This document shows, piece by piece, positions 1-58,442 of a stretch of 58,442 bases of DNA (its first letter is position 1; the number at the start of each line of letters is the position of its first letter). The notes below the pieces were generated by a model that was not told the DNA's origin, did no database searches, and saw only the letters and a list, made by a program, of their open reading frames with translations. The DNA is from Dehalococcoidia bacterium (lineage in GTDB: Bacteria > Chloroflexota > Dehalococcoidia > Lucifugimonadales > UBA826): contig JAPYSB010000012.1 in the NCBI GenBank assembly GCA_029936675.1, positions 1 to 58,442 on the forward strand. Direction: 5' to 3'. The position numbers were made by a program, and so were the translations under genes.

Positions 1-24
1 CTAAAATCCCCGCTTTTTACCCTC
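1..24 (+). repeat. Tail of fMet-tRNA-associated repeat, copy 0
   Basis: The first 24 bases match, at about 20 of 24 positions and in the same orientation, the tail that follows the tRNA-like core in the repeat copy at 1926-2165 (there at about 2089-2112: CTAAAATC, then CTTTTTACCCTC). The tRNA-like part would lie just upstream of the window. The neighbouring minus-strand gene ends two bases later. Confidence 0.5.
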
Positions 25-25
25 T

Positions 26-1015
26 TTAATTTCCCCGCTTAGCGATCCACCTGGGCTGATCACAGATCTGCCCCAGAAATTCCAGTATGGTGTGGGCGCC
101 CATGTATGAGGTGATACCTGTTCCTACATCCACCAGTGGGTTGACCTCAACGAGATCGAATCCGATGATCTCGGTGTGTCTCGCCAGCGTCGCTAGTGAG
201 TCCCGAAGATCAGCATACGACATGCCGTTGGGTTCCGCAGACACACACCCCGGAACCAACGGTAGGTCCAGTACATCAATGTCGATACTCACGTATATTG
301 CAGCATCCTTCGGAACCAATTCGGTCATGCCATTCGGACCCATCTCTTTAAACTCCTTCATTCCTATGACACGGTTACCATCGTTGATAGAGTCGTCAAT
401 CCAAGCCTTGTTGTTGCGGATACTACGGATCCCAACCTGTGTAAGGCTCTCAACATGGTCCATCTGGTGGATGTGACGGAAAGCATGGGAATTAGTGTAT
501 TCGAAGCCGTGAACGAAGGGTCTATAGTCGATATGGGCGTCGAAGTGGACGACATGGAGAGGCTCATTGTATGCTCGGACAACTGGAAAGGTAATAGCAT
601 GGTCGCCTCCTAGCACCACTGGCATCGCGCCTTTATCCAACACCATTCTAGTCAGGTTAGTAATATTCTCGAAAGTACCTTCAACATCAGTGGGAATGAC
701 ATTCGCGTCACCCACATCTACAATTCGATTGTTATCAAGCTCATATTCTAGGAACACTTTGTTGGTGTCGTGGTCAAAGTAGCCAACGCCATTAGCCCCG
801 AATCGTAGAGATTGCTCCCTTATCGAGCGTGACCCGAATCGTGAACCGGGCATGAATGGAGAGCCTTCATCCGTTGGCGCGCCCATCACGGCGATATCCG
901 CGTCCAGCTGGTCAAGATCATGACAAACCGGTGTTCTTAGAAATGAGACTAATCCGGCAAACCCATAGTTTGGTTTACCTCGGTTGGTCGGATGTTGCGC
1001 CTTACGCTGTGTCAT
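26..1015 (-). CDS. Agmatinase/arginase-family ureohydrolase
   Basis: A 329-residue cytosolic ureohydrolase, a Mn-dependent enzyme that hydrolyses a guanidino group to urea plus an amine. All metal-binding signatures are visible: GGDH at 136-139, DAHID at 159-163 and SIDID at 243-247, followed by the conserved E290 region. Length fits agmatinases (about 300-330). The segment after the last motif (LPLVPGCVSAEPNGM) differs from the usual agmatinase DPAFAPGTGTPEPGG, so the substrate may be another guanidino compound such as guanidinobutyrate; that is inference. It stands alone on the minus strand, divergent from the gene at 1201, and its stop abuts repeat copy 0. No speA or speE homologue is nearby. 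Confidence 0.9.
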   Translation of the reverse strand: MTQRKAQHPTNRGKPNYGFAGLVSFLRTPVCHDLDQLDADIAVMGAPTDEGSPFMPGSRFGSRSIREQSLRFGANGVGYFDHDTNKVFLEYELDNNRIVDVGDANVIPTDVEGTFENITNLTRMVLDKGAMPVVLGGDHAITFPVVRAYNEPLHVVHFDAHIDYRPFVHGFEYTNSHAFRHIHQMDHVESLTQVGIRSIRNNKAWIDDSINDGNRVIGMKEFKEMGPNGMTELVPKDAAIYVSIDIDVLDLPLVPGCVSAEPNGMSYADLRDSLATLARHTEIIGFDLVEVNPLVDVGTGITSYMGAHTILEFLGQICDQPRWIAKRGN

Positions 1016-1056
1016 TTATTGATTCCTTTTTCCTCATTTCTTTCTGCATCATGGAT

Positions 1057-1078
1057 ATCGGATTCCTTTCCGATTTTT
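1057..1078 (+). terminator. Short hairpin with T run
   Basis: ATCGGA, a six-base loop, then TCCGAT followed by TTTT. It lies in the divergent gap between the ureohydrolase and the gene at 1201, so its role is unclear. It could be a terminator for leftward-island transcription or chance. Confidence 0.3.
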
Positions 1079-1200
1079 GGCAATGATACCTGTTAATCGA
1101 CTTATAGGGGAGATTAATTATTCGATTATTACAAACCCTGTAGTATATTCAACGTAAGTTGGGTCTGATAGTAGAGAACCCATAGAAATACAAGAATATT

Positions 1201-1836
1201 ATGTACATTATCGATATTTCGAGCTTGAAAAAAGAGGGTGAATTTGGGTCTAAAGAGTGGGGCGAGGCCTGTGCGGCTGCAGCTGTAAAAATTCTTAAGG
1301 CGGCTGACCTGCCTGCTGATTTTGAATGGGCCTTTACTGAACGCTATACCCATCCGCCAGATAGACTGATGAAAGGTGGGCGCACACAGTGTGGTTACTA
1401 CATCATGGTGAGGAACGGTGAAATAACTGGTGGTGATGGTGAACCGGAGGAAGCACTTGCGATCCGTGGATTTCACATCCGGGCACGCTGGGCTGCATTG
1501 TGTAACCAGTCTGGTGCCTTTTATGGTGCTGAAGGGAAGTTAAAGCGCGGTGACGGTGAAGTTGTAATGCGTGAGGTAATTGAGAGATATCTTGGGCGTG
1601 AAGATCCATACGGTGAAGTGCAACCGTCAGAACGGTATTTCCCGGAAACTGTACGTGGCCCATTGATGGCAGGGTCAGAGAAAGGCAATGGACTTCACAA
1701 TATCGCGGCATCTATGCAGATCTCATCTCCGGAGTTTGCCGATTTTCCAGTGACAGAGATGCTGGTTCCTATTTTTGATGAGATGAGCGAAGAGCAAAAG
1801 AAGTCATTTATCAAACTGCTTGGCATCGACATCTAA
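1201..1836 (+). CDS. Hypothetical protein, 211 aa
   Basis: I do not recognise this protein. It is soluble, with no signal peptide or membrane segment, and rich in Gly, Glu and Arg. The C-terminal third contains a helical, acidic segment (FDEMSEEQKKSF near 193-204). No Shine-Dalgarno is evident before the ATG, so initiation may be leaderless or weak. It reads as somewhat richer in G+C than the backbone genes. It sits between repeat copies 0 and A, in the same putative cassette as the divergent ureohydrolase, which suggests a cargo gene. The frame is open, long and without overlap, so it is likely real. Confidence 0.7.
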   Translation: MYIIDISSLKKEGEFGSKEWGEACAAAAVKILKAADLPADFEWAFTERYTHPPDRLMKGGRTQCGYYIMVRNGEITGGDGEPEEALAIRGFHIRARWAALCNQSGAFYGAEGKLKRGDGEVVMREVIERYLGREDPYGEVQPSERYFPETVRGPLMAGSEKGNGLHNIAASMQISSPEFADFPVTEMLVPIFDEMSEEQKKSFIKLLGIDI

Positions 1837-1925
1837 TCTTTCTTTTCCCAACTACTTCCCTACAATAATGAAATAAACCTGAGAAAAGAAAGCGGCTAAT
1901 AAAATCCCACCGGAAATAAAACCGG

Positions 1926-2165
1926 AAAACTATTCAAAACAATATGGATTTATTTGCACTAAATGGACAGAAGAGAGGAACTCCTGTGACTGGGTGGGAA
2001 ATATGGCACTAGGTGAACACTTCCCATTCCTCCTCATAACCCAAAGGTCGCAGGTTCGAGTCCTGCCCCCGCAATCACTCATTTATGACTAAAATCACCT
2101 CTTTTTACCCTCCACCATATTTTCCAAATTAGTGGTTTCCAGCAATTTTGCTGATATTGTTTCCA
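1926..2165 (+). repeat. fMet-tRNA-associated dispersed repeat, copy A
   Basis: This copy accounts for most of the 450-base gene-free stretch 1837-2286. It shares recognisable sequence with 4693-4915 and 8243-8440, all direct. Its upstream arm (AAACTATTCAAAAC, then ACTAAATGGACAG) resembles copy C and copy B respectively. Then comes the tRNA 3' half (2033-2074), then the tail ACTCATTTATGACTAAAATC and a TTTTTACCCTC block, then ATATTTTCC and AATTTTGCTG blocks shared with copy B. Copy A is the best preserved. Confidence 0.75.
2033..2074 (+). pseudogene. 3' half of initiator tRNA-fMet(CAT)
   Basis: CTCATAA gives an anticodon loop with CAT, followed by CCC, the AAAGGTC variable region, and a perfect T arm (GCAGG, TTCGAGT, CCTGC), then the acceptor 3' strand CCCCGCAA. 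This matches the 3' half of bacterial initiator tRNA. The D arm and the 5' acceptor strand are absent: the bases before the loop are CACTTCCCATTC. It is therefore a fragment, as expected of an integrative-element attachment site. Confidence 0.8.
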
Positions 2166-2182
2166 TCAGGTAATTGTTATTC

Positions 2183-2211
2183 GCACCGCGTGCTAGTAAA
2201 AATGGTATTAT
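2183..2211 (+). promoter_or_regulatory. Palindrome plus extended -10 promoter
   Basis: GCACCGCGTGC (2183-2193) is followed after 9 bases (TAGTAAAAA) by TGGTATTAT, an extended -10 (TGn-TATTAT, 2203-2211). The layout and much of the sequence recur upstream of 57177 and 58310. It lies about 75 bases upstream of the luciferase-fold gene. Confidence 0.5.
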
Positions 2212-2286
2212 CTGCCAAATCTCAGTATTGAAAAATTTGAGGAATATGATCCCAGTTTAAAGATCTAACGACATTTGAGGTGAGCT

Positions 2287-3240
2287 ATGGATTTTGGATT
2301 TGGAATACCGATGAGGGGACCCCTAGCAAATATTGAATCAATCTCTGAAATAGTCACTTCAGGAGAAGAGCTGGGCTTCGACATAGTTACAGTAAGCGAT
2401 CATGTGGTGGTCCCAAGGAATATCGCTTCTATCTATCCATATAACGAAGATGGTAGTTTCGCGGGGCAGGATACTGGTGAGTGCCTTGAGCAATTAACCA
2501 CCTTGATGGCTATTGCGGCGATTACTAAAAACCTCAGACTGCTTACCTCAGTCATGGTACTTCCACACCGCAGCCCAGTCTTAACAGCAAAAATTTTGGC
2601 TACCATAGATGTCCTATCAAAGGGCCGCCTAAACGTCGGCTGCGGCGTAGGTTGGATGAGGGAAGAATTCGAGGTCCTCGCTGCACCCTCCTTTGATGAA
2701 AGGGGTGCGGTGGGAAGTGAGTATATTCAAATTTTCAAGGAGTTGTGGACTGAAGACGATCCGGTATTTGAGGGGAGCTATGCAAACTTTTCCAATATAA
2801 GTTTCTTGCCTAAACCCCTTCAAACTCCCCATCCTCCAATCTGGGTAGGTGGAGAGAGCAGCCCAGCCTTACGCAGAGCAGCAGAGTTGGGAGATTGTTG
2901 GTATCCGATCGGGACAAACCCCAAATTCCCGCTCGACTCAGCAGAACTGCTCAGGAAAAGAATAGCCCGCCTACACCATTATGCTGAATCTAACAATAGG
3001 GATCCCGCAACAATTGATCTGGCGTATAGTGCAAATTGGTTCAACATGGCTAGTCAGAGCTCAGGTAACAGAACCCGCTGGTTCGAAGGCGAATCAGGCC
3101 AAATTCAGGAAGACATAGGACAACTTATGGATTTGGGAGTTAATCACCTCATTCTTAGTTTTACAGGCGGATCTACCTCAGAAATTACGGACAATATGTC
3201 AAAATTCATATCAGAAGTCGCTACAAATATTTCCAAATAG
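2287..3240 (+). CDS. Luciferase-like (LLM) F420-dependent oxidoreductase
   Basis: A 317-residue TIM-barrel flavin/F420 oxidoreductase of the bacterial luciferase superfamily. Visible signatures are SDHVVVP at 37-43, the GRLNVGCGVGWMREE phosphate/cofactor loop at 113-127, and HPPIWVGGE near 182-190. These are typical of the probable F420-dependent subfamily of about 280-320 residues. GAGGTGAG directly precedes the ATG. A shared palindrome/extended -10 module lies upstream and a strong hairpin follows the stop. With the FAD monooxygenase at 3403 it forms the cargo between repeats A and B, which suggests oxidation of an organic substrate. The substrate cannot be told from sequence. Confidence 0.88.
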   Translation: MDFGFGIPMRGPLANIESISEIVTSGEELGFDIVTVSDHVVVPRNIASIYPYNEDGSFAGQDTGECLEQLTTLMAIAAITKNLRLLTSVMVLPHRSPVLTAKILATIDVLSKGRLNVGCGVGWMREEFEVLAAPSFDERGAVGSEYIQIFKELWTEDDPVFEGSYANFSNISFLPKPLQTPHPPIWVGGESSPALRRAAELGDCWYPIGTNPKFPLDSAELLRKRIARLHHYAESNNRDPATIDLAYSANWFNMASQSSGNRTRWFEGESGQIQEDIGQLMDLGVNHLILSFTGGSTSEITDNMSKFISEVATNISK

Positions 3241-3259
3241 ATTTGTTTGGAAATATTTG
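3224..3259 (+). terminator. 14-bp perfect hairpin over the stop codon
   Basis: CAAATATTTCCAAA (3224-3237) and its exact complement (3246-3259) enclose an 8-base loop that contains part of the TAG stop. There is no T run, so this may be a transcript-end stabiliser or a partial terminator. Confidence 0.45.
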
Positions 3260-3402
3260 CAAATGACCCCCGAATTGGGTACCCATTATATAAAGGCACA
3301 GCTCAGTTCATTGAAAAGGATTAGGATTTCTCTCTAGCAGAAACTCTATCTAGTTAATATTATTCATTCACCGCTTAATCTTAATTAAGGAGTATGGATG
3401 CA

Positions 3403-4698
3403 ATGTCGAAAGATAAAGTTATTATCGCAGGTGGCGGTATTGGTGGTCTTGCGCTTGCATTGACACTGCATCAGATTGGCATTGAGTGTGTTGTCTGCGA
3501 GAGTGTGCGTGACCCAAAACCCCTTGGTGTCGGGATTAACCTTCAGCCGAATGCAGTTAGGGAGATGTTTGACCTTGGTTTCACCGCTGCGGACATGAGC
3601 GAGTTTGGGGTTCCGGCTAAAGAGTGGGCACTTGTCGGCCTGAAAGGTCAGGAAATCTATTCAGAGCCGCGCGGGGTGCTTGCTGGCTATTGCTGGCCTC
3701 AATATGCAATGCATCGAGGAGAGTTCCATATGGCGCTCTATCAAAGGTTCCGCGATCTAGCGGGGGATGACGCTATACGGCTTGGGTGTCGCGCTAAAGG
3801 GTATGATATTCACAAAAACGGATCCGTCTCGCTACAGCTTGATACGCCGGATGGGCCCGATTGCGAAAACGGAACCTTGCTTGTTGGGGCAGATGGTATT
3901 CATTCTGCAATCCGTGCAGCTATGTTCCCTGGACAGCCTCCCATCCATTGGGGTGGCGCTATCATGTGGCGTGGCACGTCTATGGCGAAGCCAATTCGAA
4001 CAAAATCATCCTTCGTAGGTCTCGGTACCCACCGCCAACGCATGGTGATATACCCTATTTCTGAGGCTGATCCGAATACGGGTCTCGCTCTAATCAACTG
4101 GATTGCTGAAGTCACCTTTGATGATCCGTCAACGCATGATAATGTTGGTTGGTTTCGGCGTGTGGAGATCAAAAGTTTTATCCATTATTTTGAGGATTGG
4201 ACCTATGATTGGCTAGATGTACCAGCACTGATACAAGAAGCAGAGGAAGTTTTCGAAAACCCGATGATTGACCGTGACCCGATCTCGCACTGGGTTGAAG
4301 GACCTGTTGCTCTTCTCGGGGATGCTGCACATCCAATGTATCCGACAGGATCAAATGGAGCTAGTCAAGCCATTGTCGACGGACGCATCCTGGGTGCAAA
4401 ATTCCTAGAACATGGTGTCACACAGGCCGCCCTGCAAGCCTATAACAACCTGCTTTGCAAGCCGATTTCAGAACTTGTCTTACGCAATCGTGAAGCCGGA
4501 CCATTCGGTTTGTTGAATATGGTCAATGAACGCTGTGACGGGGAATTTGAATGTATTGACGAGGTGATCCCGGCCTCAGAACGGTCCGATTTTATGGCAA
4601 AATATCAAGCAGCAGCAGGTTTTGCGCGCGATACACTTAATGGTGCCCCGCCGACCATCAGGCCAGAGGATCGCGTTGGCATGATGGGACGATACTAA
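3403..4698 (+). CDS. FAD-dependent aromatic-type monooxygenase
   Basis: A 431-residue class A flavin monooxygenase (PHBH/salicylate hydroxylase fold) that would hydroxylate an aromatic or similar substrate with NAD(P)H and O2. GGGIGG (10-15) binds the ADP of FAD, GADGIHSAIR (162-171) is the DG motif, and LLGDAAHPM (304-312) is the GD motif. An ATG at 3394 in frame is only one base from the AAGGAG at 3387-3392. The ATG at 3403 has ten-base spacing, so I chose it. The coding sequence seems richer in G+C than its neighbours, which hints at transfer. The stop codon lies inside the beginning of repeat copy B. Confidence 0.9.
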   Translation: MSKDKVIIAGGGIGGLALALTLHQIGIECVVCESVRDPKPLGVGINLQPNAVREMFDLGFTAADMSEFGVPAKEWALVGLKGQEIYSEPRGVLAGYCWPQYAMHRGEFHMALYQRFRDLAGDDAIRLGCRAKGYDIHKNGSVSLQLDTPDGPDCENGTLLVGADGIHSAIRAAMFPGQPPIHWGGAIMWRGTSMAKPIRTKSSFVGLGTHRQRMVIYPISEADPNTGLALINWIAEVTFDDPSTHDNVGWFRRVEIKSFIHYFEDWTYDWLDVPALIQEAEEVFENPMIDRDPISHWVEGPVALLGDAAHPMYPTGSNGASQAIVDGRILGAKFLEHGVTQAALQAYNNLLCKPISELVLRNREAGPFGLLNMVNERCDGEFECIDEVIPASERSDFMAKYQAAAGFARDTLNGAPPTIRPEDRVGMMGRY

Positions 4699-4915
4699 AT
4701 GGGCAGCAGAAGAGAACTATCGTGAATGAATGAAAACTATGCGACTGTATTAACACTTTGACTTTTGGATTTCCGAGGCTCATAGCCCACATGTCACTGG
4801 TTCGAGTCTTGCCTTGTTATAACTCATTCGTGACTAAATTCTCCTCTTTTGACCCTCTATCACATTTTCGGAAATAGTGCGTGTCAACAATTGGGCTGCT
4901 AATTATTTCCCTCTT
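4693..4915 (+). repeat. fMet-tRNA-associated dispersed repeat, copy B
   Basis: It starts with ACTAAATGGGCAGCAGAAGA (compare 1958 on in copy A) and overlaps the preceding stop codon. It continues through a decayed tRNA 3' half (CTCATAG at 4779-4785, TTCGAGT at 4801-4807) to the tail AACTCATTCGTGACTAAATT and a CTCTTTTGACCCTC block, then CACATTTTCGGAAATAGTG, matching copy A. The T stem no longer pairs fully, so this copy is more degenerate. It fills the gap 4699-4976. Confidence 0.7.
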
Positions 4916-4976
4916 TTACTGTAGTATTCGTCTTGGTGAGTAATGTAATTTATAAGAGGGTTGAGGAGAAGTTCAT

Positions 4977-5753
4977 ATGAGACTCGAAGGAAAAGTTGCT
5001 TTAATAACAGGGGGGGCCAGGGGCCAGGGTGCAGCCGAGGCAAAATTATTTACTAAGGAAGGAGCAAAGGTAGTCATAGCGGATATTCTCGATGAAGAGG
5101 GCAAAAAACTAGAAGCGGAGATTGCTGAACTCGGTGGTGAATGTCTCTATACCCACCTAGATGTATCCAAGTCCAAAAACTGGGAAAAGACTGTCGAAGC
5201 TGTAGTAACTCGTTTTGGAAAAATAGACATCCTTGTGAATAATGCCGGTATAGCAGTCTGGGGCACCAATGACGACACGACTGAAGAAATTTGGGATACC
5301 GTTATGGATGTAAACGCCAAAGGCGTCTTTTTAGGTACGAAACATGTGATCCCTGAGATGAAAAAGTCAGGTGGCGGCTCAATCATCAACATATCGTCCG
5401 TCTCTGGCCTCGTTGGACAAGCAACTATACAGCCTGTCTACAACGCCTCAAAAGGAGCAGTCAGAATATTCACGAAATCCACAGCTGTACAGTACGGGAG
5501 GTATGGAATCAGGGCTAATTCCATTCATCCAGGTGCTATCGACACAGATATGATTTCTCACAGAATACAGGGGGAGGAAAATAAAAATAGGATAAAAAAC
5601 ACTGTTCCACTTCAAAGAGTTGCAAAGCCTATAGAAATCGCGTACGGAGTCTTGTTTTTAGCCTCAGACGAATCCTCCTACATGACGGGAAGCGAGATGG
5701 TAATAGACGGTGGAATTACGGCAGGTGCCCCTAATACAAGCGCCACTTCGTAA
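4977..5753 (+). CDS. SDR-family oxidoreductase
   Basis: A 258-residue classical short-chain dehydrogenase/reductase. The Rossmann motif TGGARGQG is at 11-18, D62, NNAG at 88-91, N113, catalytic S141 and Y155-x3-K159 complete the N-S-Y-K tetrad, so the enzyme should be active. D36 at the end of beta-2 suggests NAD(H) preference. Substrate is unknown; secondary alcohols, steroids or sugar derivatives are all possible. GAGGAG lies upstream of the ATG. It is the first gene after repeat copy B and may be co-transcribed with nothing else, since the following transporter is broken. Confidence 0.9.
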   Translation: MRLEGKVALITGGARGQGAAEAKLFTKEGAKVVIADILDEEGKKLEAEIAELGGECLYTHLDVSKSKNWEKTVEAVVTRFGKIDILVNNAGIAVWGTNDDTTEEIWDTVMDVNAKGVFLGTKHVIPEMKKSGGGSIINISSVSGLVGQATIQPVYNASKGAVRIFTKSTAVQYGRYGIRANSIHPGAIDTDMISHRIQGEENKNRIKNTVPLQRVAKPIEIAYGVLFLASDESSYMTGSEMVIDGGITAGAPNTSATS

Positions 5754-5804
5754 TGGTCCGGCCTTCGGGCGACAATTTGCCGGCAATTACTCATTCCCTA
5801 CCGC

Positions 5805-5812
5805 TGTATTAT
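5805..5812 (+). promoter_or_regulatory. Extended -10 of a possibly leaderless transcript
   Basis: TG directly precedes TATTAT (5807-5812), and the transporter ATG follows only 7 bases later at 5820 with no Shine-Dalgarno. Transcription would start at or near the A of the ATG. Confidence 0.35.
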
Positions 5813-5819
5813 TCGCCCT

Positions 5820-6734
5820 ATGGGTAAGTATTTAACCAGAGAAAATTATGGTTTTTTGCTTGGATTGATTGGAGTTATAATTTTCTCATCAACCTTACCA
5901 ATTACTAGGCATTTGGCCCAAACCGGGTTTACGTCTCTTGAAATAGGTTTTGGAAGAGGTTTTATGGCAGGCCTCGCCTCCCTTCTAATTCTTTTGTTCA
6001 AGGGCCACCTTAAATTCGAAAAGCTGCCACATAGGTCGAACTTCACTAAATTGGTCATTACCGCTATAGGGGTGGTTTTTGGGTTTCCTATTTTCACTGC
6101 GGTGGCGATGCAGACGATTCCCGCTGGAAATGGAGGCATTGTTCTTGCAGCTGTCCCGCTTTCAACTGCGATTTTTGCTGGGTTTTTATCTGAATAGAAA
6201 CCAAGCGTTCGGTTTTGGATAATAGCCATTTTGGGATTCATAACTGTAATCATATTTCGATTACTTACCACGGATTCATCGATATGGGATATGGGATTGG
6301 GAGACTTGGCACTATTTCTTTGCGTTTTACTAGGAGGTATGGGGTATGCTCAGGGAGGTATCCTAGGAAAAAGAATGCGTGGCTGGAGGGTCATATGCTG
6401 GTCATTAGTTATAAGCCTTCCTCTGGTTGTGCCGTTAACTTTAATAAATTTTGATTTTACTCATTTGGCACAAATTGCCGATGATTCTCCCAAATCAATC
6501 ATTTTATTTACATTTCTATGCCTATTCAATAATTTGATTGGATTCTTTTTCTTTTATGAAGGTCTGGGAATGGGAGGAGTAGCAAGAGTTAGCCAGATAG
6601 ATTTATTCAGACCATTCTTAACGTTCTTTTTCTCGGTTGCATTTCTCGGAGAAAAAATGAGTGTCATATCTGTATTTTTCTTATTGTTGATTATAGTAAT
6701 TGTTTATTCGAGCAAGAGAAGTAAGATTATCTGA
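5820..6734 (+). pseudogene. EamA/DMT-family transporter interrupted by an amber codon
   Basis: One reading frame of 304 codons carries a ten-helix drug/metabolite (EamA-type) transporter. It is broken only by TAG at 6195-6197, in the sequence FLSE-stop-KPSVRFW, where intact relatives read straight through at the junction of the two EamA repeats. There is no frameshift; the second half (TM-rich, ending near 6734) stays in frame. The stop is amber, not opal, and I saw no SECIS-like hairpin after it, so recoding is unlikely. It is probably a recent pseudogene, or a single-base sequencing error. Intact, it would export or import small metabolites across the inner membrane. Confidence 0.75.
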
Positions 6735-7020
6735 ACAACTTACCAGTGCCTTGTCCAGTTCCCAGTTTTCCTAAGTTCTCAATTTGGTGTTTCTGGATAC
6801 TTCAGGCAAATAGGGTACATAAGTCAGCCGTAACGGCAGTACTGACATGACCTAGTTTTTCTAAAACAACTTTCAAAGGTGTTCTAGAAAGTAACAACAT
6901 TCACGCATGTGAATACCTCAACTTATGAAAATGGCAGTCTCCCCTACCCAATTTTTCAGACCTTTTTAAATTCCCTGAGAAACTGATTGGTTATTCAAAT
7001 CGGTTACAAACCTCAACTCC
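6727..7020 (-). pseudogene. Decayed tyrosine recombinase (integrase), C-terminal part
   Basis: One minus-strand frame reads PISFSGNLKRSEKLG, HFHKLRYSHA, a stop, MLLLSRTPLKVVLEKLGH, VSTAVTADLCTLFA, then a stop and SIQK. This matches the C-terminal catalytic block of phage-type integrases: the HxLRHxHA box, TPLKVVxERLGH, and TADxYSHV. Stops lie at 6991-6993 (TAA), 6901-6903 (TGA) and 6802-6804 (TGA). The position of the nucleophilic Tyr is Cys (TGT). No frameshift is needed, so decay is moderate. The N-terminal part is not recognisable. It lies between repeat copies B and C and explains most of the gene-free stretch 6735-7178. Confidence 0.75.
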
Positions 7021-7178
7021 CTAAGAAAACTCAGGGGTATTGATCCAGCCGGTTATTCAGAAATATCCCACAATTATCTCTCCAACGTCGGAGCCATTTC
7101 AGATACTGTGCGTTTATTGCTTACTCCATATATACTGCAGATTCAATCAAAATCAGGGTTCCAAAAGTTGGTACAACA

Positions 7179-8147
7179 GTGGTGTTATTAGGCTCAGCAG
7201 ATTTCAAATATAAGGTTTCTGGAACAGATTGGGGTAATCTTCCGAAAGGATGGCATTATGGAGAAGCGACCTCTGTAGCCTCAGATTCCAAAGACAATAT
7301 TTACGTCTTCAATCGTGGCTCCCATCCTATGATCGTTCTCAGCCAGAACGGAGACTTTATACGCTCTTGGGGGGAAGGAATGTTCAGCAATCCCCACGGA
7401 ATTGCTATAGGACCTGATGACTCAGTTTATTGCGTAGATAACGGGGATCACACCATCGGCAAATTCAGCCCGGAAGGCGAGTTCCTCATGAGGATTGGTG
7501 AACAAAACCGGCCTGCGAAACCTCTCAGCGGCATTCCATTCAGTCAACCTACTCACATAGCAGTAGATCCTAACAACGGTGACCTCTACGTATCAGATGG
7601 GTATGAAAACGCCCGGGTACATAAATACTCTTCCAGCGGAAAACACCTCTTATCTTGGGGGGAGTCAGGAACAGACGAGGGCCAATTTAGTCTGCCTCAC
7701 AACATTGATACTGACAGTAATGGATTGGTTTATGTGGCGGACAGGGAGAATCAACGGATACAGATATTTGACCCCGACGGAAATTTCCAATACCAAATGG
7801 GCTTGAACATAGCCCGACCTGGGGCGGTCTGCATAAAAGAGAATAATGGACAGGTGTTAGTTTACGTGGGCGAGTTTTTTTCCGGGTTTATGACGTATGC
7901 AAAAGCTGAACAAATTGGGCCTCGCATTTCCATTCTAGATCAGGAAGGAAAAAAACTTGCCAATCTGGGTTATCAAAGTTTCGGAGACGATCCTGGACAA
8001 TTTTATTCTCCCCACGCAATCGCTGTGGACTCCAGAGGAGATATATACGTCGCCGAAGTCTCACTTACAGAAAAATATGGCGGCATTGTGAGCCCACCAG
8101 AACAAGGGACACAAAGAAGGTCCTTCCAAAAACTTATTAAGCAATGA
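7179..8147 (+). CDS. NHL-repeat beta-propeller protein
   Basis: A 322-residue protein made of NHL/six-bladed propeller repeats, for example NPHGIAIGPDDSVYCVDNGD, QPTHIAVDPNNGDLYVSDGY, LPHNIDTDSNGLVYVADREN and SPHAIAVDSRGDIYVAEV. It resembles the peptidylglycine alpha-hydroxyglycine lyase-like proteins that are common in marine Chloroflexota, but lyase activity cannot be claimed from repeats alone. No convincing signal peptide is visible. The GTG at 7179 is the best start I see; the upstream frame stays open a few codons without ATG. It lies between repeats B and C, downstream of the integrase remnant. Confidence 0.8.
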   Translation: MVLLGSADFKYKVSGTDWGNLPKGWHYGEATSVASDSKDNIYVFNRGSHPMIVLSQNGDFIRSWGEGMFSNPHGIAIGPDDSVYCVDNGDHTIGKFSPEGEFLMRIGEQNRPAKPLSGIPFSQPTHIAVDPNNGDLYVSDGYENARVHKYSSSGKHLLSWGESGTDEGQFSLPHNIDTDSNGLVYVADRENQRIQIFDPDGNFQYQMGLNIARPGAVCIKENNGQVLVYVGEFFSGFMTYAKAEQIGPRISILDQEGKKLANLGYQSFGDDPGQFYSPHAIAVDSRGDIYVAEVSLTEKYGGIVSPPEQGTQRRSFQKLIKQ

Positions 8148-8242
8148 TCCTGACGACCAATTAAAGGAGCCGCCGATAGCTCGCACCCACATAACTTTCC
8201 GGTAGTTTTGAATCACCAAGAATTTTCTGCATAAACCCCAAT

Positions 8243-8440
8243 AAATTATTCAAACTACATGGAATGTTTGACACTAACCTGACAGCTCTCAGGAATTACT
8301 GTAACTAGAAAGAGAACATACCACTACATGAACACTTCCTAGTCCCATTTATAACCCAAAGGTTGTAGGTTCGAGACCTGGCTCGCTACAACTAACTCGT
8401 CACTAAAATCGCCTCGGTTTATCTCATACAACAAACCAAC
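8243..8440 (+). repeat. fMet-tRNA-associated dispersed repeat, copy C
   Basis: The upstream arm (AAATTATTCAAAC, CACTAACCTGACAG, TGAACACTTCC) aligns with copy A. The core TTATAACCCAAAGGTTGTAGG, TTCGAGA, CCTGG at about 8349-8381 is a degenerate tRNA-fMet 3' half, and the tail CTCGTCACTAAAATCGCCTC follows. It accounts for much of the 629-base gap 8148-8776. A further weak echo (CACTTCC, TTATAAACCC) occurs near 8607-8634. The rest of that gap shows nothing else I can name. Confidence 0.65.
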
Positions 8441-8776
8441 ATTTATGAAAATGCCGTCAGCTTCTTTGAGTAGATGGGGAGTGGAGTTCCTCTATGTAAA
8501 GTTTTAGCGCTGTGATTGTTTGAAAGTGACCTCATAAAAGTTCAGGGAATCTCTCTAACTCTATATTTAAGCCTTCCCAAAGTTATGGTTAAAGACATGC
8601 ATACGTCACTTCCAAGTTTATAAACCCTTTTAATACTAACGTCCGCGATTAATTCTCTTGAGAGTAGCTTTACGACTAGACAAACTCATATCATTGATGG
8701 CGAATGGGCAAACGGTTCCTAGTAGCTATACACTGTAAAAACTATTAACTATATAGGTTATGGAGATTATTTACCG

Positions 8777-9838
8777 ATGAACCAATTACTAGATAAAATT
8801 CATGGTAGCCTCCTAGGTGGAATGATAGGGGACGCTATGGGCGCTCCAGGAGAAGGTTTGACCTACGGAGAAATTCAAGACAAATATGGTCCTGAGGGTA
8901 TAACAGACTTCAGGGGTCTTGGTACAGATGACACGGCTGTGAAACATCAACTTCTAAGTGCCATATTTAAAAGTGAAGGATACCCAAACGTCGATGCCTT
9001 CGCTCAATCATTTATAGACTATCGTGAGCAGAATTACCGGCTTTGGTTCATATCTGTGAAAAATGCTTTTCATAAATTCTCAGAAGGTTTATCCCTACCT
9101 GCATACGCGGGCTGGGGAAACATGCAAAGCTCCTCAACCGCTATGGCAATTTCTCCTATGGGTATTATCAACGCAGGCAATCCTAGACAGGCATCCCTCG
9201 AAACACAGGAAATCGCCTCTCTAATACATAATGGACCGACTGGTTTTTGTAGGGATGCTGCGTGCGTTATTGCAGCAGCTGTTGCTGCAGCATTCAAACC
9301 TAGTATCACCATGAAAGAAGTTATAGAAACTTCGTACAAACATTTAGCACCACTCAGTTCAAAGATTTTATTAGAGCTCATCTCAAATGCCTTGGCCTTG
9401 GCAGAAAGAGAGGGCACATACGAAAAATTCAGGCAATCCTACTATGAATCTTCTTTGAGACCAGTATTGTGCGATTCGAGGGAGACCCTACCTGCAACAT
9501 TAGCAATTTTGTATCTTTCTAACGGATCACCTAGAAAGGCTATTACATATGCCGCTAACTTTGGGAGAGATGCAGACACTATCGGTGCAATGGTGGGTGG
9601 CATAGTGGGCGCCTTACATGGGGTTAGTGGACTTCCGCAGGAATGGGTTGAAAAAGCTTCAAACATATCAACATCGGAAACTGATTATTCTAAACCTCAA
9701 TACGGTACGGGAGATAAGCCATTAGATCTGTCTGGATTTAATTACGCCGACATAGCCAAGCAGCTTCAAGGGGTGATACAAAGGAGACAGGAGGATTTGG
9801 GTGAAGTTTCAGAAATGCTTACTAATATGAATCAATAG
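8777..9838 (+). CDS. ADP-ribosylglycohydrolase (DraG) family protein
   Basis: A 353-residue all-helical ADP-ribosylglycohydrolase. GDAMGAP at 18-24, the metal-binding DDT at 51-53 and GRDADTIGAMVGG at 263-275 are the two-Mg2+ site of the family. Such enzymes remove ADP-ribose from proteins (DraG from dinitrogenase reductase) or from nucleic acids or small molecules; no nif gene is nearby, so the substrate is open. Beyond the core, residues about 300-353 form a polar tail with a predicted helix. The gene is monocistronic, with long flanking gaps, and lies between repeat copy C and the CoA-transferase at 10516. Confidence 0.88.
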   Translation: MNQLLDKIHGSLLGGMIGDAMGAPGEGLTYGEIQDKYGPEGITDFRGLGTDDTAVKHQLLSAIFKSEGYPNVDAFAQSFIDYREQNYRLWFISVKNAFHKFSEGLSLPAYAGWGNMQSSSTAMAISPMGIINAGNPRQASLETQEIASLIHNGPTGFCRDAACVIAAAVAAAFKPSITMKEVIETSYKHLAPLSSKILLELISNALALAEREGTYEKFRQSYYESSLRPVLCDSRETLPATLAILYLSNGSPRKAITYAANFGRDADTIGAMVGGIVGALHGVSGLPQEWVEKASNISTSETDYSKPQYGTGDKPLDLSGFNYADIAKQLQGVIQRRQEDLGEVSEMLTNMNQ

Positions 9839-10024
9839 ACAATGCCTTCAAAGGTAGATTGCCTACGATGTTAAGTAGTAGCTCAGCAATAGAAGAACCA
9901 GATAAAAGCCTTCTTTTTGATGAATGCCAATAGTGTAATATCACTTTGACTCAATGCTCTGATCGCATAGACCTCCCAATATATGAACAGTCAAAGGCGA
10001 CCAATTTCTCGGTTTCTTGGAGGA

Positions 10025-10186
10025 TTAGAATAGTCTTCGGAAGAGGGTATTTGGTATATTCAGAAGTTCAGTAAATTCATTCATTTCCTCGGTGGTCAAA
10101 AAATCCTTCTCTTTCTTTTCACGTTGCAGACGAAAGATTATGGGTAAAATTTTTGCTGAACGTATAAAGGAATTGTTGTGAGTCAA
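10025..10186 (-). other. Short open frame of unknown status
   Basis: In the gap 9839-10231 one minus-strand frame is open for about 53 codons from a TTG, with a charged, helix-like sequence (RLQREKKEKDF, LTTEEMNEFTELL). It stays open upstream, beyond the TTG, almost to the SEC-C gene. It could be a small gene or a remnant. I cannot assign it. Confidence 0.2.
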
Positions 10187-10231
10187 AGAGGCTTCAATTA
10201 CTGAAGAGCATAAACACCCTAGGCAGAAGTC

Positions 10232-10396
10232 TTAAGGGCCATGGCACTTCTTATATTTTCTACCACTATCACAAGGACATTTTTCATTTCGACCTATTTT
10301 CCCTGATGCATTTATCTTTATGCGGTTCGATTCTTGGCATTTTGCGCAAGTACAAGCCACGGGATGTTCTTTATGCCAGTTGGTACGTGATGTCAC
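10232..10396 (-). CDS. Small SEC-C motif zinc-binding protein
   Basis: A 54-residue protein with two Cys clusters. ACTCAKCQ lies in the first half, and the SEC-C motif [13 protein letters not shown] closes the protein, two residues (GP) before the stop. SEC-C motifs (as at the SecA C terminus) bind one Zn2+ through C-x-C-x8-C-H. Starting at GTG 10394-10396, the sequence begins [18 protein letters not shown] lies about 8 bases upstream on the minus strand. The role is unknown; free-standing SEC-C proteins are linked to ribosome or translocon contact. It is too short for most gene callers and is antisense to both neighbours. Confidence 0.6.
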
Positions 10397-10515
10397 AATA
10401 TTTGTCCTGAGTATTTAAAAACAACACAGCCACACAATTTGGCTAAGTTATGGTTTTTCATAACATTATCACATACCATAGTGCTCTAATTTGTATTCAA
10501 TAATCGGAGTTTAAA

Positions 10516-11784
10516 TTGCCAGGTCCGTTAGAAGGGATAAAAATCGTTGAGTTCACCCAAATAATAGCTGCCCCGTTTGGAGGTATGTTGTTGAGTGACA
10601 TGGGTGCTGAGATAATTAAAATCGAACCCATCGAAGGTGAACCTTGGAGACTCCACACTGAATTTCTACCCAAGGAAAGTAAAACATTCCTATCGTTGAA
10701 TCGTGGGAAAAAAAGCCTGCCTTTGGATCTTCAAAGTCAAGAAGGCCTTGAAATCGCTCAGAAACTTGTCGCAGATGCAGATGTGGTGATCATAAACGCC
10801 CGGCCCGATGTGCCCAAGAACTTGGGAATTGACTATGAAACCCTTTCTCAAGTCAACCCAAAGTTGATATATTGTGACAATACTGCCTTCGGCCGACAAG
10901 GTCCCCATGGGAATAGACCAGGTTATGATTTGATCATTCAAGCTATGAGTGGCCTTTTAGCTGCCGACAATAAGGTTGTCGATGGTGTCCCCCAACAGGT
11001 GACTGCAACGGCCGTTGCAGATTACACCACAGGAGTGGCGATTGCTTGGGGAGTCAGCGCCGCCTTGTTTTCGAGGGAACGAACGGGTAAAGGTCAGAAG
11101 ATTGACACGACTCTGCTTTCGACATCCTTACTCATCCAAGGTGGGTTTATGGAAGTGGAAGAACACGGAAAGGAAGAGAAAGATGAATTGGTTGAAACTT
11201 TGGGGGCCTTAAGGCAAGCCGGCCTACCATACCAAAGCCTATTGAACCAGCAACAGCTTTTTTCGCCGTTTAATACTGCATTTCGTATCTATTACACCAC
11301 ATACCAAACTGCCAACGACGTGATTGCCATTGCTTGCTTGAGCAACAGGCTTCGGAAAAAAGCCGCCGATGCAATTGGTGTAGTGGATCCAAGGTTTTCA
11401 GAAGGTTATGATCCTGAAGACCCATCGATAGTGCCAGCAATAGAATCTCTATCGGAAGAAATGAAATCGATAATACTGACCAAAACAGGTGAAGAATGGC
11501 TTTCAATTCTTGATGCAGCGGGAGTCCCGGCTGGTCCTGTGAGATTTATACAAGAACTGACTAATGACGAACAAGTGATTGCAAATGATATGGTAGTAGA
11601 AGTACATCATTCACTTGCAGGGAAAATTCGAATGGCTGGGCCTATGATACAAATGAGTGAAACGCCTTTGGCAGTGCAATCAGCATCACCTGCTTTGGGA
11701 GAACATACTGATGAAATCATGTTCAAACTGGGCTATTCTGAAAGTGAGATTGCCGATCTAAAATCCCGAAACATAACCCTCTAG
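10516..11784 (+). CDS. CaiB/BaiF (family III) CoA-transferase
   Basis: A 422-residue family III CoA-transferase that moves CoA between carboxylic acids. The N-terminal PLEGIKIVEFTQ and MGAEIIKIEP strands are typical, and the catalytic aspartate is D138 in GYDLIIQAMSGL. The ends also match, with PAGPVRFIQEL and a C-terminal LGEHTDEI. An insertion at about 205-255 with a helical segment is longer than in many relatives. The start is TTG with GGAG 6 bases upstream; no nearer ATG keeps the conserved N terminus. It precedes a ferredoxin gene. The acid handled cannot be inferred. Confidence 0.9.
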   Translation: MPGPLEGIKIVEFTQIIAAPFGGMLLSDMGAEIIKIEPIEGEPWRLHTEFLPKESKTFLSLNRGKKSLPLDLQSQEGLEIAQKLVADADVVIINARPDVPKNLGIDYETLSQVNPKLIYCDNTAFGRQGPHGNRPGYDLIIQAMSGLLAADNKVVDGVPQQVTATAVADYTTGVAIAWGVSAALFSRERTGKGQKIDTTLLSTSLLIQGGFMEVEEHGKEEKDELVETLGALRQAGLPYQSLLNQQQLFSPFNTAFRIYYTTYQTANDVIAIACLSNRLRKKAADAIGVVDPRFSEGYDPEDPSIVPAIESLSEEMKSIILTKTGEEWLSILDAAGVPAGPVRFIQELTNDEQVIANDMVVEVHHSLAGKIRMAGPMIQMSETPLAVQSASPALGEHTDEIMFKLGYSESEIADLKSRNITL

Positions 11785-11913
11785 CATTCATTTTTCTCGG
11801 CAATCGAACAATCTACAGCCGTTTTCACGTTGAAGCACTCATACCTAAGAGATATAATTCCTTGGTCGTCCCATAAGGAACTTTCATTTAGAAGAGGAGT
11901 ACAGAAATAAGGT

Positions 11914-12162
11914 ATGACCTATATTATCGCTGAGCCATGTATTGATTTGTTGGATAGAGCTTGCATAGATGTCTGCCCGGTTGACTGCATTTATGAGGCA
12001 GAAGAGCATAGTATGTTGCTGATAAACCCAGAAGAGTGCATTGATTGCGCGGCCTGTGAGCCGGTTTGCCCAGTAACCGCCATATTTGCCGAGGACGACG
12101 TTCCTGCCGACTGGGATAAATTTACTGACCTGAATTACGAATATTTCGGGCAGAAAAGATAG
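11914..12162 (+). CDS. fdxA: Seven-iron ferredoxin (3Fe-4S/4Fe-4S)
   Basis: An 82-residue electron carrier. Cysteines at 9, 17, 21, 25, 42, 45, 48 and 52 reproduce the FdxA pattern: C9, C17 and C52 should hold the 3Fe-4S cluster, and C21, C42, C45 and C48 the 4Fe-4S cluster. The N-terminal TYIIAEPCID and the short acidic C terminus are also typical of actinobacterial and Chloroflexota FdxA. Such ferredoxins often feed P450s, oxygenases or 2-oxoacid oxidoreductases. The partner here is not evident; the gene stands between a CoA-transferase and aconitase. Confidence 0.92.
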   Translation: MTYIIAEPCIDLLDRACIDVCPVDCIYEAEEHSMLLINPEECIDCAACEPVCPVTAIFAEDDVPADWDKFTDLNYEYFGQKR

Positions 12163-12325
12163 AAAAGGTGGGCTTGTCTAGCTTCCCTTCAAAATGAAGT
12201 TGATTTTTAACACAGACCAATCTCTGGATTGGATATTGATAGCTACCAGATTGGCTTACTTAGGTGAGTAACCGTTCTTAAGTTGCCGATCACCACATTC
12301 TTGACAATTTCGGAGATACATTCTC

Positions 12326-15016
12326 ATGAATAAAAATGATAACTCCTCAGATCTAATATCAAAAAAGATTCTGCAGACCCCTTCAGGTAGTTACACCTAC
12401 TATCCTATCGACTCTGCCGAAAATGCTGGGTTAATAAACATCGATAAAACCCCTTACTCAATAAGGGTTTTGTTAGAAAATGTGATACGTAACGCCGATG
12501 GAGGCCCTGCAACTGAGGACCATATAAAACTAGTATCTTCTTGGCGTCCGAATAATAAACCGGCTACTGAATTCCCCTACATGCCAGGAAGAGTCCTACT
12601 CCAAGACTTCACTGGGGTTCCCGTTGCGGTAGACATAGCAGCAATGAGGGATGCTGTGAGTGAGTTGGGAGCTGATGCATCTATCATCAATCCAATTGTC
12701 CGATCAGATATGGTTATAGACCATTCAGTCCAAGTGGATAATTTCTCTGTGCCCAACGCACTCAGCCTGAACATAGAAATGGAATTCGAGAGAAACACTG
12801 AAAGGTACCAGCTGCTGAAATGGGCTCAAAACGCCTTTGATAATTTTAAAATAGTTCCTCCTGGCACCGGAATCGTTCATCAAGTTAACCTGGAGTATTT
12901 GGCAGAAGTTGTTTTGAGTGGAGACGATGTAATTAACCCTGTGGCATTTCTGGATACATGTGTAGGAACTGACTCTCACACTACTATGGTTAACGGTTTA
13001 GGAGTATTAGGATGGGGAGTGGGTGGAATCGAGGCCGAAGCAGTCATGCTGGGGCAACCATACTATATGGTCGTACCTGAGGTAGTTGGAGTAAGACTGA
13101 CTGGAAACCTCCCAAATGGATCCACAGCAACTGATCTGGTTTTGTCGATTGTGGAAATGCTACGCTCAGTGGGTGTAGTAGAGAAATTCGTTGAATTTTA
13201 TGGCCCCGGTTTGAAAGAATTAAGCCTTGCCGACCGAGCCACAATAGCAAACATGGCCCCTGAATATGGGGCAACCTGTGGGTTTTTTCCGATAGATCAT
13301 CAAACTCTAAGATATCTAAAAGATACTGGACGTGATACAACAATAATAGAATTGGTGGAACAGTACTCAAAAACGAATAAATTTTATTATGATGACCAAA
13401 AGGAACCCGATTACAGTGTAAATATAGATTTTGACATATCTACTGTGATCCCATCGATGGCAGGGCCCAAACGCCCCCAAGACAAAATTGCCCTAGAAAA
13501 CATTCCGGAAAATTTTTCAAAATCTTTCGCTGATTCATCAGGTCGAATTCATAAAATAGAAATCAATGAAGAAAAAGTAGAATTTGGCGACGCCGCAGTA
13601 GCAATTGCAGCTATAACTAGCTGTACTAACACCTCGAATCCATCTGTTATGGTGGGAGCCGGTTTATTGGCGCGAAACGCGAGGGAAAAAGGATTGCAAA
13701 GGAAACCATGGGTTAAGTCGAGTTTGGCACCAGGTTCCACAGTAGTGACTAGGTATTTAGAGGCTGCAGGATTGAATGAGGATCTCGATTATTTGGGTTT
13801 TAACACAGTGGGTTATGGTTGCACCACCTGCATTGGCAATTCAGGACCACTGCCACAACCGGTCGCGGAGGCGGTTTCCAATAATGATCTAACCGTTGCA
13901 GCGGTTCTAAGTGGGAACAGGAATTTTGAAGGCAGGGTTCACCCTCAAGTGAAAGCTAATTACTTGGCCTCTCCAATGCTGGTAGTGGCCTATGCTATAG
14001 CTGGTAGCGTGAATGTCAATCTGATAGAAGACCCTATCGGTCAAGACTCATCAGGAAATGAGATTTTCCTTAGAGACATTTGGCCCACACAAGATGATAT
14101 TTCAAATACGATATCCTCATGCCTCACACCAGAAATGTTCCAGGAACAATACAGTAAGGTGGTCGATGGTCCTCAAGAGTGGCAAAACCTAGAGACGTCT
14201 TCTACTTTAAATTTCAACTGGAACAAAGAATCTACATACATTCAAAAACCTCCATATTTTGACAATTTTTCCAAAAACCCTTCTGAAAGAACAGAAATCA
14301 TCAATGCCAGGGTGTTAGTTTACTTGGAGGATTCAGTAACCACGGATCATATTTCGCCAGCAGGGGCTATACCTTCGAGTGCTCCAGCCGGTCAATTTTT
14401 ACTAGGCAATGACGTCCCCCGTCGGGAATACAATTCATTCGGATCTAGAAGAGGAAATCACGATGTAATGGTTAGAGGCACATTTGCAAATATTAGACTC
14501 AGAAATAAGTTAAATCCAGACTTGGAAGGTGACTGGACTGTCCACCAACCTTCCGAAGAAATTATGCGTATTTACGACGCTTCAGAAAAGTATAGAAAGG
14601 AAGAAGTTCCTTTAATCATTATTGCAGGTAAAGAATATGGTACCGGCAGTTCGAGAGATTGGGCTGCTAAAGGACCTATGCTCCTTGGGGTTAGGGCCGT
14701 AATAGCCGAAAGTTTTGAGAGAATCCACAGGTCAAATCTAATTGGTATGGGAGTTTTACCATTAGTTTTTACAAACGGGCAAACAGCTGTGTCACTTGGC
14801 TTAGATGGAACAGAAACATATGGCATACCAGGGGTTGCGAATAGTGTTACTCCTTCTTCCACCATTGAAATCACTGCCACCTCAAAAGCGGGTGAGGTAA
14901 TTAAGTTTGAGGTTTTAGCTCGTATAGACACTGAGATTGAAAACGAATATTACAGGCACAATGGACTCCTGCCTTATGTACTTCGTCAAATGATGTCTGA
15001 AAATTCAGTTTCATGA
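12326..15016 (+). CDS. acnA: Aconitate hydratase A
   Basis: An 896-residue aconitase that interconverts citrate and isocitrate in the TCA cycle. The 4Fe-4S ligands are C433 (in ITSCTNTSNP), C499 and C502 (in YGCTTCIGNSG), with the expected spacing. DSHTTMVNGLG and the swivel-domain GTGSSRDWAAKG motif are present. Length and order match AcnA/IRP-type enzymes. CGGAG lies about 10 bases before the ATG. A hairpin overlaps its stop codon, and recG converges on it from the other strand. No other TCA gene lies in the window. Confidence 0.97.
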   Translation: MNKNDNSSDLISKKILQTPSGSYTYYPIDSAENAGLINIDKTPYSIRVLLENVIRNADGGPATEDHIKLVSSWRPNNKPATEFPYMPGRVLLQDFTGVPVAVDIAAMRDAVSELGADASIINPIVRSDMVIDHSVQVDNFSVPNALSLNIEMEFERNTERYQLLKWAQNAFDNFKIVPPGTGIVHQVNLEYLAEVVLSGDDVINPVAFLDTCVGTDSHTTMVNGLGVLGWGVGGIEAEAVMLGQPYYMVVPEVVGVRLTGNLPNGSTATDLVLSIVEMLRSVGVVEKFVEFYGPGLKELSLADRATIANMAPEYGATCGFFPIDHQTLRYLKDTGRDTTIIELVEQYSKTNKFYYDDQKEPDYSVNIDFDISTVIPSMAGPKRPQDKIALENIPENFSKSFADSSGRIHKIEINEEKVEFGDAAVAIAAITSCTNTSNPSVMVGAGLLARNAREKGLQRKPWVKSSLAPGSTVVTRYLEAAGLNEDLDYLGFNTVGYGCTTCIGNSGPLPQPVAEAVSNNDLTVAAVLSGNRNFEGRVHPQVKANYLASPMLVVAYAIAGSVNVNLIEDPIGQDSSGNEIFLRDIWPTQDDISNTISSCLTPEMFQEQYSKVVDGPQEWQNLETSSTLNFNWNKESTYIQKPPYFDNFSKNPSERTEIINARVLVYLEDSVTTDHISPAGAIPSSAPAGQFLLGNDVPRREYNSFGSRRGNHDVMVRGTFANIRLRNKLNPDLEGDWTVHQPSEEIMRIYDASEKYRKEEVPLIIIAGKEYGTGSSRDWAAKGPMLLGVRAVIAESFERIHRSNLIGMGVLPLVFTNGQTAVSLGLDGTETYGIPGVANSVTPSSTIEITATSKAGEVIKFEVLARIDTEIENEYYRHNGLLPYVLRQMMSENSVS

Positions 15017-15025
15017 AAACTGAAT
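15003..15025 (+). terminator. Hairpin between convergent acnA and recG
   Basis: ATTCAGTTT, a 5-base loop CATGA that holds part of the acnA stop, then AAACTGAAT: nine perfect pairs. It is followed by TT and, further on, TTTTTAG, so it may act on both strands. Confidence 0.45.
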
Positions 15026-15046
15026 TTAAGTCCAGGTTTTTAGTTG

Positions 15047-17434
15047 TCACGTAATACTAAGTTCCTTAAGCCGTTCACCAAGCTGAATCTTCAAGGCCTG
15101 ATGTTGTTCTGAAGATAATTCGTAATCTAAATTCAAAACTTTGGTGGCTTCTATCCCGGCCAATGAAACAAGGTCTGTATCAGATGGGTCTGCGACTCGA
15201 AAGAAGGGAGTCCCACTTTGTCTCCTACCTTCTATCAAATCTCCAGCACCCCGCATTCGCAAATCTTCATCTGCTAACCTGAATCCATCATTTATTCTAT
15301 GCAAAATATCCATGCGTTCTTTCGAGTCACCACTTGGGTTATCAGACATCAATATGCAATAACTCTGATGTTTTCCCCTACCAACCCGGCCTCTGAATTG
15401 ATGTAATTGAGAGAGCCCAAATCTCTCCGCACCATCGATCAACATTACACTAGCGTTGGGAATATCTACCCCGACTTCGATTACGGAGGTGGCCACCAGG
15501 ATATGTAATTTCCCAGACCGAAAATCATTCATTACTGACTCTTTTTCTGACAGTTTCATTCTTCCATGCAGTAATCCCACTTTCATTTCAGGAAAAATAT
15601 CCTTTGACAATTTTTCATACTCTTCAACGGCGGCCCTTGACTGTAATGATTCTGACTCCTCAATCAATGGGCAAACAACGAATGCTTGTCTACCTTTGAA
15701 AATCTCCTTTCTTATAAAACGATGTACTTCATCACGCTTATCCTGTTCATAAACATAGGTTTGAATCGGTTTCCTTCCGACCGGCATCTGGTCTATCACA
15801 GACAAATCCAAATCGCCGATCATAGTAAAATATAAGGATCGAGGTATGGGGGTCGCTGACATAAGTAACAGGTGAGGGCGAGGTTCTATATGATCAAATA
15901 CATTTTTCTGATTTATGCCAAATCTATGCTGCTCATCTACAACAAGTAAAGCCAAATTAGGTATGTTAATTGAATCCTGTATAAGAGCATGCGTTCCAAC
16001 GATAATATCAGCCTGGCCAGAGCGAATAATTTCCTGGGTAAGTGTTTTTTCTCGGTTTCCCAAGCTTCCGTTTAGCAAAGCAATCGTCAATTTATTATCG
16101 GAACCTTGTAGTTTGGTTTCAATAACGTTCGGCAAACCTTCCATCATAGGAATGGAATTAGAATCAGAGAAAAAATTCCGTAAAGTCATAAAATGCTGTT
16201 CGGACAAAACCTCAGTTGGTACCATCATTGCCGATTGATAACCATCCGCTGCTGCCTGTATCATCCCTGTTAAGGCAACCAGTGTTTTTCCGCTCCCTAC
16301 GTCTCCTTGAAGAACTCGGCGCATGGGAATACCACTAGATAAATCCTCACCAATCTCATCCATGCACCTAGATTGAGCTAAGGTAAGCTTAAATGGTAAT
16401 GTGGAAATAAATTGGTCGAGTATGTCACGATTTTGATTTAGCGATATTCCGGAAACCTGATTTTTCCAATCAAGTTTTTTCTTACGCATGACCAGTTGTA
16501 CTAAAAACAATTCGTCAAAAGCCATTCTTCTGCGAGCTCTACTGAAATCTTGAATATTTCTAGGATAATGATATCTAGCAACCGCTTTTTTTATGGGGTA
16601 AAGACCTGTTCGGCTGAGCAGGGTTTGTGGCAAATACTCATTTAATTGATCTAAGCTAGAAATAAGGGCAGTGTATATTTCCCTTCTTAGAGGTTTCATA
16701 GAAATACCTTGAGAAAGTCCATACACTGGCACTAATCGGCCTGTGTGCAACCTAGTAAGGCCTGGAGTAATATGCTCGTATACCGCATTCTTATATATCG
16801 GTTTGCCTTTTTCATATTCCACCTTCCCGCTCAGCATCACTTTATGTCCTGGTTTAAGATCCGTAGCTATCCACGGCTGACCATAGAAAATAGCTTTCAT
16901 TGAGCCTGCAGGATCTGAAAAAACAACTTCCACTCGTTTTCGTTTATGACTACCTTTCATCGCCAGGGATTTAACAGTCATTTCAGAGGATTGAGTTTCT
17001 CCTTCAATCAAATGAGAAATTTTCCGAACATTGCTGAAATCTTCGTGTCGTTCAGGAAAATATAAAATTAAATCCTTAACAGTATCTAAACCTAGGGCTT
17101 CCGATATTTTTTTTACTGGCCATCCTTTTCCGTTCTTTTTAAATGATTCAATAGAATCAGACAAAAATATTTCTCTTCGTTTTGGGTTAGGAAAATTAGC
17201 TTTTAGTTCAGGGTCTAATGCTCGAATTACTTCTGTCACCGCATGAGCTCGTTGTTGCTTATTCAGAACCGAATAACCTTTCAAAGGCTCCAATATCTGA
17301 CCAGGAAGCATTTTTGTATTTAAAGACAAAAAAGCCTCTATCCCTCCTATCACAGTGGAATTATCGAATTCTGAAGCTACCTCCTGTTTCAGAATCCTTT
17401 CTAAGGTTTCCATCATCAAGTTACGATTTACCAT
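15047..17434 (-). CDS. recG: ATP-dependent DNA helicase RecG
   Basis: A 795-residue replication-fork and Holliday-junction helicase. The OB-fold wedge domain (about 125-260) is followed by Walker A GDVGSGKT (377-384), DEQH (500-503), the SATPIPRSL motif, and QFRGRVGRGKHQSYC. The C-terminal domain closes the protein. The first ~100 residues form an N-terminal extension, as in other Chloroflexota and Deinococcus RecG. The frame opens further upstream at a TTG (17452) that has no ribosome site; I prefer ATG 17434 with a weak CGGG upstream. It follows the DAK2 gene closely and is probably co-transcribed with it. Confidence 0.95.
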   Translation of the reverse strand: MVNRNLMMETLERILKQEVASEFDNSTVIGGIEAFLSLNTKMLPGQILEPLKGYSVLNKQQRAHAVTEVIRALDPELKANFPNPKRREIFLSDSIESFKKNGKGWPVKKISEALGLDTVKDLILYFPERHEDFSNVRKISHLIEGETQSSEMTVKSLAMKGSHKRKRVEVVFSDPAGSMKAIFYGQPWIATDLKPGHKVMLSGKVEYEKGKPIYKNAVYEHITPGLTRLHTGRLVPVYGLSQGISMKPLRREIYTALISSLDQLNEYLPQTLLSRTGLYPIKKAVARYHYPRNIQDFSRARRRMAFDELFLVQLVMRKKKLDWKNQVSGISLNQNRDILDQFISTLPFKLTLAQSRCMDEIGEDLSSGIPMRRVLQGDVGSGKTLVALTGMIQAAADGYQSAMMVPTEVLSEQHFMTLRNFFSDSNSIPMMEGLPNVIETKLQGSDNKLTIALLNGSLGNREKTLTQEIIRSGQADIIVGTHALIQDSINIPNLALLVVDEQHRFGINQKNVFDHIEPRPHLLLMSATPIPRSLYFTMIGDLDLSVIDQMPVGRKPIQTYVYEQDKRDEVHRFIRKEIFKGRQAFVVCPLIEESESLQSRAAVEEYEKLSKDIFPEMKVGLLHGRMKLSEKESVMNDFRSGKLHILVATSVIEVGVDIPNASVMLIDGAERFGLSQLHQFRGRVGRGKHQSYCILMSDNPSGDSKERMDILHRINDGFRLADEDLRMRGAGDLIEGRRQSGTPFFRVADPSDTDLVSLAGIEATKVLNLDYELSSEQHQALKIQLGERLKELSIT

Positions 17435-17459
17435 AATATCCCGGTATGCCAACTGATAG

Positions 17460-19124
17460 CTAAGTACTTAAAACGGAGATCAGGTAGTCATAATGAGGTT
17501 GCCCACCTATATGCAGTTCAACCACATCTTCTTTGAAATTTTCCACATTACGATCCAAGAAATTATTGATCCGTTCGATATCATTACTATTCATTCCGTT
17601 ACCCAGAAGAACCGTGACATGTTCTACACTTTGCTCCAATTCCTCTCGAATTACTTCCAGAAATAACTCATCCAGGCTATTTCCAGATTTGTGAATCTCC
17701 GCTTCAACCATCACCATGGGTTGCTGTTGATCCACCTTCACCCCGTTTATTTTCACAGATCTAGAAGATCTAAATATCGCGATTGTCTTGATATGAGGTA
17801 TCAATCGACCCATTATTTCTTTGTTTTGCAAAGCTGATATGTCAGGATCAAAATTAAAAAGACATTCTAGTCCTTGCACTTGGGTTTCCGTAGGTAATAC
17901 CTCAATGTTTGAGGTGAGTAATTCAGCGGCCTGATTAGCCGCTGGAATGACGTTTTTGTCATTGGTTAAAAGCAAAATCGAATCTGCCTTAACTTGATTC
18001 ACCGCCGAAACTATATCATCAACGCTGGGATTCATATCCAATCCACCGTCAATCACCAGATCAACTCCTAGCTCATTATTCATCCTCACAATTCCGTACC
18101 CATTAACAATGGACAGGAGCGCCGTTTGGCCAGATAAATCAATCTGTAACCTAGGCTCCCTCTTTCTGGAAGAATTTAATATCTCCTGGGACTGAGTTTG
18201 CATATTCTCTATGGAAACTGACGCTATACTTCCCACTTTAATAGCTTTAGAAAGGGCATTACCAGGATCAAGAGTATGAATATGAATCCTGAATATCTTC
18301 TGCTCCCCCACAATAACAGTAGAATTACCTAGACCTTCAAAAAGCTTCTCCACGATTTGCAAGTTTTCACTAGTATCCAAAAGAAATTGAGTGCAATACC
18401 CAAAATCATCTTCAGATCCAAAATGGTCTGATATAAGATTCTCAACCCCTGCCCCATCCCCTTCCGGAAATCTCAACGCAATGGGAAAGGTATCCGGGTC
18501 ACTACCATCAAGAAAAATTGACATACCTTTCAATATGACCTCAAGCCCATAGCCCCCTGAATCTACCACACCGCTTTCCTTCAATATGGGAAGCAATTCT
18601 GGTGTCCTGTTTACTGATTTTTCTGCTTCTTTCACTAAAGATTGGAACAAATGCTTAACAGAAAATTTTTTCCCCTTAAGTGAGTCTGCTTTCCTTGCAA
18701 CGTCTGAAAGCACTGTGAGCATGGTACCTTCAGAAGGGTCTTTCACAGATTTGAATGCCTTGAGGCGGGCGTTATTTATGGCACCAGCTATAATTTCAAA
18801 GTCGACTTTAGATCTATGACAAGACAAGTGATCAACCAGGCCCTGAAATATTTGAGCCAAAATTATTCCGCTATTACCCCTACCCTCATAGAGAGCGGCC
18901 TTTGCGAGTTGATCCATAAGTTCGTAAAGATTGTTGTATGAAGCCGATGACATCCGAGATTGAATTCCATTCAATGTACCGTACATATTGGTACCAGTAT
19001 CCCCATCGGGAACCGGAAAGACATTTAGGGAATTTATAGCATCAACATGTCGCTTAAAAAAAACAACAGAGGAGCTAAACATTCCCAAAAAAGTATCTGC
19101 TGCTGTTACATTGGAATCCGTCAT
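17460..19124 (-). CDS. DAK2/DegV-type fatty acid kinase-like protein
   Basis: A 554-residue protein of the YloV/FakA family. The N-terminal DhaL (DAK2) domain carries NVFPVPDGDTGTNMYG; the acidic PDGDTGTN at 39-46 binds Mg-ATP. A middle and C-terminal DhaL-associated region extends to the end. FakA phosphorylates fatty acids presented by a FakB (DegV) partner for phospholipid synthesis; no fakB is in the window. The pairing with recG and divergent rpmB is the order conserved in Firmicutes and Chloroflexota. Kinase activity is inferred from the intact DhaL motif. Confidence 0.85.
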   Translation of the reverse strand: MTDSNVTAADTFLGMFSSSVVFFKRHVDAINSLNVFPVPDGDTGTNMYGTLNGIQSRMSSASYNNLYELMDQLAKAALYEGRGNSGIILAQIFQGLVDHLSCHRSKVDFEIIAGAINNARLKAFKSVKDPSEGTMLTVLSDVARKADSLKGKKFSVKHLFQSLVKEAEKSVNRTPELLPILKESGVVDSGGYGLEVILKGMSIFLDGSDPDTFPIALRFPEGDGAGVENLISDHFGSEDDFGYCTQFLLDTSENLQIVEKLFEGLGNSTVIVGEQKIFRIHIHTLDPGNALSKAIKVGSIASVSIENMQTQSQEILNSSRKREPRLQIDLSGQTALLSIVNGYGIVRMNNELGVDLVIDGGLDMNPSVDDIVSAVNQVKADSILLLTNDKNVIPAANQAAELLTSNIEVLPTETQVQGLECLFNFDPDISALQNKEIMGRLIPHIKTIAIFRSSRSVKINGVKVDQQQPMVMVEAEIHKSGNSLDELFLEVIREELEQSVEHVTVLLGNGMNSNDIERINNFLDRNVENFKEDVVELHIGGQPHYDYLISVLST

Positions 19125-19277
19125 AGATACACCACAACAAAAATATGCTGGAAGTATAATAAAGGATATGGTATTTTTTAACTTGGATTTCTTCCAGTAC
19201 TAAGGCAGATTAGTGAACCAAAAATTGGTTCAGCGGCCCATAAACATAGATGTAATGAACTTACTGAAAGGCGAAAA

Positions 19278-19475
19278 ATGGCTACATGTGAAGCTCCAAA
19301 TTGTAAAATTCAGGTACGTACTGGCAATAAGGTCAGCCATTCGAAAAGGCGAACACGAAGGACATGGAGTCCAAATATTCACAAAGCCACCGTTGAAATA
19401 GATGGCCAGATGAAAAAAGTCAACATATGCACTCGTTGCTTGAGGACCCAATACAAAACAGCGATGAAAGACTGA
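19278..19475 (+). CDS. rpmB: 50S ribosomal protein L28
   Basis: A 65-residue L28 of the zinc-binding (C+) form: C4, C9, C51 and C54 can hold one zinc. The basic segment VSHSKRRTRRTWSPNI is diagnostic. It is transcribed alone, divergent from the DAK2-recG pair, and a weak hairpin follows it. The C+ form is usual when zinc is ample; no C- paralogue is visible here. Confidence 0.95.
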   Translation: MATCEAPNCKIQVRTGNKVSHSKRRTRRTWSPNIHKATVEIDGQMKKVNICTRCLRTQYKTAMKD

Positions 19476-19488
19476 GTATTTAATCTAT

Positions 19489-19510
19489 AAAGCTTTAAGG
19501 CTTTCTTTAT
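19489..19510 (+). terminator. Weak terminator after rpmB
   Basis: AAAGC, loop TTTAAG, GCTTT, then CTTTAT. The stem is short, with a modest T-rich tail. Confidence 0.35.
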
Positions 19511-19525
19511 ACATCAACCGTTGCG

Positions 19526-19555
19526 TTGACACTACTTGCCTTGCCTTACTATTAT
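19526..19555 (+). promoter_or_regulatory. Sigma-70-like promoter of the aldolase-mfnB operon
   Basis: TTGACA (19526-19531), an 18-base spacer and TATTAT (19550-19555), about 75 bases before the first gene. Confidence 0.6.
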
Positions 19556-19631
19556 TAATTTCGATCATTTCTAGTATTAGCTGCTTGTTTAGTAGCTATA
19601 TGAATAAGTTCACATATTGAGGTTCACTTGT

Positions 19632-20603
19632 ATGGCTGAATACAGCAAACCGGAAGCAGTTGATTGGGCGAGGGAAAATCTTCGTGGGCAATGGTCCACC
19701 CTAATGACCCCTTTTACGCCAGAAGATGAGATAGATGAGGAAGGACTTCGCAGGGATATACGGCATGTGAAATCTTTGGGTACTAAAGGTGCCGGTTGTA
19801 CCTGGGGCATGGGAGAGTTCTGGACTCTAACCAAAGAAGAAAGATTCCGAGTCTATGACATTGTGAGCGATGAAGCTGGCAATGATTGGCCGATCGGAGC
19901 TCACGTGTCTCATACCTCTTTAAAGGAAATGCTAGATCTAGCCAATTATGCGGAACATGCTGGGTTTGATTTACTAATCGTGGCTGCTCCTTATTTTGCT
20001 ACAAGAACTGAGGGCCAGGTGATAGATTGGGTCAGAAGTTTAGCTGACAACACAGATTTGGCGATTATGTATTACAACTCCCCACAGTTTGGAACTGTTT
20101 TAGATGCAAACGGGTTAGATCGCATCTGCAATATTTCGAATGTGGTAGGAGTCAAAGAGGCCAGTTTCAATCCAGAGCTTTCAATTGACACTCACCTAAA
20201 ATTAGGGGAAAAAGCTATCATAAGTACCCCTGATGAATGGATATTCCAGAAAGGAAAAGAACTAGGTTTTGAACAACAGGTTATGTTTGCAAATACCTCT
20301 GATTGGAGATTTGACACACCAGATTCCAACTACTACGTACAGTTTATTGACAAAGTGATGGAAGGGGACCTAGATGACGATTTTTATGACACTAACATAA
20401 AACCAATTAAAGAGGTTTCAGATAAGTGGTGGAAATACACTGTGCAGAAAATGGGAGGAGCTTTACCTGCCTCCTTATGCAAGTACTGGGGTGAACTTAT
20501 GGGAATGTCAGGTGGTCACGTTAGGGCACCATTGACAGATCTTACAATTGATGAAAAAGAACAGTTGAAAAATGATATAGCAGCCGCTAAAGGTATTCAG
20601 TAA
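19632..20603 (+). CDS. DHDPS/NAL-family aldolase
   Basis: A 323-residue class I aldolase of the dihydrodipicolinate synthase / N-acetylneuraminate lyase family. The Schiff-base lysine is K175 in GVKEAS and the partner tyrosine Y148 in YYNSPQFG. It is not the lysine-pathway enzyme: a canonical dapA lies at 51445 beside dapB and asd, and residues around the entry (CTWGMGEFWT instead of GTTGES) differ. It presumably cleaves or forms a pyruvate adduct with another aldehyde. ATG 19632 has GAGG 9 bases upstream; the in-frame TTG at 19617 lacks one. It is co-oriented with the mfnB-like gene 51 bases downstream. Confidence 0.85.
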   Translation: MAEYSKPEAVDWARENLRGQWSTLMTPFTPEDEIDEEGLRRDIRHVKSLGTKGAGCTWGMGEFWTLTKEERFRVYDIVSDEAGNDWPIGAHVSHTSLKEMLDLANYAEHAGFDLLIVAAPYFATRTEGQVIDWVRSLADNTDLAIMYYNSPQFGTVLDANGLDRICNISNVVGVKEASFNPELSIDTHLKLGEKAIISTPDEWIFQKGKELGFEQQVMFANTSDWRFDTPDSNYYVQFIDKVMEGDLDDDFYDTNIKPIKEVSDKWWKYTVQKMGGALPASLCKYWGELMGMSGGHVRAPLTDLTIDEKEQLKNDIAAAKGIQ

Positions 20604-20654
20604 GTAGGAACAAAGAACAGAAATGGTCATTAATAGTCACGAGGAATACACGCA

Positions 20655-21638
20655 ATGATTCTTATGGTAAGTGTCCAAGATCTATACGAAGCAAAGCAAG
20701 CTCTAAAAGGCGGAGCCGATATAGTTGACGTTAAGAACCTTCAAGAAGCCCTAGTAGGTTCAGCTCATCCTAATGTAGTCAAAGAGATCAGAGACGAAGT
20801 TCCAAGTGCACATCACGCAAGTGTGACTCTAGGGGTCGTGCCTGACCAAATAGGCACCGTTTCTATGGCCGTTTATGCCGCCGGAATCCTCGATGCAACC
20901 TCGGTCAAAGTAGGCTTCATGGTGAGGGAATACAATGTTGCATTAGAAACGTTATTAGCAGCAAAAGAAGCTTTAACAGGAACTCAAACTAAACTCATCG
21001 GTTCACTTTTCGCAGACAACCTCCTCCATGACGGTGGCATTGATCCAGACCTGATGGTGAAATTAGCGAAGGAAGGTCAATGTGACGGATTTTTAATAGA
21101 TACCCTTGTCAAAGACGGTAGGAATTTATTCGATTTTGTACCTGAAGAACGTCTTAAAGAAATGGTTTTGGAAGGAAAGGAATTGGGCATGAGCACAGCT
21201 TTGTCAGGGCATCTGAAGATGAGTGATCTTGATGAATTATCAAGGGTTAACCCTGATATAGTCGGGGTTAGAGGAGCCGTTTGCCAAAAAGGCGATCGGG
21301 ATTCCAGGGTTCATTGGGAATCTGTATCGGAGTTCAAGAAACAACTAGATCTCAGGCAAACCGGTGAGATAAATGTACACAACGGGAATGGAATCCCGTC
21401 AATAAATCAAGAATCCGACGGATGGATAGTAATAGATGGCACAGGAAAGACCTGTGCCGGGATAATATCAGCTCTTAGTGTGCAAATAAGCGACGATTCT
21501 TCATCGTTTATCGAAGTGATCATACCTGATGTTCTAAACACATATGACCTGATAGTTTGGGCAGAGAAAAATAGCCATGACATCGTCACCCAGAGAAAAG
21601 ATACGGGAGGCTTTGTGAGAATGCTCATTAAGCCATAA
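20655..21638 (+). CDS. MfnB-like synthase fused to a TusA-like domain
   Basis: 327 residues. Positions 1-235 match MfnB, (5-formylfuran-3-yl)methyl phosphate synthase, which condenses two glyceraldehyde-3-phosphates in methanofuran synthesis. K27 in GGADIVDVKN and K153 in DTLVKDGRN correspond to the two essential lysines, and K85 in SVKVGF is also kept. Residues about 253-327 look like a TusA/SirA fold: VIDGTGKTCAGII carries C267 where TusA has its sulfur-carrying Cys, followed by the D-x4-YDL and HDI-x7-GG pattern. No other methanofuran gene is seen. A terminator follows. The MfnB assignment is strong; the TusA assignment and the pathway are inference. Confidence 0.75.
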   Translation: MILMVSVQDLYEAKQALKGGADIVDVKNLQEALVGSAHPNVVKEIRDEVPSAHHASVTLGVVPDQIGTVSMAVYAAGILDATSVKVGFMVREYNVALETLLAAKEALTGTQTKLIGSLFADNLLHDGGIDPDLMVKLAKEGQCDGFLIDTLVKDGRNLFDFVPEERLKEMVLEGKELGMSTALSGHLKMSDLDELSRVNPDIVGVRGAVCQKGDRDSRVHWESVSEFKKQLDLRQTGEINVHNGNGIPSINQESDGWIVIDGTGKTCAGIISALSVQISDDSSSFIEVIIPDVLNTYDLIVWAEKNSHDIVTQRKDTGGFVRMLIKP

Positions 21639-21666
21639 CTCTGGCGCCAGTAAACAATTGGAAATG

Positions 21667-21697
21667 CACTCGACAATTCATTTTGTCGAGTGTTTTT
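21667..21697 (+). terminator. Rho-independent terminator
   Basis: CACTCGACAA, loop TTCATT, TTGTCGAGTG, then TTTTT: ten perfect pairs and a T run. It ends the aldolase-mfnB operon. Confidence 0.9.
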
Positions 21698-21724
21698 CTA
21701 TTATGCTAGGATTAAAGAACTTTT

Positions 21725-21997
21725 ATGGACTCAAATATTTATGAAATAGTTGGATTAATACGAGATATCGCATTTATCATTTGCTTCTCGTTGATTTGCA
21801 TTTTCTTATTTTTAACTATTAAAAAAATCAACCGTCTGCTGGAATCACTTACTAGACACTCCCAAAATGTGGAAAACATCACTGATACCATCGCAGGTAA
21901 ATTCTCAGGGCGTATAGGGCTTTTCAGTGGCATTTTAAAATTGTTTAGCTTGGTCGGAGGATTTTCCAGAAAAAAACACCGAAAAGGAGACAACTAA
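21725..21997 (+). CDS. Small single-pass membrane protein
   Basis: A 90-residue protein with one hydrophobic helix (about 14-33) and a basic, helical C-terminal part ending in SRKKHRKGDN. I cannot name a family with confidence; the layout (N-terminal anchor then amphipathic helix) resembles DUF948-type proteins. Its TAA overlaps the ATG of the YtxH gene by one base, so the two are translationally coupled and probably act together at the inner membrane. Confidence 0.7.
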   Translation: MDSNIYEIVGLIRDIAFIICFSLICIFLFLTIKKINRLLESLTRHSQNVENITDTIAGKFSGRIGLFSGILKLFSLVGGFSRKKHRKGDN

Positions 21998-22365
21998 TGG
22001 CTAAAGACAATGGCGGCGGCTTTTCCACTGGACTTATTCTTGGGGCAATAATAGGAACCGTTGCCGGAATATTAATGGCTCCTAAACCTGGGGCTGAAAC
22101 CCGTTCTGAACTTTTAGAGAAAAGTGATTATTGGCGAGAAAAGGCTGAAAGATTTTCTGACATAATCGTAGAAAGGCTAGGCCCGACACTTGAAACAGTT
22201 CGAGATAATATGCCTCCAACAATAGAAAATATGAAAGCCCGAATCGAACCTTTGATAGAGCAGGTGAATTCCAGATTTGTTGGCCCGGACACCAGCATAC
22301 CTGAGGAACATCAAACAGAAAGAGAGCTAACTAGCGATGATCCCGAAAACGAAAAATCCTCATAA
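21997..22365 (+). CDS. YtxH-domain protein
   Basis: A 122-residue protein with the YtxH signature: an N-terminal Gly-rich membrane helix (TGLILGAIIGTVAGILMAPK), the KPGAETRSEL turn, then a long polar helix predicted as coiled coil and an acidic tail. YtxH proteins are small inner-membrane proteins often linked to general stress; the function is not known. It starts inside the stop of the preceding gene and converges on pheA, from which it is separated by 15 bases. Confidence 0.8.
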   Translation: MAKDNGGGFSTGLILGAIIGTVAGILMAPKPGAETRSELLEKSDYWREKAERFSDIIVERLGPTLETVRDNMPPTIENMKARIEPLIEQVNSRFVGPDTSIPEEHQTERELTSDDPENEKSS

Positions 22366-22380
22366 AATAGGATCTAAGCG

Positions 22381-23217
22381 CTACATCTCATCTTTGGGGT
22401 AGGAACCAAAAATTTTCAGCATGGACACTTTTTTTTGAAGAGAGTCAAGTGCCTGTTTTATTTCAGGCGTTTTCCTGTGTCCATCGATATCTACCAGAAA
22501 AACATAACGGCCCAAACGTCTTTTATTAGGTCTCGACTCAATCTTTGCAAGATTGATATTTCTAGCTGAAAATTCTGTCAAAGACTCGCTAAGTATGCCC
22601 GGTCCATCTCCATCGAATTCGAAGCACAGAGAGGTTTTATCATTGGAAGTCATTTCATGATCATCATGTGAGAGGATAACAAATCGTGTTTCATTGTTAG
22701 GGTTGTCCTCCACGTTTTTTTTCAGAATTGTAGCTCCATACAAATTAGCGGATCTTTCGCTCGATATGGCAGCTGAATTCGGAGTCGAATCTAACATTTC
22801 CTCAACAGCCTTGGCATTGCTTAAAGAAGCCATCAGCGTAGCTCGCGGTATATTTTTCAAAAGAAATTGCCTACATTGACCCAATGATTGCGGGTGAGAA
22901 AATACTGTAGTAATACTTTCAAGATCGATTTCCTTTTGAGCCATCAAATAATGATTTATGGGAACAATGACTTCACCGCAAATCGATAATGTTGAATCAT
23001 GAATGAGTAAATCAAGTGTGAAAGTGACTCCACCCTCAATGCTGTTTTCTATCGGAACAACTCCCTGATAGGATTCTCCTTCTTCAACCGATTTTGCAAC
23101 AGCTGGGATCGATTCAACTGGCAAAAGTTCATCAACCTTGTTCCACTGTTTAGCTGCTTGCTCACTGTAAGTTCCAGGAGGGCCAAGATAAGCTATTTTA
23201 CGAATGGTTTTATTCAC
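22381..23217 (-). CDS. pheA: Prephenate dehydratase
   Basis: A 278-residue monofunctional prephenate dehydratase (phenylalanine synthesis). IAYLGPPGTYSEQAA at the N terminus, NSIEGGVTFTLD, and NNETRFVILS (the catalytic TRF) mark the dehydratase domain. The C-terminal ACT domain (about 195-275, ESRPNKRRLGRYVFLVDIDG) suggests feedback control by phenylalanine. No chorismate mutase domain is fused. Its start overlaps the stop of the upstream TrkA-N gene by 4 bases, so it is the last gene of the minus-strand potassium-uptake cluster, an unusual operon partner. Confidence 0.95.
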   Translation of the reverse strand: MNKTIRKIAYLGPPGTYSEQAAKQWNKVDELLPVESIPAVAKSVEEGESYQGVVPIENSIEGGVTFTLDLLIHDSTLSICGEVIVPINHYLMAQKEIDLESITTVFSHPQSLGQCRQFLLKNIPRATLMASLSNAKAVEEMLDSTPNSAAISSERSANLYGATILKKNVEDNPNNETRFVILSHDDHEMTSNDKTSLCFEFDGDGPGILSESLTEFSARNINLAKIESRPNKRRLGRYVFLVDIDGHRKTPEIKQALDSLQKKVSMLKIFGSYPKDEM

Positions 23218-23633
23218 AAATCCTCCACAAGCAAGGGTGCAACAAGGCTTTGAATTTTTTCGGTTATAAGCTCTGTCACATCAACCACGATATCAATCCC
23301 TAGGAGGTTAAGAAGATTCGCATTGTCTGGATTACTGCTTATCGCAATAGTTTTGTTTACTTCAAAATGGTGCTTGGCTATTTGACATGCAAGCATATTA
23401 TCTTCATCAGAATTTAGGGTTGATATAAAAAGGTCCGCTCTTTTTGTTCCGGCAGTATTATGAGTATCAATCATAATGCCATCGCCTAAAACCACTACCG
23501 AACCCAGTAGATTGTCCGCAAATCTCTGCTTTTCAGCAATTTTCTCTATCAGTGTTACTTCAGCACCAGAGGCCATCAACCATTCTGCTACTTTAAGGCC
23601 GGTAGTGCCGCTCCCTACAATTATTGCGTACAC
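23214..23633 (-). CDS. TrkA-N (RCK) domain protein 2
   Basis: A 139-residue stand-alone RCK N-terminal domain. The NAD-binding turn IIVGSGTTGLKVAEWL is at 4-19, and the acidic end of beta-2 is E34. There is no TrkA-C domain. It would bind NAD(H) or ADP/ATP and gate a potassium transporter, perhaps as a hetero-oligomer with the neighbouring RCK proteins. It lies between a similar 151-residue protein and pheA, whose start it overlaps. Confidence 0.8.
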   Translation of the reverse strand: MYAIIVGSGTTGLKVAEWLMASGAEVTLIEKIAEKQRFADNLLGSVVVLGDGIMIDTHNTAGTKRADLFISTLNSDEDNMLACQIAKHHFEVNKTIAISSNPDNANLLNLLGIDIVVDVTELITEKIQSLVAPLLVEDL

Positions 23634-23646
23634 GGTATACCTCTCA

Positions 23647-24102
23647 TTAATCCAATTCGCCCTTAATAGCTTCCATTAGCAAGCCATCAGGGTTAATAAC
23701 TTTAATTCCAAGGTTCTCATATATTGACAAAAGGTTGGAATCGTTAACTAAGCAGACTACCACTGGTATTCGCATGACATGACGCGCCAATTGACCACTC
23801 ATTAAATTGACAGATGCTCTCGTAGTTGCGGCTATCAGAAGGTCCACATCCTGTATTCCGGCCTGCCTCAATGATACCTCTTGGGTTCCATCTCCAATGG
23901 CAGTCACAACCCTGGAGCTTTCAAGCAAGTGGGTCGGCAGTGCTGAAAATGATTTCGGGTCTTTATCAATGACAATTACTATATTCCCGGAAGACGATAA
24001 TTCAATTGCTATTTGGGTACCTAATGGACCACAACCAATCACAGCAACCCTTTTCAATCTTTGTACACCAGAATTTGAGTTTCCGTCTGAAGTTTGAGTC
24101 AT
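23647..24102 (-). CDS. TrkA-N (RCK) domain protein 1
   Basis: A 151-residue stand-alone RCK N-terminal domain with VAVIGCGPLGTQIA near 19-32 and D46-K47-D48 at the end of beta-2. It has no TrkA-C domain. Together with the next gene it looks like a two-protein version of a tandem-RCK TrkA. The first ~18 residues (SDGNSNSGVQRLK) are a polar extension. It is 14 bases from its neighbours on both sides, which fits one transcript. Confidence 0.8.
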   Translation of the reverse strand: MTQTSDGNSNSGVQRLKRVAVIGCGPLGTQIAIELSSSGNIVIVIDKDPKSFSALPTHLLESSRVVTAIGDGTQEVSLRQAGIQDVDLLIAATTRASVNLMSGQLARHVMRIPVVVCLVNDSNLLSIYENLGIKVINPDGLLMEAIKGELD

Positions 24103-24116
24103 TTAATTCCTAAAGC

Positions 24117-24524
24117 CTACTTACCCGAGTTTGCACACATAATTACATCACATTTTGCATTGCCGGCCACATATTCACAAATATTGTGGTATAGATTGTT
24201 AGACTTCTGTTCTGTATGTGCTAAAACTATAAGTTTTGCTTGAATATTCTCTGACTGACTAATGATTGCGCTCCCTGAGAATCTAGCTTGGATAATTTCC
24301 CCTTTTGACTTGACTTTAAATTTACTTACTATCTTTTCCATTTGGAATAGAGCCTTTTCACCTTTTTCGGTGTCCTTGGGTATCTCCATATCGATCGGAT
24401 AGTTCCTGTTGACTTCTATCACATAAAGTAAATTTATCGGAAATTTCATTTGTTTGGCCAACCGTGAGGAAGTGGTTGCTACATACTCATCACTAGCCGA
24501 GCCTGTTATTATTGCAAGGATCAT
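24117..24524 (-). CDS. Universal stress protein-like
   Basis: A 135-residue protein with the UspA alpha/beta layout: MILAIITGSASD at the start, the central LLYVIEV strand and AKLIVLAHTE before the C-terminal helix. The G-x2-G-x9-G(S/T) ATP loop expected near residue 105 is not kept (HTEQKSNNLYHNICEYV), so it may not bind ATP. The position inside the potassium-uptake cluster suggests a regulatory role on transport. The family assignment is moderately sure. Confidence 0.65.
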   Translation of the reverse strand: MILAIITGSASDEYVATTSSRLAKQMKFPINLLYVIEVNRNYPIDMEIPKDTEKGEKALFQMEKIVSKFKVKSKGEIIQARFSGSAIISQSENIQAKLIVLAHTEQKSNNLYHNICEYVAGNAKCDVIMCANSGK

Positions 24525-24564
24525 ATGTTCGTCTCTTCAATAAAAATTTCAACTTCACAAAAAG

Positions 24565-25251
24565 TTAAATCTGTCCCTCCGAATCATCTGACGAATCATC
24601 CAAGGTTTCAAGATCGCTATCCAAAGCTGCAACAATTACAAAATCCCCAGGTCCGACTTTAGAACTCACAGGCGGATTCAAGGTTACTTTCCTTCCTTTG
24701 CATAGAGCGACAGCAGTTATGCCATAACTGTCACGGCTATTGGTAAATCCTATTTCTTCAAGTGTGGTGCCTGACAATTTTTCTGGCACCCTATACCTAC
24801 TAACCCCGTAGTTATTCGTTATTTCAAGATACTCTTCAACACTAGCATTAAACAGGCTGTGGGCGAGTCTGGTTCCCATCTCTTCCTCAGGCTGGATAAC
24901 TCTGTCGACTCCTATCCTCCTGAGAGTACTAGCATGTAATGAATCCCGAGCTCGAGCTACAATTGTCTTTACTCCAATAGTCTTTAGTAAAACGCATGCC
25001 ATGACACTATCTGCTATGTTAGTCTCGATCGTGATTATAGCTACATCATAATCCTGAATTCCTAGATCTCTCAGCGCGCTTTCATTGGTACATTCTGCAG
25101 ATACAGCGTATGTACATTGGCCTAACACCGACTGAACCCTAGCCTCATCTTTATCAATAGCCAAAACATCATGGCCAAGGTTATAGAGAGTACGAGTGGT
25201 ACTAACTCCAAATCTTCCAAGGCCTATAACTGCAACTTGCTTGTTAGCCAT
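24565..25251 (-). CDS. ktrA: Potassium transporter gating subunit (KtrA/TrkA)
   Basis: A 228-residue RCK protein. KQVAVIGLGRFGVSTTRTL (4-22) and D37-K38-D39 form the nucleotide-binding fold, and residues about 135-215 form a TrkA-C domain (GTTLEEIGF, GPGDFVIVAA). A single RCK_N-RCK_C unit with a KtrB-type channel next door is the KtrAB arrangement: the octameric ring gates K+ uptake in response to ATP/ADP. An acidic tail (about 215-228) follows. It starts 30 bases after ktrB. Confidence 0.88.
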   Translation of the reverse strand: MANKQVAVIGLGRFGVSTTRTLYNLGHDVLAIDKDEARVQSVLGQCTYAVSAECTNESALRDLGIQDYDVAIITIETNIADSVMACVLLKTIGVKTIVARARDSLHASTLRRIGVDRVIQPEEEMGTRLAHSLFNASVEEYLEITNNYGVSRYRVPEKLSGTTLEEIGFTNSRDSYGITAVALCKGRKVTLNPPVSSKVGPGDFVIVAALDSDLETLDDSSDDSEGQI

Positions 25252-25281
25252 AAAAATTACCTTCTGCGTACCTTTTATACG

Positions 25282-26712
25282 TTAGCCAATTGTAACTGGT
25301 TCTGTAGCATATCGATATGGGCTCGCTTCCCTATTAGGAACCATCCTGAGGCCTACTATAATAGGTCCTACTCGGCCGATGAACATAGTAATTGCAACTA
25401 TCACATGCCCTAACCCATTTAGCTCACCAGTAGCGCCCGTACTAAGGCCAACTGTACCGAAAGCTGAAACAGATTCGAATGCTAAATCCCTTATTAGTAC
25501 ATGACTGTTAGTAAGGGCCAGACATAAAGTACATAAGAATATAAAAGCCAAACAAATTAGACTCACAGCATAGGATCTCCGGACTGTGGTGGGAGATATT
25601 TCTCTACCAAATGCTGTCACATGCGCTCTTTCTCTGATTATAGCTATTACGCTGAGAACGATAATAAAAAAGGTTGTTACCTTAATGCCGCCGGCGACCG
25701 ACCCGGTCGCACCGCCAATAAACATCAGAAGAGACATAAACACATCTGTCGCAGGCCTAGCATACCCATAATCTATTGTCGAAAATCCAGCCGTACGGCC
25801 GCTCACACCTTCAAAAATGGATACACCAATTTGAGCATTTAATGGCAAATCCCCTATTGTTTTGGGATTGTTATTTTCAGCAAAAAGAAAGAATAAAGTC
25901 CCTGTGATTATTAATACTATTGTCGTTGATAGTACTATTTTGCTCACTAAAGAAAATTTTCTGATAGAGTCTTTGGAAACTAGGTCAACGATTACCCAAA
26001 AACTTAAAGATCCCAGAATTATCAGCCATCCTATTATGCTTAAAACAACAAAATCTTCCCGGAATGCATGCAACCCATCAGAGTGGTTCAAAATAACAAA
26101 CCCTGCATTATTGAATCCCGAAACCGAATGAAACAAGGCTTGCCAGGCGGCTTCCCCTGGAGATTCCAAAAATAGGAATCTTGCGAACAAAACCAAGAAA
26201 CCTATAACCTGAATAGATATAGCAGCTACAACTATGGTAACGCTTAATCTTTGGATTCCTCCCATATTTTCGCTTCCCAGAGTTTCCCTAATGAGCAATC
26301 TCTGCGCCATTGAAACCCTCTGACCCAAAACAGCCAGTAAGAAGGCGGCTAGAGTCATAAATCCTAGTCCTCCCACAAACATAAGAAGCAAAATAATCAC
26401 CTGGCCACTTGAAGTCCAATAAGTGGCCGTATCTACTACGATCAGGCCAGTAACTGTCACAGCAGAGGTGGAAGTAAATATTGATAAAACTGGGTCACCC
26501 CACCCTTGTTCATGATGAGCAAAAGGGGCTGACAGCAAAAAGGCTCCCACTAATATCAAAGCCAAAAACACCCCAACCAATATGAGGGGAGAGGGAAAAG
26601 TACGGGTATTTATTCTCCTCTCATTTACATTAAAAGTGATAGGAGCTATTTCTGATCGCCTAGGTTTTGTTATAAAAATATCGCCAAGGCGTTTGTTGAA
26701 CCTAGTATCCAT
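25282..26712 (-). CDS. ktrB: Potassium uptake protein, KtrB/TrkH family
   Basis: A 476-residue inner-membrane K+ (or K+/Na+) channel-type transporter with the four-fold M1-P-M2 design. Pore-loop segments include SAVTVTGL in the first repeat, SGFNNAGF in the second, SGRTAGFST in the third and GTVGLSTG in the fourth, each with the selectivity Gly. About ten hydrophobic helices are visible. The first ~40 residues are polar and basic. It heads the minus-strand cluster ktrB-ktrA-usp-rck-rck-pheA, divergent from the HPP gene. Confidence 0.92.
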   Translation of the reverse strand: MDTRFNKRLGDIFITKPRRSEIAPITFNVNERRINTRTFPSPLILVGVFLALILVGAFLLSAPFAHHEQGWGDPVLSIFTSTSAVTVTGLIVVDTATYWTSSGQVIILLLMFVGGLGFMTLAAFLLAVLGQRVSMAQRLLIRETLGSENMGGIQRLSVTIVVAAISIQVIGFLVLFARFLFLESPGEAAWQALFHSVSGFNNAGFVILNHSDGLHAFREDFVVLSIIGWLIILGSLSFWVIVDLVSKDSIRKFSLVSKIVLSTTIVLIITGTLFFLFAENNNPKTIGDLPLNAQIGVSIFEGVSGRTAGFSTIDYGYARPATDVFMSLLMFIGGATGSVAGGIKVTTFFIIVLSVIAIIRERAHVTAFGREISPTTVRRSYAVSLICLAFIFLCTLCLALTNSHVLIRDLAFESVSAFGTVGLSTGATGELNGLGHVIVAITMFIGRVGPIIVGLRMVPNREASPYRYATEPVTIG

Positions 26713-26953
26713 TTTATGATTCTACGTAAGATCGGCCGTGAATAATTATAAAAGAGCTATGGTAATCTGCTAGTAGTTGATATTTCAAAGTGGCTTTCAA
26801 TTATACCAGTCAGTTAAAACAAGGAGTTTGGAAGGGTTATATATTCCCTTAATTGAAGGAAAGGTAGTTCAAATTTGGCTATTCAGACCCAAAAAGCACC
26901 GATATCCTTGAAAGGTAAGCTCAACAACTGGGAATATTGGGAGTCAATAACGA

Positions 26954-27550
26954 TTGAGAGCACCAAAAGGCTTTCACCTGCCACACCCTGACATTCACCT
27001 ACCTCACCTAACTTCACCTCACGGATTCCTACCGCACGTATTAGACCAATACATTCATTCCCGGTGGAACCACTATTTTTTTCAATGCTGTCTTGCCTCA
27101 ATATCACTGATATTTATATTACTTATTGGAGATACTTTAAAAACCGCAATAGTGGTGGGAATTGCGTCCTCTGCATTTACAATATTTGTGGTTCCAAACA
27201 GCGTGGCTGCAACGCCCCGCAAAGTAATTGGAGGGCACCTCTTAGCAGCCTTTATAGGAACCCTAATCGCCCTGATCCTTCAATCCCCAGCTTTGATACA
27301 AATAGTATTGGAAAGCCGTTACTTTCTTGATGTGGCCGCAGCCCTATCAGTTGGGATTGGTATATTTTTGATGGTGGTTACCAACACTGAACATCCGCCA
27401 GCCGCGGGAACCTCCCTAGGATTAGTAATCCAGTGCTGTGAACCAAGTGTAGGGGTCGATTGGTCTTCCATAATGTTCATAATGGTTAGTGCTGGCTTGC
27501 TTTCTGGAGTGCGAATCGCCCTCCGTGATAAGATGGTGAATCTCCTTTAA
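26954..27550 (+). CDS. HPP-family membrane protein
   Basis: A 198-residue integral membrane protein with four hydrophobic helices and the family signature EHPPAAGTSLG (146-156). HPP proteins have been linked to nitrite transport in chloroplasts and cyanobacteria, but the bacterial roles are unclear. The N terminus is unusually rich in His and Pro (HLPHPDIHLPHLTSPHG at 8-24), a possible metal-binding segment. It starts at TTG with GGGAG 10 bases upstream. It is divergent from ktrB, which may point to ion homeostasis. Confidence 0.85.
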   Translation: MRAPKGFHLPHPDIHLPHLTSPHGFLPHVLDQYIHSRWNHYFFQCCLASISLIFILLIGDTLKTAIVVGIASSAFTIFVVPNSVAATPRKVIGGHLLAAFIGTLIALILQSPALIQIVLESRYFLDVAAALSVGIGIFLMVVTNTEHPPAAGTSLGLVIQCCEPSVGVDWSSIMFIMVSAGLLSGVRIALRDKMVNLL

Positions 27551-27686
27551 TAATCATCTTGGGAGATCTCTGCATCCATATATATATGTCTCTCTTTCAA
27601 AACTTACGCATCGCAAAACCATTTGTGCAATGGCGGCCGCTTGATACCGGCACATGGGTATCTGAAAGGTTAGGTGCTCTAGATAT

Positions 27687-28829
27687 ATGAATTCCAACCT
27701 AGAGTATTCTATTACTCGGATACACAATTCTAAGACAAAGCTGGTCATGTCTGTCTCTGGAGTAGGCTCTCAATCCATCAATTGGTTATTGAGGGTTCCT
27801 GGCGCATCAAACACTCTGCTCGAAGCAACAATTCCCTATTCCAATGAATCTCTCGATCGCTACATTGGAGAAGTGCCCAGACAATACGTGTCTAAAACAA
27901 CCGCGTTGTCGATGGCAAAGGCTGCATATATTCAAGGAATTCAATATGGCAATGGGATGGACATAATTGGAGTTTCATGTACGGGGGCAATATCGACAAA
28001 TCGAAAAAGAAAAGGCGGCAATCAAGCGTTTATTGGATTATGGGGCCCTAGATTAAAGTATGTGGCTCACCTAATTCTCAAAAAGGGAGAAAGGAACAGA
28101 GTTGAAGAGGAAGAACTTGTAAGTTCACTAATCGTGCAATACATAGAAGAGAAACTAACAGGTAACAGCGGATTAAGTATGGAATTAAACGAATTGGAAT
28201 CGGTTTCTATAGAAGAGACGGAATTCTCTTCTGATCTCGATTCCTTAATGAATGGGCATATTAGTTCTATAACTTCATCTGGATCTGATTTAGTGGGTTT
28301 AGACAAAAGTTTCAAAGGTGGAATATTGTCGGGGTCGTTTAATCCAATACACAAAGGGCACATAGAGTTATCAAAACTTGCATCTGGTATTTTAGGAGTT
28401 CCTGTAGCCTTCGAAATATCTGTCACCAATGTGGATAAGTCTCCACTTCAACCGGGCGAGGTAAAAAAAAGGGTATCTCAATTTGAAAAGTCAGAAACGG
28501 TGATTCTAACTTGTGCGCCTTTGTTTGTTGAAAAATCCAGTATATTCAAAAATTCGACTTTCATTATAGGTAACGATACGGCTCTACGATTGGTGGATCC
28601 CAAATACTATGACAATAATATCCAAAATATGTACACATCCTTGCAGAAGATAAAGGATAATAAATGCGATTTTCTAGTGGCAGGGCGTCTCCAAAATAGC
28701 GAATTTAAAACTATAAGTGATATGGCGATACCTGAAGCATTTATTTCGTTATTTCAAGGTATACCCGAATCACAATTCAGAATGGATTTATCTTCAACAG
28801 AACTTCGCAGCGACGGAACTAAGTTATAA
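27687..28829 (+). CDS. CinA-like/nucleotidyltransferase fusion
   Basis: A 380-residue two-domain protein. Residues 1-165 resemble the CinA C-terminal (nicotinamide-nucleotide amidase) fold: VGSQSINWLLRVPGASNTLL, IPYSNESLDRYIG and GVSCTGAI. From about 212 on there is an adenylyl/cytidylyltransferase domain with HxGH at 222-225 (SGSFNPIHKGHIEL) and an SSTELR segment like ISSTxIR near the end. A pyridine-nucleotide salvage or recycling enzyme is plausible: deamidation of NMN coupled to adenylylation. That function is inference. The next gene, ubiD, starts three bases after the stop. Confidence 0.75.
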   Translation: MNSNLEYSITRIHNSKTKLVMSVSGVGSQSINWLLRVPGASNTLLEATIPYSNESLDRYIGEVPRQYVSKTTALSMAKAAYIQGIQYGNGMDIIGVSCTGAISTNRKRKGGNQAFIGLWGPRLKYVAHLILKKGERNRVEEEELVSSLIVQYIEEKLTGNSGLSMELNELESVSIEETEFSSDLDSLMNGHISSITSSGSDLVGLDKSFKGGILSGSFNPIHKGHIELSKLASGILGVPVAFEISVTNVDKSPLQPGEVKKRVSQFEKSETVILTCAPLFVEKSSIFKNSTFIIGNDTALRLVDPKYYDNNIQNMYTSLQKIKDNKCDFLVAGRLQNSEFKTISDMAIPEAFISLFQGIPESQFRMDLSSTELRSDGTKL

Positions 28830-28831
28830 AA

Positions 28832-30286
28832 ATGAGCTATAAAGACCTGAGGGAATTCATCAGCTTTTTGGATTCTAAAAATCAAGTTCAATATATTGAT
28901 GCTCCTGTGAGCAGAGATTTAGAAATAAGCGAAATAACCGATAGGGCAGTCAAATCGGGGGGTCCTGTCCTGTACTTCCGTAATGTCGAAGGATTCACGA
29001 TACCTGTTGTAACAAACCTATTTGGTACACATCAACGAATGGCTTGGGCTTTGGGTGTAGAAAATACCGATGATTTAACTCAGAAAGTCCGTGATATTCT
29101 GGGAATCGTGAAAACGGCTCCGGAGTCAATGTTAGACAAGCTGAAAGCCCTCAAAGACATGGCAAACCTGGCCCGGACGCAACCTAAAAGAATTTCTTCC
29201 GCTCCTTGTCAGGAAATAGTAAAGACAGGGCAAGATGCTGATTTAAATTACTTACCTCATCTGACCTGCTGGCCTATGGACGGTGGCAGATATATAACTC
29301 TACCACTGGTAATTTCTAAAGAACCTAGCTCAGGAAAAAGAAATGTTGGTATCTACCGTATGCAAATTTATGACTCTCACACTGCGGGCATGCATTGGCA
29401 ATCACATAAAGTTGGAGCAAGCCATTACAGGGCGGGCGAACAGCAGAAGTTACCAAAGATGGAGGTTGCTATTGCGCTGGGTTCCGACCCTGTTACTATC
29501 TGGACAGGAGCTCTTCCGTTACCTCCTGACATGGACGAGATCGCGGTATCAGGGGTATTGAGAAAGTCATCTGTCGAAATGGTCAAATGTAAAACAGTTA
29601 ACCTGGAAGTACCTGCCCATTCAGAAGTGGTGTTGGAAGGATACGTAATCCCTGGAGAATTGAAAGAAGAGGGCCCATTCGGTGATCACACTGGATACTA
29701 TTCTCTTGAAGACGATTATCCGGTTTTCCACTTAACTGCTTTAACACACAGGAGGCAACCCATATACCCAGCCACTGTGGTAGGAAGGCCACCATCTGAA
29801 GATTTCTTTATGGGAAAAGCTGTAGAGAGATTGATGCTCCCTGCACTCCAATTAACTTTGCCTGAGGTGGTGGATATTAATATGCCAGCAGAAGGTGTTT
29901 TCCATAATTTAGTTATCGTTTCAATGAAAAAAGAATATCCCGGACACACGAGAAAGGTCATGAATGCGATTTGGGGGTTGGGATTGATGATGTTGGCAAA
30001 GGGGATAATAATTGTAGACGACACAGTTGATGTCCAAAATCTATCCGAAGTTGCGTGGCGGGTTACTAGCAATATTAATCCAGATACAGACATAGTCATC
30101 ACCGAGGGACCTGTTGATGATTTAGATCATGCAAGCCCAACCCCGAAATACGGAAGTAAGCTTGGAATTGATGCTACAAAAAAGACAGCTCTTGACGGAA
30201 GGAAAAGAGTTTGGCCTCCGGACGTAATAATGTCAGAAGAGATAAAATTATTAGTCACCGATCGCTGGTCAGAATACGGTTTTTGA
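28832..30286 (+). CDS. ubiD: UbiD-family decarboxylase
   Basis: A 484-residue prenylated-FMN decarboxylase. NVGIYRMQIYDSHTAGMHWQ (172 on), the GPFGDHTGYY loop with the catalytic Glu/Asp region, and RPPSEDFFMGKA are diagnostic. It is followed at once by ubiA-like and ubiX-like genes; UbiX makes the prenyl-FMN that UbiD needs. Without other ubiquinone genes and in a presumed Chloroflexota, the trio fits the late futalosine menaquinone route (MqnL, MqnP, MqnM) better than ubiquinone. That choice is inference. Confidence 0.92.
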   Translation: MSYKDLREFISFLDSKNQVQYIDAPVSRDLEISEITDRAVKSGGPVLYFRNVEGFTIPVVTNLFGTHQRMAWALGVENTDDLTQKVRDILGIVKTAPESMLDKLKALKDMANLARTQPKRISSAPCQEIVKTGQDADLNYLPHLTCWPMDGGRYITLPLVISKEPSSGKRNVGIYRMQIYDSHTAGMHWQSHKVGASHYRAGEQQKLPKMEVAIALGSDPVTIWTGALPLPPDMDEIAVSGVLRKSSVEMVKCKTVNLEVPAHSEVVLEGYVIPGELKEEGPFGDHTGYYSLEDDYPVFHLTALTHRRQPIYPATVVGRPPSEDFFMGKAVERLMLPALQLTLPEVVDINMPAEGVFHNLVIVSMKKEYPGHTRKVMNAIWGLGLMMLAKGIIIVDDTVDVQNLSEVAWRVTSNINPDTDIVITEGPVDDLDHASPTPKYGSKLGIDATKKTALDGRKRVWPPDVIMSEEIKLLVTDRWSEYGF

Positions 30287-30291
30287 CACTC

Positions 30292-31158
30292 ATGCCCTTT
30301 AACAGTATTTGGCCGAAAATACCCAATTTTTTTGATGCAATAAAATTTCAAGAATCGATTTTTGCACTCCCTTTTGCCTACATAGGAATGCTCCTTGCGA
30401 TTAAGGGCATACCAGATTTTGAAAGTTTTTTTTGGATAACTCTTGCAATGGTGTCAGCTAGAACCGTAGGTATGATTGCCAACAGAATTATAGACAGACA
30501 CATAGACTCAAAAAATCCACGGTCATCCCAAAGACATCTCCCACGAGGGGTTCTTTCTGTTACTGATTTGTTAGTCCCTGGGATAATTTCGTCACTCATT
30601 TTTATACTATGTGCTTACATGCTCAACACCTTAGCACTGATTTTGGCACCACTTGCTCTCATATACCTTGTGGTATACCCATTTACCAAGAGAGTTACTT
30701 GGTTGGCTAATATACTGCTTGGCTGGGCTCTCGCCATAGCCCCATCAGCAGCTTGGATCGGTATGGTGGGCAAACTAGAATGGCAGCCTGTTTTGCTTTC
30801 TACTTCAGTAGCTCTTTGGGCTGGAAGTTTCGACATCATCTACCATACACAAGATGTTTCTTTTCAGAAAAAGGAAAAATTACATTCCGTCGCATCTCGT
30901 TTCGGAATCACTAAAGCCTTTAAAATTGCACGGTGCATGGATATATTGGCTGTGTTGTGCCTAATAATACTAGGTGTATGGATGGAGCTAGGGTTATTTT
31001 ATTACAGTGGTTGCGGATTAAGCGCAATTTTTCTTGTCTACAAATATCGACTAGTAACACCTAGTGATTTATCAAGAATGGGAATGGGCTTCATGAGAAT
31101 CAACGCTTTTGTATCTTGTTCCATGTTGTTAGGTACAATTACATCACTAATGGTGTAA
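30292..31158 (+). CDS. ubiA: UbiA-family prenyltransferase
   Basis: A 288-residue membrane prenyltransferase with about eight hydrophobic helices. The first Asp-rich motif is NRIIDRHID (64-72); the second region is YHTQDVSFQKKEK, with D in the DxxxD-like place. It attaches a polyprenyl chain to an aromatic acid before UbiD decarboxylation. The frame is open upstream to 30211, overlapping ubiD, but ATG 30292 just past the ubiD stop gives the conserved N terminus. It ends two bases before ubiX. Confidence 0.88.
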   Translation: MPFNSIWPKIPNFFDAIKFQESIFALPFAYIGMLLAIKGIPDFESFFWITLAMVSARTVGMIANRIIDRHIDSKNPRSSQRHLPRGVLSVTDLLVPGIISSLIFILCAYMLNTLALILAPLALIYLVVYPFTKRVTWLANILLGWALAIAPSAAWIGMVGKLEWQPVLLSTSVALWAGSFDIIYHTQDVSFQKKEKLHSVASRFGITKAFKIARCMDILAVLCLIILGVWMELGLFYYSGCGLSAIFLVYKYRLVTPSDLSRMGMGFMRINAFVSCSMLLGTITSLMV

Positions 31159-31160
31159 AA

Positions 31161-31760
31161 ATGAAAAACGCAGGGTCACGAATTGTAGTAGGTATATCTG
31201 GCGCTAGTGGATCCCTTTTAGCTGCCAAAACTGTTGACGCCTTGCTAAACAAGAATGTAGGTGTATCACTGGTGGCGTCAAACCCAGCGAGAATGGTATG
31301 GCAGCACGAGATGAAAATGTCCTATGGAGAAACTGTAGAAGAATGGTCATACGATAATAATTTTGAACATTTTGCTATAGGAGATTTTAAGGCACCTATA
31401 GCAAGTGGAACTTACCCAATAGCTGGAATGGCAATAGTCCCATCGAGTATGGCAACAATTTCTGCAGTAGCAAAAGGTCTATCAGATAATTTAATGAGAA
31501 GAGCTGCTGATGTTTGTCTAAAGGAGAGGAGACCTTTAACAATGGTTCCACGAGAGACTCCGCTCAATGCGATACATCTGGATAACATGAAATATCTAGC
31601 CACTTTGGGTGTAGCGATCTTACCCTCGGACCCTCCCTATTATCTGCCTATAACAACCCTTGAAGAAGCGGCAAATTTTACAGCTCAAAGAATATTGGTC
31701 GCATTAGGTGTAATCGACCAGCTACCTGAGGAGATGCAATATAGAGGTCCTATTGTTTAA
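31161..31760 (+). CDS. ubiX: UbiX-like flavin prenyltransferase
   Basis: A 199-residue flavoprotein that joins a dimethylallyl group to FMN to give the UbiD cofactor. IVVGISGASGSLLAAK (8-23) binds FMN phosphate; PSSMATISAVAKGLSDNL and the PRETPLNAIHLDNM segment complete the site. The in-frame upstream extension (to 31116) overlaps ubiA and is not conserved, so ATG 31161 was taken. It is the third gene of the ubiD-ubiA-ubiX operon, with two-base spacing. Confidence 0.95.
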   Translation: MKNAGSRIVVGISGASGSLLAAKTVDALLNKNVGVSLVASNPARMVWQHEMKMSYGETVEEWSYDNNFEHFAIGDFKAPIASGTYPIAGMAIVPSSMATISAVAKGLSDNLMRRAADVCLKERRPLTMVPRETPLNAIHLDNMKYLATLGVAILPSDPPYYLPITTLEEAANFTAQRILVALGVIDQLPEEMQYRGPIV

Positions 31761-31793
31761 TTCTATTGTGTTGACCTAACTCGCAACTATAAA

Positions 31794-32099
31794 ATGCCCA
31801 TGATTAAAATTAAGAAAGGAAGTGACATGATTTCGGCAATTGAGGCTGGAAAGGCCATCAACGATGTCAGGAACAGTGAGGTTGTGGTAGCTGCCATGGC
31901 CAGTGACGCTGGCTATAAAGGCGCTTATTCCTTTGAAGACCTAGAAACACTAGTGAGTGAACTACCCCATCTAATGAAACAAGACGGTCCAATGTTTGTC
32001 TCTATTAAAGTAATTCATGCAGAACACGCAGGAGAACCTTTTATAGGTTCAACAAAGAACGCAATGGAAAAACTTTCAAAATATATATCAGGCGATTAA
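31794..32099 (+). CDS. Small protein resembling the end of a TPP-dependent decarboxylase
   Basis: A 101-residue protein. The C-terminal two thirds (YSFEDLETLVSELPHLMK, GPMFVSIKVIH) resemble the last segment of thiamine-diphosphate enzymes such as sulfopyruvate or phosphonopyruvate decarboxylase beta chains. The catalytic GDGE/cofactor motif is missing, so it cannot be a TPP enzyme by itself. It is either a remnant put to a new use or an unrelated small fold. It sits between ubiX and a PHP gene, three bases from the latter, and has a proper ATG. Function unknown. Confidence 0.6.
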   Translation: MPMIKIKKGSDMISAIEAGKAINDVRNSEVVVAAMASDAGYKGAYSFEDLETLVSELPHLMKQDGPMFVSIKVIHAEHAGEPFIGSTKNAMEKLSKYISGD

Positions 32100-32102
32100 C
32101 CA

Positions 32103-32762
32103 ATGCATGATTTTCACACCCACACTTTTTTAAGTGACGGGGTACTTTCCCCAATCGAACTCATAAGGCGAGCTATTGCGATTGGATACAAGACCATGGC
32201 GATAACTGATCATGTTGGTCCGGGCAACCTGGAATTTGTGCTGACTATTTTGAAAAAAGATTGTGAAATGGCAGAAAGAAGGTGGGACATAAAAGTTTAC
32301 CCAGGTGTGGAAATTACCCATACCCCTATAGAGGATATCCATCTTTTGGCCAAAGAGGCACGATCAATAGGTGCCAAAATCATTAACGTCCACGGGGAAA
32401 CTATAATGGAACCCGTGATTGCTGGGACTAACATAGCGGCAGTGTCATCCAAATATGTAGATATATTGGCTCATCCTGGCCTAATAACCGTTGAGGAGGC
32501 GACAATGGCCGCCAAGAACGGCGTTTTGTTAGAAATATCAGGTAGAAAAGGTCATGGTTTGGCCAATGGGCATGTTGTGAAAACAGCCAAAGAAAGTGGT
32601 GCTACATTGATATTAGACTCAGACGCCCACGCTCCAGAAGACTTGATGACTCAGGAATATGCTGAAAAAATAGCTCTGGGATCAGGTCTAAATAAAATGG
32701 AATGTGACACATTACTGGAGCAAACACCCTTGAGTCTAATACATCGAGTCAGTTCACGTTAA
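32103..32762 (+). CDS. PHP-domain phosphoesterase
   Basis: A 219-residue PHP-family metal-dependent phosphoesterase. HTH at 5-7 (DFHTHTFLSDG), AITDH near 34-38, an E near 69 (PGVEITH), AHPG, and DSDAH near the C terminus give the trinuclear metal site. Histidinol phosphatase and nucleoside-phosphate phosphatases share this core. The short length and the absence of a polymerase or his gene leave the substrate open. It is adjacent (3 bases) to the TPP-enzyme-like fragment gene and convergent with the dehydrogenase at 32764. Confidence 0.85.
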   Translation: MHDFHTHTFLSDGVLSPIELIRRAIAIGYKTMAITDHVGPGNLEFVLTILKKDCEMAERRWDIKVYPGVEITHTPIEDIHLLAKEARSIGAKIINVHGETIMEPVIAGTNIAAVSSKYVDILAHPGLITVEEATMAAKNGVLLEISGRKGHGLANGHVVKTAKESGATLILDSDAHAPEDLMTQEYAEKIALGSGLNKMECDTLLEQTPLSLIHRVSSR

Positions 32763-32763
32763 T

Positions 32764-33744
32764 TTAGTCGTCTGGCAGAACGACAGATTCCGGCTCTCCT
32801 CCATTAGCGACTTTGGCCGTGTTATAAGTGGCGAATGCTCTACTTTTTTCTGAAGCCTCTTGAGTAAAAGCAGCCAGGTGTGGAGTAATCAGGACATTAT
32901 CCATATCAATTAGTGGATTATCTTCAGGAGTAGGCTCTATTTCAAGGACATCTACTCCGGCACCCATGATTTTATCCTGCTCAATTGCACGGATAAAAGC
33001 ATCTTCATCAACGACCGGGCCTCTACATGCATTTATTAGGACTGCGGTAGGTTTCATCAAATCAAATTCTCTATCACTTATCATTCCTCTGGTCTTACGA
33101 TTCAAAGGAACATGTAGGGTTATAATGTCAGATGTGGCTAATAATTCATCCAATTCTACTTTTTCCATACAGAGGTCACTCACCAATTCTGAATCTGGAT
33201 CTACGATATCATGATAAATAAGTCCACACTCCCAGCCCTGTAACCTTTTGGCTACTCGAGATCCTATTCGACCGACCCCTATTATGCCGACTGTTTTCCC
33301 AGTTAATTCGTGCGCCTGTGAGAACCAGTCAACTCGAATGTTCGACATCCATTTACCGTCCTGTACACTTTTGAATTGCAATTGTAGTTTTCTGTATACT
33401 CCTATCATTAAGGCGATGGTATGTTCAGCGACTGCCACGGCGTTACCGCCCCCATTATTTGACACTTTAATTCCAAGCTCTCCAAGCCCTACCTTATCAA
33501 GTTGGTTGGTACCTGCACTGGTAGTTTGAATAAGGCGTAATTCTGGGCATTTAGCAGCTAATTCAAGGTCAAATACAAGAGCTCCTCCCAATATTATGGC
33601 CTTGGTATTTTGTAATGCTTCAACAGATTCCTCCAAGGAGGCCGAAGAGTTAACCCAATCTATTTCAACTCCTTCTGGCATAGCATCTTTAAGCACTTGG
33701 AGGCCAGAATCATCCGGGGCCCAAAAAACAACTTGATTATTCAT
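32764..33744 (-). CDS. D-2-hydroxyacid dehydrogenase
   Basis: A 326-residue NAD-dependent D-isomer-specific 2-hydroxyacid dehydrogenase. GVGRIG (156-161) is the nucleotide motif. R241 (NACRGP), E270 (EIEP) and H289 (TPHLA) form the catalytic set, all intact. Relatives reduce glyoxylate, hydroxypyruvate or phosphoglycerate. No ACT domain is present, so it is not a standard SerA. It is divergent from the CoA-transferase pair at 33879, and both may belong to one catabolic pathway. Confidence 0.9.
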   Translation of the reverse strand: MNNQVVFWAPDDSGLQVLKDAMPEGVEIDWVNSSASLEESVEALQNTKAIILGGALVFDLELAAKCPELRLIQTTSAGTNQLDKVGLGELGIKVSNNGGGNAVAVAEHTIALMIGVYRKLQLQFKSVQDGKWMSNIRVDWFSQAHELTGKTVGIIGVGRIGSRVAKRLQGWECGLIYHDIVDPDSELVSDLCMEKVELDELLATSDIITLHVPLNRKTRGMISDREFDLMKPTAVLINACRGPVVDEDAFIRAIEQDKIMGAGVDVLEIEPTPEDNPLIDMDNVLITPHLAAFTQEASEKSRAFATYNTAKVANGGEPESVVLPDD

Positions 33745-33878
33745 ATTGATAACATACCCCCTAACGGTGAGATCGTTTTCTGTTTGTGATTATATGTAGT
33801 TAATTCAATCCTCTCAACTAGAGGACCTAAATGTTTATAATTTCACAGGTTGAATACAAAAAACATTAGGACATTCCA

Positions 33879-35081
33879 TTGAAAACCCAAGCTTTAAAAA
33901 ATGTGCGAGTTCTCGATTTGACCCACTATATATCTGGGCCATACTGCACAAAACTTTTAGGTGATTTCGGAGCTGATATTATAAAAATTGAAAATCCATT
34001 GATCGGTGACCCTTGCAGGAAAATGCCCCCTTTTGATGAAGCCTCACCGGGTAGAGATGACAGTCTTTTATTTCAATACCTCAACACCAATAAAAAAAGC
34101 GTTGAACTTAACTTAAAATCGGATTTCGGACATCTTGCCGTTGAAAAATTAGTGAAGGAGTCGGACATCTTAGTAGAGAGTTTTCGGCCCGGAACCCTAG
34201 CATCCTACGGGTTTACGGAAAGCAAACTGCATACCCTGAACCCAAATTTAGTTGTTGTTTCTATCAGTAATTTTGGACAAACCGGGCCATACAAAGACTT
34301 TGAGGCCACTGACCTAATTTTTTATGCCCTGGGAGGACTGATGTTCATTTTTGGATCAACTAACAAACCCCCTCTCAAACACGCCTTCCATCAAGCGCAA
34401 TTCAAGGCAGGGACTAATGCAGCCTCCGCGGCCTTAATGGCTTACTATGAAATGATAAATTCAGGTGATGGACAGAAAGTAGACATATCTATTCAAGAGA
34501 GCATGGCCGCATCTGTGCGTGACACAACCACAAGTTACGCTGCCTCTGGCATAATTCGTACGAGGCAACCATTAATGAATGGAGAACTTCCCCGAGCGCC
34601 TATACAAGTCAAAGACGGATATATCGTTCCAATCACTTTCGGGTCTACCGACTGGAATAAAACCGCCAACCTCCTTGAAGATGAAGGTTTGTCCGATGCT
34701 AAATTTCAAACTCCTGATGGACGAAAACAACATGCCGAGGAATTTGAGAACTTGGTGAGGGCTGCATTCATTCGTAGAGGTAAACATGAATTATTTTACG
34801 GAGCCCACTCTCACCGTGAATTAATTTACGGATTAGTACAAGACGCAGCAGACCTACTTGAAAACCCCCAATATGAACATGATAAATATTTTCAGGATAT
34901 TGGTAATTCAAATTCAGGTAACCCAAAATTTCCAGGAAGACCTTTTAAATTATCTAAAACTCCCTGGGATATACAAAAAACTGCACCTACATTGGGGCAA
35001 CATACTGAGGAAATACTAATAGAAAGATTAAAATTATCTACCAATAAATTTCAGGATACTAGGCGGCCAAATGAAAAATAA
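33879..35081 (+). CDS. CaiB/BaiF CoA-transferase, catalytic-type subunit
   Basis: A 400-residue family III CoA-transferase. NVRVLDLTHYISGPYCTK and GADIIKIENP mark the N terminus; the catalytic Asp is D145 in FEATDLIFYALGGL. It starts at TTG with TTAGG about 8 bases upstream. Its last codons overlap the start of the next CoA-transferase gene by 11 bases, so the two are translationally coupled and probably form one heteromeric enzyme. The substrate is unknown. Confidence 0.88.
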   Translation: MKTQALKNVRVLDLTHYISGPYCTKLLGDFGADIIKIENPLIGDPCRKMPPFDEASPGRDDSLLFQYLNTNKKSVELNLKSDFGHLAVEKLVKESDILVESFRPGTLASYGFTESKLHTLNPNLVVVSISNFGQTGPYKDFEATDLIFYALGGLMFIFGSTNKPPLKHAFHQAQFKAGTNAASAALMAYYEMINSGDGQKVDISIQESMAASVRDTTTSYAASGIIRTRQPLMNGELPRAPIQVKDGYIVPITFGSTDWNKTANLLEDEGLSDAKFQTPDGRKQHAEEFENLVRAAFIRRGKHELFYGAHSHRELIYGLVQDAADLLENPQYEHDKYFQDIGNSNSGNPKFPGRPFKLSKTPWDIQKTAPTLGQHTEEILIERLKLSTNKFQDTRRPNEK

Positions 35082-36420
35082 CGGGATTCTCAACGGTGTC
35101 CGGATAGTAGAACTGGGCCAACTGATAGCCGTGCCGTACGCCACAAAACTCCTATCGGACATGGGTGCAGAAATTATCAGACTGGAATCGGCTAATCGAC
35201 CGGATGCCTACAGGCTTTCTGATTTTTATGATGAAAGGCGGGATGGAAAATATTGGAATCGGGCCATTAATTTCAATGAGCAAAACAGAAATAAACTAAG
35301 CCTTGGACTAGAATTAGACCATAAAAATGGTCTCCAATATTTGTATGATTTGATTAGCATAAGCGATGTGTTTGCATGCAATTTCACCCCTAGAGTCATG
35401 AAAAAGTTCGGCCTAGAGTACGAGCATCTCCAAAAAATACGGCCAGATATAATTGTCGTTTCATCGACGGGCTATGGCCACACAGGACCATGGTCGAGTT
35501 TTGGAGCCATAGGGTTTGGTACTGAGGCCGCTTCAGGGCTTGCGGCTGCAACCGGCTATGAAAACGGCCCCCCGGCTCAACCAGAAATACCCTATCCGGA
35601 TTACACTGCCGCCGAGCACACAGTCTTTGCTGTGATGGCAGCGCTTATACATAGGCTAAAAGAAGGTGAAGGTCAGTTTATTGAGGTCTCGCAAGCAGAA
35701 TGCGTTACATCAACTACTCCGGAAACTATACTCGAATACACAGCCAACAAAAGAATAGTTAAGCGAACAGGAAACTCGCATCCCAACATATCTCCGCATG
35801 GTTGTTACCCTTGCAGAGGTCAAGATAAATGGATAACCATCACTGCTAATTCTCAGGATCAATGGAAGTCACTATCAAATTTGTTGTTTCCAGAAACAGG
35901 CAGTGACAATCGATTTCAATCTAATGAGTCTCGCATACGCTACCGAACAGAATTAGACAAATTAATATCTTCGAAAACCCTGTTGTGGGACAATGTTGAA
36001 TTAATGACTACTTTGCAAAAAGACAGGGTACCCGCAGGAGCGGTGCTGAATGGTAAAGAACTGCTTTTTAATGAACATTTGAACCACAGAGATTTTTTTG
36101 AAATTGTCTCTCATCATCCAAACAGCGAAGTTCCTACACTCCCATATCCCGGTAAACCATGGAAAATGTCAAAGGGTTCAGATCTCAAAATGAAAGGGGC
36201 GCCTTTATTTGGGCAGCATAACGAGTCCATATTGAAGACTTACCTGGGATTGAACGATGACTCCTACGATACACTCGTTAATGAAGAAGCAGTAGTTGAC
36301 GATATTAAATTAGACGCTAGGGAAATTCTTGTATCAAGAGAGGCAAGAGAAAAGGAAGGGTCTATATATTCTTACGATCCCAACTTCAAATCAACCATAA
36401 AATCCTATTTCAACATTTAG
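35071..36420 (+). CDS. CaiB/BaiF CoA-transferase-like subunit lacking the catalytic Asp
   Basis: A 449-residue family III CoA-transferase homologue. GVRIVELGQLIAVPYATK and MGAEIIRLES match the family, and FGQHNESI its C terminus. At the place of the catalytic Asp it reads GFGTEAASGL, with G148 instead of D. It has a C-terminal extension of ~55 residues rich in Glu and Lys. The loss of the Asp and the 11-base overlap with the intact partner suggest a structural or substrate-binding subunit, or a different chemistry. Confidence 0.82.
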   Translation: MKNNGILNGVRIVELGQLIAVPYATKLLSDMGAEIIRLESANRPDAYRLSDFYDERRDGKYWNRAINFNEQNRNKLSLGLELDHKNGLQYLYDLISISDVFACNFTPRVMKKFGLEYEHLQKIRPDIIVVSSTGYGHTGPWSSFGAIGFGTEAASGLAAATGYENGPPAQPEIPYPDYTAAEHTVFAVMAALIHRLKEGEGQFIEVSQAECVTSTTPETILEYTANKRIVKRTGNSHPNISPHGCYPCRGQDKWITITANSQDQWKSLSNLLFPETGSDNRFQSNESRIRYRTELDKLISSKTLLWDNVELMTTLQKDRVPAGAVLNGKELLFNEHLNHRDFFEIVSHHPNSEVPTLPYPGKPWKMSKGSDLKMKGAPLFGQHNESILKTYLGLNDDSYDTLVNEEAVVDDIKLDAREILVSREAREKEGSIYSYDPNFKSTIKSYFNI

Positions 36421-36451
36421 GATTGCAGTTATTAAGGCTAGAAGCTAAGTA

Positions 36452-37117
36452 ATGAAATTTCAAATAGCAATAGACGGTCCTGTTGCCTCCGGAAAAACCG
36501 CCGTAGGAAGAGGTGTAGCTAAGGCGTTAAAATGGAATTTCCTAGACACAGGGGTAATGTACAGGGCTGCAACTAGATCTATCTTGGATTCCGGCATATC
36601 ATTTGAGGAGGATTCAAGCATCATCGAAACTGTCAAAATAACGTCCATTGAGGTTGAATCCTCTCGGGGTTCTGAAAAAATATTGATAAACGGAATAGAT
36701 AAAACTTCCACACTTAAAACCCCGGAGATCGATCGGGCAGTATCGATCATTTCAAAAATACCTGAGGTAAGAAAAGAACTGGTAAGGCAACAAAGAAATA
36801 TTGCCAGCCAAGGACCAATCGTGATGGTAGGAAGGGACATAGGAAGCGTAGTATTACCGGAAGCAACATTAAGAATATACCTAGATGCCAGCGTTGCCAT
36901 TAGAGCCAAGCGACGCTACGAAGAACAAATTGCTTCCGAGGACAAATTGTCATTGAACGAAGTCAGGGTTGATTTGGAAAGACGAGACTTAATAGACACT
37001 CAAAGGGAAGATTCTCCTTTGAGCAAGGATGATTTCTATACCATCATTGACACCACCTCGATGAATCTGGAAGGCGTGATAGATGAAATAACATCTAATT
37101 ACAGATCTCAATTCTAA
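36452..37117 (+). CDS. cmk: Cytidylate kinase
   Basis: A 221-residue (d)CMP kinase. The P-loop is GPVASGKTA (8-16), followed by LDTGVMYRA (31-39), the diagnostic substrate segment, GRDIGSVVLP, and the RR(Y/D) lid RAKRRYEEQ. It makes (d)CDP for nucleic acid and lipid synthesis. Its stop overlaps the ATG of plsC (TAATG), the first coupling of the cmk-plsC-glmS-selenoprotein run. Confidence 0.95.
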   Translation: MKFQIAIDGPVASGKTAVGRGVAKALKWNFLDTGVMYRAATRSILDSGISFEEDSSIIETVKITSIEVESSRGSEKILINGIDKTSTLKTPEIDRAVSIISKIPEVRKELVRQQRNIASQGPIVMVGRDIGSVVLPEATLRIYLDASVAIRAKRRYEEQIASEDKLSLNEVRVDLERRDLIDTQREDSPLSKDDFYTIIDTTSMNLEGVIDEITSNYRSQF

Positions 37118-37764
37118 TGCTCTACCCAATTTGTAATTTTCTGCAGAAGATCACCTTAAAGTGGTTTGCCAATTTTGAAGTGTCTGGCAAAGAAAATGTC
37201 CCACCTGTAGGGCCTTTAATCGTAGTTTCTAATCACTTGAGCAACATAGACCCATCAATTTTGGCGGTTTCTGTATCAAGAAGACTGCAATTTCTTGCAA
37301 AAAGTACTTTGTTTACAGGACCTTTCATTAACAGTCTGCTGCGTTGGTATGGTGCATATCCGGTAAACAGAGACAAAATTGATATAACGTCATTCAAATG
37401 GACTCTAAATCAGTTGCGCCATGATGGAGTCATTTCAATCTTCCCAGAGGGAACGAGAAGTAAAGGGGCCATGATTAAAGCCAAACCTGGGGTGGCGAGG
37501 TTAGTCCAAATGTCTGATGCAACTATATTACCAGTGGCAATAACTGGAACTGAACACATAGGGAACGTAATGAGGGTAGTAAACCCAACAGGGAATATTA
37601 AAGTGAATATTGGAAGTCCGTTTTCACTTCCTAAAATAGATGGGACAATTGACAGTGCTATCTTAAAATCGATGACTGACATGATAATGGAAAGGATTTC
37701 TATACTCCTGCCAGAAAAATATAGAGGTGTGTATTACATCGAAAAAAAAGAGAGGCCTAGATAA
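37117..37764 (+). CDS. plsC: 1-acyl-sn-glycerol-3-phosphate acyltransferase
   Basis: A 215-residue membrane-associated acyltransferase of phospholipid synthesis. The catalytic NHLSNID gives H40-x4-D45, and FPEGTRS (109-115) binds the glycerol-phosphate. One amphipathic N-terminal segment may anchor it. The cmk-plsC pairing is widespread in Firmicutes and Chloroflexota. It starts inside the cmk stop, and glmS follows after three bases. Confidence 0.93.
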   Translation: MLYPICNFLQKITLKWFANFEVSGKENVPPVGPLIVVSNHLSNIDPSILAVSVSRRLQFLAKSTLFTGPFINSLLRWYGAYPVNRDKIDITSFKWTLNQLRHDGVISIFPEGTRSKGAMIKAKPGVARLVQMSDATILPVAITGTEHIGNVMRVVNPTGNIKVNIGSPFSLPKIDGTIDSAILKSMTDMIMERISILLPEKYRGVYYIEKKERPR

Positions 37765-37767
37765 CTA

Positions 37768-39612
37768 ATGTGCGGAATTATCGGCTACACTGGGCATTCA
37801 CAGGCATTACCCATCCTAATAGATGGGCTATCAAAACTTGAATATCGGGGCTACGACAGCGCTGGGGTATCAGTCTTTAATGAAAACCAAACCCACACGA
37901 CCTATAGATCTGCAGGTAAACTTAGCGAACTTCAAAAGCTAACCGAAACTTCAAAGGCCGACGGGATGTCAGGTATTGGCCATACCCGATGGGCAACCCA
38001 TGGTGAAGCTAATACCGTAAACGCACACCCTCATAGCGACACTTATGGAAACCTATCTGTTGTTCATAATGGGATTGTAGAAAATTACCTGGAATTAAAA
38101 AAAGAGTTGGTCAAAAAAGGGCATATTTTCAATTCTGATACAGATTCGGAAACTATTCCTCATTTGATAGAGCACTATATGAATGACGGTGCCACTTTTG
38201 AAGAAGCAATCGGGATGAGTGTAGGCAGAATCAGAGGAGCGAATGCCGTAGTTGTAATGTGCAACGATCAACCTGAAAAGATAGTAGCGTTTAAAACTGG
38301 CAACGCAGGGGGTCTTATCATTGGATATGGGAAGGATGAAATGTTAGTCGCTAGTGATATCCCGGCGATCCTTAATCATACAAATACTATTTCGCACATG
38401 CGACCAGGGGAACTTGCGATATTGGAACCTAACTCCATCAAATTCAGGGACAACAATGGAAATTCCATCGAAAAAGAAAAGACTGTCGTTGCAAATAACC
38501 CTATCTCTATGGCCAAGGGTGATTACAGGCATTTCATGCTGAAAGAGATATGCGAACAACCTGACGCCATAATCGCCTCATTAATGGGTCGACTGTCTTC
38601 TAATAAAGGCTTATTTAACCTTGCTGATTTTAACCTTAGTGTAGAAGAAATCAAAAAAATTTCAAAAATAACTCTTACAGGAATGGGGACGAGCTTGCAT
38701 GCTGCCATGCTTGCCCGTCTCTGGATGGAACGAATCGCAGGAATACCGGCAGAATGGGATAACTCGTCAGAATTCCGTTATCGAGAACCGCTTCTTGAAA
38801 AAGATTCCCTCTTTATATCCATAAGTCAATCTGGGGAGACAGCTGACACTCTCGCGGCGATGGAAGAGGTTCGAAGAAAAAATATCACCCAAATAACTCT
38901 TTGTAACTACTCAAATACACAAGCTTCCCACATAGCAGATCAAACGCTTCAAATTAGGGCTGGATTAGAAGTCGCGGTTGCGGGAACTAAAACATTTACA
39001 TGCTCCTTGGTAACTCTTTATACACTTGCAATATATTTTGGAGTTCAAAGAAAGCACATCTCCCCTAATCAGGCCGCCAGTCTTACAGAGGAACTTTCCC
39101 GGCTACCAGAAATGATAGGAAGCGTTTTGGTTGATCAAAAACAATACGAGGAACTGGCAAGTAAATATCATACTAGCTCAGATTTTTTGTTTCTTGGGAG
39201 AGGGTACAACTATCCCGTTGCCCTAGAAGGTGCTCTTAAATTAAAGGAAGTCAGCTACATACATGCTGAAGGCTATCCTGCAGGAGAGATGAAACATGGG
39301 CCGATATCACTTATAGACGACAACATGCCGGTAGTCGCATTAATCCCAAAAGACTCTTTATATGAAAAAATGTTGAACACGGTGAATGAGGCAAAAAGTA
39401 GAGGGGCCATAGTCATTGCAATCGCCTCAGAATCAGACATGGAAATCAGCGCTAAAGTAGACCACGTCATAAGAATTCCTGACGTCTCTGATTCACTCTC
39501 CCCTATCGTTGCCACAGTGCCGCTGCAATTGATTGCTTATTATTTTGCTGTAAGAAGAGGATGTGATGTGGACCAGCCGAGGAACTTGGCTAAGTCAGTG
39601 ACTGTGGAGTAG
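37768..39612 (+). CDS. glmS: Glutamine-fructose-6-phosphate aminotransferase
   Basis: A 614-residue amidotransferase making glucosamine-6-phosphate for cell-envelope sugars. Cys2 (MCGIIGYTG) is the glutaminase nucleophile; HTRWATHGEANTVNAHPH and two SIS domains (SGETADTLA, GRGYNYPVALEGALK) follow, ending DQPRNLAKSVTVE. Length is usual. It lies directly behind plsC, so I see no room for a glmS ribozyme. The selenoprotein gene starts four bases after its stop. Confidence 0.97.
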   Translation: MCGIIGYTGHSQALPILIDGLSKLEYRGYDSAGVSVFNENQTHTTYRSAGKLSELQKLTETSKADGMSGIGHTRWATHGEANTVNAHPHSDTYGNLSVVHNGIVENYLELKKELVKKGHIFNSDTDSETIPHLIEHYMNDGATFEEAIGMSVGRIRGANAVVVMCNDQPEKIVAFKTGNAGGLIIGYGKDEMLVASDIPAILNHTNTISHMRPGELAILEPNSIKFRDNNGNSIEKEKTVVANNPISMAKGDYRHFMLKEICEQPDAIIASLMGRLSSNKGLFNLADFNLSVEEIKKISKITLTGMGTSLHAAMLARLWMERIAGIPAEWDNSSEFRYREPLLEKDSLFISISQSGETADTLAAMEEVRRKNITQITLCNYSNTQASHIADQTLQIRAGLEVAVAGTKTFTCSLVTLYTLAIYFGVQRKHISPNQAASLTEELSRLPEMIGSVLVDQKQYEELASKYHTSSDFLFLGRGYNYPVALEGALKLKEVSYIHAEGYPAGEMKHGPISLIDDNMPVVALIPKDSLYEKMLNTVNEAKSRGAIVIAIASESDMEISAKVDHVIRIPDVSDSLSPIVATVPLQLIAYYFAVRRGCDVDQPRNLAKSVTVE

Positions 39613-39616
39613 GTGG

Positions 39617-40144
39617 TTGAATAAATCGTTTTTTTTACCATTATTATTTGTAATCATTGCGCTAGCATGTACCACTGAAGAAAATATCGTGGTACCAAAG
39701 CAATTAAACAGTGTGATAGAAAAGCCTTCTATTGAAAAATTGCCGTATTTTGAACTAACCACCACTGATGGAAAAATAACTTCAGATCAGTTTTTAGTCG
39801 ATAGTAAACCTGAATTCCTGCTTTTTATATCTCCTAATTGAGGAACGTGTATTTCCGAGTTACGGAAATTGGCTAAAACTGACCAAGAACTTTCATCATT
39901 GGCAAATATTTACATTATAGGAATGAATCCCGGTTATACATTTGAGGACCTAAAAGGCATGGCAGCCGGAAACCCAAACTGGATTTATGCCCTGCCAGCT
40001 GATGCTAGCACATTAAATTCAATAAAAGGCTTGAGCCGATCCACAAAAATTCTAGTGGGTGAAGAAAATGTGATTCTCAAAAGGTACAAACTTGGTGATT
40101 GGAAACTTTCTGAATGGATTGAAATATTTCAGAAGGTAGGCTAG
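39617..40144 (+). CDS. Thioredoxin-fold lipoprotein, selenocysteine-containing (U-G-T-C)
   Basis: One frame of 175 codons is interrupted only by TGA at 39839-39841, in LLFISPN-U-GTCISEL. The TGA falls where thioredoxin-fold proteins (TlpA/ResA/AhpC type) carry the first Cys of C-x2-C, giving U75-G-T-C78. A 7-bp hairpin with loop AGTTA starts nine bases after the TGA and fits a bacterial SECIS. The N terminus is a lipoprotein signal (LLFVIIALAC), with C18 for lipidation, so it would act outside the membrane as a thiol/selenol redox protein. The start is TTG with GGAG 7 bases upstream, coupled to glmS. The alternative is a Cys-to-stop pseudogene; the hairpin and the second case in this window argue against it. 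Confidence 0.8.
39851..39869 (+). promoter_or_regulatory. Candidate bacterial SECIS element 1
   Basis: ATTTCCG-AGTTA-CGGAAAT: seven perfect pairs with a five-base loop having G in the second place. Sixteen bases separate the UGA from the loop, at the lower end of the range described for bacterial SECIS elements (about 16-37). The loop equals that of the element at 56132-56148. Confidence 0.7.
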
Positions 40145-40170
40145 GCAATAACAGCCTAAAGTAGCTTACC
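40135..40170 (+). terminator. Nested hairpin between convergent genes
   Basis: GGTA-G-GCTAGGC pairs with GCCT, TAGC and TACC further on (40153-40170), with small bulges. It covers the stop of the selenoprotein gene and lies 10 bases before the end of the minus-strand gene at 40180. There is no T run. Confidence 0.35.
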
Positions 40171-40179
40171 CATTCGATT

Positions 40180-40614
40180 TTAAATCAATTTATCGAGATA
40201 TTTGGTGAAGCGAGGGACCATTACAAACCTTCCCATACTCTGATACCAGTCAATCACACCAGGACCGGTACCTAGCATTATATTTGCGTACATCGTTACT
40301 TGATCGCTGTTATTGTCATAATCCCATAACTCTTGGATTCTTAAGAAATACGATACCATGAAAACATTGAACCGATGTCTTTCTTCTTTACTTAAGGCTA
40401 CATCACCTTCAATCGCTCTTAAATATATGTGTGTGAACCCAGGGTCCGTGATAATGAAGCCAATCCACTGGACTATACCGCTGGTCAATTCGGTCCGGGT
40501 GGCAACTAAAGAATCTTTATGCTGCAACCTTAGCTGTGATGCAAGGAAAACAGCAACGGCTAAGGTAGCTATCCCTGTCGCTATCTGAGCTACGATAGTT
40601 ATATAGTCAAGCAT
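40180..40614 (-). CDS. Membrane-anchored protein of unknown function
   Basis: A 144-residue protein with one N-terminal hydrophobic helix (about 5-26, IVAQIATGIATLAVAVFLAS) and a soluble, mostly helical remainder with many aromatic residues (FVMVPRFTKYLDKLI at the end). I do not recognise a family with certainty. Similar one-helix proteins of ~150-200 residues are frequent in marine genomes. It is a single gene convergent with the selenoprotein. Confidence 0.65.
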   Translation of the reverse strand: MLDYITIVAQIATGIATLAVAVFLASQLRLQHKDSLVATRTELTSGIVQWIGFIITDPGFTHIYLRAIEGDVALSKEERHRFNVFMVSYFLRIQELWDYDNNSDQVTMYANIMLGTGPGVIDWYQSMGRFVMVPRFTKYLDKLI

Positions 40615-40796
40615 TCTGGATGTACCTCCATTAACAGGTCAGTAATACGGCATAAATTACGTCTTTCCGGTGAGAATAGTGCAGGGGCCATCTCCGATTA
40701 AAATGTTAGACCTGATTTAAATTATTCTAAGGATATAGAGCGCCAGCCACCTTAGACTAGAAAGATAGTTACACAATACGGTAATATCAGCTCATT

Positions 40797-41462
40797 ATGG
40801 AGAAAAAATTCAATTCCGAAAACCTTTATGAAGAGCTCCGGCAATCGCAAATGGATATACAACACCTAAGTGACAGTATCCAGGCTTTACGAGAAGAATT
40901 GGAATTTCAAAATTATGAGGAAGGCAAAAATATTCAATCTGCCCGGATGGAAGGGGTTGACGAGGTGACCCAGCTGAAAGGAACCATCACTAGGTTAAGA
41001 GAAGAACTTCAGGATTTGCAGTTCAAAAACAACCAGTTAGTTGAAAGACTACACAGCGACTACGCAGAGGAAATGCAACAACTCAGGGATACAGCTAGCG
41101 CCCTTCGTGCTGAATTGGAAGAGCTAAAATTCCAGAAGGACCAAGACGTTCAGAAAGCTATCTCTGATTCTGCTGTAGAAAGTGACCAGTTGAGGGCTAC
41201 TGTTGGTGCGCTAAGACAAGAGCTTGAAGATCTCCGATTCAACAAGGATAACGAGGTCCAAAAAGCCATAACTGGTGGAGCAGATGAAATTACGCAGTTA
41301 AAAGAAACGTCAGCGTCTTTGAGAGATAACATTGAAACTGTAAAGAGCGAGTATGACCAAAAACTACATGACTTAGAAAGGGAAGCCCTCGATGAAAAAA
41401 ACCATCTCACCCAAACAATAATGATTTTGAGAAATTCATTGGAAGGGGACTCCAACAATTGA
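40797..41462 (+). CDS. Repetitive coiled-coil protein
   Basis: A 221-residue protein that is almost wholly coiled coil. It is built from about five repeats of ~36-39 residues around TxxxLRxELxDLxF, for example ITRLREELQDLQFK, ASALRAELEELKFQ and VGALRQELEDLRFN, each followed by a stretch ending in QLK or QLR. There is no signal peptide. It precedes the adenylate cyclase gene by 61 bases on the same strand, so it may be a scaffold or partner of that sensor. Function otherwise unknown. Confidence 0.75.
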   Translation: MEKKFNSENLYEELRQSQMDIQHLSDSIQALREELEFQNYEEGKNIQSARMEGVDEVTQLKGTITRLREELQDLQFKNNQLVERLHSDYAEEMQQLRDTASALRAELEELKFQKDQDVQKAISDSAVESDQLRATVGALRQELEDLRFNKDNEVQKAITGGADEITQLKETSASLRDNIETVKSEYDQKLHDLEREALDEKNHLTQTIMILRNSLEGDSNN

Positions 41463-41523
41463 TACACATCGTTATTAGCTCTTCGTTTACCTATCATCCA
41501 TCAAAGAAAGTACAGGTCGAAGT

Positions 41524-43764
41524 ATGGCAAATAAATTAGAAGCCTCAGATAGAACCGAAATGTTATTGAATATCTCAAGACGGGTTGCCCAAGATGAATC
41601 AATCGAAGACATAATTGCTACCATAATTGAATTCACAACTTGGGAATTAAATGCAGAAAGAGGGTCTTTATTTTTAAATGATTCATCAACCAATGAGCTG
41701 TACACCAGATTTGCCCAAGGTACTAATTTAAGAGAAATACGGATACACAACAAAAGTGGAATAGCGGGATCAGTTTTCCAATCAGGAGTTGGAGAGATAA
41801 TCCACGACGCATATAGCGATGATCGTTTTAATTCCGCAGTAGATCAGCAGACAGGATATACAACCAAAAATATTCTGTGCACCCCGGTCAAAACCCTAAA
41901 CGGAGTAACTATCGGGAGCGCGGAGGTGTTAAACAAAAAATCCGGTCGCTTTACTAAGAAAGATTTAGAACTTTTAGAAGCAATGACAGAACAAGCGAGT
42001 ATCGCCCTGCAAAGTGCTCAATTTGTGGAACAAATGCAGAAAAGCCGGGATGAGGAGAAAAAGCTTCTTGACGTGGTTTCGGAAGTAACTGCAGAGATAG
42101 ACCTACCGACAATGCTAAGCAAGGTTATGGGAGAGGCGACCAAAATGCTTAATGCTGATAGGTCTTCGATATTCCTTAACGATCCAAAAACTAATGAGCT
42201 TTGGTTGCAAATTGGTGACGGATTGGAAAGTACTCAAATAAGGTTTCCGAATCATCTGGGCATAGCAGGCACCGTCTTTTCTTCTGGTGAAACTATCAAC
42301 ATCCCTCACGCCTATGCGGACCTCAGATTTAACCCCGATTTTGACAAACAAACCGGGTATTTCACTAGATCGATATTATGTGTCCCAATCATAAATAAAG
42401 ATAGGGTGATTTTAGGAGTTACACAAGTTCTTAACAAAAGAGGAGGGCCGTTTACCGAGGAAGACGAACAGAGATTAAAAGCCTTTACCGCGCAGATTTC
42501 TGTCGGCCTCGAGAATGCCCAGCTTTTTGCAGATGTACAGAACATGAAAAACTATAACGATAGTATTTTACAAAGCGCGGCCTCAGGCGTGATCACCTTA
42601 GATGAAGACGAAAAAATAATAACCTGCAATGAAGCAGGCCTCCGGATACTGAACATTGATGAATCCGAAATATTACAAAAACCCGCCGTAGATTTCTTCA
42701 TCGGGGAAAATGAATGGTTAATGGACCGCATTAACAAGGTGCAGGATGAACAACAAACTGACACTTTCGTAGATGTATCTTATCAAATAGGTGATGAAAC
42801 ATTATCACTCAATGGAACTGTTGCACCCCTCATAAGTATGGATGAAAAAAAACTCGGCGTTATGGTAATGCTGGAAGACATCAGTACAGAAAAAAGAATG
42901 AAGTCCACTATGTCCAGATACATGGATCCAGGTTTGGCAGACCAATTACTTAAAGGAGATGACAATTTAGGAGGTGAAGAAAAAAAAGCAACGATTCTAT
43001 TTTCAGATGTCAGAGGCTTTACAACCATCACCGAGCAGTTAGGAGCACAAGGCACCGTCCAACTATTAAACGATTACTTTTCCATCATGGTTGATTCAAT
43101 AACGAATCAAGGCGGCATGCTAGATAAATTTATTGGGGATGCCATAATGGCAGCCTTCGGACTCCCTTTCAGTACTGATGATGATGAAGATAGAGCATTA
43201 AGAGCCTCGATTGACATGATAACCAAACTTTGGGAATGGAATGAGGTGCGGGCTGAAAATGGGTTACCTCCAATTGACATGGGGATAGGATTAAACACAG
43301 ACACAGTTGTATCTGGAAATATCGGTTCCCCCAAAAGAATGGATTACACAGTTATAGGGGACGGGGTGAATTTAGCAGCCAGATTGGAATCAGCCTGCAA
43401 ACAGTATGCTGCACGCATATTAGTGAGTGAGTTTACGCATTCAAATCTAAAAGGAGTATATAGGTCTAGAGAAATCGACAGGGTGATTGTGAAAGGTAAA
43501 ACAAAGCCTGTAGGAATATATGAGGTACTAGATTTCCATACCGCTGACACGTTCCCCAATGTAATGGAAGTATTGAATTATTTTAAAGATGGATTGGAGA
43601 AATATAGACTTGGTGACTGGGACCCTGCCATAAAGTCATTTAAGGAAGGGCAGAGGTTAAATCCAAAAGATTATATTACTGAGATGTACATAGAGCGTTG
43701 TCAAAGCTTAAAAGCAGACCCTCCGAAAGATTGGGATGGTGTTTGGGTGATGACATCAAAATAA
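41524..43764 (+). CDS. GAF-GAF-PAS class III adenylate/guanylate cyclase
   Basis: A 746-residue soluble signalling enzyme. Two GAF domains (about 15-165 and 185-335), a PAS-like domain (about 345-455), and a class III cyclase domain (about 485-665) are followed by a TPR-like C-terminal segment. The two metal-binding aspartates are present: D495 (FSDVRGFTT) and D539 (IGDAIMAAFG), as is the transition-state region DGVNLAARLE. It should make cAMP (or cGMP) in response to a ligand or light/redox signal sensed by GAF/PAS. It is transcribed behind the coiled-coil gene. Confidence 0.9.
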   Translation: MANKLEASDRTEMLLNISRRVAQDESIEDIIATIIEFTTWELNAERGSLFLNDSSTNELYTRFAQGTNLREIRIHNKSGIAGSVFQSGVGEIIHDAYSDDRFNSAVDQQTGYTTKNILCTPVKTLNGVTIGSAEVLNKKSGRFTKKDLELLEAMTEQASIALQSAQFVEQMQKSRDEEKKLLDVVSEVTAEIDLPTMLSKVMGEATKMLNADRSSIFLNDPKTNELWLQIGDGLESTQIRFPNHLGIAGTVFSSGETINIPHAYADLRFNPDFDKQTGYFTRSILCVPIINKDRVILGVTQVLNKRGGPFTEEDEQRLKAFTAQISVGLENAQLFADVQNMKNYNDSILQSAASGVITLDEDEKIITCNEAGLRILNIDESEILQKPAVDFFIGENEWLMDRINKVQDEQQTDTFVDVSYQIGDETLSLNGTVAPLISMDEKKLGVMVMLEDISTEKRMKSTMSRYMDPGLADQLLKGDDNLGGEEKKATILFSDVRGFTTITEQLGAQGTVQLLNDYFSIMVDSITNQGGMLDKFIGDAIMAAFGLPFSTDDDEDRALRASIDMITKLWEWNEVRAENGLPPIDMGIGLNTDTVVSGNIGSPKRMDYTVIGDGVNLAARLESACKQYAARILVSEFTHSNLKGVYRSREIDRVIVKGKTKPVGIYEVLDFHTADTFPNVMEVLNYFKDGLEKYRLGDWDPAIKSFKEGQRLNPKDYITEMYIERCQSLKADPPKDWDGVWVMTSK

Positions 43765-43842
43765 ATAATAAAATCATTCAGTCCAGTTGAACGAAATTAT
43801 GACCTATGCTAAGTTTGGCTGACTTTTAACGGGAGATTTGCT

Positions 43843-44064
43843 GTGCTACCACATGTATCTAAATTTGGCATTTATTTTAATTCTTCAGAGGAAAAAGTCG
43901 TCAGAATTACTTCTCCATACTGGTTCCCTCCAGAGCCTGAATGGGTATATGTAACCAACGAAGTAAACGCCACTCTTTTGAGTATTCGGGAAATGATAAA
44001 AGCTCAAGGGTTAGCTGACCAAAGCGATTCTGTGATTTGGGGTCGCATACCTTTGTTAGATTAG
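43843..44064 (+). CDS. Small hypothetical protein
   Basis: A 73-residue soluble protein starting at GTG with GGGAG 7 bases upstream. It carries an aromatic, Pro-rich centre (SPYWFPPEPEWVYV) and ends in GRIPLLD. No family is recognised. It lies 30 bases before the small amidase-associated gene at 44095 on the same strand, so it may belong to that operon. Confidence 0.5.
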   Translation: MLPHVSKFGIYFNSSEEKVVRITSPYWFPPEPEWVYVTNEVNATLLSIREMIKAQGLADQSDSVIWGRIPLLD

Positions 44065-44094
44065 TTTCAGGAAATTTATAGCACCAATAGTAAA

Positions 44095-44283
44095 ATGCCA
44101 CACGATAATGAGCTAAAACCAGATATACACCCAGAATATATTTCAAAATTATCGATAGATGCTGAGCAATGGGCCATGTTAGAACCTCTGGTTAGGTCTG
44201 CTTCAAATTCTGTCAAAAGGCTAAACCAATTGCTAACGGTAGAAACTGAGTCATCAACTATTTTCGTCTTGGGAAAGGTTTAA
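44095..44283 (+). CDS. AtzG/GatC-like amidase partner
   Basis: A 62-residue helical protein directly upstream (3 bases) of an amidase. Its pattern, HPEYISKLSID then about 30 helical residues and a terminal TVETESSTIF, resembles the small AtzG/DUF4089 and GatC-like proteins that wrap around amidase subunits. Similarity is weak and the call leans on position. It would stabilise the amidase. Confidence 0.5.
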   Translation: MPHDNELKPDIHPEYISKLSIDAEQWAMLEPLVRSASNSVKRLNQLLTVETESSTIFVLGKV

Positions 44284-44286
44284 GTT

Positions 44287-45693
44287 TTGGACAACTTGTA
44301 CCAACTTACCATCAGTGAGGCTTCAAGCTTGCTGGAAAAAAAAGAGATCTCGCCTGTGGATCTTGTGGCCTCACACCTTTTGCGTATACAGGAGACCGAT
44401 GACCATCTGAATTCTTTTATAAAAGTTTTAAGTGACACTTCAAAAACATTTGCAGCGCAAGCCGAAAAAGAAATTCTGGCAGGGAAATGGAAAGGAAAGT
44501 TACACGGCATACCTATCGGGCTCAAAGATTTATATTACACCAAAGGCATACCAACGACGGTGGGATCCAAAATATATAAAGACTTCATCCCCGATTTTAA
44601 CGCTACAGTGGTGGATAAATTATCTGAAGCAGGGGCTATCGTAATTGGCAAACTGCAAATGCATGAGTTTGCCTTGGGAACAACTAGCCATAACCCTCAT
44701 TACGGTTCGGCCAGAAATCCATGGAACACTGAATGTGTTACTGGTGGCTCTAGCGGAGGATCAGCTTCCTCAGTCTCGGCTGGCCAATGCATGGGGGCTT
44801 TGGGTAGTGATACTGGGGGATCAATACGCATACCTTCGGCCTTATGCGGTATTGTAGGAATGAAACCCACATTTGGAAGAGTTTCAAGATATGGCGTGTT
44901 CCCCTTAAGCAGTTCTCTCGATACCGTGGGCCCCATGACGAGAACAGTGGAAGACAACGCAATAATGCTCAATGCGATCGCAGGACACGATATAAATGAT
45001 TCCTTCTCCTCAGAACACCATCTATCCGACTATACATCCGATATCGAAAAGGACATTAGTGGAATAAAAATAGCGCACCCACAAACATATTTCTACGATG
45101 TTATCGATGAAGAAGTAGTCTGCTTAATGAAAAAGGCCTCTGAACATTTTGAGAGTTTGGGTGGCAAAGTAGAACCCGTTGAGGTACCCATACTTGAGCA
45201 TACCCTGGCTATATCGGGAACAATACTCCTTACTGAGGCAGCCGAGATACATTCTGAAAATATCCGAACTAAAGCGGAATTAATGGGCAATGACGTTAGA
45301 TCTCGCTTGCAACAAGGCTCTCTAACATCAGGAGTAGACTATGTTAAAAGCCAAAGAGCAAGAACCATTTACAATCAAAACGTAAACAACTTATTTAAAA
45401 CTTACGACATTTTAATTGCCCCTACAGTGGCCACAGGTGCACCACCGATAAACGATACATCCGTAGAGATTAACGGGGTTCAAGAACTCATAGCACCATT
45501 AATGGCAAGACTGACTCGGCCACAAAACATAACTGGACTCCCTACCATTTCACTTCCTATTGGTTTCACATCAAAGGGATTACCGGTGTCGATGCAACTT
45601 ACTGCACCTGCATTCCAAGAGGCTAGACTCTATAACGTAGCCAATCAGTACGAAAAAATATCAGCCTTCAAAAATATGCTTCCACCAATCTAA
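44287..45693 (+). CDS. Amidase-signature hydrolase (AtzE/GatA-like)
   Basis: A 468-residue amidase-signature enzyme. The Ser-cisSer-Lys triad is K80 (GIPIGLKD), S155 (GGSSGGS) and S179 (GSDTGGSIR). It could be GatA of the tRNA amidotransferase, but no gatB is nearby and the small upstream partner resembles AtzG, so a free-standing amidase is more likely. The substrate is unknown. The start is TTG, four bases after the previous stop. Confidence 0.88.
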   Translation: MDNLYQLTISEASSLLEKKEISPVDLVASHLLRIQETDDHLNSFIKVLSDTSKTFAAQAEKEILAGKWKGKLHGIPIGLKDLYYTKGIPTTVGSKIYKDFIPDFNATVVDKLSEAGAIVIGKLQMHEFALGTTSHNPHYGSARNPWNTECVTGGSSGGSASSVSAGQCMGALGSDTGGSIRIPSALCGIVGMKPTFGRVSRYGVFPLSSSLDTVGPMTRTVEDNAIMLNAIAGHDINDSFSSEHHLSDYTSDIEKDISGIKIAHPQTYFYDVIDEEVVCLMKKASEHFESLGGKVEPVEVPILEHTLAISGTILLTEAAEIHSENIRTKAELMGNDVRSRLQQGSLTSGVDYVKSQRARTIYNQNVNNLFKTYDILIAPTVATGAPPINDTSVEINGVQELIAPLMARLTRPQNITGLPTISLPIGFTSKGLPVSMQLTAPAFQEARLYNVANQYEKISAFKNMLPPI

Positions 45694-45743
45694 ACACCTG
45701 TCACAATATCCTAATAAAAAAAACGTCTGGAGAAGATAAATTT

Positions 45744-46658
45744 ATGAGCATTGAAGAACATCAAGGATTATCTCTATATGATGCTGCAAGGGAAGTAGGA
45801 GTAACTTTTGAAAAAGAATGGAAGCCGGAAAGCAAATCGATTGAAGTAAATGGAATGAAGTTTCATTATCTCGAATGGGGTGACCCTGCCAATCCCCTCA
45901 TGGTGTTACTTCATGGATTTGCCCAACAATCACATTCTTGGGACTTTGTTGCTCTGTCATTCGCAGACAGATATCGAATAATCGCATTAGATCAAAGAGG
46001 GCATGGCGACAGTGATTGGGCATCAGATGGAGACTACACTCCAGAAACACAGCAGAAGGACATAGAGGCAATAGTTGCCAAACTAGGCCTCAGCGAATTT
46101 GTTTTGATGGGACTATCAATGGGTGGAAGAAACTCATTCACCTACGCCTCCTCTAACCCTGACCAGGTAAAAGCCTTAATAATTGTGGATGCTGGCCCTG
46201 AAAATGTTAGGGCTGGGACCCAGAACATAAGAAATTTCGTAGAGCAGGAGGACGAACTTGATTCTATTGATGCCTTTGTTGACAGGGTCATCAAATACAA
46301 TCCTCGAAGAGATCCAATACAGATCAGAGGAAGCATAGTTAACAATTTAAAACAGCTACCTAACGGCAACTGGACTTGGAAATATGACAAGATCCTAAGA
46401 TCTCAAGGAAGAATGGGGCGTCCCCAAGACCCAGAAATGACCAGCAGGCTATGGGGTTACCTAGAGAATTTGCAGTGCCCGACCATGGTTGTTAGAGGAG
46501 ACAAGAGCGACATCATAGCTACTGGAACTGCTGACCAAATGATTGGCAAAATACCGGGTGGGAAATTAGCGATAGTAGAAAATGCAGGACACCTTGTCAT
46601 GGGCGATAACCCATCTGGGTTTGAAAAAGCTGTAACGGCCTTTATAGAATCCATTTAA
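45744..46658 (+). CDS. Alpha/beta hydrolase
   Basis: A 304-residue alpha/beta-hydrolase-fold esterase or C-C hydrolase. LLHGFAQQSHSWD (55-67) is the oxyanion loop, S125 lies in GLSMGG, and the C-terminal AGHLVMGD carries the catalytic His. GGAG lies about 12 bases before the ATG. It follows the amidase on the same strand by 51 bases and may act with it on an amide or ester substrate. Confidence 0.88.
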   Translation: MSIEEHQGLSLYDAAREVGVTFEKEWKPESKSIEVNGMKFHYLEWGDPANPLMVLLHGFAQQSHSWDFVALSFADRYRIIALDQRGHGDSDWASDGDYTPETQQKDIEAIVAKLGLSEFVLMGLSMGGRNSFTYASSNPDQVKALIIVDAGPENVRAGTQNIRNFVEQEDELDSIDAFVDRVIKYNPRRDPIQIRGSIVNNLKQLPNGNWTWKYDKILRSQGRMGRPQDPEMTSRLWGYLENLQCPTMVVRGDKSDIIATGTADQMIGKIPGGKLAIVENAGHLVMGDNPSGFEKAVTAFIESI

Positions 46659-46781
46659 ATAATATCTTCATAATCTCAATCCGAGGCTGAATTATAAATT
46701 GCTACACCGAAGATTGGGTGTTACACTTTTTGCAAACTTAAATTAGTTAAATAACAAGAAAGAGAAATCCAGGAGAACGGA

Positions 46782-47045
46782 TTGGACAGGGCTGACAAGG
46801 AAGCCGTCATTGCGGAATACCGCGTTCACGACAAAGATACAGGATCGACTGAGTCGCAAGTAGCGATACTAACTTCGCGTATCAATGAATTGACTCAGCA
46901 CTTGAGAGAACATAATCACGATGAATCCACAAGAAGAGGTTTGCTGAAACTTGTGGGAAGGCGTCGTCGGCTTTTACGCTATCTGAATGCAGAAGATGTA
47001 AACAGGTACAGGTCGTTAATAGCTAGATTGGGCCTTAGGCGATAG
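46782..47045 (+). CDS. rpsO: 30S ribosomal protein S15
   Basis: An 87-residue S15: [16 protein letters not shown] and [12 protein letters not shown] are diagnostic. The start is TTG with AGGAG 6 bases upstream. The first residues ([17 protein letters not shown]) are typical. The rpsO-pnp pair is widely conserved, and in E. coli S15 represses its own translation; whether that holds here is not shown. Confidence 0.97.
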
Positions 47046-47123
47046 TAACTCACTCATCACCCTCCCCCGATTATTGCACATCTCCCATCTGAACCTCTGG
47101 TACTACTCCAGGAGTAAATCAAC

Positions 47124-49490
47124 ATTTCACTACATACAATAACCCGTAATATACACGGACATGATTTGGAATTGGAAACAGGACGTTTGGCTCAAAAGGC
47201 AGGCGGTTCTGTATTGATCACGCAAGGTGACAATGTGGTTCTAGCCACGGTCACAATGAGTAATCCTCGGGAAGGATTAGATTTTTTTCCTCTCACAGTG
47301 GATCTAGAAGAAAGGCATTATGCTATTGGTCAAATACCCGGAAGTTTTTTTAGACGCGAAGGTAGACCTACAACTCACGCCATACTCACTGACAGGCTAA
47401 TCGACAGGCCAATAAGACCTCTGTTCCCCAAGGGATTTAAAAACGAGGTCCAAGTTATAGCAACAACACTGTCCAGTGATAGAGAAATGCCCCTCGACAT
47501 AATAGCCTTAAACGGGGTTTCTGCTGCACTAAGCATATCGAACATACCATTTAACGGGCCTATCGCCGCAACACGAATTGGGTATATTGATGGCGAATTT
47601 GTAATTAACCCTACATATTCTCAACTTGAGGAAAGTCTTTTAGACCTTGTGGTTGCGGGTTCTACCGATGGAGTATCAATGATGGAGGCTGGAGCGAAAG
47701 AGGTAGATGAGGACGTTGTGTTTGAGGCTATTCAGCTAGCACAGTCAGTAAATTTAGAGATTATTTCCCTACAACAAGATTTCACTGAGGAAAGCGGTAT
47801 CCCAAAAGCAGATTTCGTACCAAAAGGACATGATCCTGAAGCTGTGAAACAAGCAAGGGGAATTTTGGGAGACCGTATATACACGGCATTGTCAGATGCA
47901 GAAGATCAAGAAGACATGAGGAATCGTTTAAAAATTTTGGAAGATGAACTAGAGGAGTCCCTAGCAGAGAAGTTTGACTCTAGTGTTTCATCTGGAGCTT
48001 TTGAGGAACTGCTAGATGAACAATTCAGGATACGAATACTTAAGGACGGAGTTAGACCAGATGGAAGAGGTTTGAGAGAAATACGACCACTTTCAGCCGA
48101 GGTTTCGATTCTACCTCGTACCCACGGCACAGGATTATTCAACAGAGGGGAAACACAAATACTAGGTATAACTACCCTTGGTTCTTCAGGTGATGCACAA
48201 AAACTAGACAATCTTAGCCCGGAAGTATCCAAAAATTTCATGCTTCATTATAATTTTCCTCCCTATTCTGTTGGAGAAGCGAGAAGGGTTGGATCAACTA
48301 GCCGTCGAGAGATTGGGCATGGAGCTTTAGCTGAAAGAGCCTTGAGTGCTGTTTTACCTTCTCAAGAGGATTTCCCTTACACAATAAGAATTGTATGTGA
48401 GGCCCTTAGTTCAAATGGCAGTACCTCTATGGGTAGTGTTTGTGCAGGGACCCTAGCCTTAATGGATGCTGGGGTGCCGATAACATCACCAGTAGCTGGG
48501 ATATCTGTCGGTCTTATTACCGGTGAGGATGGGGAATATGTAACTCTCACTGACATACAAGGATTGGAAGACCATGTAGGGGATATGGATTTTAAAGTTG
48601 CAGGTACTTCCGAAGGAGTTACTGCGATACAGCTTGACATAAAAGTAAATAGTATTAGTTTCGATGTAATAAAAGAGGCCCTCTCGCAGGCAAAAGAAGC
48701 CAGATCACAAGTATTAGACGTTATAACGTCTGCCATACCTGAAGTCAGATCTGATGTCAGCCCTTACGCACCTAGGATACAAAAAATCATGGTTCCTAAA
48801 GACAAAATAGGTGCAGTGATTGGCCCAGGTGGTAAAACAATCAGAGGAATAGTTGAAGAAACCGGTGCGACCGTCGACATACAAGATGATGGAACGGTTC
48901 TTATCGGGTCCTCTAATGCAGAAGATGCAGCAAGAGCAATACAGATGGTGGAAGATCTTACAAGAGAAATCAAAGTAGGAGAAATTTTTACCGGCACCGT
49001 AGCTAAAATTGCCAGTTTTGGAGCATTTGTTCAAATATTGCCTGGCACAGACGGTATGGTTCACGTAAGTGAACTCGCCAATTACAGGGTTGCAAATGTA
49101 GAGGATGAAGTAGCAGTCGGGGATCAAGTGGACGTGAAAGTAATAGGGGTCGACCATGCAGGAAAAATTAAATTGTCCATGAAAATACTTCTAGACGATA
49201 GTGATGGCTCTTCATCTTCTCGCCCAAGCCCAAGGAAAGAGATTGAAAAAGTTGAGGTAAATGTTGGGGACATCATAACCGGAGCAGTAGTGAATATTAC
49301 GAAATTCGGGGCATTCGTTGAAATAGCACCTGGCACGGACGGAATGGTTCACATAAGTGAATTAGAAAATTACAGAGTCGCCAAAGTTGAAGACGTTGTT
49401 ACTGTGGGAGAGGAAATTACGGTGGAAGTAATTAATGTAGACGATACCGGTCGTATAAAGCTTTCTCGTAAGGCCCTTTTAACTGACTAA
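47124..49490 (+). CDS. pnp: Polyribonucleotide nucleotidyltransferase with two S1 domains
   Basis: A 788-residue PNPase that degrades mRNA 3' to 5'. Two RNase PH domains, then a KH domain (about 553-600, IMVPKDKIGAVIGPGGKT) and two S1 domains (about 616-688 and 707-785) joined by a Ser-rich linker. Most PNPases have one S1. The ATG-less N terminus TRNIHGHDLELETGRLA needs a start upstream of the TTG at 47166. The only fit is ATT at 47124, with AGGAG (47110-47114) 9 bases upstream and a stop just before. AUU starts are known for infC and pcnB in E. coli. If ATT is not used, translation begins at TTG 47166 and loses 14 conserved residues. Confidence 0.9.
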   Translation: MSLHTITRNIHGHDLELETGRLAQKAGGSVLITQGDNVVLATVTMSNPREGLDFFPLTVDLEERHYAIGQIPGSFFRREGRPTTHAILTDRLIDRPIRPLFPKGFKNEVQVIATTLSSDREMPLDIIALNGVSAALSISNIPFNGPIAATRIGYIDGEFVINPTYSQLEESLLDLVVAGSTDGVSMMEAGAKEVDEDVVFEAIQLAQSVNLEIISLQQDFTEESGIPKADFVPKGHDPEAVKQARGILGDRIYTALSDAEDQEDMRNRLKILEDELEESLAEKFDSSVSSGAFEELLDEQFRIRILKDGVRPDGRGLREIRPLSAEVSILPRTHGTGLFNRGETQILGITTLGSSGDAQKLDNLSPEVSKNFMLHYNFPPYSVGEARRVGSTSRREIGHGALAERALSAVLPSQEDFPYTIRIVCEALSSNGSTSMGSVCAGTLALMDAGVPITSPVAGISVGLITGEDGEYVTLTDIQGLEDHVGDMDFKVAGTSEGVTAIQLDIKVNSISFDVIKEALSQAKEARSQVLDVITSAIPEVRSDVSPYAPRIQKIMVPKDKIGAVIGPGGKTIRGIVEETGATVDIQDDGTVLIGSSNAEDAARAIQMVEDLTREIKVGEIFTGTVAKIASFGAFVQILPGTDGMVHVSELANYRVANVEDEVAVGDQVDVKVIGVDHAGKIKLSMKILLDDSDGSSSSRPSPRKEIEKVEVNVGDIITGAVVNITKFGAFVEIAPGTDGMVHISELENYRVAKVEDVVTVGEEITVEVINVDDTGRIKLSRKALLTD

Positions 49491-49553
49491 AACTTCGTAA
49501 TAGTCGGTGGTTAGGTTTTGTACAGGAACCAAGGTGATAAAAGGAGTTCCACC

Positions 49554-50345
49554 ATGGCTGATATTAAAGTCGTTGTTAACGGAGTCCTAGGCAAGATGGG
49601 TCAGGAGGTTTTAAATGCCGTGGATAAAACCGACGGTATGAAACCAATTGGTGGTTCAGATATTGCCGCCAACATTGATCAAATACCATTGCCCAGTGGA
49701 GAAGGATCCATACCGGTATTTAAAGATATAAAAGATGCGGTTAAAGGAGCTGACGTTGTAGTTGACTTCACAAACGCATCGGGTGCCAAAAGTGTCATGG
49801 ATGCAGCTGCACCAGCAGGGTCTAGTTGTGTAATTGGTTCAACTGGTTTATCCCAAGAGGATTTTGAAAAGGCCAGATCCTTGGCTGACTCTAACAACAC
49901 AAGCATAATTATTGCTCCTAATTTCGCTATGGGAGCGGTACTGATGTCGCATTTGGTAAAAGAAGCTGCGAGGTTTTTTGACTATGCTGACCTTACAGAA
50001 GTTCATCATGAAGCAAAAATAGATGCTCCATCCGGAACCGCTATAGCAATAGCACAAGCAGCTGTAGAGGGAAAAGGAAGTGGGTTTGAGGCTCCATTGG
50101 CTGAAAAAGAACTCATCGCCGGCACCAGAGGCGGAACACACGAAGGAGTTGTAATACACAGCGGTAGAATGCCAGGACGAGTCGCACATCACGAGATGGT
50201 TTTCGGATCCTTAGGCCAAACTTTGACAATACGCCATGACTCGATAAATAGAGAGAGTTTTATGCCAGGTGTGATTATGGCAATAAAAGCCTCAGGAACA
50301 TCAAATGGATTGACTGTCGGACTAGATAAAATTATGGGACTATAA
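49554..50345 (+). CDS. dapB: 4-hydroxy-tetrahydrodipicolinate reductase
   Basis: A 263-residue lysine/diaminopimelate pathway enzyme. VNGVLGKMGQEV near the N terminus is the nucleotide motif, and EVHHEAKIDAPSGTA contains the catalytic HHxxKxDAPSGTA signature. ATG 49554 follows AAGGAG by 7 bases; a longer frame opens from a TTG at 49518 but has no site. It heads dapB-asd-dapA, in which spacing is short and the order is reversed relative to reaction order. Confidence 0.96.
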   Translation: MADIKVVVNGVLGKMGQEVLNAVDKTDGMKPIGGSDIAANIDQIPLPSGEGSIPVFKDIKDAVKGADVVVDFTNASGAKSVMDAAAPAGSSCVIGSTGLSQEDFEKARSLADSNNTSIIIAPNFAMGAVLMSHLVKEAARFFDYADLTEVHHEAKIDAPSGTAIAIAQAAVEGKGSGFEAPLAEKELIAGTRGGTHEGVVIHSGRMPGRVAHHEMVFGSLGQTLTIRHDSINRESFMPGVIMAIKASGTSNGLTVGLDKIMGL

Positions 50346-50405
50346 TCCTCTCCATTTTTTGTCGATTCATCCACCGGTTTAATATTCGATTTTACGGAGG
50401 AAACC

Positions 50406-51440
50406 TTGAATTCTTGCAAAATTGCTGTTGTGGGAGCAACAGGAGCCGTGGGCCAGGTATTTCTGGACATAGCTGAGCAACGAAATTTTCCCATAGATGA
50501 AATAAGACTATGCGCTTCAACTCGATCAGTGGGTAAAAAATTAAGATTTAAATCACAGGAGGTAGCAGTCGAACTCTGTACACCAGAAGTTTTGGATGAG
50601 GTTGACTTTGCATTCATTTCTGCAAGTGGTGATGTAAGCCGAGAGATGGCGCCGCTAGCTGCAAAACATGGAACAGTGGCTATCGATGATAGTTCAGCCT
50701 TCAGAATGGATGTAGATGTCCCGTTAGTTGTCCCCGAAGTAAATGCTGATGATTTATCTAATCACAAAGGGATAGTTGCCATACCGAATTGCTCTACTAC
50801 ACCTCTAGTGATGGTGTTAAATCCTTTGAGGAAGAAATCTTCTATCAAACGTGTTGTTGTCGACACCTTCCAGTCTGTAACCGGAACCGGGACAGCCGCA
50901 CTGATTGAAATGAAACACCAGAGCAAAGCGGTCCTAGACGATAATCCAATTACAACCAAAGAATACCCTCACCAAATAGCTTTCAATGTATTACCCCATA
51001 TAGAGCCTTTTCAAGAAAACGGGTACACGAGAGAAGAAATGAAGATGCTCTATGAAACCCAAAAAATCCTCCACGATTCCAATATTTTGGTTTCTGCGAC
51101 ATGTGTGAGAGTCCCGGTTGCTGTGAGTCACAGTGAGGCAATTCATATTGAATTCCAAGATCCAATAACGCCGAGTGAAGTCACAGAAATATTAGAAAAT
51201 AAGCCCGGTATAAGGATTGTAGACGACCCATTCTCTGACGTGTATCCTATGCCAATAGACGCTGCTGGGGGCGACGATGTTCTCGTAGGAAGAATCCGAA
51301 AAGATATCTCACATCCAAATGGAATAGCTATGTGGGTTGTCTGCGACAATTTGCGAAAGGGTGCAGCTCTTAATGCCATTCAAATAGCAGAAGAAATGAT
51401 GAAACGTGACGTAGTTTCAGAAAGTAACTGGAGGAAATAG
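50406..51440 (+). CDS. asd: Aspartate-semialdehyde dehydrogenase
   Basis: A 344-residue enzyme reducing aspartyl phosphate to the semialdehyde for lysine, threonine and methionine. GATGAVG (10-16) binds NADP and C129 in AIPNCSTTPL is the acyl-enzyme nucleophile. The start is TTG with GGAGG 5 bases upstream. Its stop is four bases before dapA. Confidence 0.96.
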   Translation: MNSCKIAVVGATGAVGQVFLDIAEQRNFPIDEIRLCASTRSVGKKLRFKSQEVAVELCTPEVLDEVDFAFISASGDVSREMAPLAAKHGTVAIDDSSAFRMDVDVPLVVPEVNADDLSNHKGIVAIPNCSTTPLVMVLNPLRKKSSIKRVVVDTFQSVTGTGTAALIEMKHQSKAVLDDNPITTKEYPHQIAFNVLPHIEPFQENGYTREEMKMLYETQKILHDSNILVSATCVRVPVAVSHSEAIHIEFQDPITPSEVTEILENKPGIRIVDDPFSDVYPMPIDAAGGDDVLVGRIRKDISHPNGIAMWVVCDNLRKGAALNAIQIAEEMMKRDVVSESNWRK

Positions 51441-51444
51441 GAAC

Positions 51445-52338
51445 ATGGTAGATTTTGGAAGACTTCTCACAGCTATGATTACCCCGTTTGATTCAGCCGG
51501 TAATATTGACTTTCCTCAAGCCAGAAAACTCGCAAAAGGATTAGTTGCCTCGGGAACTGACGGACTGGTGATAGGCGGGACCACAGGGGAATCTCCATCC
51601 ATGTCAGATGACGAAAAGGTGCAACTATTTGCCGAGGTGAAAGAAGCTGTAGGAGACACTGCCACAGTAATCGCCGGAACGACAGATAATAACCATAGAA
51701 AATCTGTGGAACTGTCTATTGAGGCAGAAAAGGTTGGAGCTGACGGGTTGCTGCTGACGGTACCCGCCTATAACAAGCCTACACAAGAAGGACTCTACCA
51801 AAATTTTAAGGCCATATCAGAAGCGACTTCTCTTCCAGGACTACTTTATAACGTCCCATCTAGAACAGCGTTGAACATGACAACAGAAACTACACTAAGA
51901 CTTGCTGAGATAGATAGCATAGTGGGAGTGAAAGAAGCTTCAAGCGATTATGTTCAAATAACCAATATTATTGACAAAGCTCCTGACGGGTTTAGGGTTT
52001 GGTCTGGAAATGATGATGAAACATTTCCCATCATGTGTGTTGGAGGACATGGAGTAGTAAGTGTTGCTTCCAACCTCTACGGAAATCAGATCAAAACTAT
52101 GATGGGACTCATCCTTGAAGGAAATATTGAAAGTGCCGCCACCGAACACAAGCGGTTACTACCAATCTTCAAAGCTCTTTTTTGGGTCACCAACCCAATT
52201 CCAATCAAATATGCCGTCAATCGGGCAGGGTTTAACGCCGGACCAGTCAGACTTCCGCTCTGCGACCCAGATGAAGACTTCATATCGACATTTAATCCTG
52301 TAATGGACAGATACGAGGCCGATCTGCCGGTTTCCTAA
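51445..52338 (+). CDS. dapA: 4-hydroxy-tetrahydrodipicolinate synthase
   Basis: A 297-residue class I aldolase. GTTGES (45-50), Y135 (LLYNVPSRT) and the Schiff-base K163 (GVKEASSD) are all present, which makes this the genuine DapA, unlike the divergent aldolase at 19632. It joins pyruvate and aspartate semialdehyde. A hairpin covers its end. Confidence 0.96.
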   Translation: MVDFGRLLTAMITPFDSAGNIDFPQARKLAKGLVASGTDGLVIGGTTGESPSMSDDEKVQLFAEVKEAVGDTATVIAGTTDNNHRKSVELSIEAEKVGADGLLLTVPAYNKPTQEGLYQNFKAISEATSLPGLLYNVPSRTALNMTTETTLRLAEIDSIVGVKEASSDYVQITNIIDKAPDGFRVWSGNDDETFPIMCVGGHGVVSVASNLYGNQIKTMMGLILEGNIESAATEHKRLLPIFKALFWVTNPIPIKYAVNRAGFNAGPVRLPLCDPDEDFISTFNPVMDRYEADLPVS

Positions 52339-52353
52339 ATATTGCCAACCGGC
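52326..52353 (+). terminator. Hairpin between convergent dapA and purA
   Basis: GCCGGTT (52326-52332) and AACCGGC (52347-52353) pair over a 14-base loop that contains the dapA stop. Confidence 0.4.
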
Positions 52354-52358
52354 TTAGT

Positions 52359-53651
52359 TCAAGAGGCTAATATATCCCTTACCATTATTGTGTGATCTCT
52401 ATGAGGTCCTGTTGAAATGATGTCAACTGGGCAACCAATTAACTCCTGCAGACGATCCACATACACCCTTGCGTTAATTGGCAATTTTGAGACCTCTGAT
52501 ATACCGGCGGTGGGTGTATCCCATCCCTCTAGGGTTTCATAGACCGGTAAACACTTTTCTAGAGCGGCCACTCCCCCTGGAGGTTCGTCGAGAATTTCAC
52601 CATCTAATTTGTATCCCACACAAATATTTATAGAGTCTAAATGATCTAACACATCCAATCTTGTGATGACTGCAGAGGTGTATCCATTGATCCTATTACT
52701 GTATCTCGCCAGCACTCCATCAAACCACCCTATTCTTCTTGCCCTTCCTGTTGTAGTACCGAATTCTTTTGCAATAGTGCGAATTCCTTCACCAACATTA
52801 TCAAATAATTCCGTAGGAAATGGCCCTGAACCAACTCTTGTATTGTAAGCCTTAAATATACCCAACACATTTGTTATTTGCCTAGGCTGGATCGCTAGCC
52901 CCGTGCTAGCACCGCCGATGGTTGGGCTAGATGACGTTACGAACGGGTAAGTACCGTGATCCAGATCAAGCAATATACCTTGGGCTCCCTCTAGAACTAC
53001 TGTACCTCCGCTATCCAAAGTATCATGCACATACCGGCCGACAGGTTTAATAAAGGACCCCAGCCGATTCCGCCAGTATTCACTTTTCTCTAGTATTGAA
53101 TCTATGGAGACTGGTTCAATTTCGTATATTTTTTCCAAAATATCATTTGTAAACGGAAGAACTGATTCCAAACGTACCTTTAGGGTCTCTATATCCAAAA
53201 TATCGGCAGCCCTAATACCAGTCCTAGAAGTCTTATCGCTATAAGCAGGTCCGATTCCTTTACCAGTGGTACCTATAGCCTGATTGCCTCGTCGTGTTTC
53301 TGCTAAAGTATCTAACATGACGTGATATGGCATTATGAGATGAGCTCTTTCACTAATCATGAGTGAGTGACTTATATCAATACCACCTCGTTGCAGTGCC
53401 TCCATCTCTTCGATCAGAACATCCGGGTCAACTACTACACCGTTCCCGATAACATTCATTACCCCGTCACTGAAAACGCCACAAGGAACCAAGTGAAGGC
53501 TGAAATTACCTAAATCATTTATAACTGTATGCCCTGCATTGTTGCCACCAGAGAATCTAGCCACAATATCTGCTCGTCTCGACAGATAATCTATGATTTT
53601 ACCCTTACCCTCATCACCCCACTGGGCACCGAGAATGGCATAGGCGGGCAT
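52359..53651 (-). CDS. purA: Adenylosuccinate synthetase
   Basis: A 430-residue GTP-dependent enzyme of AMP synthesis. GDEGKGK (12-18) and NNAGHTV near 38-44 hold the catalytic Asp and His, and GTTGRARRIGWFDG lies toward the C-terminal half. The frame opens at a TTG (53657) two bases from its AGGAG; ATG 53651 has eight-base spacing and gives MPAYAILGAQWG, so I chose it. A folded leader lies upstream. Confidence 0.96.
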   Translation of the reverse strand: MPAYAILGAQWGDEGKGKIIDYLSRRADIVARFSGGNNAGHTVINDLGNFSLHLVPCGVFSDGVMNVIGNGVVVDPDVLIEEMEALQRGGIDISHSLMISERAHLIMPYHVMLDTLAETRRGNQAIGTTGKGIGPAYSDKTSRTGIRAADILDIETLKVRLESVLPFTNDILEKIYEIEPVSIDSILEKSEYWRNRLGSFIKPVGRYVHDTLDSGGTVVLEGAQGILLDLDHGTYPFVTSSSPTIGGASTGLAIQPRQITNVLGIFKAYNTRVGSGPFPTELFDNVGEGIRTIAKEFGTTTGRARRIGWFDGVLARYSNRINGYTSAVITRLDVLDHLDSINICVGYKLDGEILDEPPGGVAALEKCLPVYETLEGWDTPTAGISEVSKLPINARVYVDRLQELIGCPVDIISTGPHRDHTIMVRDILAS

Positions 53652-53707
53652 TAGCAATTCTCCTCAACTAGTATCAATAATTAATTCAACCTTGGAAACC
53701 TAGATAT

Positions 53708-53784
53708 TTCGGGCAAAAAAATTTCTCCTCAATGAGGGTCCGGACCTCGAAACACGGACTCTTCATAGGGAGATACCGCCCGAA
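53708..53784 (-). ncRNA. Candidate structured leader of purA
   Basis: On the minus strand three nested helices can form: TTCGGGC with GCCCGAA (outer, 53778-53784 and 53708-53714), TCTCC with GGAGA (53769-53773 and 53724-53728), and GAG-TCCG with CGGA-CTC inside. A T7 run lies before the outer 3' strand. It ends about 57 bases before the purA start. It matches no riboswitch class I recognise. Confidence 0.3.
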
Positions 53785-53828
53785 GTATAACAGAAGTTCG
53801 AGGATCAAATACTGTGCTTCACAAACCC

Positions 53829-54671
53829 CTATAAAAATTTATTAGCATGTTCGTCTAATTGGGCTAAAGCCTCTGATTCCCCCACACTATCGATTGTCAA
53901 AACCACTCGTTCAGCACCAGCGGAGAAAAGCTCATCTACCACACTTGGGTCAGGTGTAGCACCATAGACTGTTATACCTATTGACGACGCGTCTCTACCT
54001 GCTTCATTACAAAGTTCTTTTAGTTGGTTTTTACCGTTTTCAATTCCGTCAGGCGTGATCCTATTAGGCATCCAGGCATCGCCCCAGCTTACAATTCTTT
54101 TGAACACATTTTTTGCGTGACCACCTAGATATATTGGAGGATGAGGTCTTTGTACAGGCCTAGGGAAGGAATAAACAGGGGGGAAATCGTAATATTTCCC
54201 ATGATACTCACTTTCGACTGTGGTCCAGAGTTCTTTCATTGCCATCACTGACTCTCTAGTTTGAGTCCAGCGATGGGAAAAATCCCCACCCATGATTTCG
54301 GTTTCTTCTTTTAACCAGCCGGCTCCTATTCCAAACAAAAATCTTCCCTTGGTGTACATATCTAAGGTGGCTACCTCTTTAGCTAATAAGAGAGGGTTCC
54401 TTTCTGGAACCAGGCATATACCTGTCCCTAAAAGGAGGTTTTCTGTAACAGCCGATGCCCGCCCCAAGGCTACAAAAGGATCAGCCACATCTGCATATTT
54501 TTTTGGTATTATGCCACCCGGCCCTGGCCATGGAGTCTCAGAACCTACGGGCAAAATGGGGTGTTCTGCAACCCACAAAGAATCGAAACCCGTTTCTTCA
54601 GCTTTGGACGCCAAAACTGCAATATCAATTGAATAATCTGTCGGAAATGTAGTTATTCCTATATTACCCAT
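53829..54671 (-). CDS. Luciferase-like (LLM) F420-dependent oxidoreductase
   Basis: A 280-residue LLM-class oxidoreductase of the F420-type subfamily. WVAEHPI replaces the SDH-type signature at about 38-44; GRFLFGIGAGWLKEE and RPHPPIYLGGHA are conserved. It is not closely similar to the protein at 2287. It is a single minus-strand gene upstream of purA, with an intervening folded region. Substrate unknown. Confidence 0.88.
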   Translation of the reverse strand: MGNIGITTFPTDYSIDIAVLASKAEETGFDSLWVAEHPILPVGSETPWPGPGGIIPKKYADVADPFVALGRASAVTENLLLGTGICLVPERNPLLLAKEVATLDMYTKGRFLFGIGAGWLKEETEIMGGDFSHRWTQTRESVMAMKELWTTVESEYHGKYYDFPPVYSFPRPVQRPHPPIYLGGHAKNVFKRIVSWGDAWMPNRITPDGIENGKNQLKELCNEAGRDASSIGITVYGATPDPSVVDELFSAGAERVVLTIDSVGESEALAQLDEHANKFL

Positions 54672-54694
54672 TTACACGTACCTCTACCTAAGGT

Positions 54695-55060
54695 TTAGTT
54701 AGCATCGATCCATTCCACCAAAACATTGATGGCGCGGTAAAGGTATACCGTTTCCTCGTCTGAAGGCAAATCTAAATCTTTCAATTGTTCGGATTGTTCA
54801 TAGCCTCCTAAAGTCGTCGCCCCCGGAAGTATGGAAAGCACCATTTCCTTTAAAAAACCTTCGGGAGTTACAACAAGACAACCTCTATCGGGAAATCCGA
54901 CAATTGGCTCCAATTCTATTGCTTGCACAGTATCCATATCCAAGAAACCAGGAAAGGTTTCTATCGAGGTTGCTAATTTTATAAGCAATTCCTGCAATTG
55001 AGTATTAGTATTATTTAAAATGGTTTCAGCTTGGAAAATATGTCCTCTAGTGGAATCCAT
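54695..55060 (-). CDS. Hypothetical protein, 121 aa
   Basis: A soluble acidic protein with no family I recognise. The middle section FPDRGCLVVTPEGFLKEMVL reads as a beta-turn-beta element; the C terminus ends in a helix (VYLYRAINVLVEWIDAN). It lies 23 bases from the LLM gene on the same strand and may be co-transcribed with it. Its start abuts the tRNA promoter. Confidence 0.6.
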   Translation of the reverse strand: MDSTRGHIFQAETILNNTNTQLQELLIKLATSIETFPGFLDMDTVQAIELEPIVGFPDRGCLVVTPEGFLKEMVLSILPGATTLGGYEQSEQLKDLDLPSDEETVYLYRAINVLVEWIDAN

Positions 55061-55063
55061 TGT

Positions 55064-55092
55064 TTGACACCTCTTATAGTGGATATTATATT
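55064..55092 (+). promoter_or_regulatory. Sigma-70 promoter of the tRNA cluster
   Basis: TTGACA (55064-55069), a 17-base spacer, TATATT (55087-55092). The first tRNA begins 22 bases after the -10. Confidence 0.8.
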
Positions 55093-55114
55093 TTATTAGT
55101 CTTCGGGACTACAT

Positions 55115-55187
55115 GGCTACGTAGCTCAGGGGTTAGAGCGGGCGCTTCATAAGCGCTAGGTCGCTGGTTCAATTCCAGCCGTAGCCA
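55115..55187 (+). tRNA. tRNA-Met (CAT)
   Basis: The acceptor stem GGCTACG pairs with CGTAGCC, the anticodon loop is TTCATAA (CAT), and the T loop is TTCAATT. Lacking the GGG/CCC anticodon stem pairs of initiators and with a paired first base, it is elongator Met; a lysidine tRNA-Ile2 cannot be fully excluded. Confidence 0.93.
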
Positions 55188-55231
55188 GGGACCCAGTGGG
55201 CCCTCGTGCTTGAATTCACTGTGCAGGTATT

Positions 55232-55308
55232 GGGCGGTTAGCTCAGTTGGTTAGAGCGCTACCTTCACACGGTAGAGGCCAGAGGTTCGAGTCCTCTATC
55301 GCCCACCA
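55232..55308 (+). tRNA. tRNA-Val (CAC)
   Basis: The acceptor GGGCGGT pairs with ATCGCCC, the loop TTCACAC has anticodon CAC, and the T loop is TTCGAGT. CCA is encoded (55306-55308). Confidence 0.95.
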
Positions 55309-55314
55309 GAAGAT

Positions 55315-55400
55315 GCCGAAGTGGCGGAACGGTAGACGCGCTACGTTCAGGACGTAGTATCCGCAAGGGTGTGTGGGTTCGAATCCCTCCTTCGGCACCA
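55315..55400 (+). tRNA. tRNA-Leu (CAG)
   Basis: A class II tRNA with a long variable arm (TATCCGCAAGGGTGT region). The acceptor GCCGAAG pairs with CTTCGGC, the loop TTCAGGA has anticodon CAG, and CCA is encoded. It starts six bases after the Val gene. Confidence 0.95.
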
Positions 55401-55637
55401 GTCCCCTAAATTCGCCTTGTTTTGTTCCTAGAAAAGAGTTGCCCGTTCACAAAAATGGAGTTTTTGCCGACATAATTATGAAATCCTTCTCATTGCACCG
55501 GCAAAAAGATCGGCTGATTCTGGACTTAGATAATATCCTCAATGTTTGGAGAAGCTCGCGAGGTCGTATCCCAACATAGCGCTGAATCTGATAATATCGA
55601 CTTCTTTCCTAAAGTGTTTTTTTAAGGGTTCTTTAAT

Positions 55638-56834
55638 ATGCCGAAACTGGAAAGACTAAGTGAAGATGTCAGAGATAGGATGCTTAACTTTCCTTGCATT
55701 GAACATGACGACACACCCTGGACTCCAATGTTCAAGCCACTTTCTGAAAGTAACGTTGCTCTCGTGACAACGGCTGGGTTTCATGTCCGAGGTGATAAGC
55801 CCTTTGGCGTTCCCGAAGGAAGAGGCGACACTTCTTACCGGGTGATTCCGAGAGATACCAGCCCAGGGCAGATTGTGCAAAGTCACTGGAGTCTCAGTTT
55901 TGACCGGACCCAAACATACAGAGACATCAACATAACCTTCCCAATGGATCGTTTGGAGGAGTTGGTTGTGCGGGGAAAAATCGGATCTCTGTCTGACAAT
56001 TATTATTCTTATATGGGAGCGTTGAGGGATGTAACTGGGCTGATCGAAAAGACAGGCCCGGAAGTCGCAAAAAGACTAAAAGATGACGGGGTCGACGTCG
56101 TTTTATTGACACCTACATGACCTGCCTGTTCAAACGCAGTTAGCGTTTTAGCCAGAATATTCGAGGAACACGCATTAGTGACAACAGGCGTTGTGCTAAT
56201 TAAAGAACATGCTGAAAGAGTCAAACCTCCTCGAATGCTCGCCGTTCCATTCAACTTCGGCAACACCTTAGGAGAAGCAAATAATCCAGACTATCAACAT
56301 GAGGTGCTTGAAGCCACATTCGCTCTGCTAGATCACAACTCAGGACCGGTATTGCAACAATTTGAAACAGGTCCCATTCCTGATCCGATAGTTCAGGGTT
56401 CTCACGTCATCAACACATCTGCAAGTAAGAGATTTAAAGCCGAAGAAGAAGTTCGATCATTTATAGATTACTACGAAAGGTGGTTGAGTTTGAATCTTGG
56501 CCGTACAGGAGTTGGACTGAGCACTATTCCTTATGGAGATTTTGGAAAGATGGCCAATTTCCTTGAAGGATACATAGAAGGGACTACATCAGATATGCCT
56601 GAAAGACCAACACAGTTTAGTCTTGCACATTTCATTAGATATTGCGTCGATGACTTGAAATCTTTCTGTTTCGAATCCCGAATGGCCCAAAAGCCTAATA
56701 TTACAGTGAATGCTTTGCATGAATGGTTCTGGGTTGAAACATCAGTTGCGAGGTTAATTCTAAGATTGGAGAAAAGAATGGCCAGCGACGATAACGAGGA
56801 GATTAAGGCCGAAGCATACAGCATCGCAAGGTAA
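55638..56834 (+). CDS. GrdB-family selenoprotein (U-P-A-C)
   Basis: One frame of 398 codons is interrupted only by TGA at 56118-56120, in VVLLTPT-U-PACSNAVSVLARIFE. The family (glycine/sarcosine/betaine reductase selenoprotein B and related proteins) carries Sec or Cys at this point, often as U/C-P-x-C, so U161 with C164 is the redox pair. The N-terminal VALVTTAGFHVRGDKPFG, FDRTQTYRDINITFPMDRL and RPPR-like VKPPRMLAVPFNFG segments match relatives. A 6-bp SECIS-like hairpin follows after 17 bases to the loop. Residues about 275-398 are an extra helical domain with HEWFWVETSVARL. No GrdA/GrdC partner is present, so classical glycine reductase is unlikely; it is probably a thiol/selenol oxidoreductase of unknown substrate. 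Confidence 0.85.
56132..56148 (+). promoter_or_regulatory. Candidate bacterial SECIS element 2
   Basis: AAACGC-AGTTA-GCGTTT: six perfect pairs, five-base loop with G second. Seventeen bases separate the UGA from the loop. The loop sequence is identical to that at 39858-39862. Confidence 0.7.
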
Positions 56835-57083
56835 ATGAATTACCCTCGATACCCATCCCCATTGCTTTAGGCATTTTAGAAACGGGTAAAGAAATTCTCC
56901 TAAATCAGTTACTGACCTAGCTAATCATGGGTTCCGCGTTGTCCTTATGGAAGTAGGCCTACTAAGGAGAGAGTAGCATACATTCAGCTGGCTTCGTATA
57001 GCGCCTCACTTCCCTGTCTTCAACCTTCTTAATATCCTTCTGTTAATATCCATTTATCTACCTCTAACAGTACGATTCCCAAT

Positions 57084-57113
57084 CACATCGTGTGTTAGTC
57101 AAAATGTTACTAT
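57084..57113 (+). promoter_or_regulatory. Palindrome plus extended -10, copy 1
   Basis: CACATCGTGTG (57084-57094), ten bases (TTAGTCAAAA), then TGT-TACTAT. It is part of a 63-base block (57051-57113) repeated with about 7 differences at 58167-58229. The rest of the 342-base gap 56835-57176 shows nothing I can name. Confidence 0.55.
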
Positions 57114-57176
57114 TCGGCGATGCTTTGTAAGGAATTAATCCCACGCTGATACTAATTCTCGAGAGGGTAATTTGAA

Positions 57177-58130
57177 GTGAACAGTTCATACTCACCTGAA
57201 CTCTGGTCTTCGGACCGTGAATTAAGCTTCGCACAGGTTATCGAGCTTGCGGAAGAAACGATCCCGAATTTGGAACGATACCAGGTTTCTTACCTGGGAT
57301 CTGGATGGGACAATGATGTATACAGCCTCAACAGCGATTGGATTTTACGGTTCCCCCGCAGAGAGGGAGTAATCTCGCACTTGGAGAAAGAAGTTTATCT
57401 TTCCAGTGTACTGGTGCCGGAATTGGAGCAAACGGGAGTTCCCGTCCCTAATGTCAAATTAATCACCCCGGGCCCTTCTGTTGGATTTCCCTACCCGATT
57501 GGAATTTACCCTATGCTTAAGGGGGTCTCAGCCGGGGCAGACCTCATGATAGAAATGAACTGGACCGATTTTATTCCTAAAACAGCAAATTTTCTGAGAA
57601 CTCTACATTCGATTCCAGTTGATCACTTCAAAGATTTCGCCCTTCCCACGCAGGAAACCTTGGGATGTGTAGAATGGCTTCTTGAAAAGGAAGACATTTT
57701 GTTCCATCTTCATTCCTATGAAGTCAAATCCTTGGATGCGTGTGCTGAATGGTTGGATTCCTGTGAGCCTTTGCCGCCATTTTCGGGAGATCTATCTTTT
57801 ATACATAATGATCTTTCTCCAGAGCATATACTACTGGACCCTGAGTTTGGAACAATAACCGGAGTAATAGACTGGGAAGATGGAGCTATCGGAGACCCTG
57901 TTTCTGATTTTGTAACACTTCCTTTTTGGATAGGTTGGGAAAATACCTTTAGAATTTGCGATTCTTATTCGCTTTCCATTGATGATAAATTCCTTAGCAG
58001 ATTGGAGTATGGATCCAAACTTTCGTCACTTGCCTGGCTTTATGACGAGGCCCAACGCAGTAATGAGCTATCTTCGCAGATTTCCTATATTGAAAGGGTA
58101 TGGGATATAAATCTATCTTTACTCAGATGA
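57177..58130 (+). CDS. APH-family phosphotransferase
   Basis: A 317-residue aminoglycoside/macrolide phosphotransferase-fold kinase. FIHNDLSPEHILLD contains the catalytic Asp (HNDLxxxHI) and GVIDWEDGAIGDPVSDF the metal-binding Asp. Closest in layout to macrolide 2'-phosphotransferases and homoserine kinase-like proteins; drug resistance should not be assumed. The start is GTG with GAGAGG about 10 bases upstream. The promoter block is shared with the next gene. Confidence 0.82.
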   Translation: MNSSYSPELWSSDRELSFAQVIELAEETIPNLERYQVSYLGSGWDNDVYSLNSDWILRFPRREGVISHLEKEVYLSSVLVPELEQTGVPVPNVKLITPGPSVGFPYPIGIYPMLKGVSAGADLMIEMNWTDFIPKTANFLRTLHSIPVDHFKDFALPTQETLGCVEWLLEKEDILFHLHSYEVKSLDACAEWLDSCEPLPPFSGDLSFIHNDLSPEHILLDPEFGTITGVIDWEDGAIGDPVSDFVTLPFWIGWENTFRICDSYSLSIDDKFLSRLEYGSKLSSLAWLYDEAQRSNELSSQISYIERVWDINLSLLR

Positions 58131-58199
58131 TTGAAATAAATTGCTGACACCCCTTCGTGCGTACCCCATTTATCTACCCCAAACAGTGCTATTTCCAAT

Positions 58200-58229
58200 C
58201 ACACCGTGTGGTAGTCAAAATGTTACTAT
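58200..58229 (+). promoter_or_regulatory. Palindrome plus extended -10, copy 2
   Basis: CACACCGTGTG (58200-58210) is a perfect inverted repeat about one central base, followed by GTAGTCAAAA and TGT-TACTAT. It lies about 80 bases before the gene at 58310. Confidence 0.6.
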
Positions 58230-58309
58230 GGGCTCCCTGGAAGTTAATACAACCCCGACGGGTGGAAACTAATACAAGAAAGTAACTACTTAAGCAAGGA
58301 GATAGCTGC

Positions 58310-58442
58310 ATGGCACAACAGCATTTTTTCGTGACCGGCGCAATGGGTTGTGTCGGAGCCTGGGTCGTCCGCAATCTTGTGCAGAAAAACTCATCGGTAA
58401 CTGTGTTCGACCTCAGTACGGATCGCCACCGCCTAGAATTAA
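58310..58442 (+). CDS. NAD-dependent epimerase/dehydratase-type protein, partial
   Basis: The first 44 residues of an extended-SDR (epimerase) protein; the gene runs off the window. FFVTGAMGCVGAWVVRNL (6-23) is the TGxxGxxG Rossmann motif, followed by VTVFDLSTDRHR, where the Asp at the end of beta-2 suggests NAD(H). AAGGAG lies 8 bases before the ATG. It shares its promoter block with the phosphotransferase gene. Confidence 0.8.
   Translation, partial: MAQQHFFVTGAMGCVGAWVVRNLVQKNSSVTVFDLSTDRHRLEL

Follow-up and report, generated by a model that had tools for sequence, protein, structure and literature searches.

A candidate lipid-anchored thioredoxin-fold selenoprotein with a U-G-T-C motif in SAR202 bacteria

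We examined a window of 58,442 nt, a single whole contig (JAPYSB010000012.1) of a SAR202 (Chloroflexota) MAG of 2.19 Mb that is 96% complete, and found that the gene just downstream of glmS very probably encodes a selenocysteine-containing redox protein of the thioredoxin fold, exported and lipid-anchored on the extracytoplasmic side. The prediction draws on its reading frame, on Sec/Cys exchange among homologues, a conserved SECIS element, the Sec machinery of the host, a signal peptide with lipobox, and the fold. SAR202 bacteria are abundant marine organisms. Standard gene calling would cut this gene short or overlook it, and likewise its homologues throughout the order.

The gene and its neighborhood

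The frame at 39617-40144 is broken only by the TGA at codon 75, as the initial annotation had described; it contains no other stops and ends in TAG. Its readthrough product has 175 residues, beginning with a signal peptide (lipobox ALAC) that a spacer separates from the thioredoxin-fold domain with U75-G-T-C78. The TTG start aligns with the ATG start of a homologue (L006). The lipoprotein signal first noted in this one sequence holds more widely, with Cys18 behind a hydrophobic stretch invariant in 29/29 homologues. Only two joined frames in the window have a single TGA, at least 150 codons and no other ORFs overlying them, this one and 55638-56834. Features of the gene are collected in Table 1.

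Table 1. Coordinates of the selenoprotein gene, its parts and its upstream neighbor within the window.
Feature	Position	Strand	Remarks
glmS, upstream neighbor	37768..39612	+	synteny at genus level only
GGAG, putative ribosome-binding site	39606..39609	+	7 nt upstream of TTG start; inferred from sequence
Selenoprotein gene (predicted)	39617..40144	+	175 codons + TAG; TTG start 4 nt past glmS stop
Lipoprotein signal peptide, lipobox ALAC (predicted)	39617..39670	+	Cys18 = 39668-39670
In-frame TGA = Sec75 (predicted), first residue of U-G-T-C	39839..39841	+	
Cys78, resolving Cys of UxxC	39848..39850	+	invariant in protein alignment
SECIS hairpin	39851..39869	+	stem 39851-39857 / 39863-39869; loop AGTTA 39858-39862
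Glu81, 3 residues past Cys78	39857..39859	+	invariant; ResA Glu80 position by alignment
S142-T143-K144 motif, in place of cis-proline loop	40040..40048	+	Lys144 invariant

The coupling to cmk-plsC-glmS that had been suggested for this locus stands within the genus: glmS is upstream in 7/7 other same-genus contigs, and cmk-plsC is retained in all six that reach that far. It does not extend to other genera, where none of 7 loci has glmS, cmk or plsC beside the gene and no partner recurs. A functional link to these genes as a general feature was rejected, synteny being limited to the genus.

Homologues and Sec/Cys exchange

Of 60 related genomes searched with P0001, 33 have a relative. Profile A1 matched in 111 of the order's 177 genomes; its weakest matches are probably other TlpA-like paralogues, and almost all of its strong ones have one internal TGA. 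Forms free of TGA come from G046, three genomes of family f24, G056, and one tandem copy in G188. The codon at position 75 was checked in 42 domains and is TGA in 37 and Cys in 5, and nothing else. The alignment of homologues proposed at the outset thus gave only Sec or Cys at this position, and bore out the claim that the TGA replaces the first Cys of a CxxC, since it aligns with Cys in the TGA-free homologues. A tree of the 42 domains has three Sec/Cys changes, and in it one Cys form has as its sister a Sec form from the same family (support 100/99). Besides position 75, the protein alignment has invariant Cys18, Cys78, Glu81, Leu82, Lys144 and Trp167.

Were the TGA a genuine stop, the frame would be a decaying thioredoxin-like gene. 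The interruption itself fits such a pseudogene, as does the use of TGA as a normal working stop elsewhere, evident from its terminating 7 of the 39 long genes of the window. However, the same codon is TGA in those 37 domains, across many families, and the frame has no further stops. Moreover, 3′ of the TGA dN is 0.065 against a dS of 0.40 among L001-L005, and 0.10 against 0.97 among L006-L008; with dN so far below dS, the downstream part must be translated and under strong purifying selection. The hairpin following the TGA also co-varies (see below). We reject the pseudogene reading as refuted by this conservation, leaving it a negligible probability.

Tandem copies of the gene, two or three adjacent, were seen in G148, G149, G151, G168, G020, G057, and the genera g75 and g76 of family f41. 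Locus L021 on the minus strand of G025 has two thioredoxin domains in one frame, each with its own TGA in UPTC; a single lipoprotein signal precedes both, and the product is probably a two-Sec fusion protein.

Sec machinery of the host

The initial annotation made its case depend on the presence of selA, selB, selC and selD, and the full Sec machinery was found in the same genome: tRNA-Sec with anticodon UCA (65.5 bits), SelA (445 bits), SelB with its wing domain, and SelD (384 bits), whose own gene has one in-frame TGA. This machinery also bears on the proposal that a recoded genetic code or a suppressor tRNA puts Trp, or some other standard amino acid, at TGA. Such a code would leave the frame open, yet TGA-free homologues have Cys here and never Trp, the 7 TGA-terminated genes show the codon still in use as a stop, and the machinery for Sec is complete. 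We consider this proposal, too, scarcely credible, and reject it.

The SECIS hairpin

A perfect 7-bp stem closes a 5-nt AGTTA loop that starts 16 nt past the TGA, and the MFE of the stretch is -8.4 kcal/mol. The published bSECIS model (PMC13188914) allows a loop of 3-9 nt, a stem of 4-16 bp, G in the first two loop positions, a spacing of 16-37 nt and an MFE of at most -7.5; the hairpin falls within all four constraints (loop 5, stem 7, G at loop position 2, spacing 16) and within the MFE limit. As a single sequence the fold is unremarkable: 11 of 200 shuffles fold equally well (z -1.76), and 5.8% of all TGAs in the window are followed, at a permitted distance, by a stem of 7 bp or more. What raises the hairpin above chance is its conservation in 27/27 TGA homologues, the compensatory changes in its stem, and its absence from Cys homologues (0/3).

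All 27 aligned TGA genes have the hairpin in their own minimum-energy fold, in the same register and with loop AGTTR, whereas it is absent in all three Cys genes folded. Across the alignment 90.9% of stem cells are paired, and double-compensatory cells number 35, where shuffles give 14.3. The pairing and covariation scores were each higher than in any of 500 shuffles; controls with slid partners scored far lower, the signal being lost. Concerted stem changes include TTTCCG/CGGAAA, GCTCCG/CGGAGC, GCGCCG/CGGCGC and GCGCTG/CAGCGT. Six of the seven pairs are retained in nearly all sequences. The hairpin as first annotated keeps its 7-bp stem, its AGTTA loop and its 16-base spacing, except that the outermost A-U pair is not conserved, being missing in 14 of 25 distinct sequences. 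The suggested SECIS check, made here against the published bacterial model, agreed with the annotation, and covariation adds to that agreement.

The coding sequence reflects the hairpin. Codons for Glu81-Leu82 are GAG-TTR in 27/27 TGA genes, even where a gene otherwise favors GAA or CTN; the codon-probability sums ignore shared ancestry and were used qualitatively only. The next codon in TGA genes is CGG (25) or CAG (2), matching the stem requirement; in the five Cys genes the residue after Leu82 is Glu, Ala, Gln, Ala and Ala. In a genome-wide scan with SECIS model R1 only the window gene rose above noise, though R1 includes flanking coding sequence and fails to detect other selenoprotein genes. 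The co-varying consensus GAGTTR should aid in finding more selenoprotein genes in this lineage.

The Sec insertion inferred in the initial annotation is strongly supported, at the level of sequence, by the TGA/Cys alignment, the co-varying SECIS and the machinery. SelB with Sec-tRNA would read UGA75 as Sec under the direction of the hairpin with its AGUUR loop, 16 nt downstream of the codon.

Fold and possible function

Searches of Pfam and NCBIfam gave weak generic matches only (AhpC-TSA, Redoxin, ResA, DsbE). The window protein scores 14.1 bits against NF053656 (TUGYCR), whose curated cut-off is 100, and NF041054 (WAxxUGC) gave only weak matches (best E 0.023, 2 members). An AlphaFold2 model of the protein has pLDDT 82.8, and the PDB structure closest to it is ResA (Z 15.9, 133 residues, rmsd 2.3). 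The top PDB match by sequence profile is the pneumococcal lipoprotein Etrx2 (2yp6, 7.5e-18).

With ResA, TlpA and CcmG (cd02966) the window protein shares the fold, the position of the CxxC, a Glu 3 residues past the second Cys, and extracytoplasmic membrane anchoring. It differs from them in having Sec for the first Cys, in the replacement of the cis-proline, in the invariant Lys144, and in a host genome without CcdA/DsbD. Pro is found at the cis-proline position in 0/29 alignment rows; the window protein has Ser142 there, and others S, D, A, G or similar. CcdA/DsbD (PF02683) had no match in the host although 10 of 14 control genomes match, an absence that is not final in a 96% complete MAG. 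VKOR (PF07884) was also searched for in the host genome and not found. Likeness to Etrx1 and Etrx2 lies in a lipid-anchored, surface-exposed, ResA-like thioredoxin fold, but both Etrx proteins rely on Cys and on CcdA, and in Etrx2 the aligned residue is Pro (PMC3914529); the host has no match for CcdA. The missing cis-proline leaves any analogy to ResA, CcmG or Etrx in doubt.

Two known functions come into question for such a protein. A ResA/CcmG-type apocytochrome c reductase would accord with ResA as top fold match, with Glu81 at the position of ResA Glu80, which is important in substrate recognition (PMC5909903), and with the cytochrome c assembly proteins in the genome. Replacement of the cis-proline speaks against it: the ResA-like HP0377 with Thr at this position (P156T) is inactive in vivo and stays oxidised with its CcdA partner (PMC5909903). 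So does the lack of a CcdA/DsbD match, and so do L124 (WCPPC...LPVTF) and L126 (CPPC...YPTTV), canonical TlpA/CcmG-like proteins of the Cys type that the genome encodes at other loci and that retain the cis-proline. Since the cis-proline and CcdA are missing while the host has these canonical proteins, ours is a divergent paralogue and probably not a cytochrome c reductase, a role that we judge improbable. The host genome encodes, besides its cytochrome c assembly proteins, several exported CxxC thioredoxin-fold proteins.

The main rival is a peroxidase, in which Sec75 would be peroxidatic and Cys78 resolving. The top weak Pfam matches are AhpC-TSA and Redoxin, peroxiredoxins such as AhpE are close in structure (Z 14.4), and for a peroxidase the lack of cis-proline and CcdA would be less odd. 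The active-site signature of peroxiredoxins is PxxxTxxC. It is absent here: Pro does not occur at -7 in any row, and most rows have Ser or Ala at -3, while the UxxC with Glu 3 past the second Cys is of the ResA/TlpA type. We regard a peroxidase as rather unlikely.

Our first choice, held by a modest preference, is a surface selenol/thiol reductase, acting on oxidised cell-surface substrates. With the cis-proline replaced, the Lys invariant and no CcdA/DsbD found, it would not be an ordinary CcdA-fed reductase. The protein would be exported, lipidated at Cys18 and held on the membrane's outer face, with the Sec75 selenolate and the Cys78 thiol as a redox couple cycling via a selenenylsulfide. 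Because the genome has neither a CcdA-coupling cis-proline in this protein nor CcdA/DsbD, re-reduction would probably come from a small thiol or another partner. We infer these steps, from selenium insertion in the cell and the selenenylsulfide cycle to substrate and reductant, from the features above; the missing cis-proline and CcdA raise the question of how such proteins are reduced.

Relation to known selenoproteins

UxxC selenoproteins have been described from marine metagenomes as Trx-like 1, Prx-like 1 and Prx-like 3 (GOS; PMC2398784 Table 2), and UxxC families have been assigned to cd02966 and PF08534 (PMC13188914 Table 1). These GOS families, and the Sargasso 'thiol-disulfide isomerase-like' proteins, resemble the window protein in their UxxC thioredoxin-like fold, bacterial SECIS and marine origin. 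The texts searched do not contain the word 'lipoprotein'. Part of the SAR202 lineage may already be counted among the published UxxC families. Since UxxC selenoproteins of the thioredoxin fold were already known, this is not a new class. The initial annotation, which knew of no described family of this kind, was thus too broad as regards UxxC Trx- or Prx-like selenoproteins (PMC2398784, PMC13188914), and holds in that neither NCBIfam nor Pfam has a dedicated model for the lineage. The literature searched for SAR202 with selenoprotein or selenocysteine yielded no study of SAR202 selenoproteins.

Loss of the cis-proline, the invariant Lys and the consistent lipid anchor distinguish the lineage, a new branch of this known type that occurs across the order. 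We raise more tentatively a broader view, which we hold to be possible though not the likelier case: that surface selenolipoproteins form a distinct family throughout this order of SAR202-type Chloroflexota, one that has abandoned both the cis-proline and the CcdA/DsbD route, has an invariant Lys beside the former site, and has undergone tandem amplification and a two-Sec fusion. Such a family would amount to a selenium-based redox system outside the cytoplasm, supplied by an electron donor not yet described. The window protein itself would place selenium in redox chemistry outside the cell membrane.

Other selenoprotein candidates

The second single-TGA frame of the window (55638-56834, plus strand) is a PrdB/GrdB-like selenoprotein gene, with its one in-frame TGA at 56118-56120 in the motif UPAC. 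Its product matches TIGR04483 (1.3e-42, below the curated cut-off) and PF07355 (1e-10). A hairpin 17 nt past the TGA has the same AGTTA loop as the 39617-40144 gene.

Elsewhere in the host genome, L125 (G000:C2:3311-3670) is a candidate Prx-like lipoprotein selenoprotein with U-G-I-C (RGHFUGICRQQL). It resembles the window protein in its lipoprotein-like signal, its UxxC and an AGTTR at equal spacing, but is a separate gene with another, Prx-like sequence. Its AGTTG lies between complementary CAAC and GTTG, 16 nt past the TGA, though RNAfold favors another fold. A peroxiredoxin gene, L122 (G000:C36:30254-30634), has TGA at the peroxidatic position (TGGU) and is of a known selenoprotein type.
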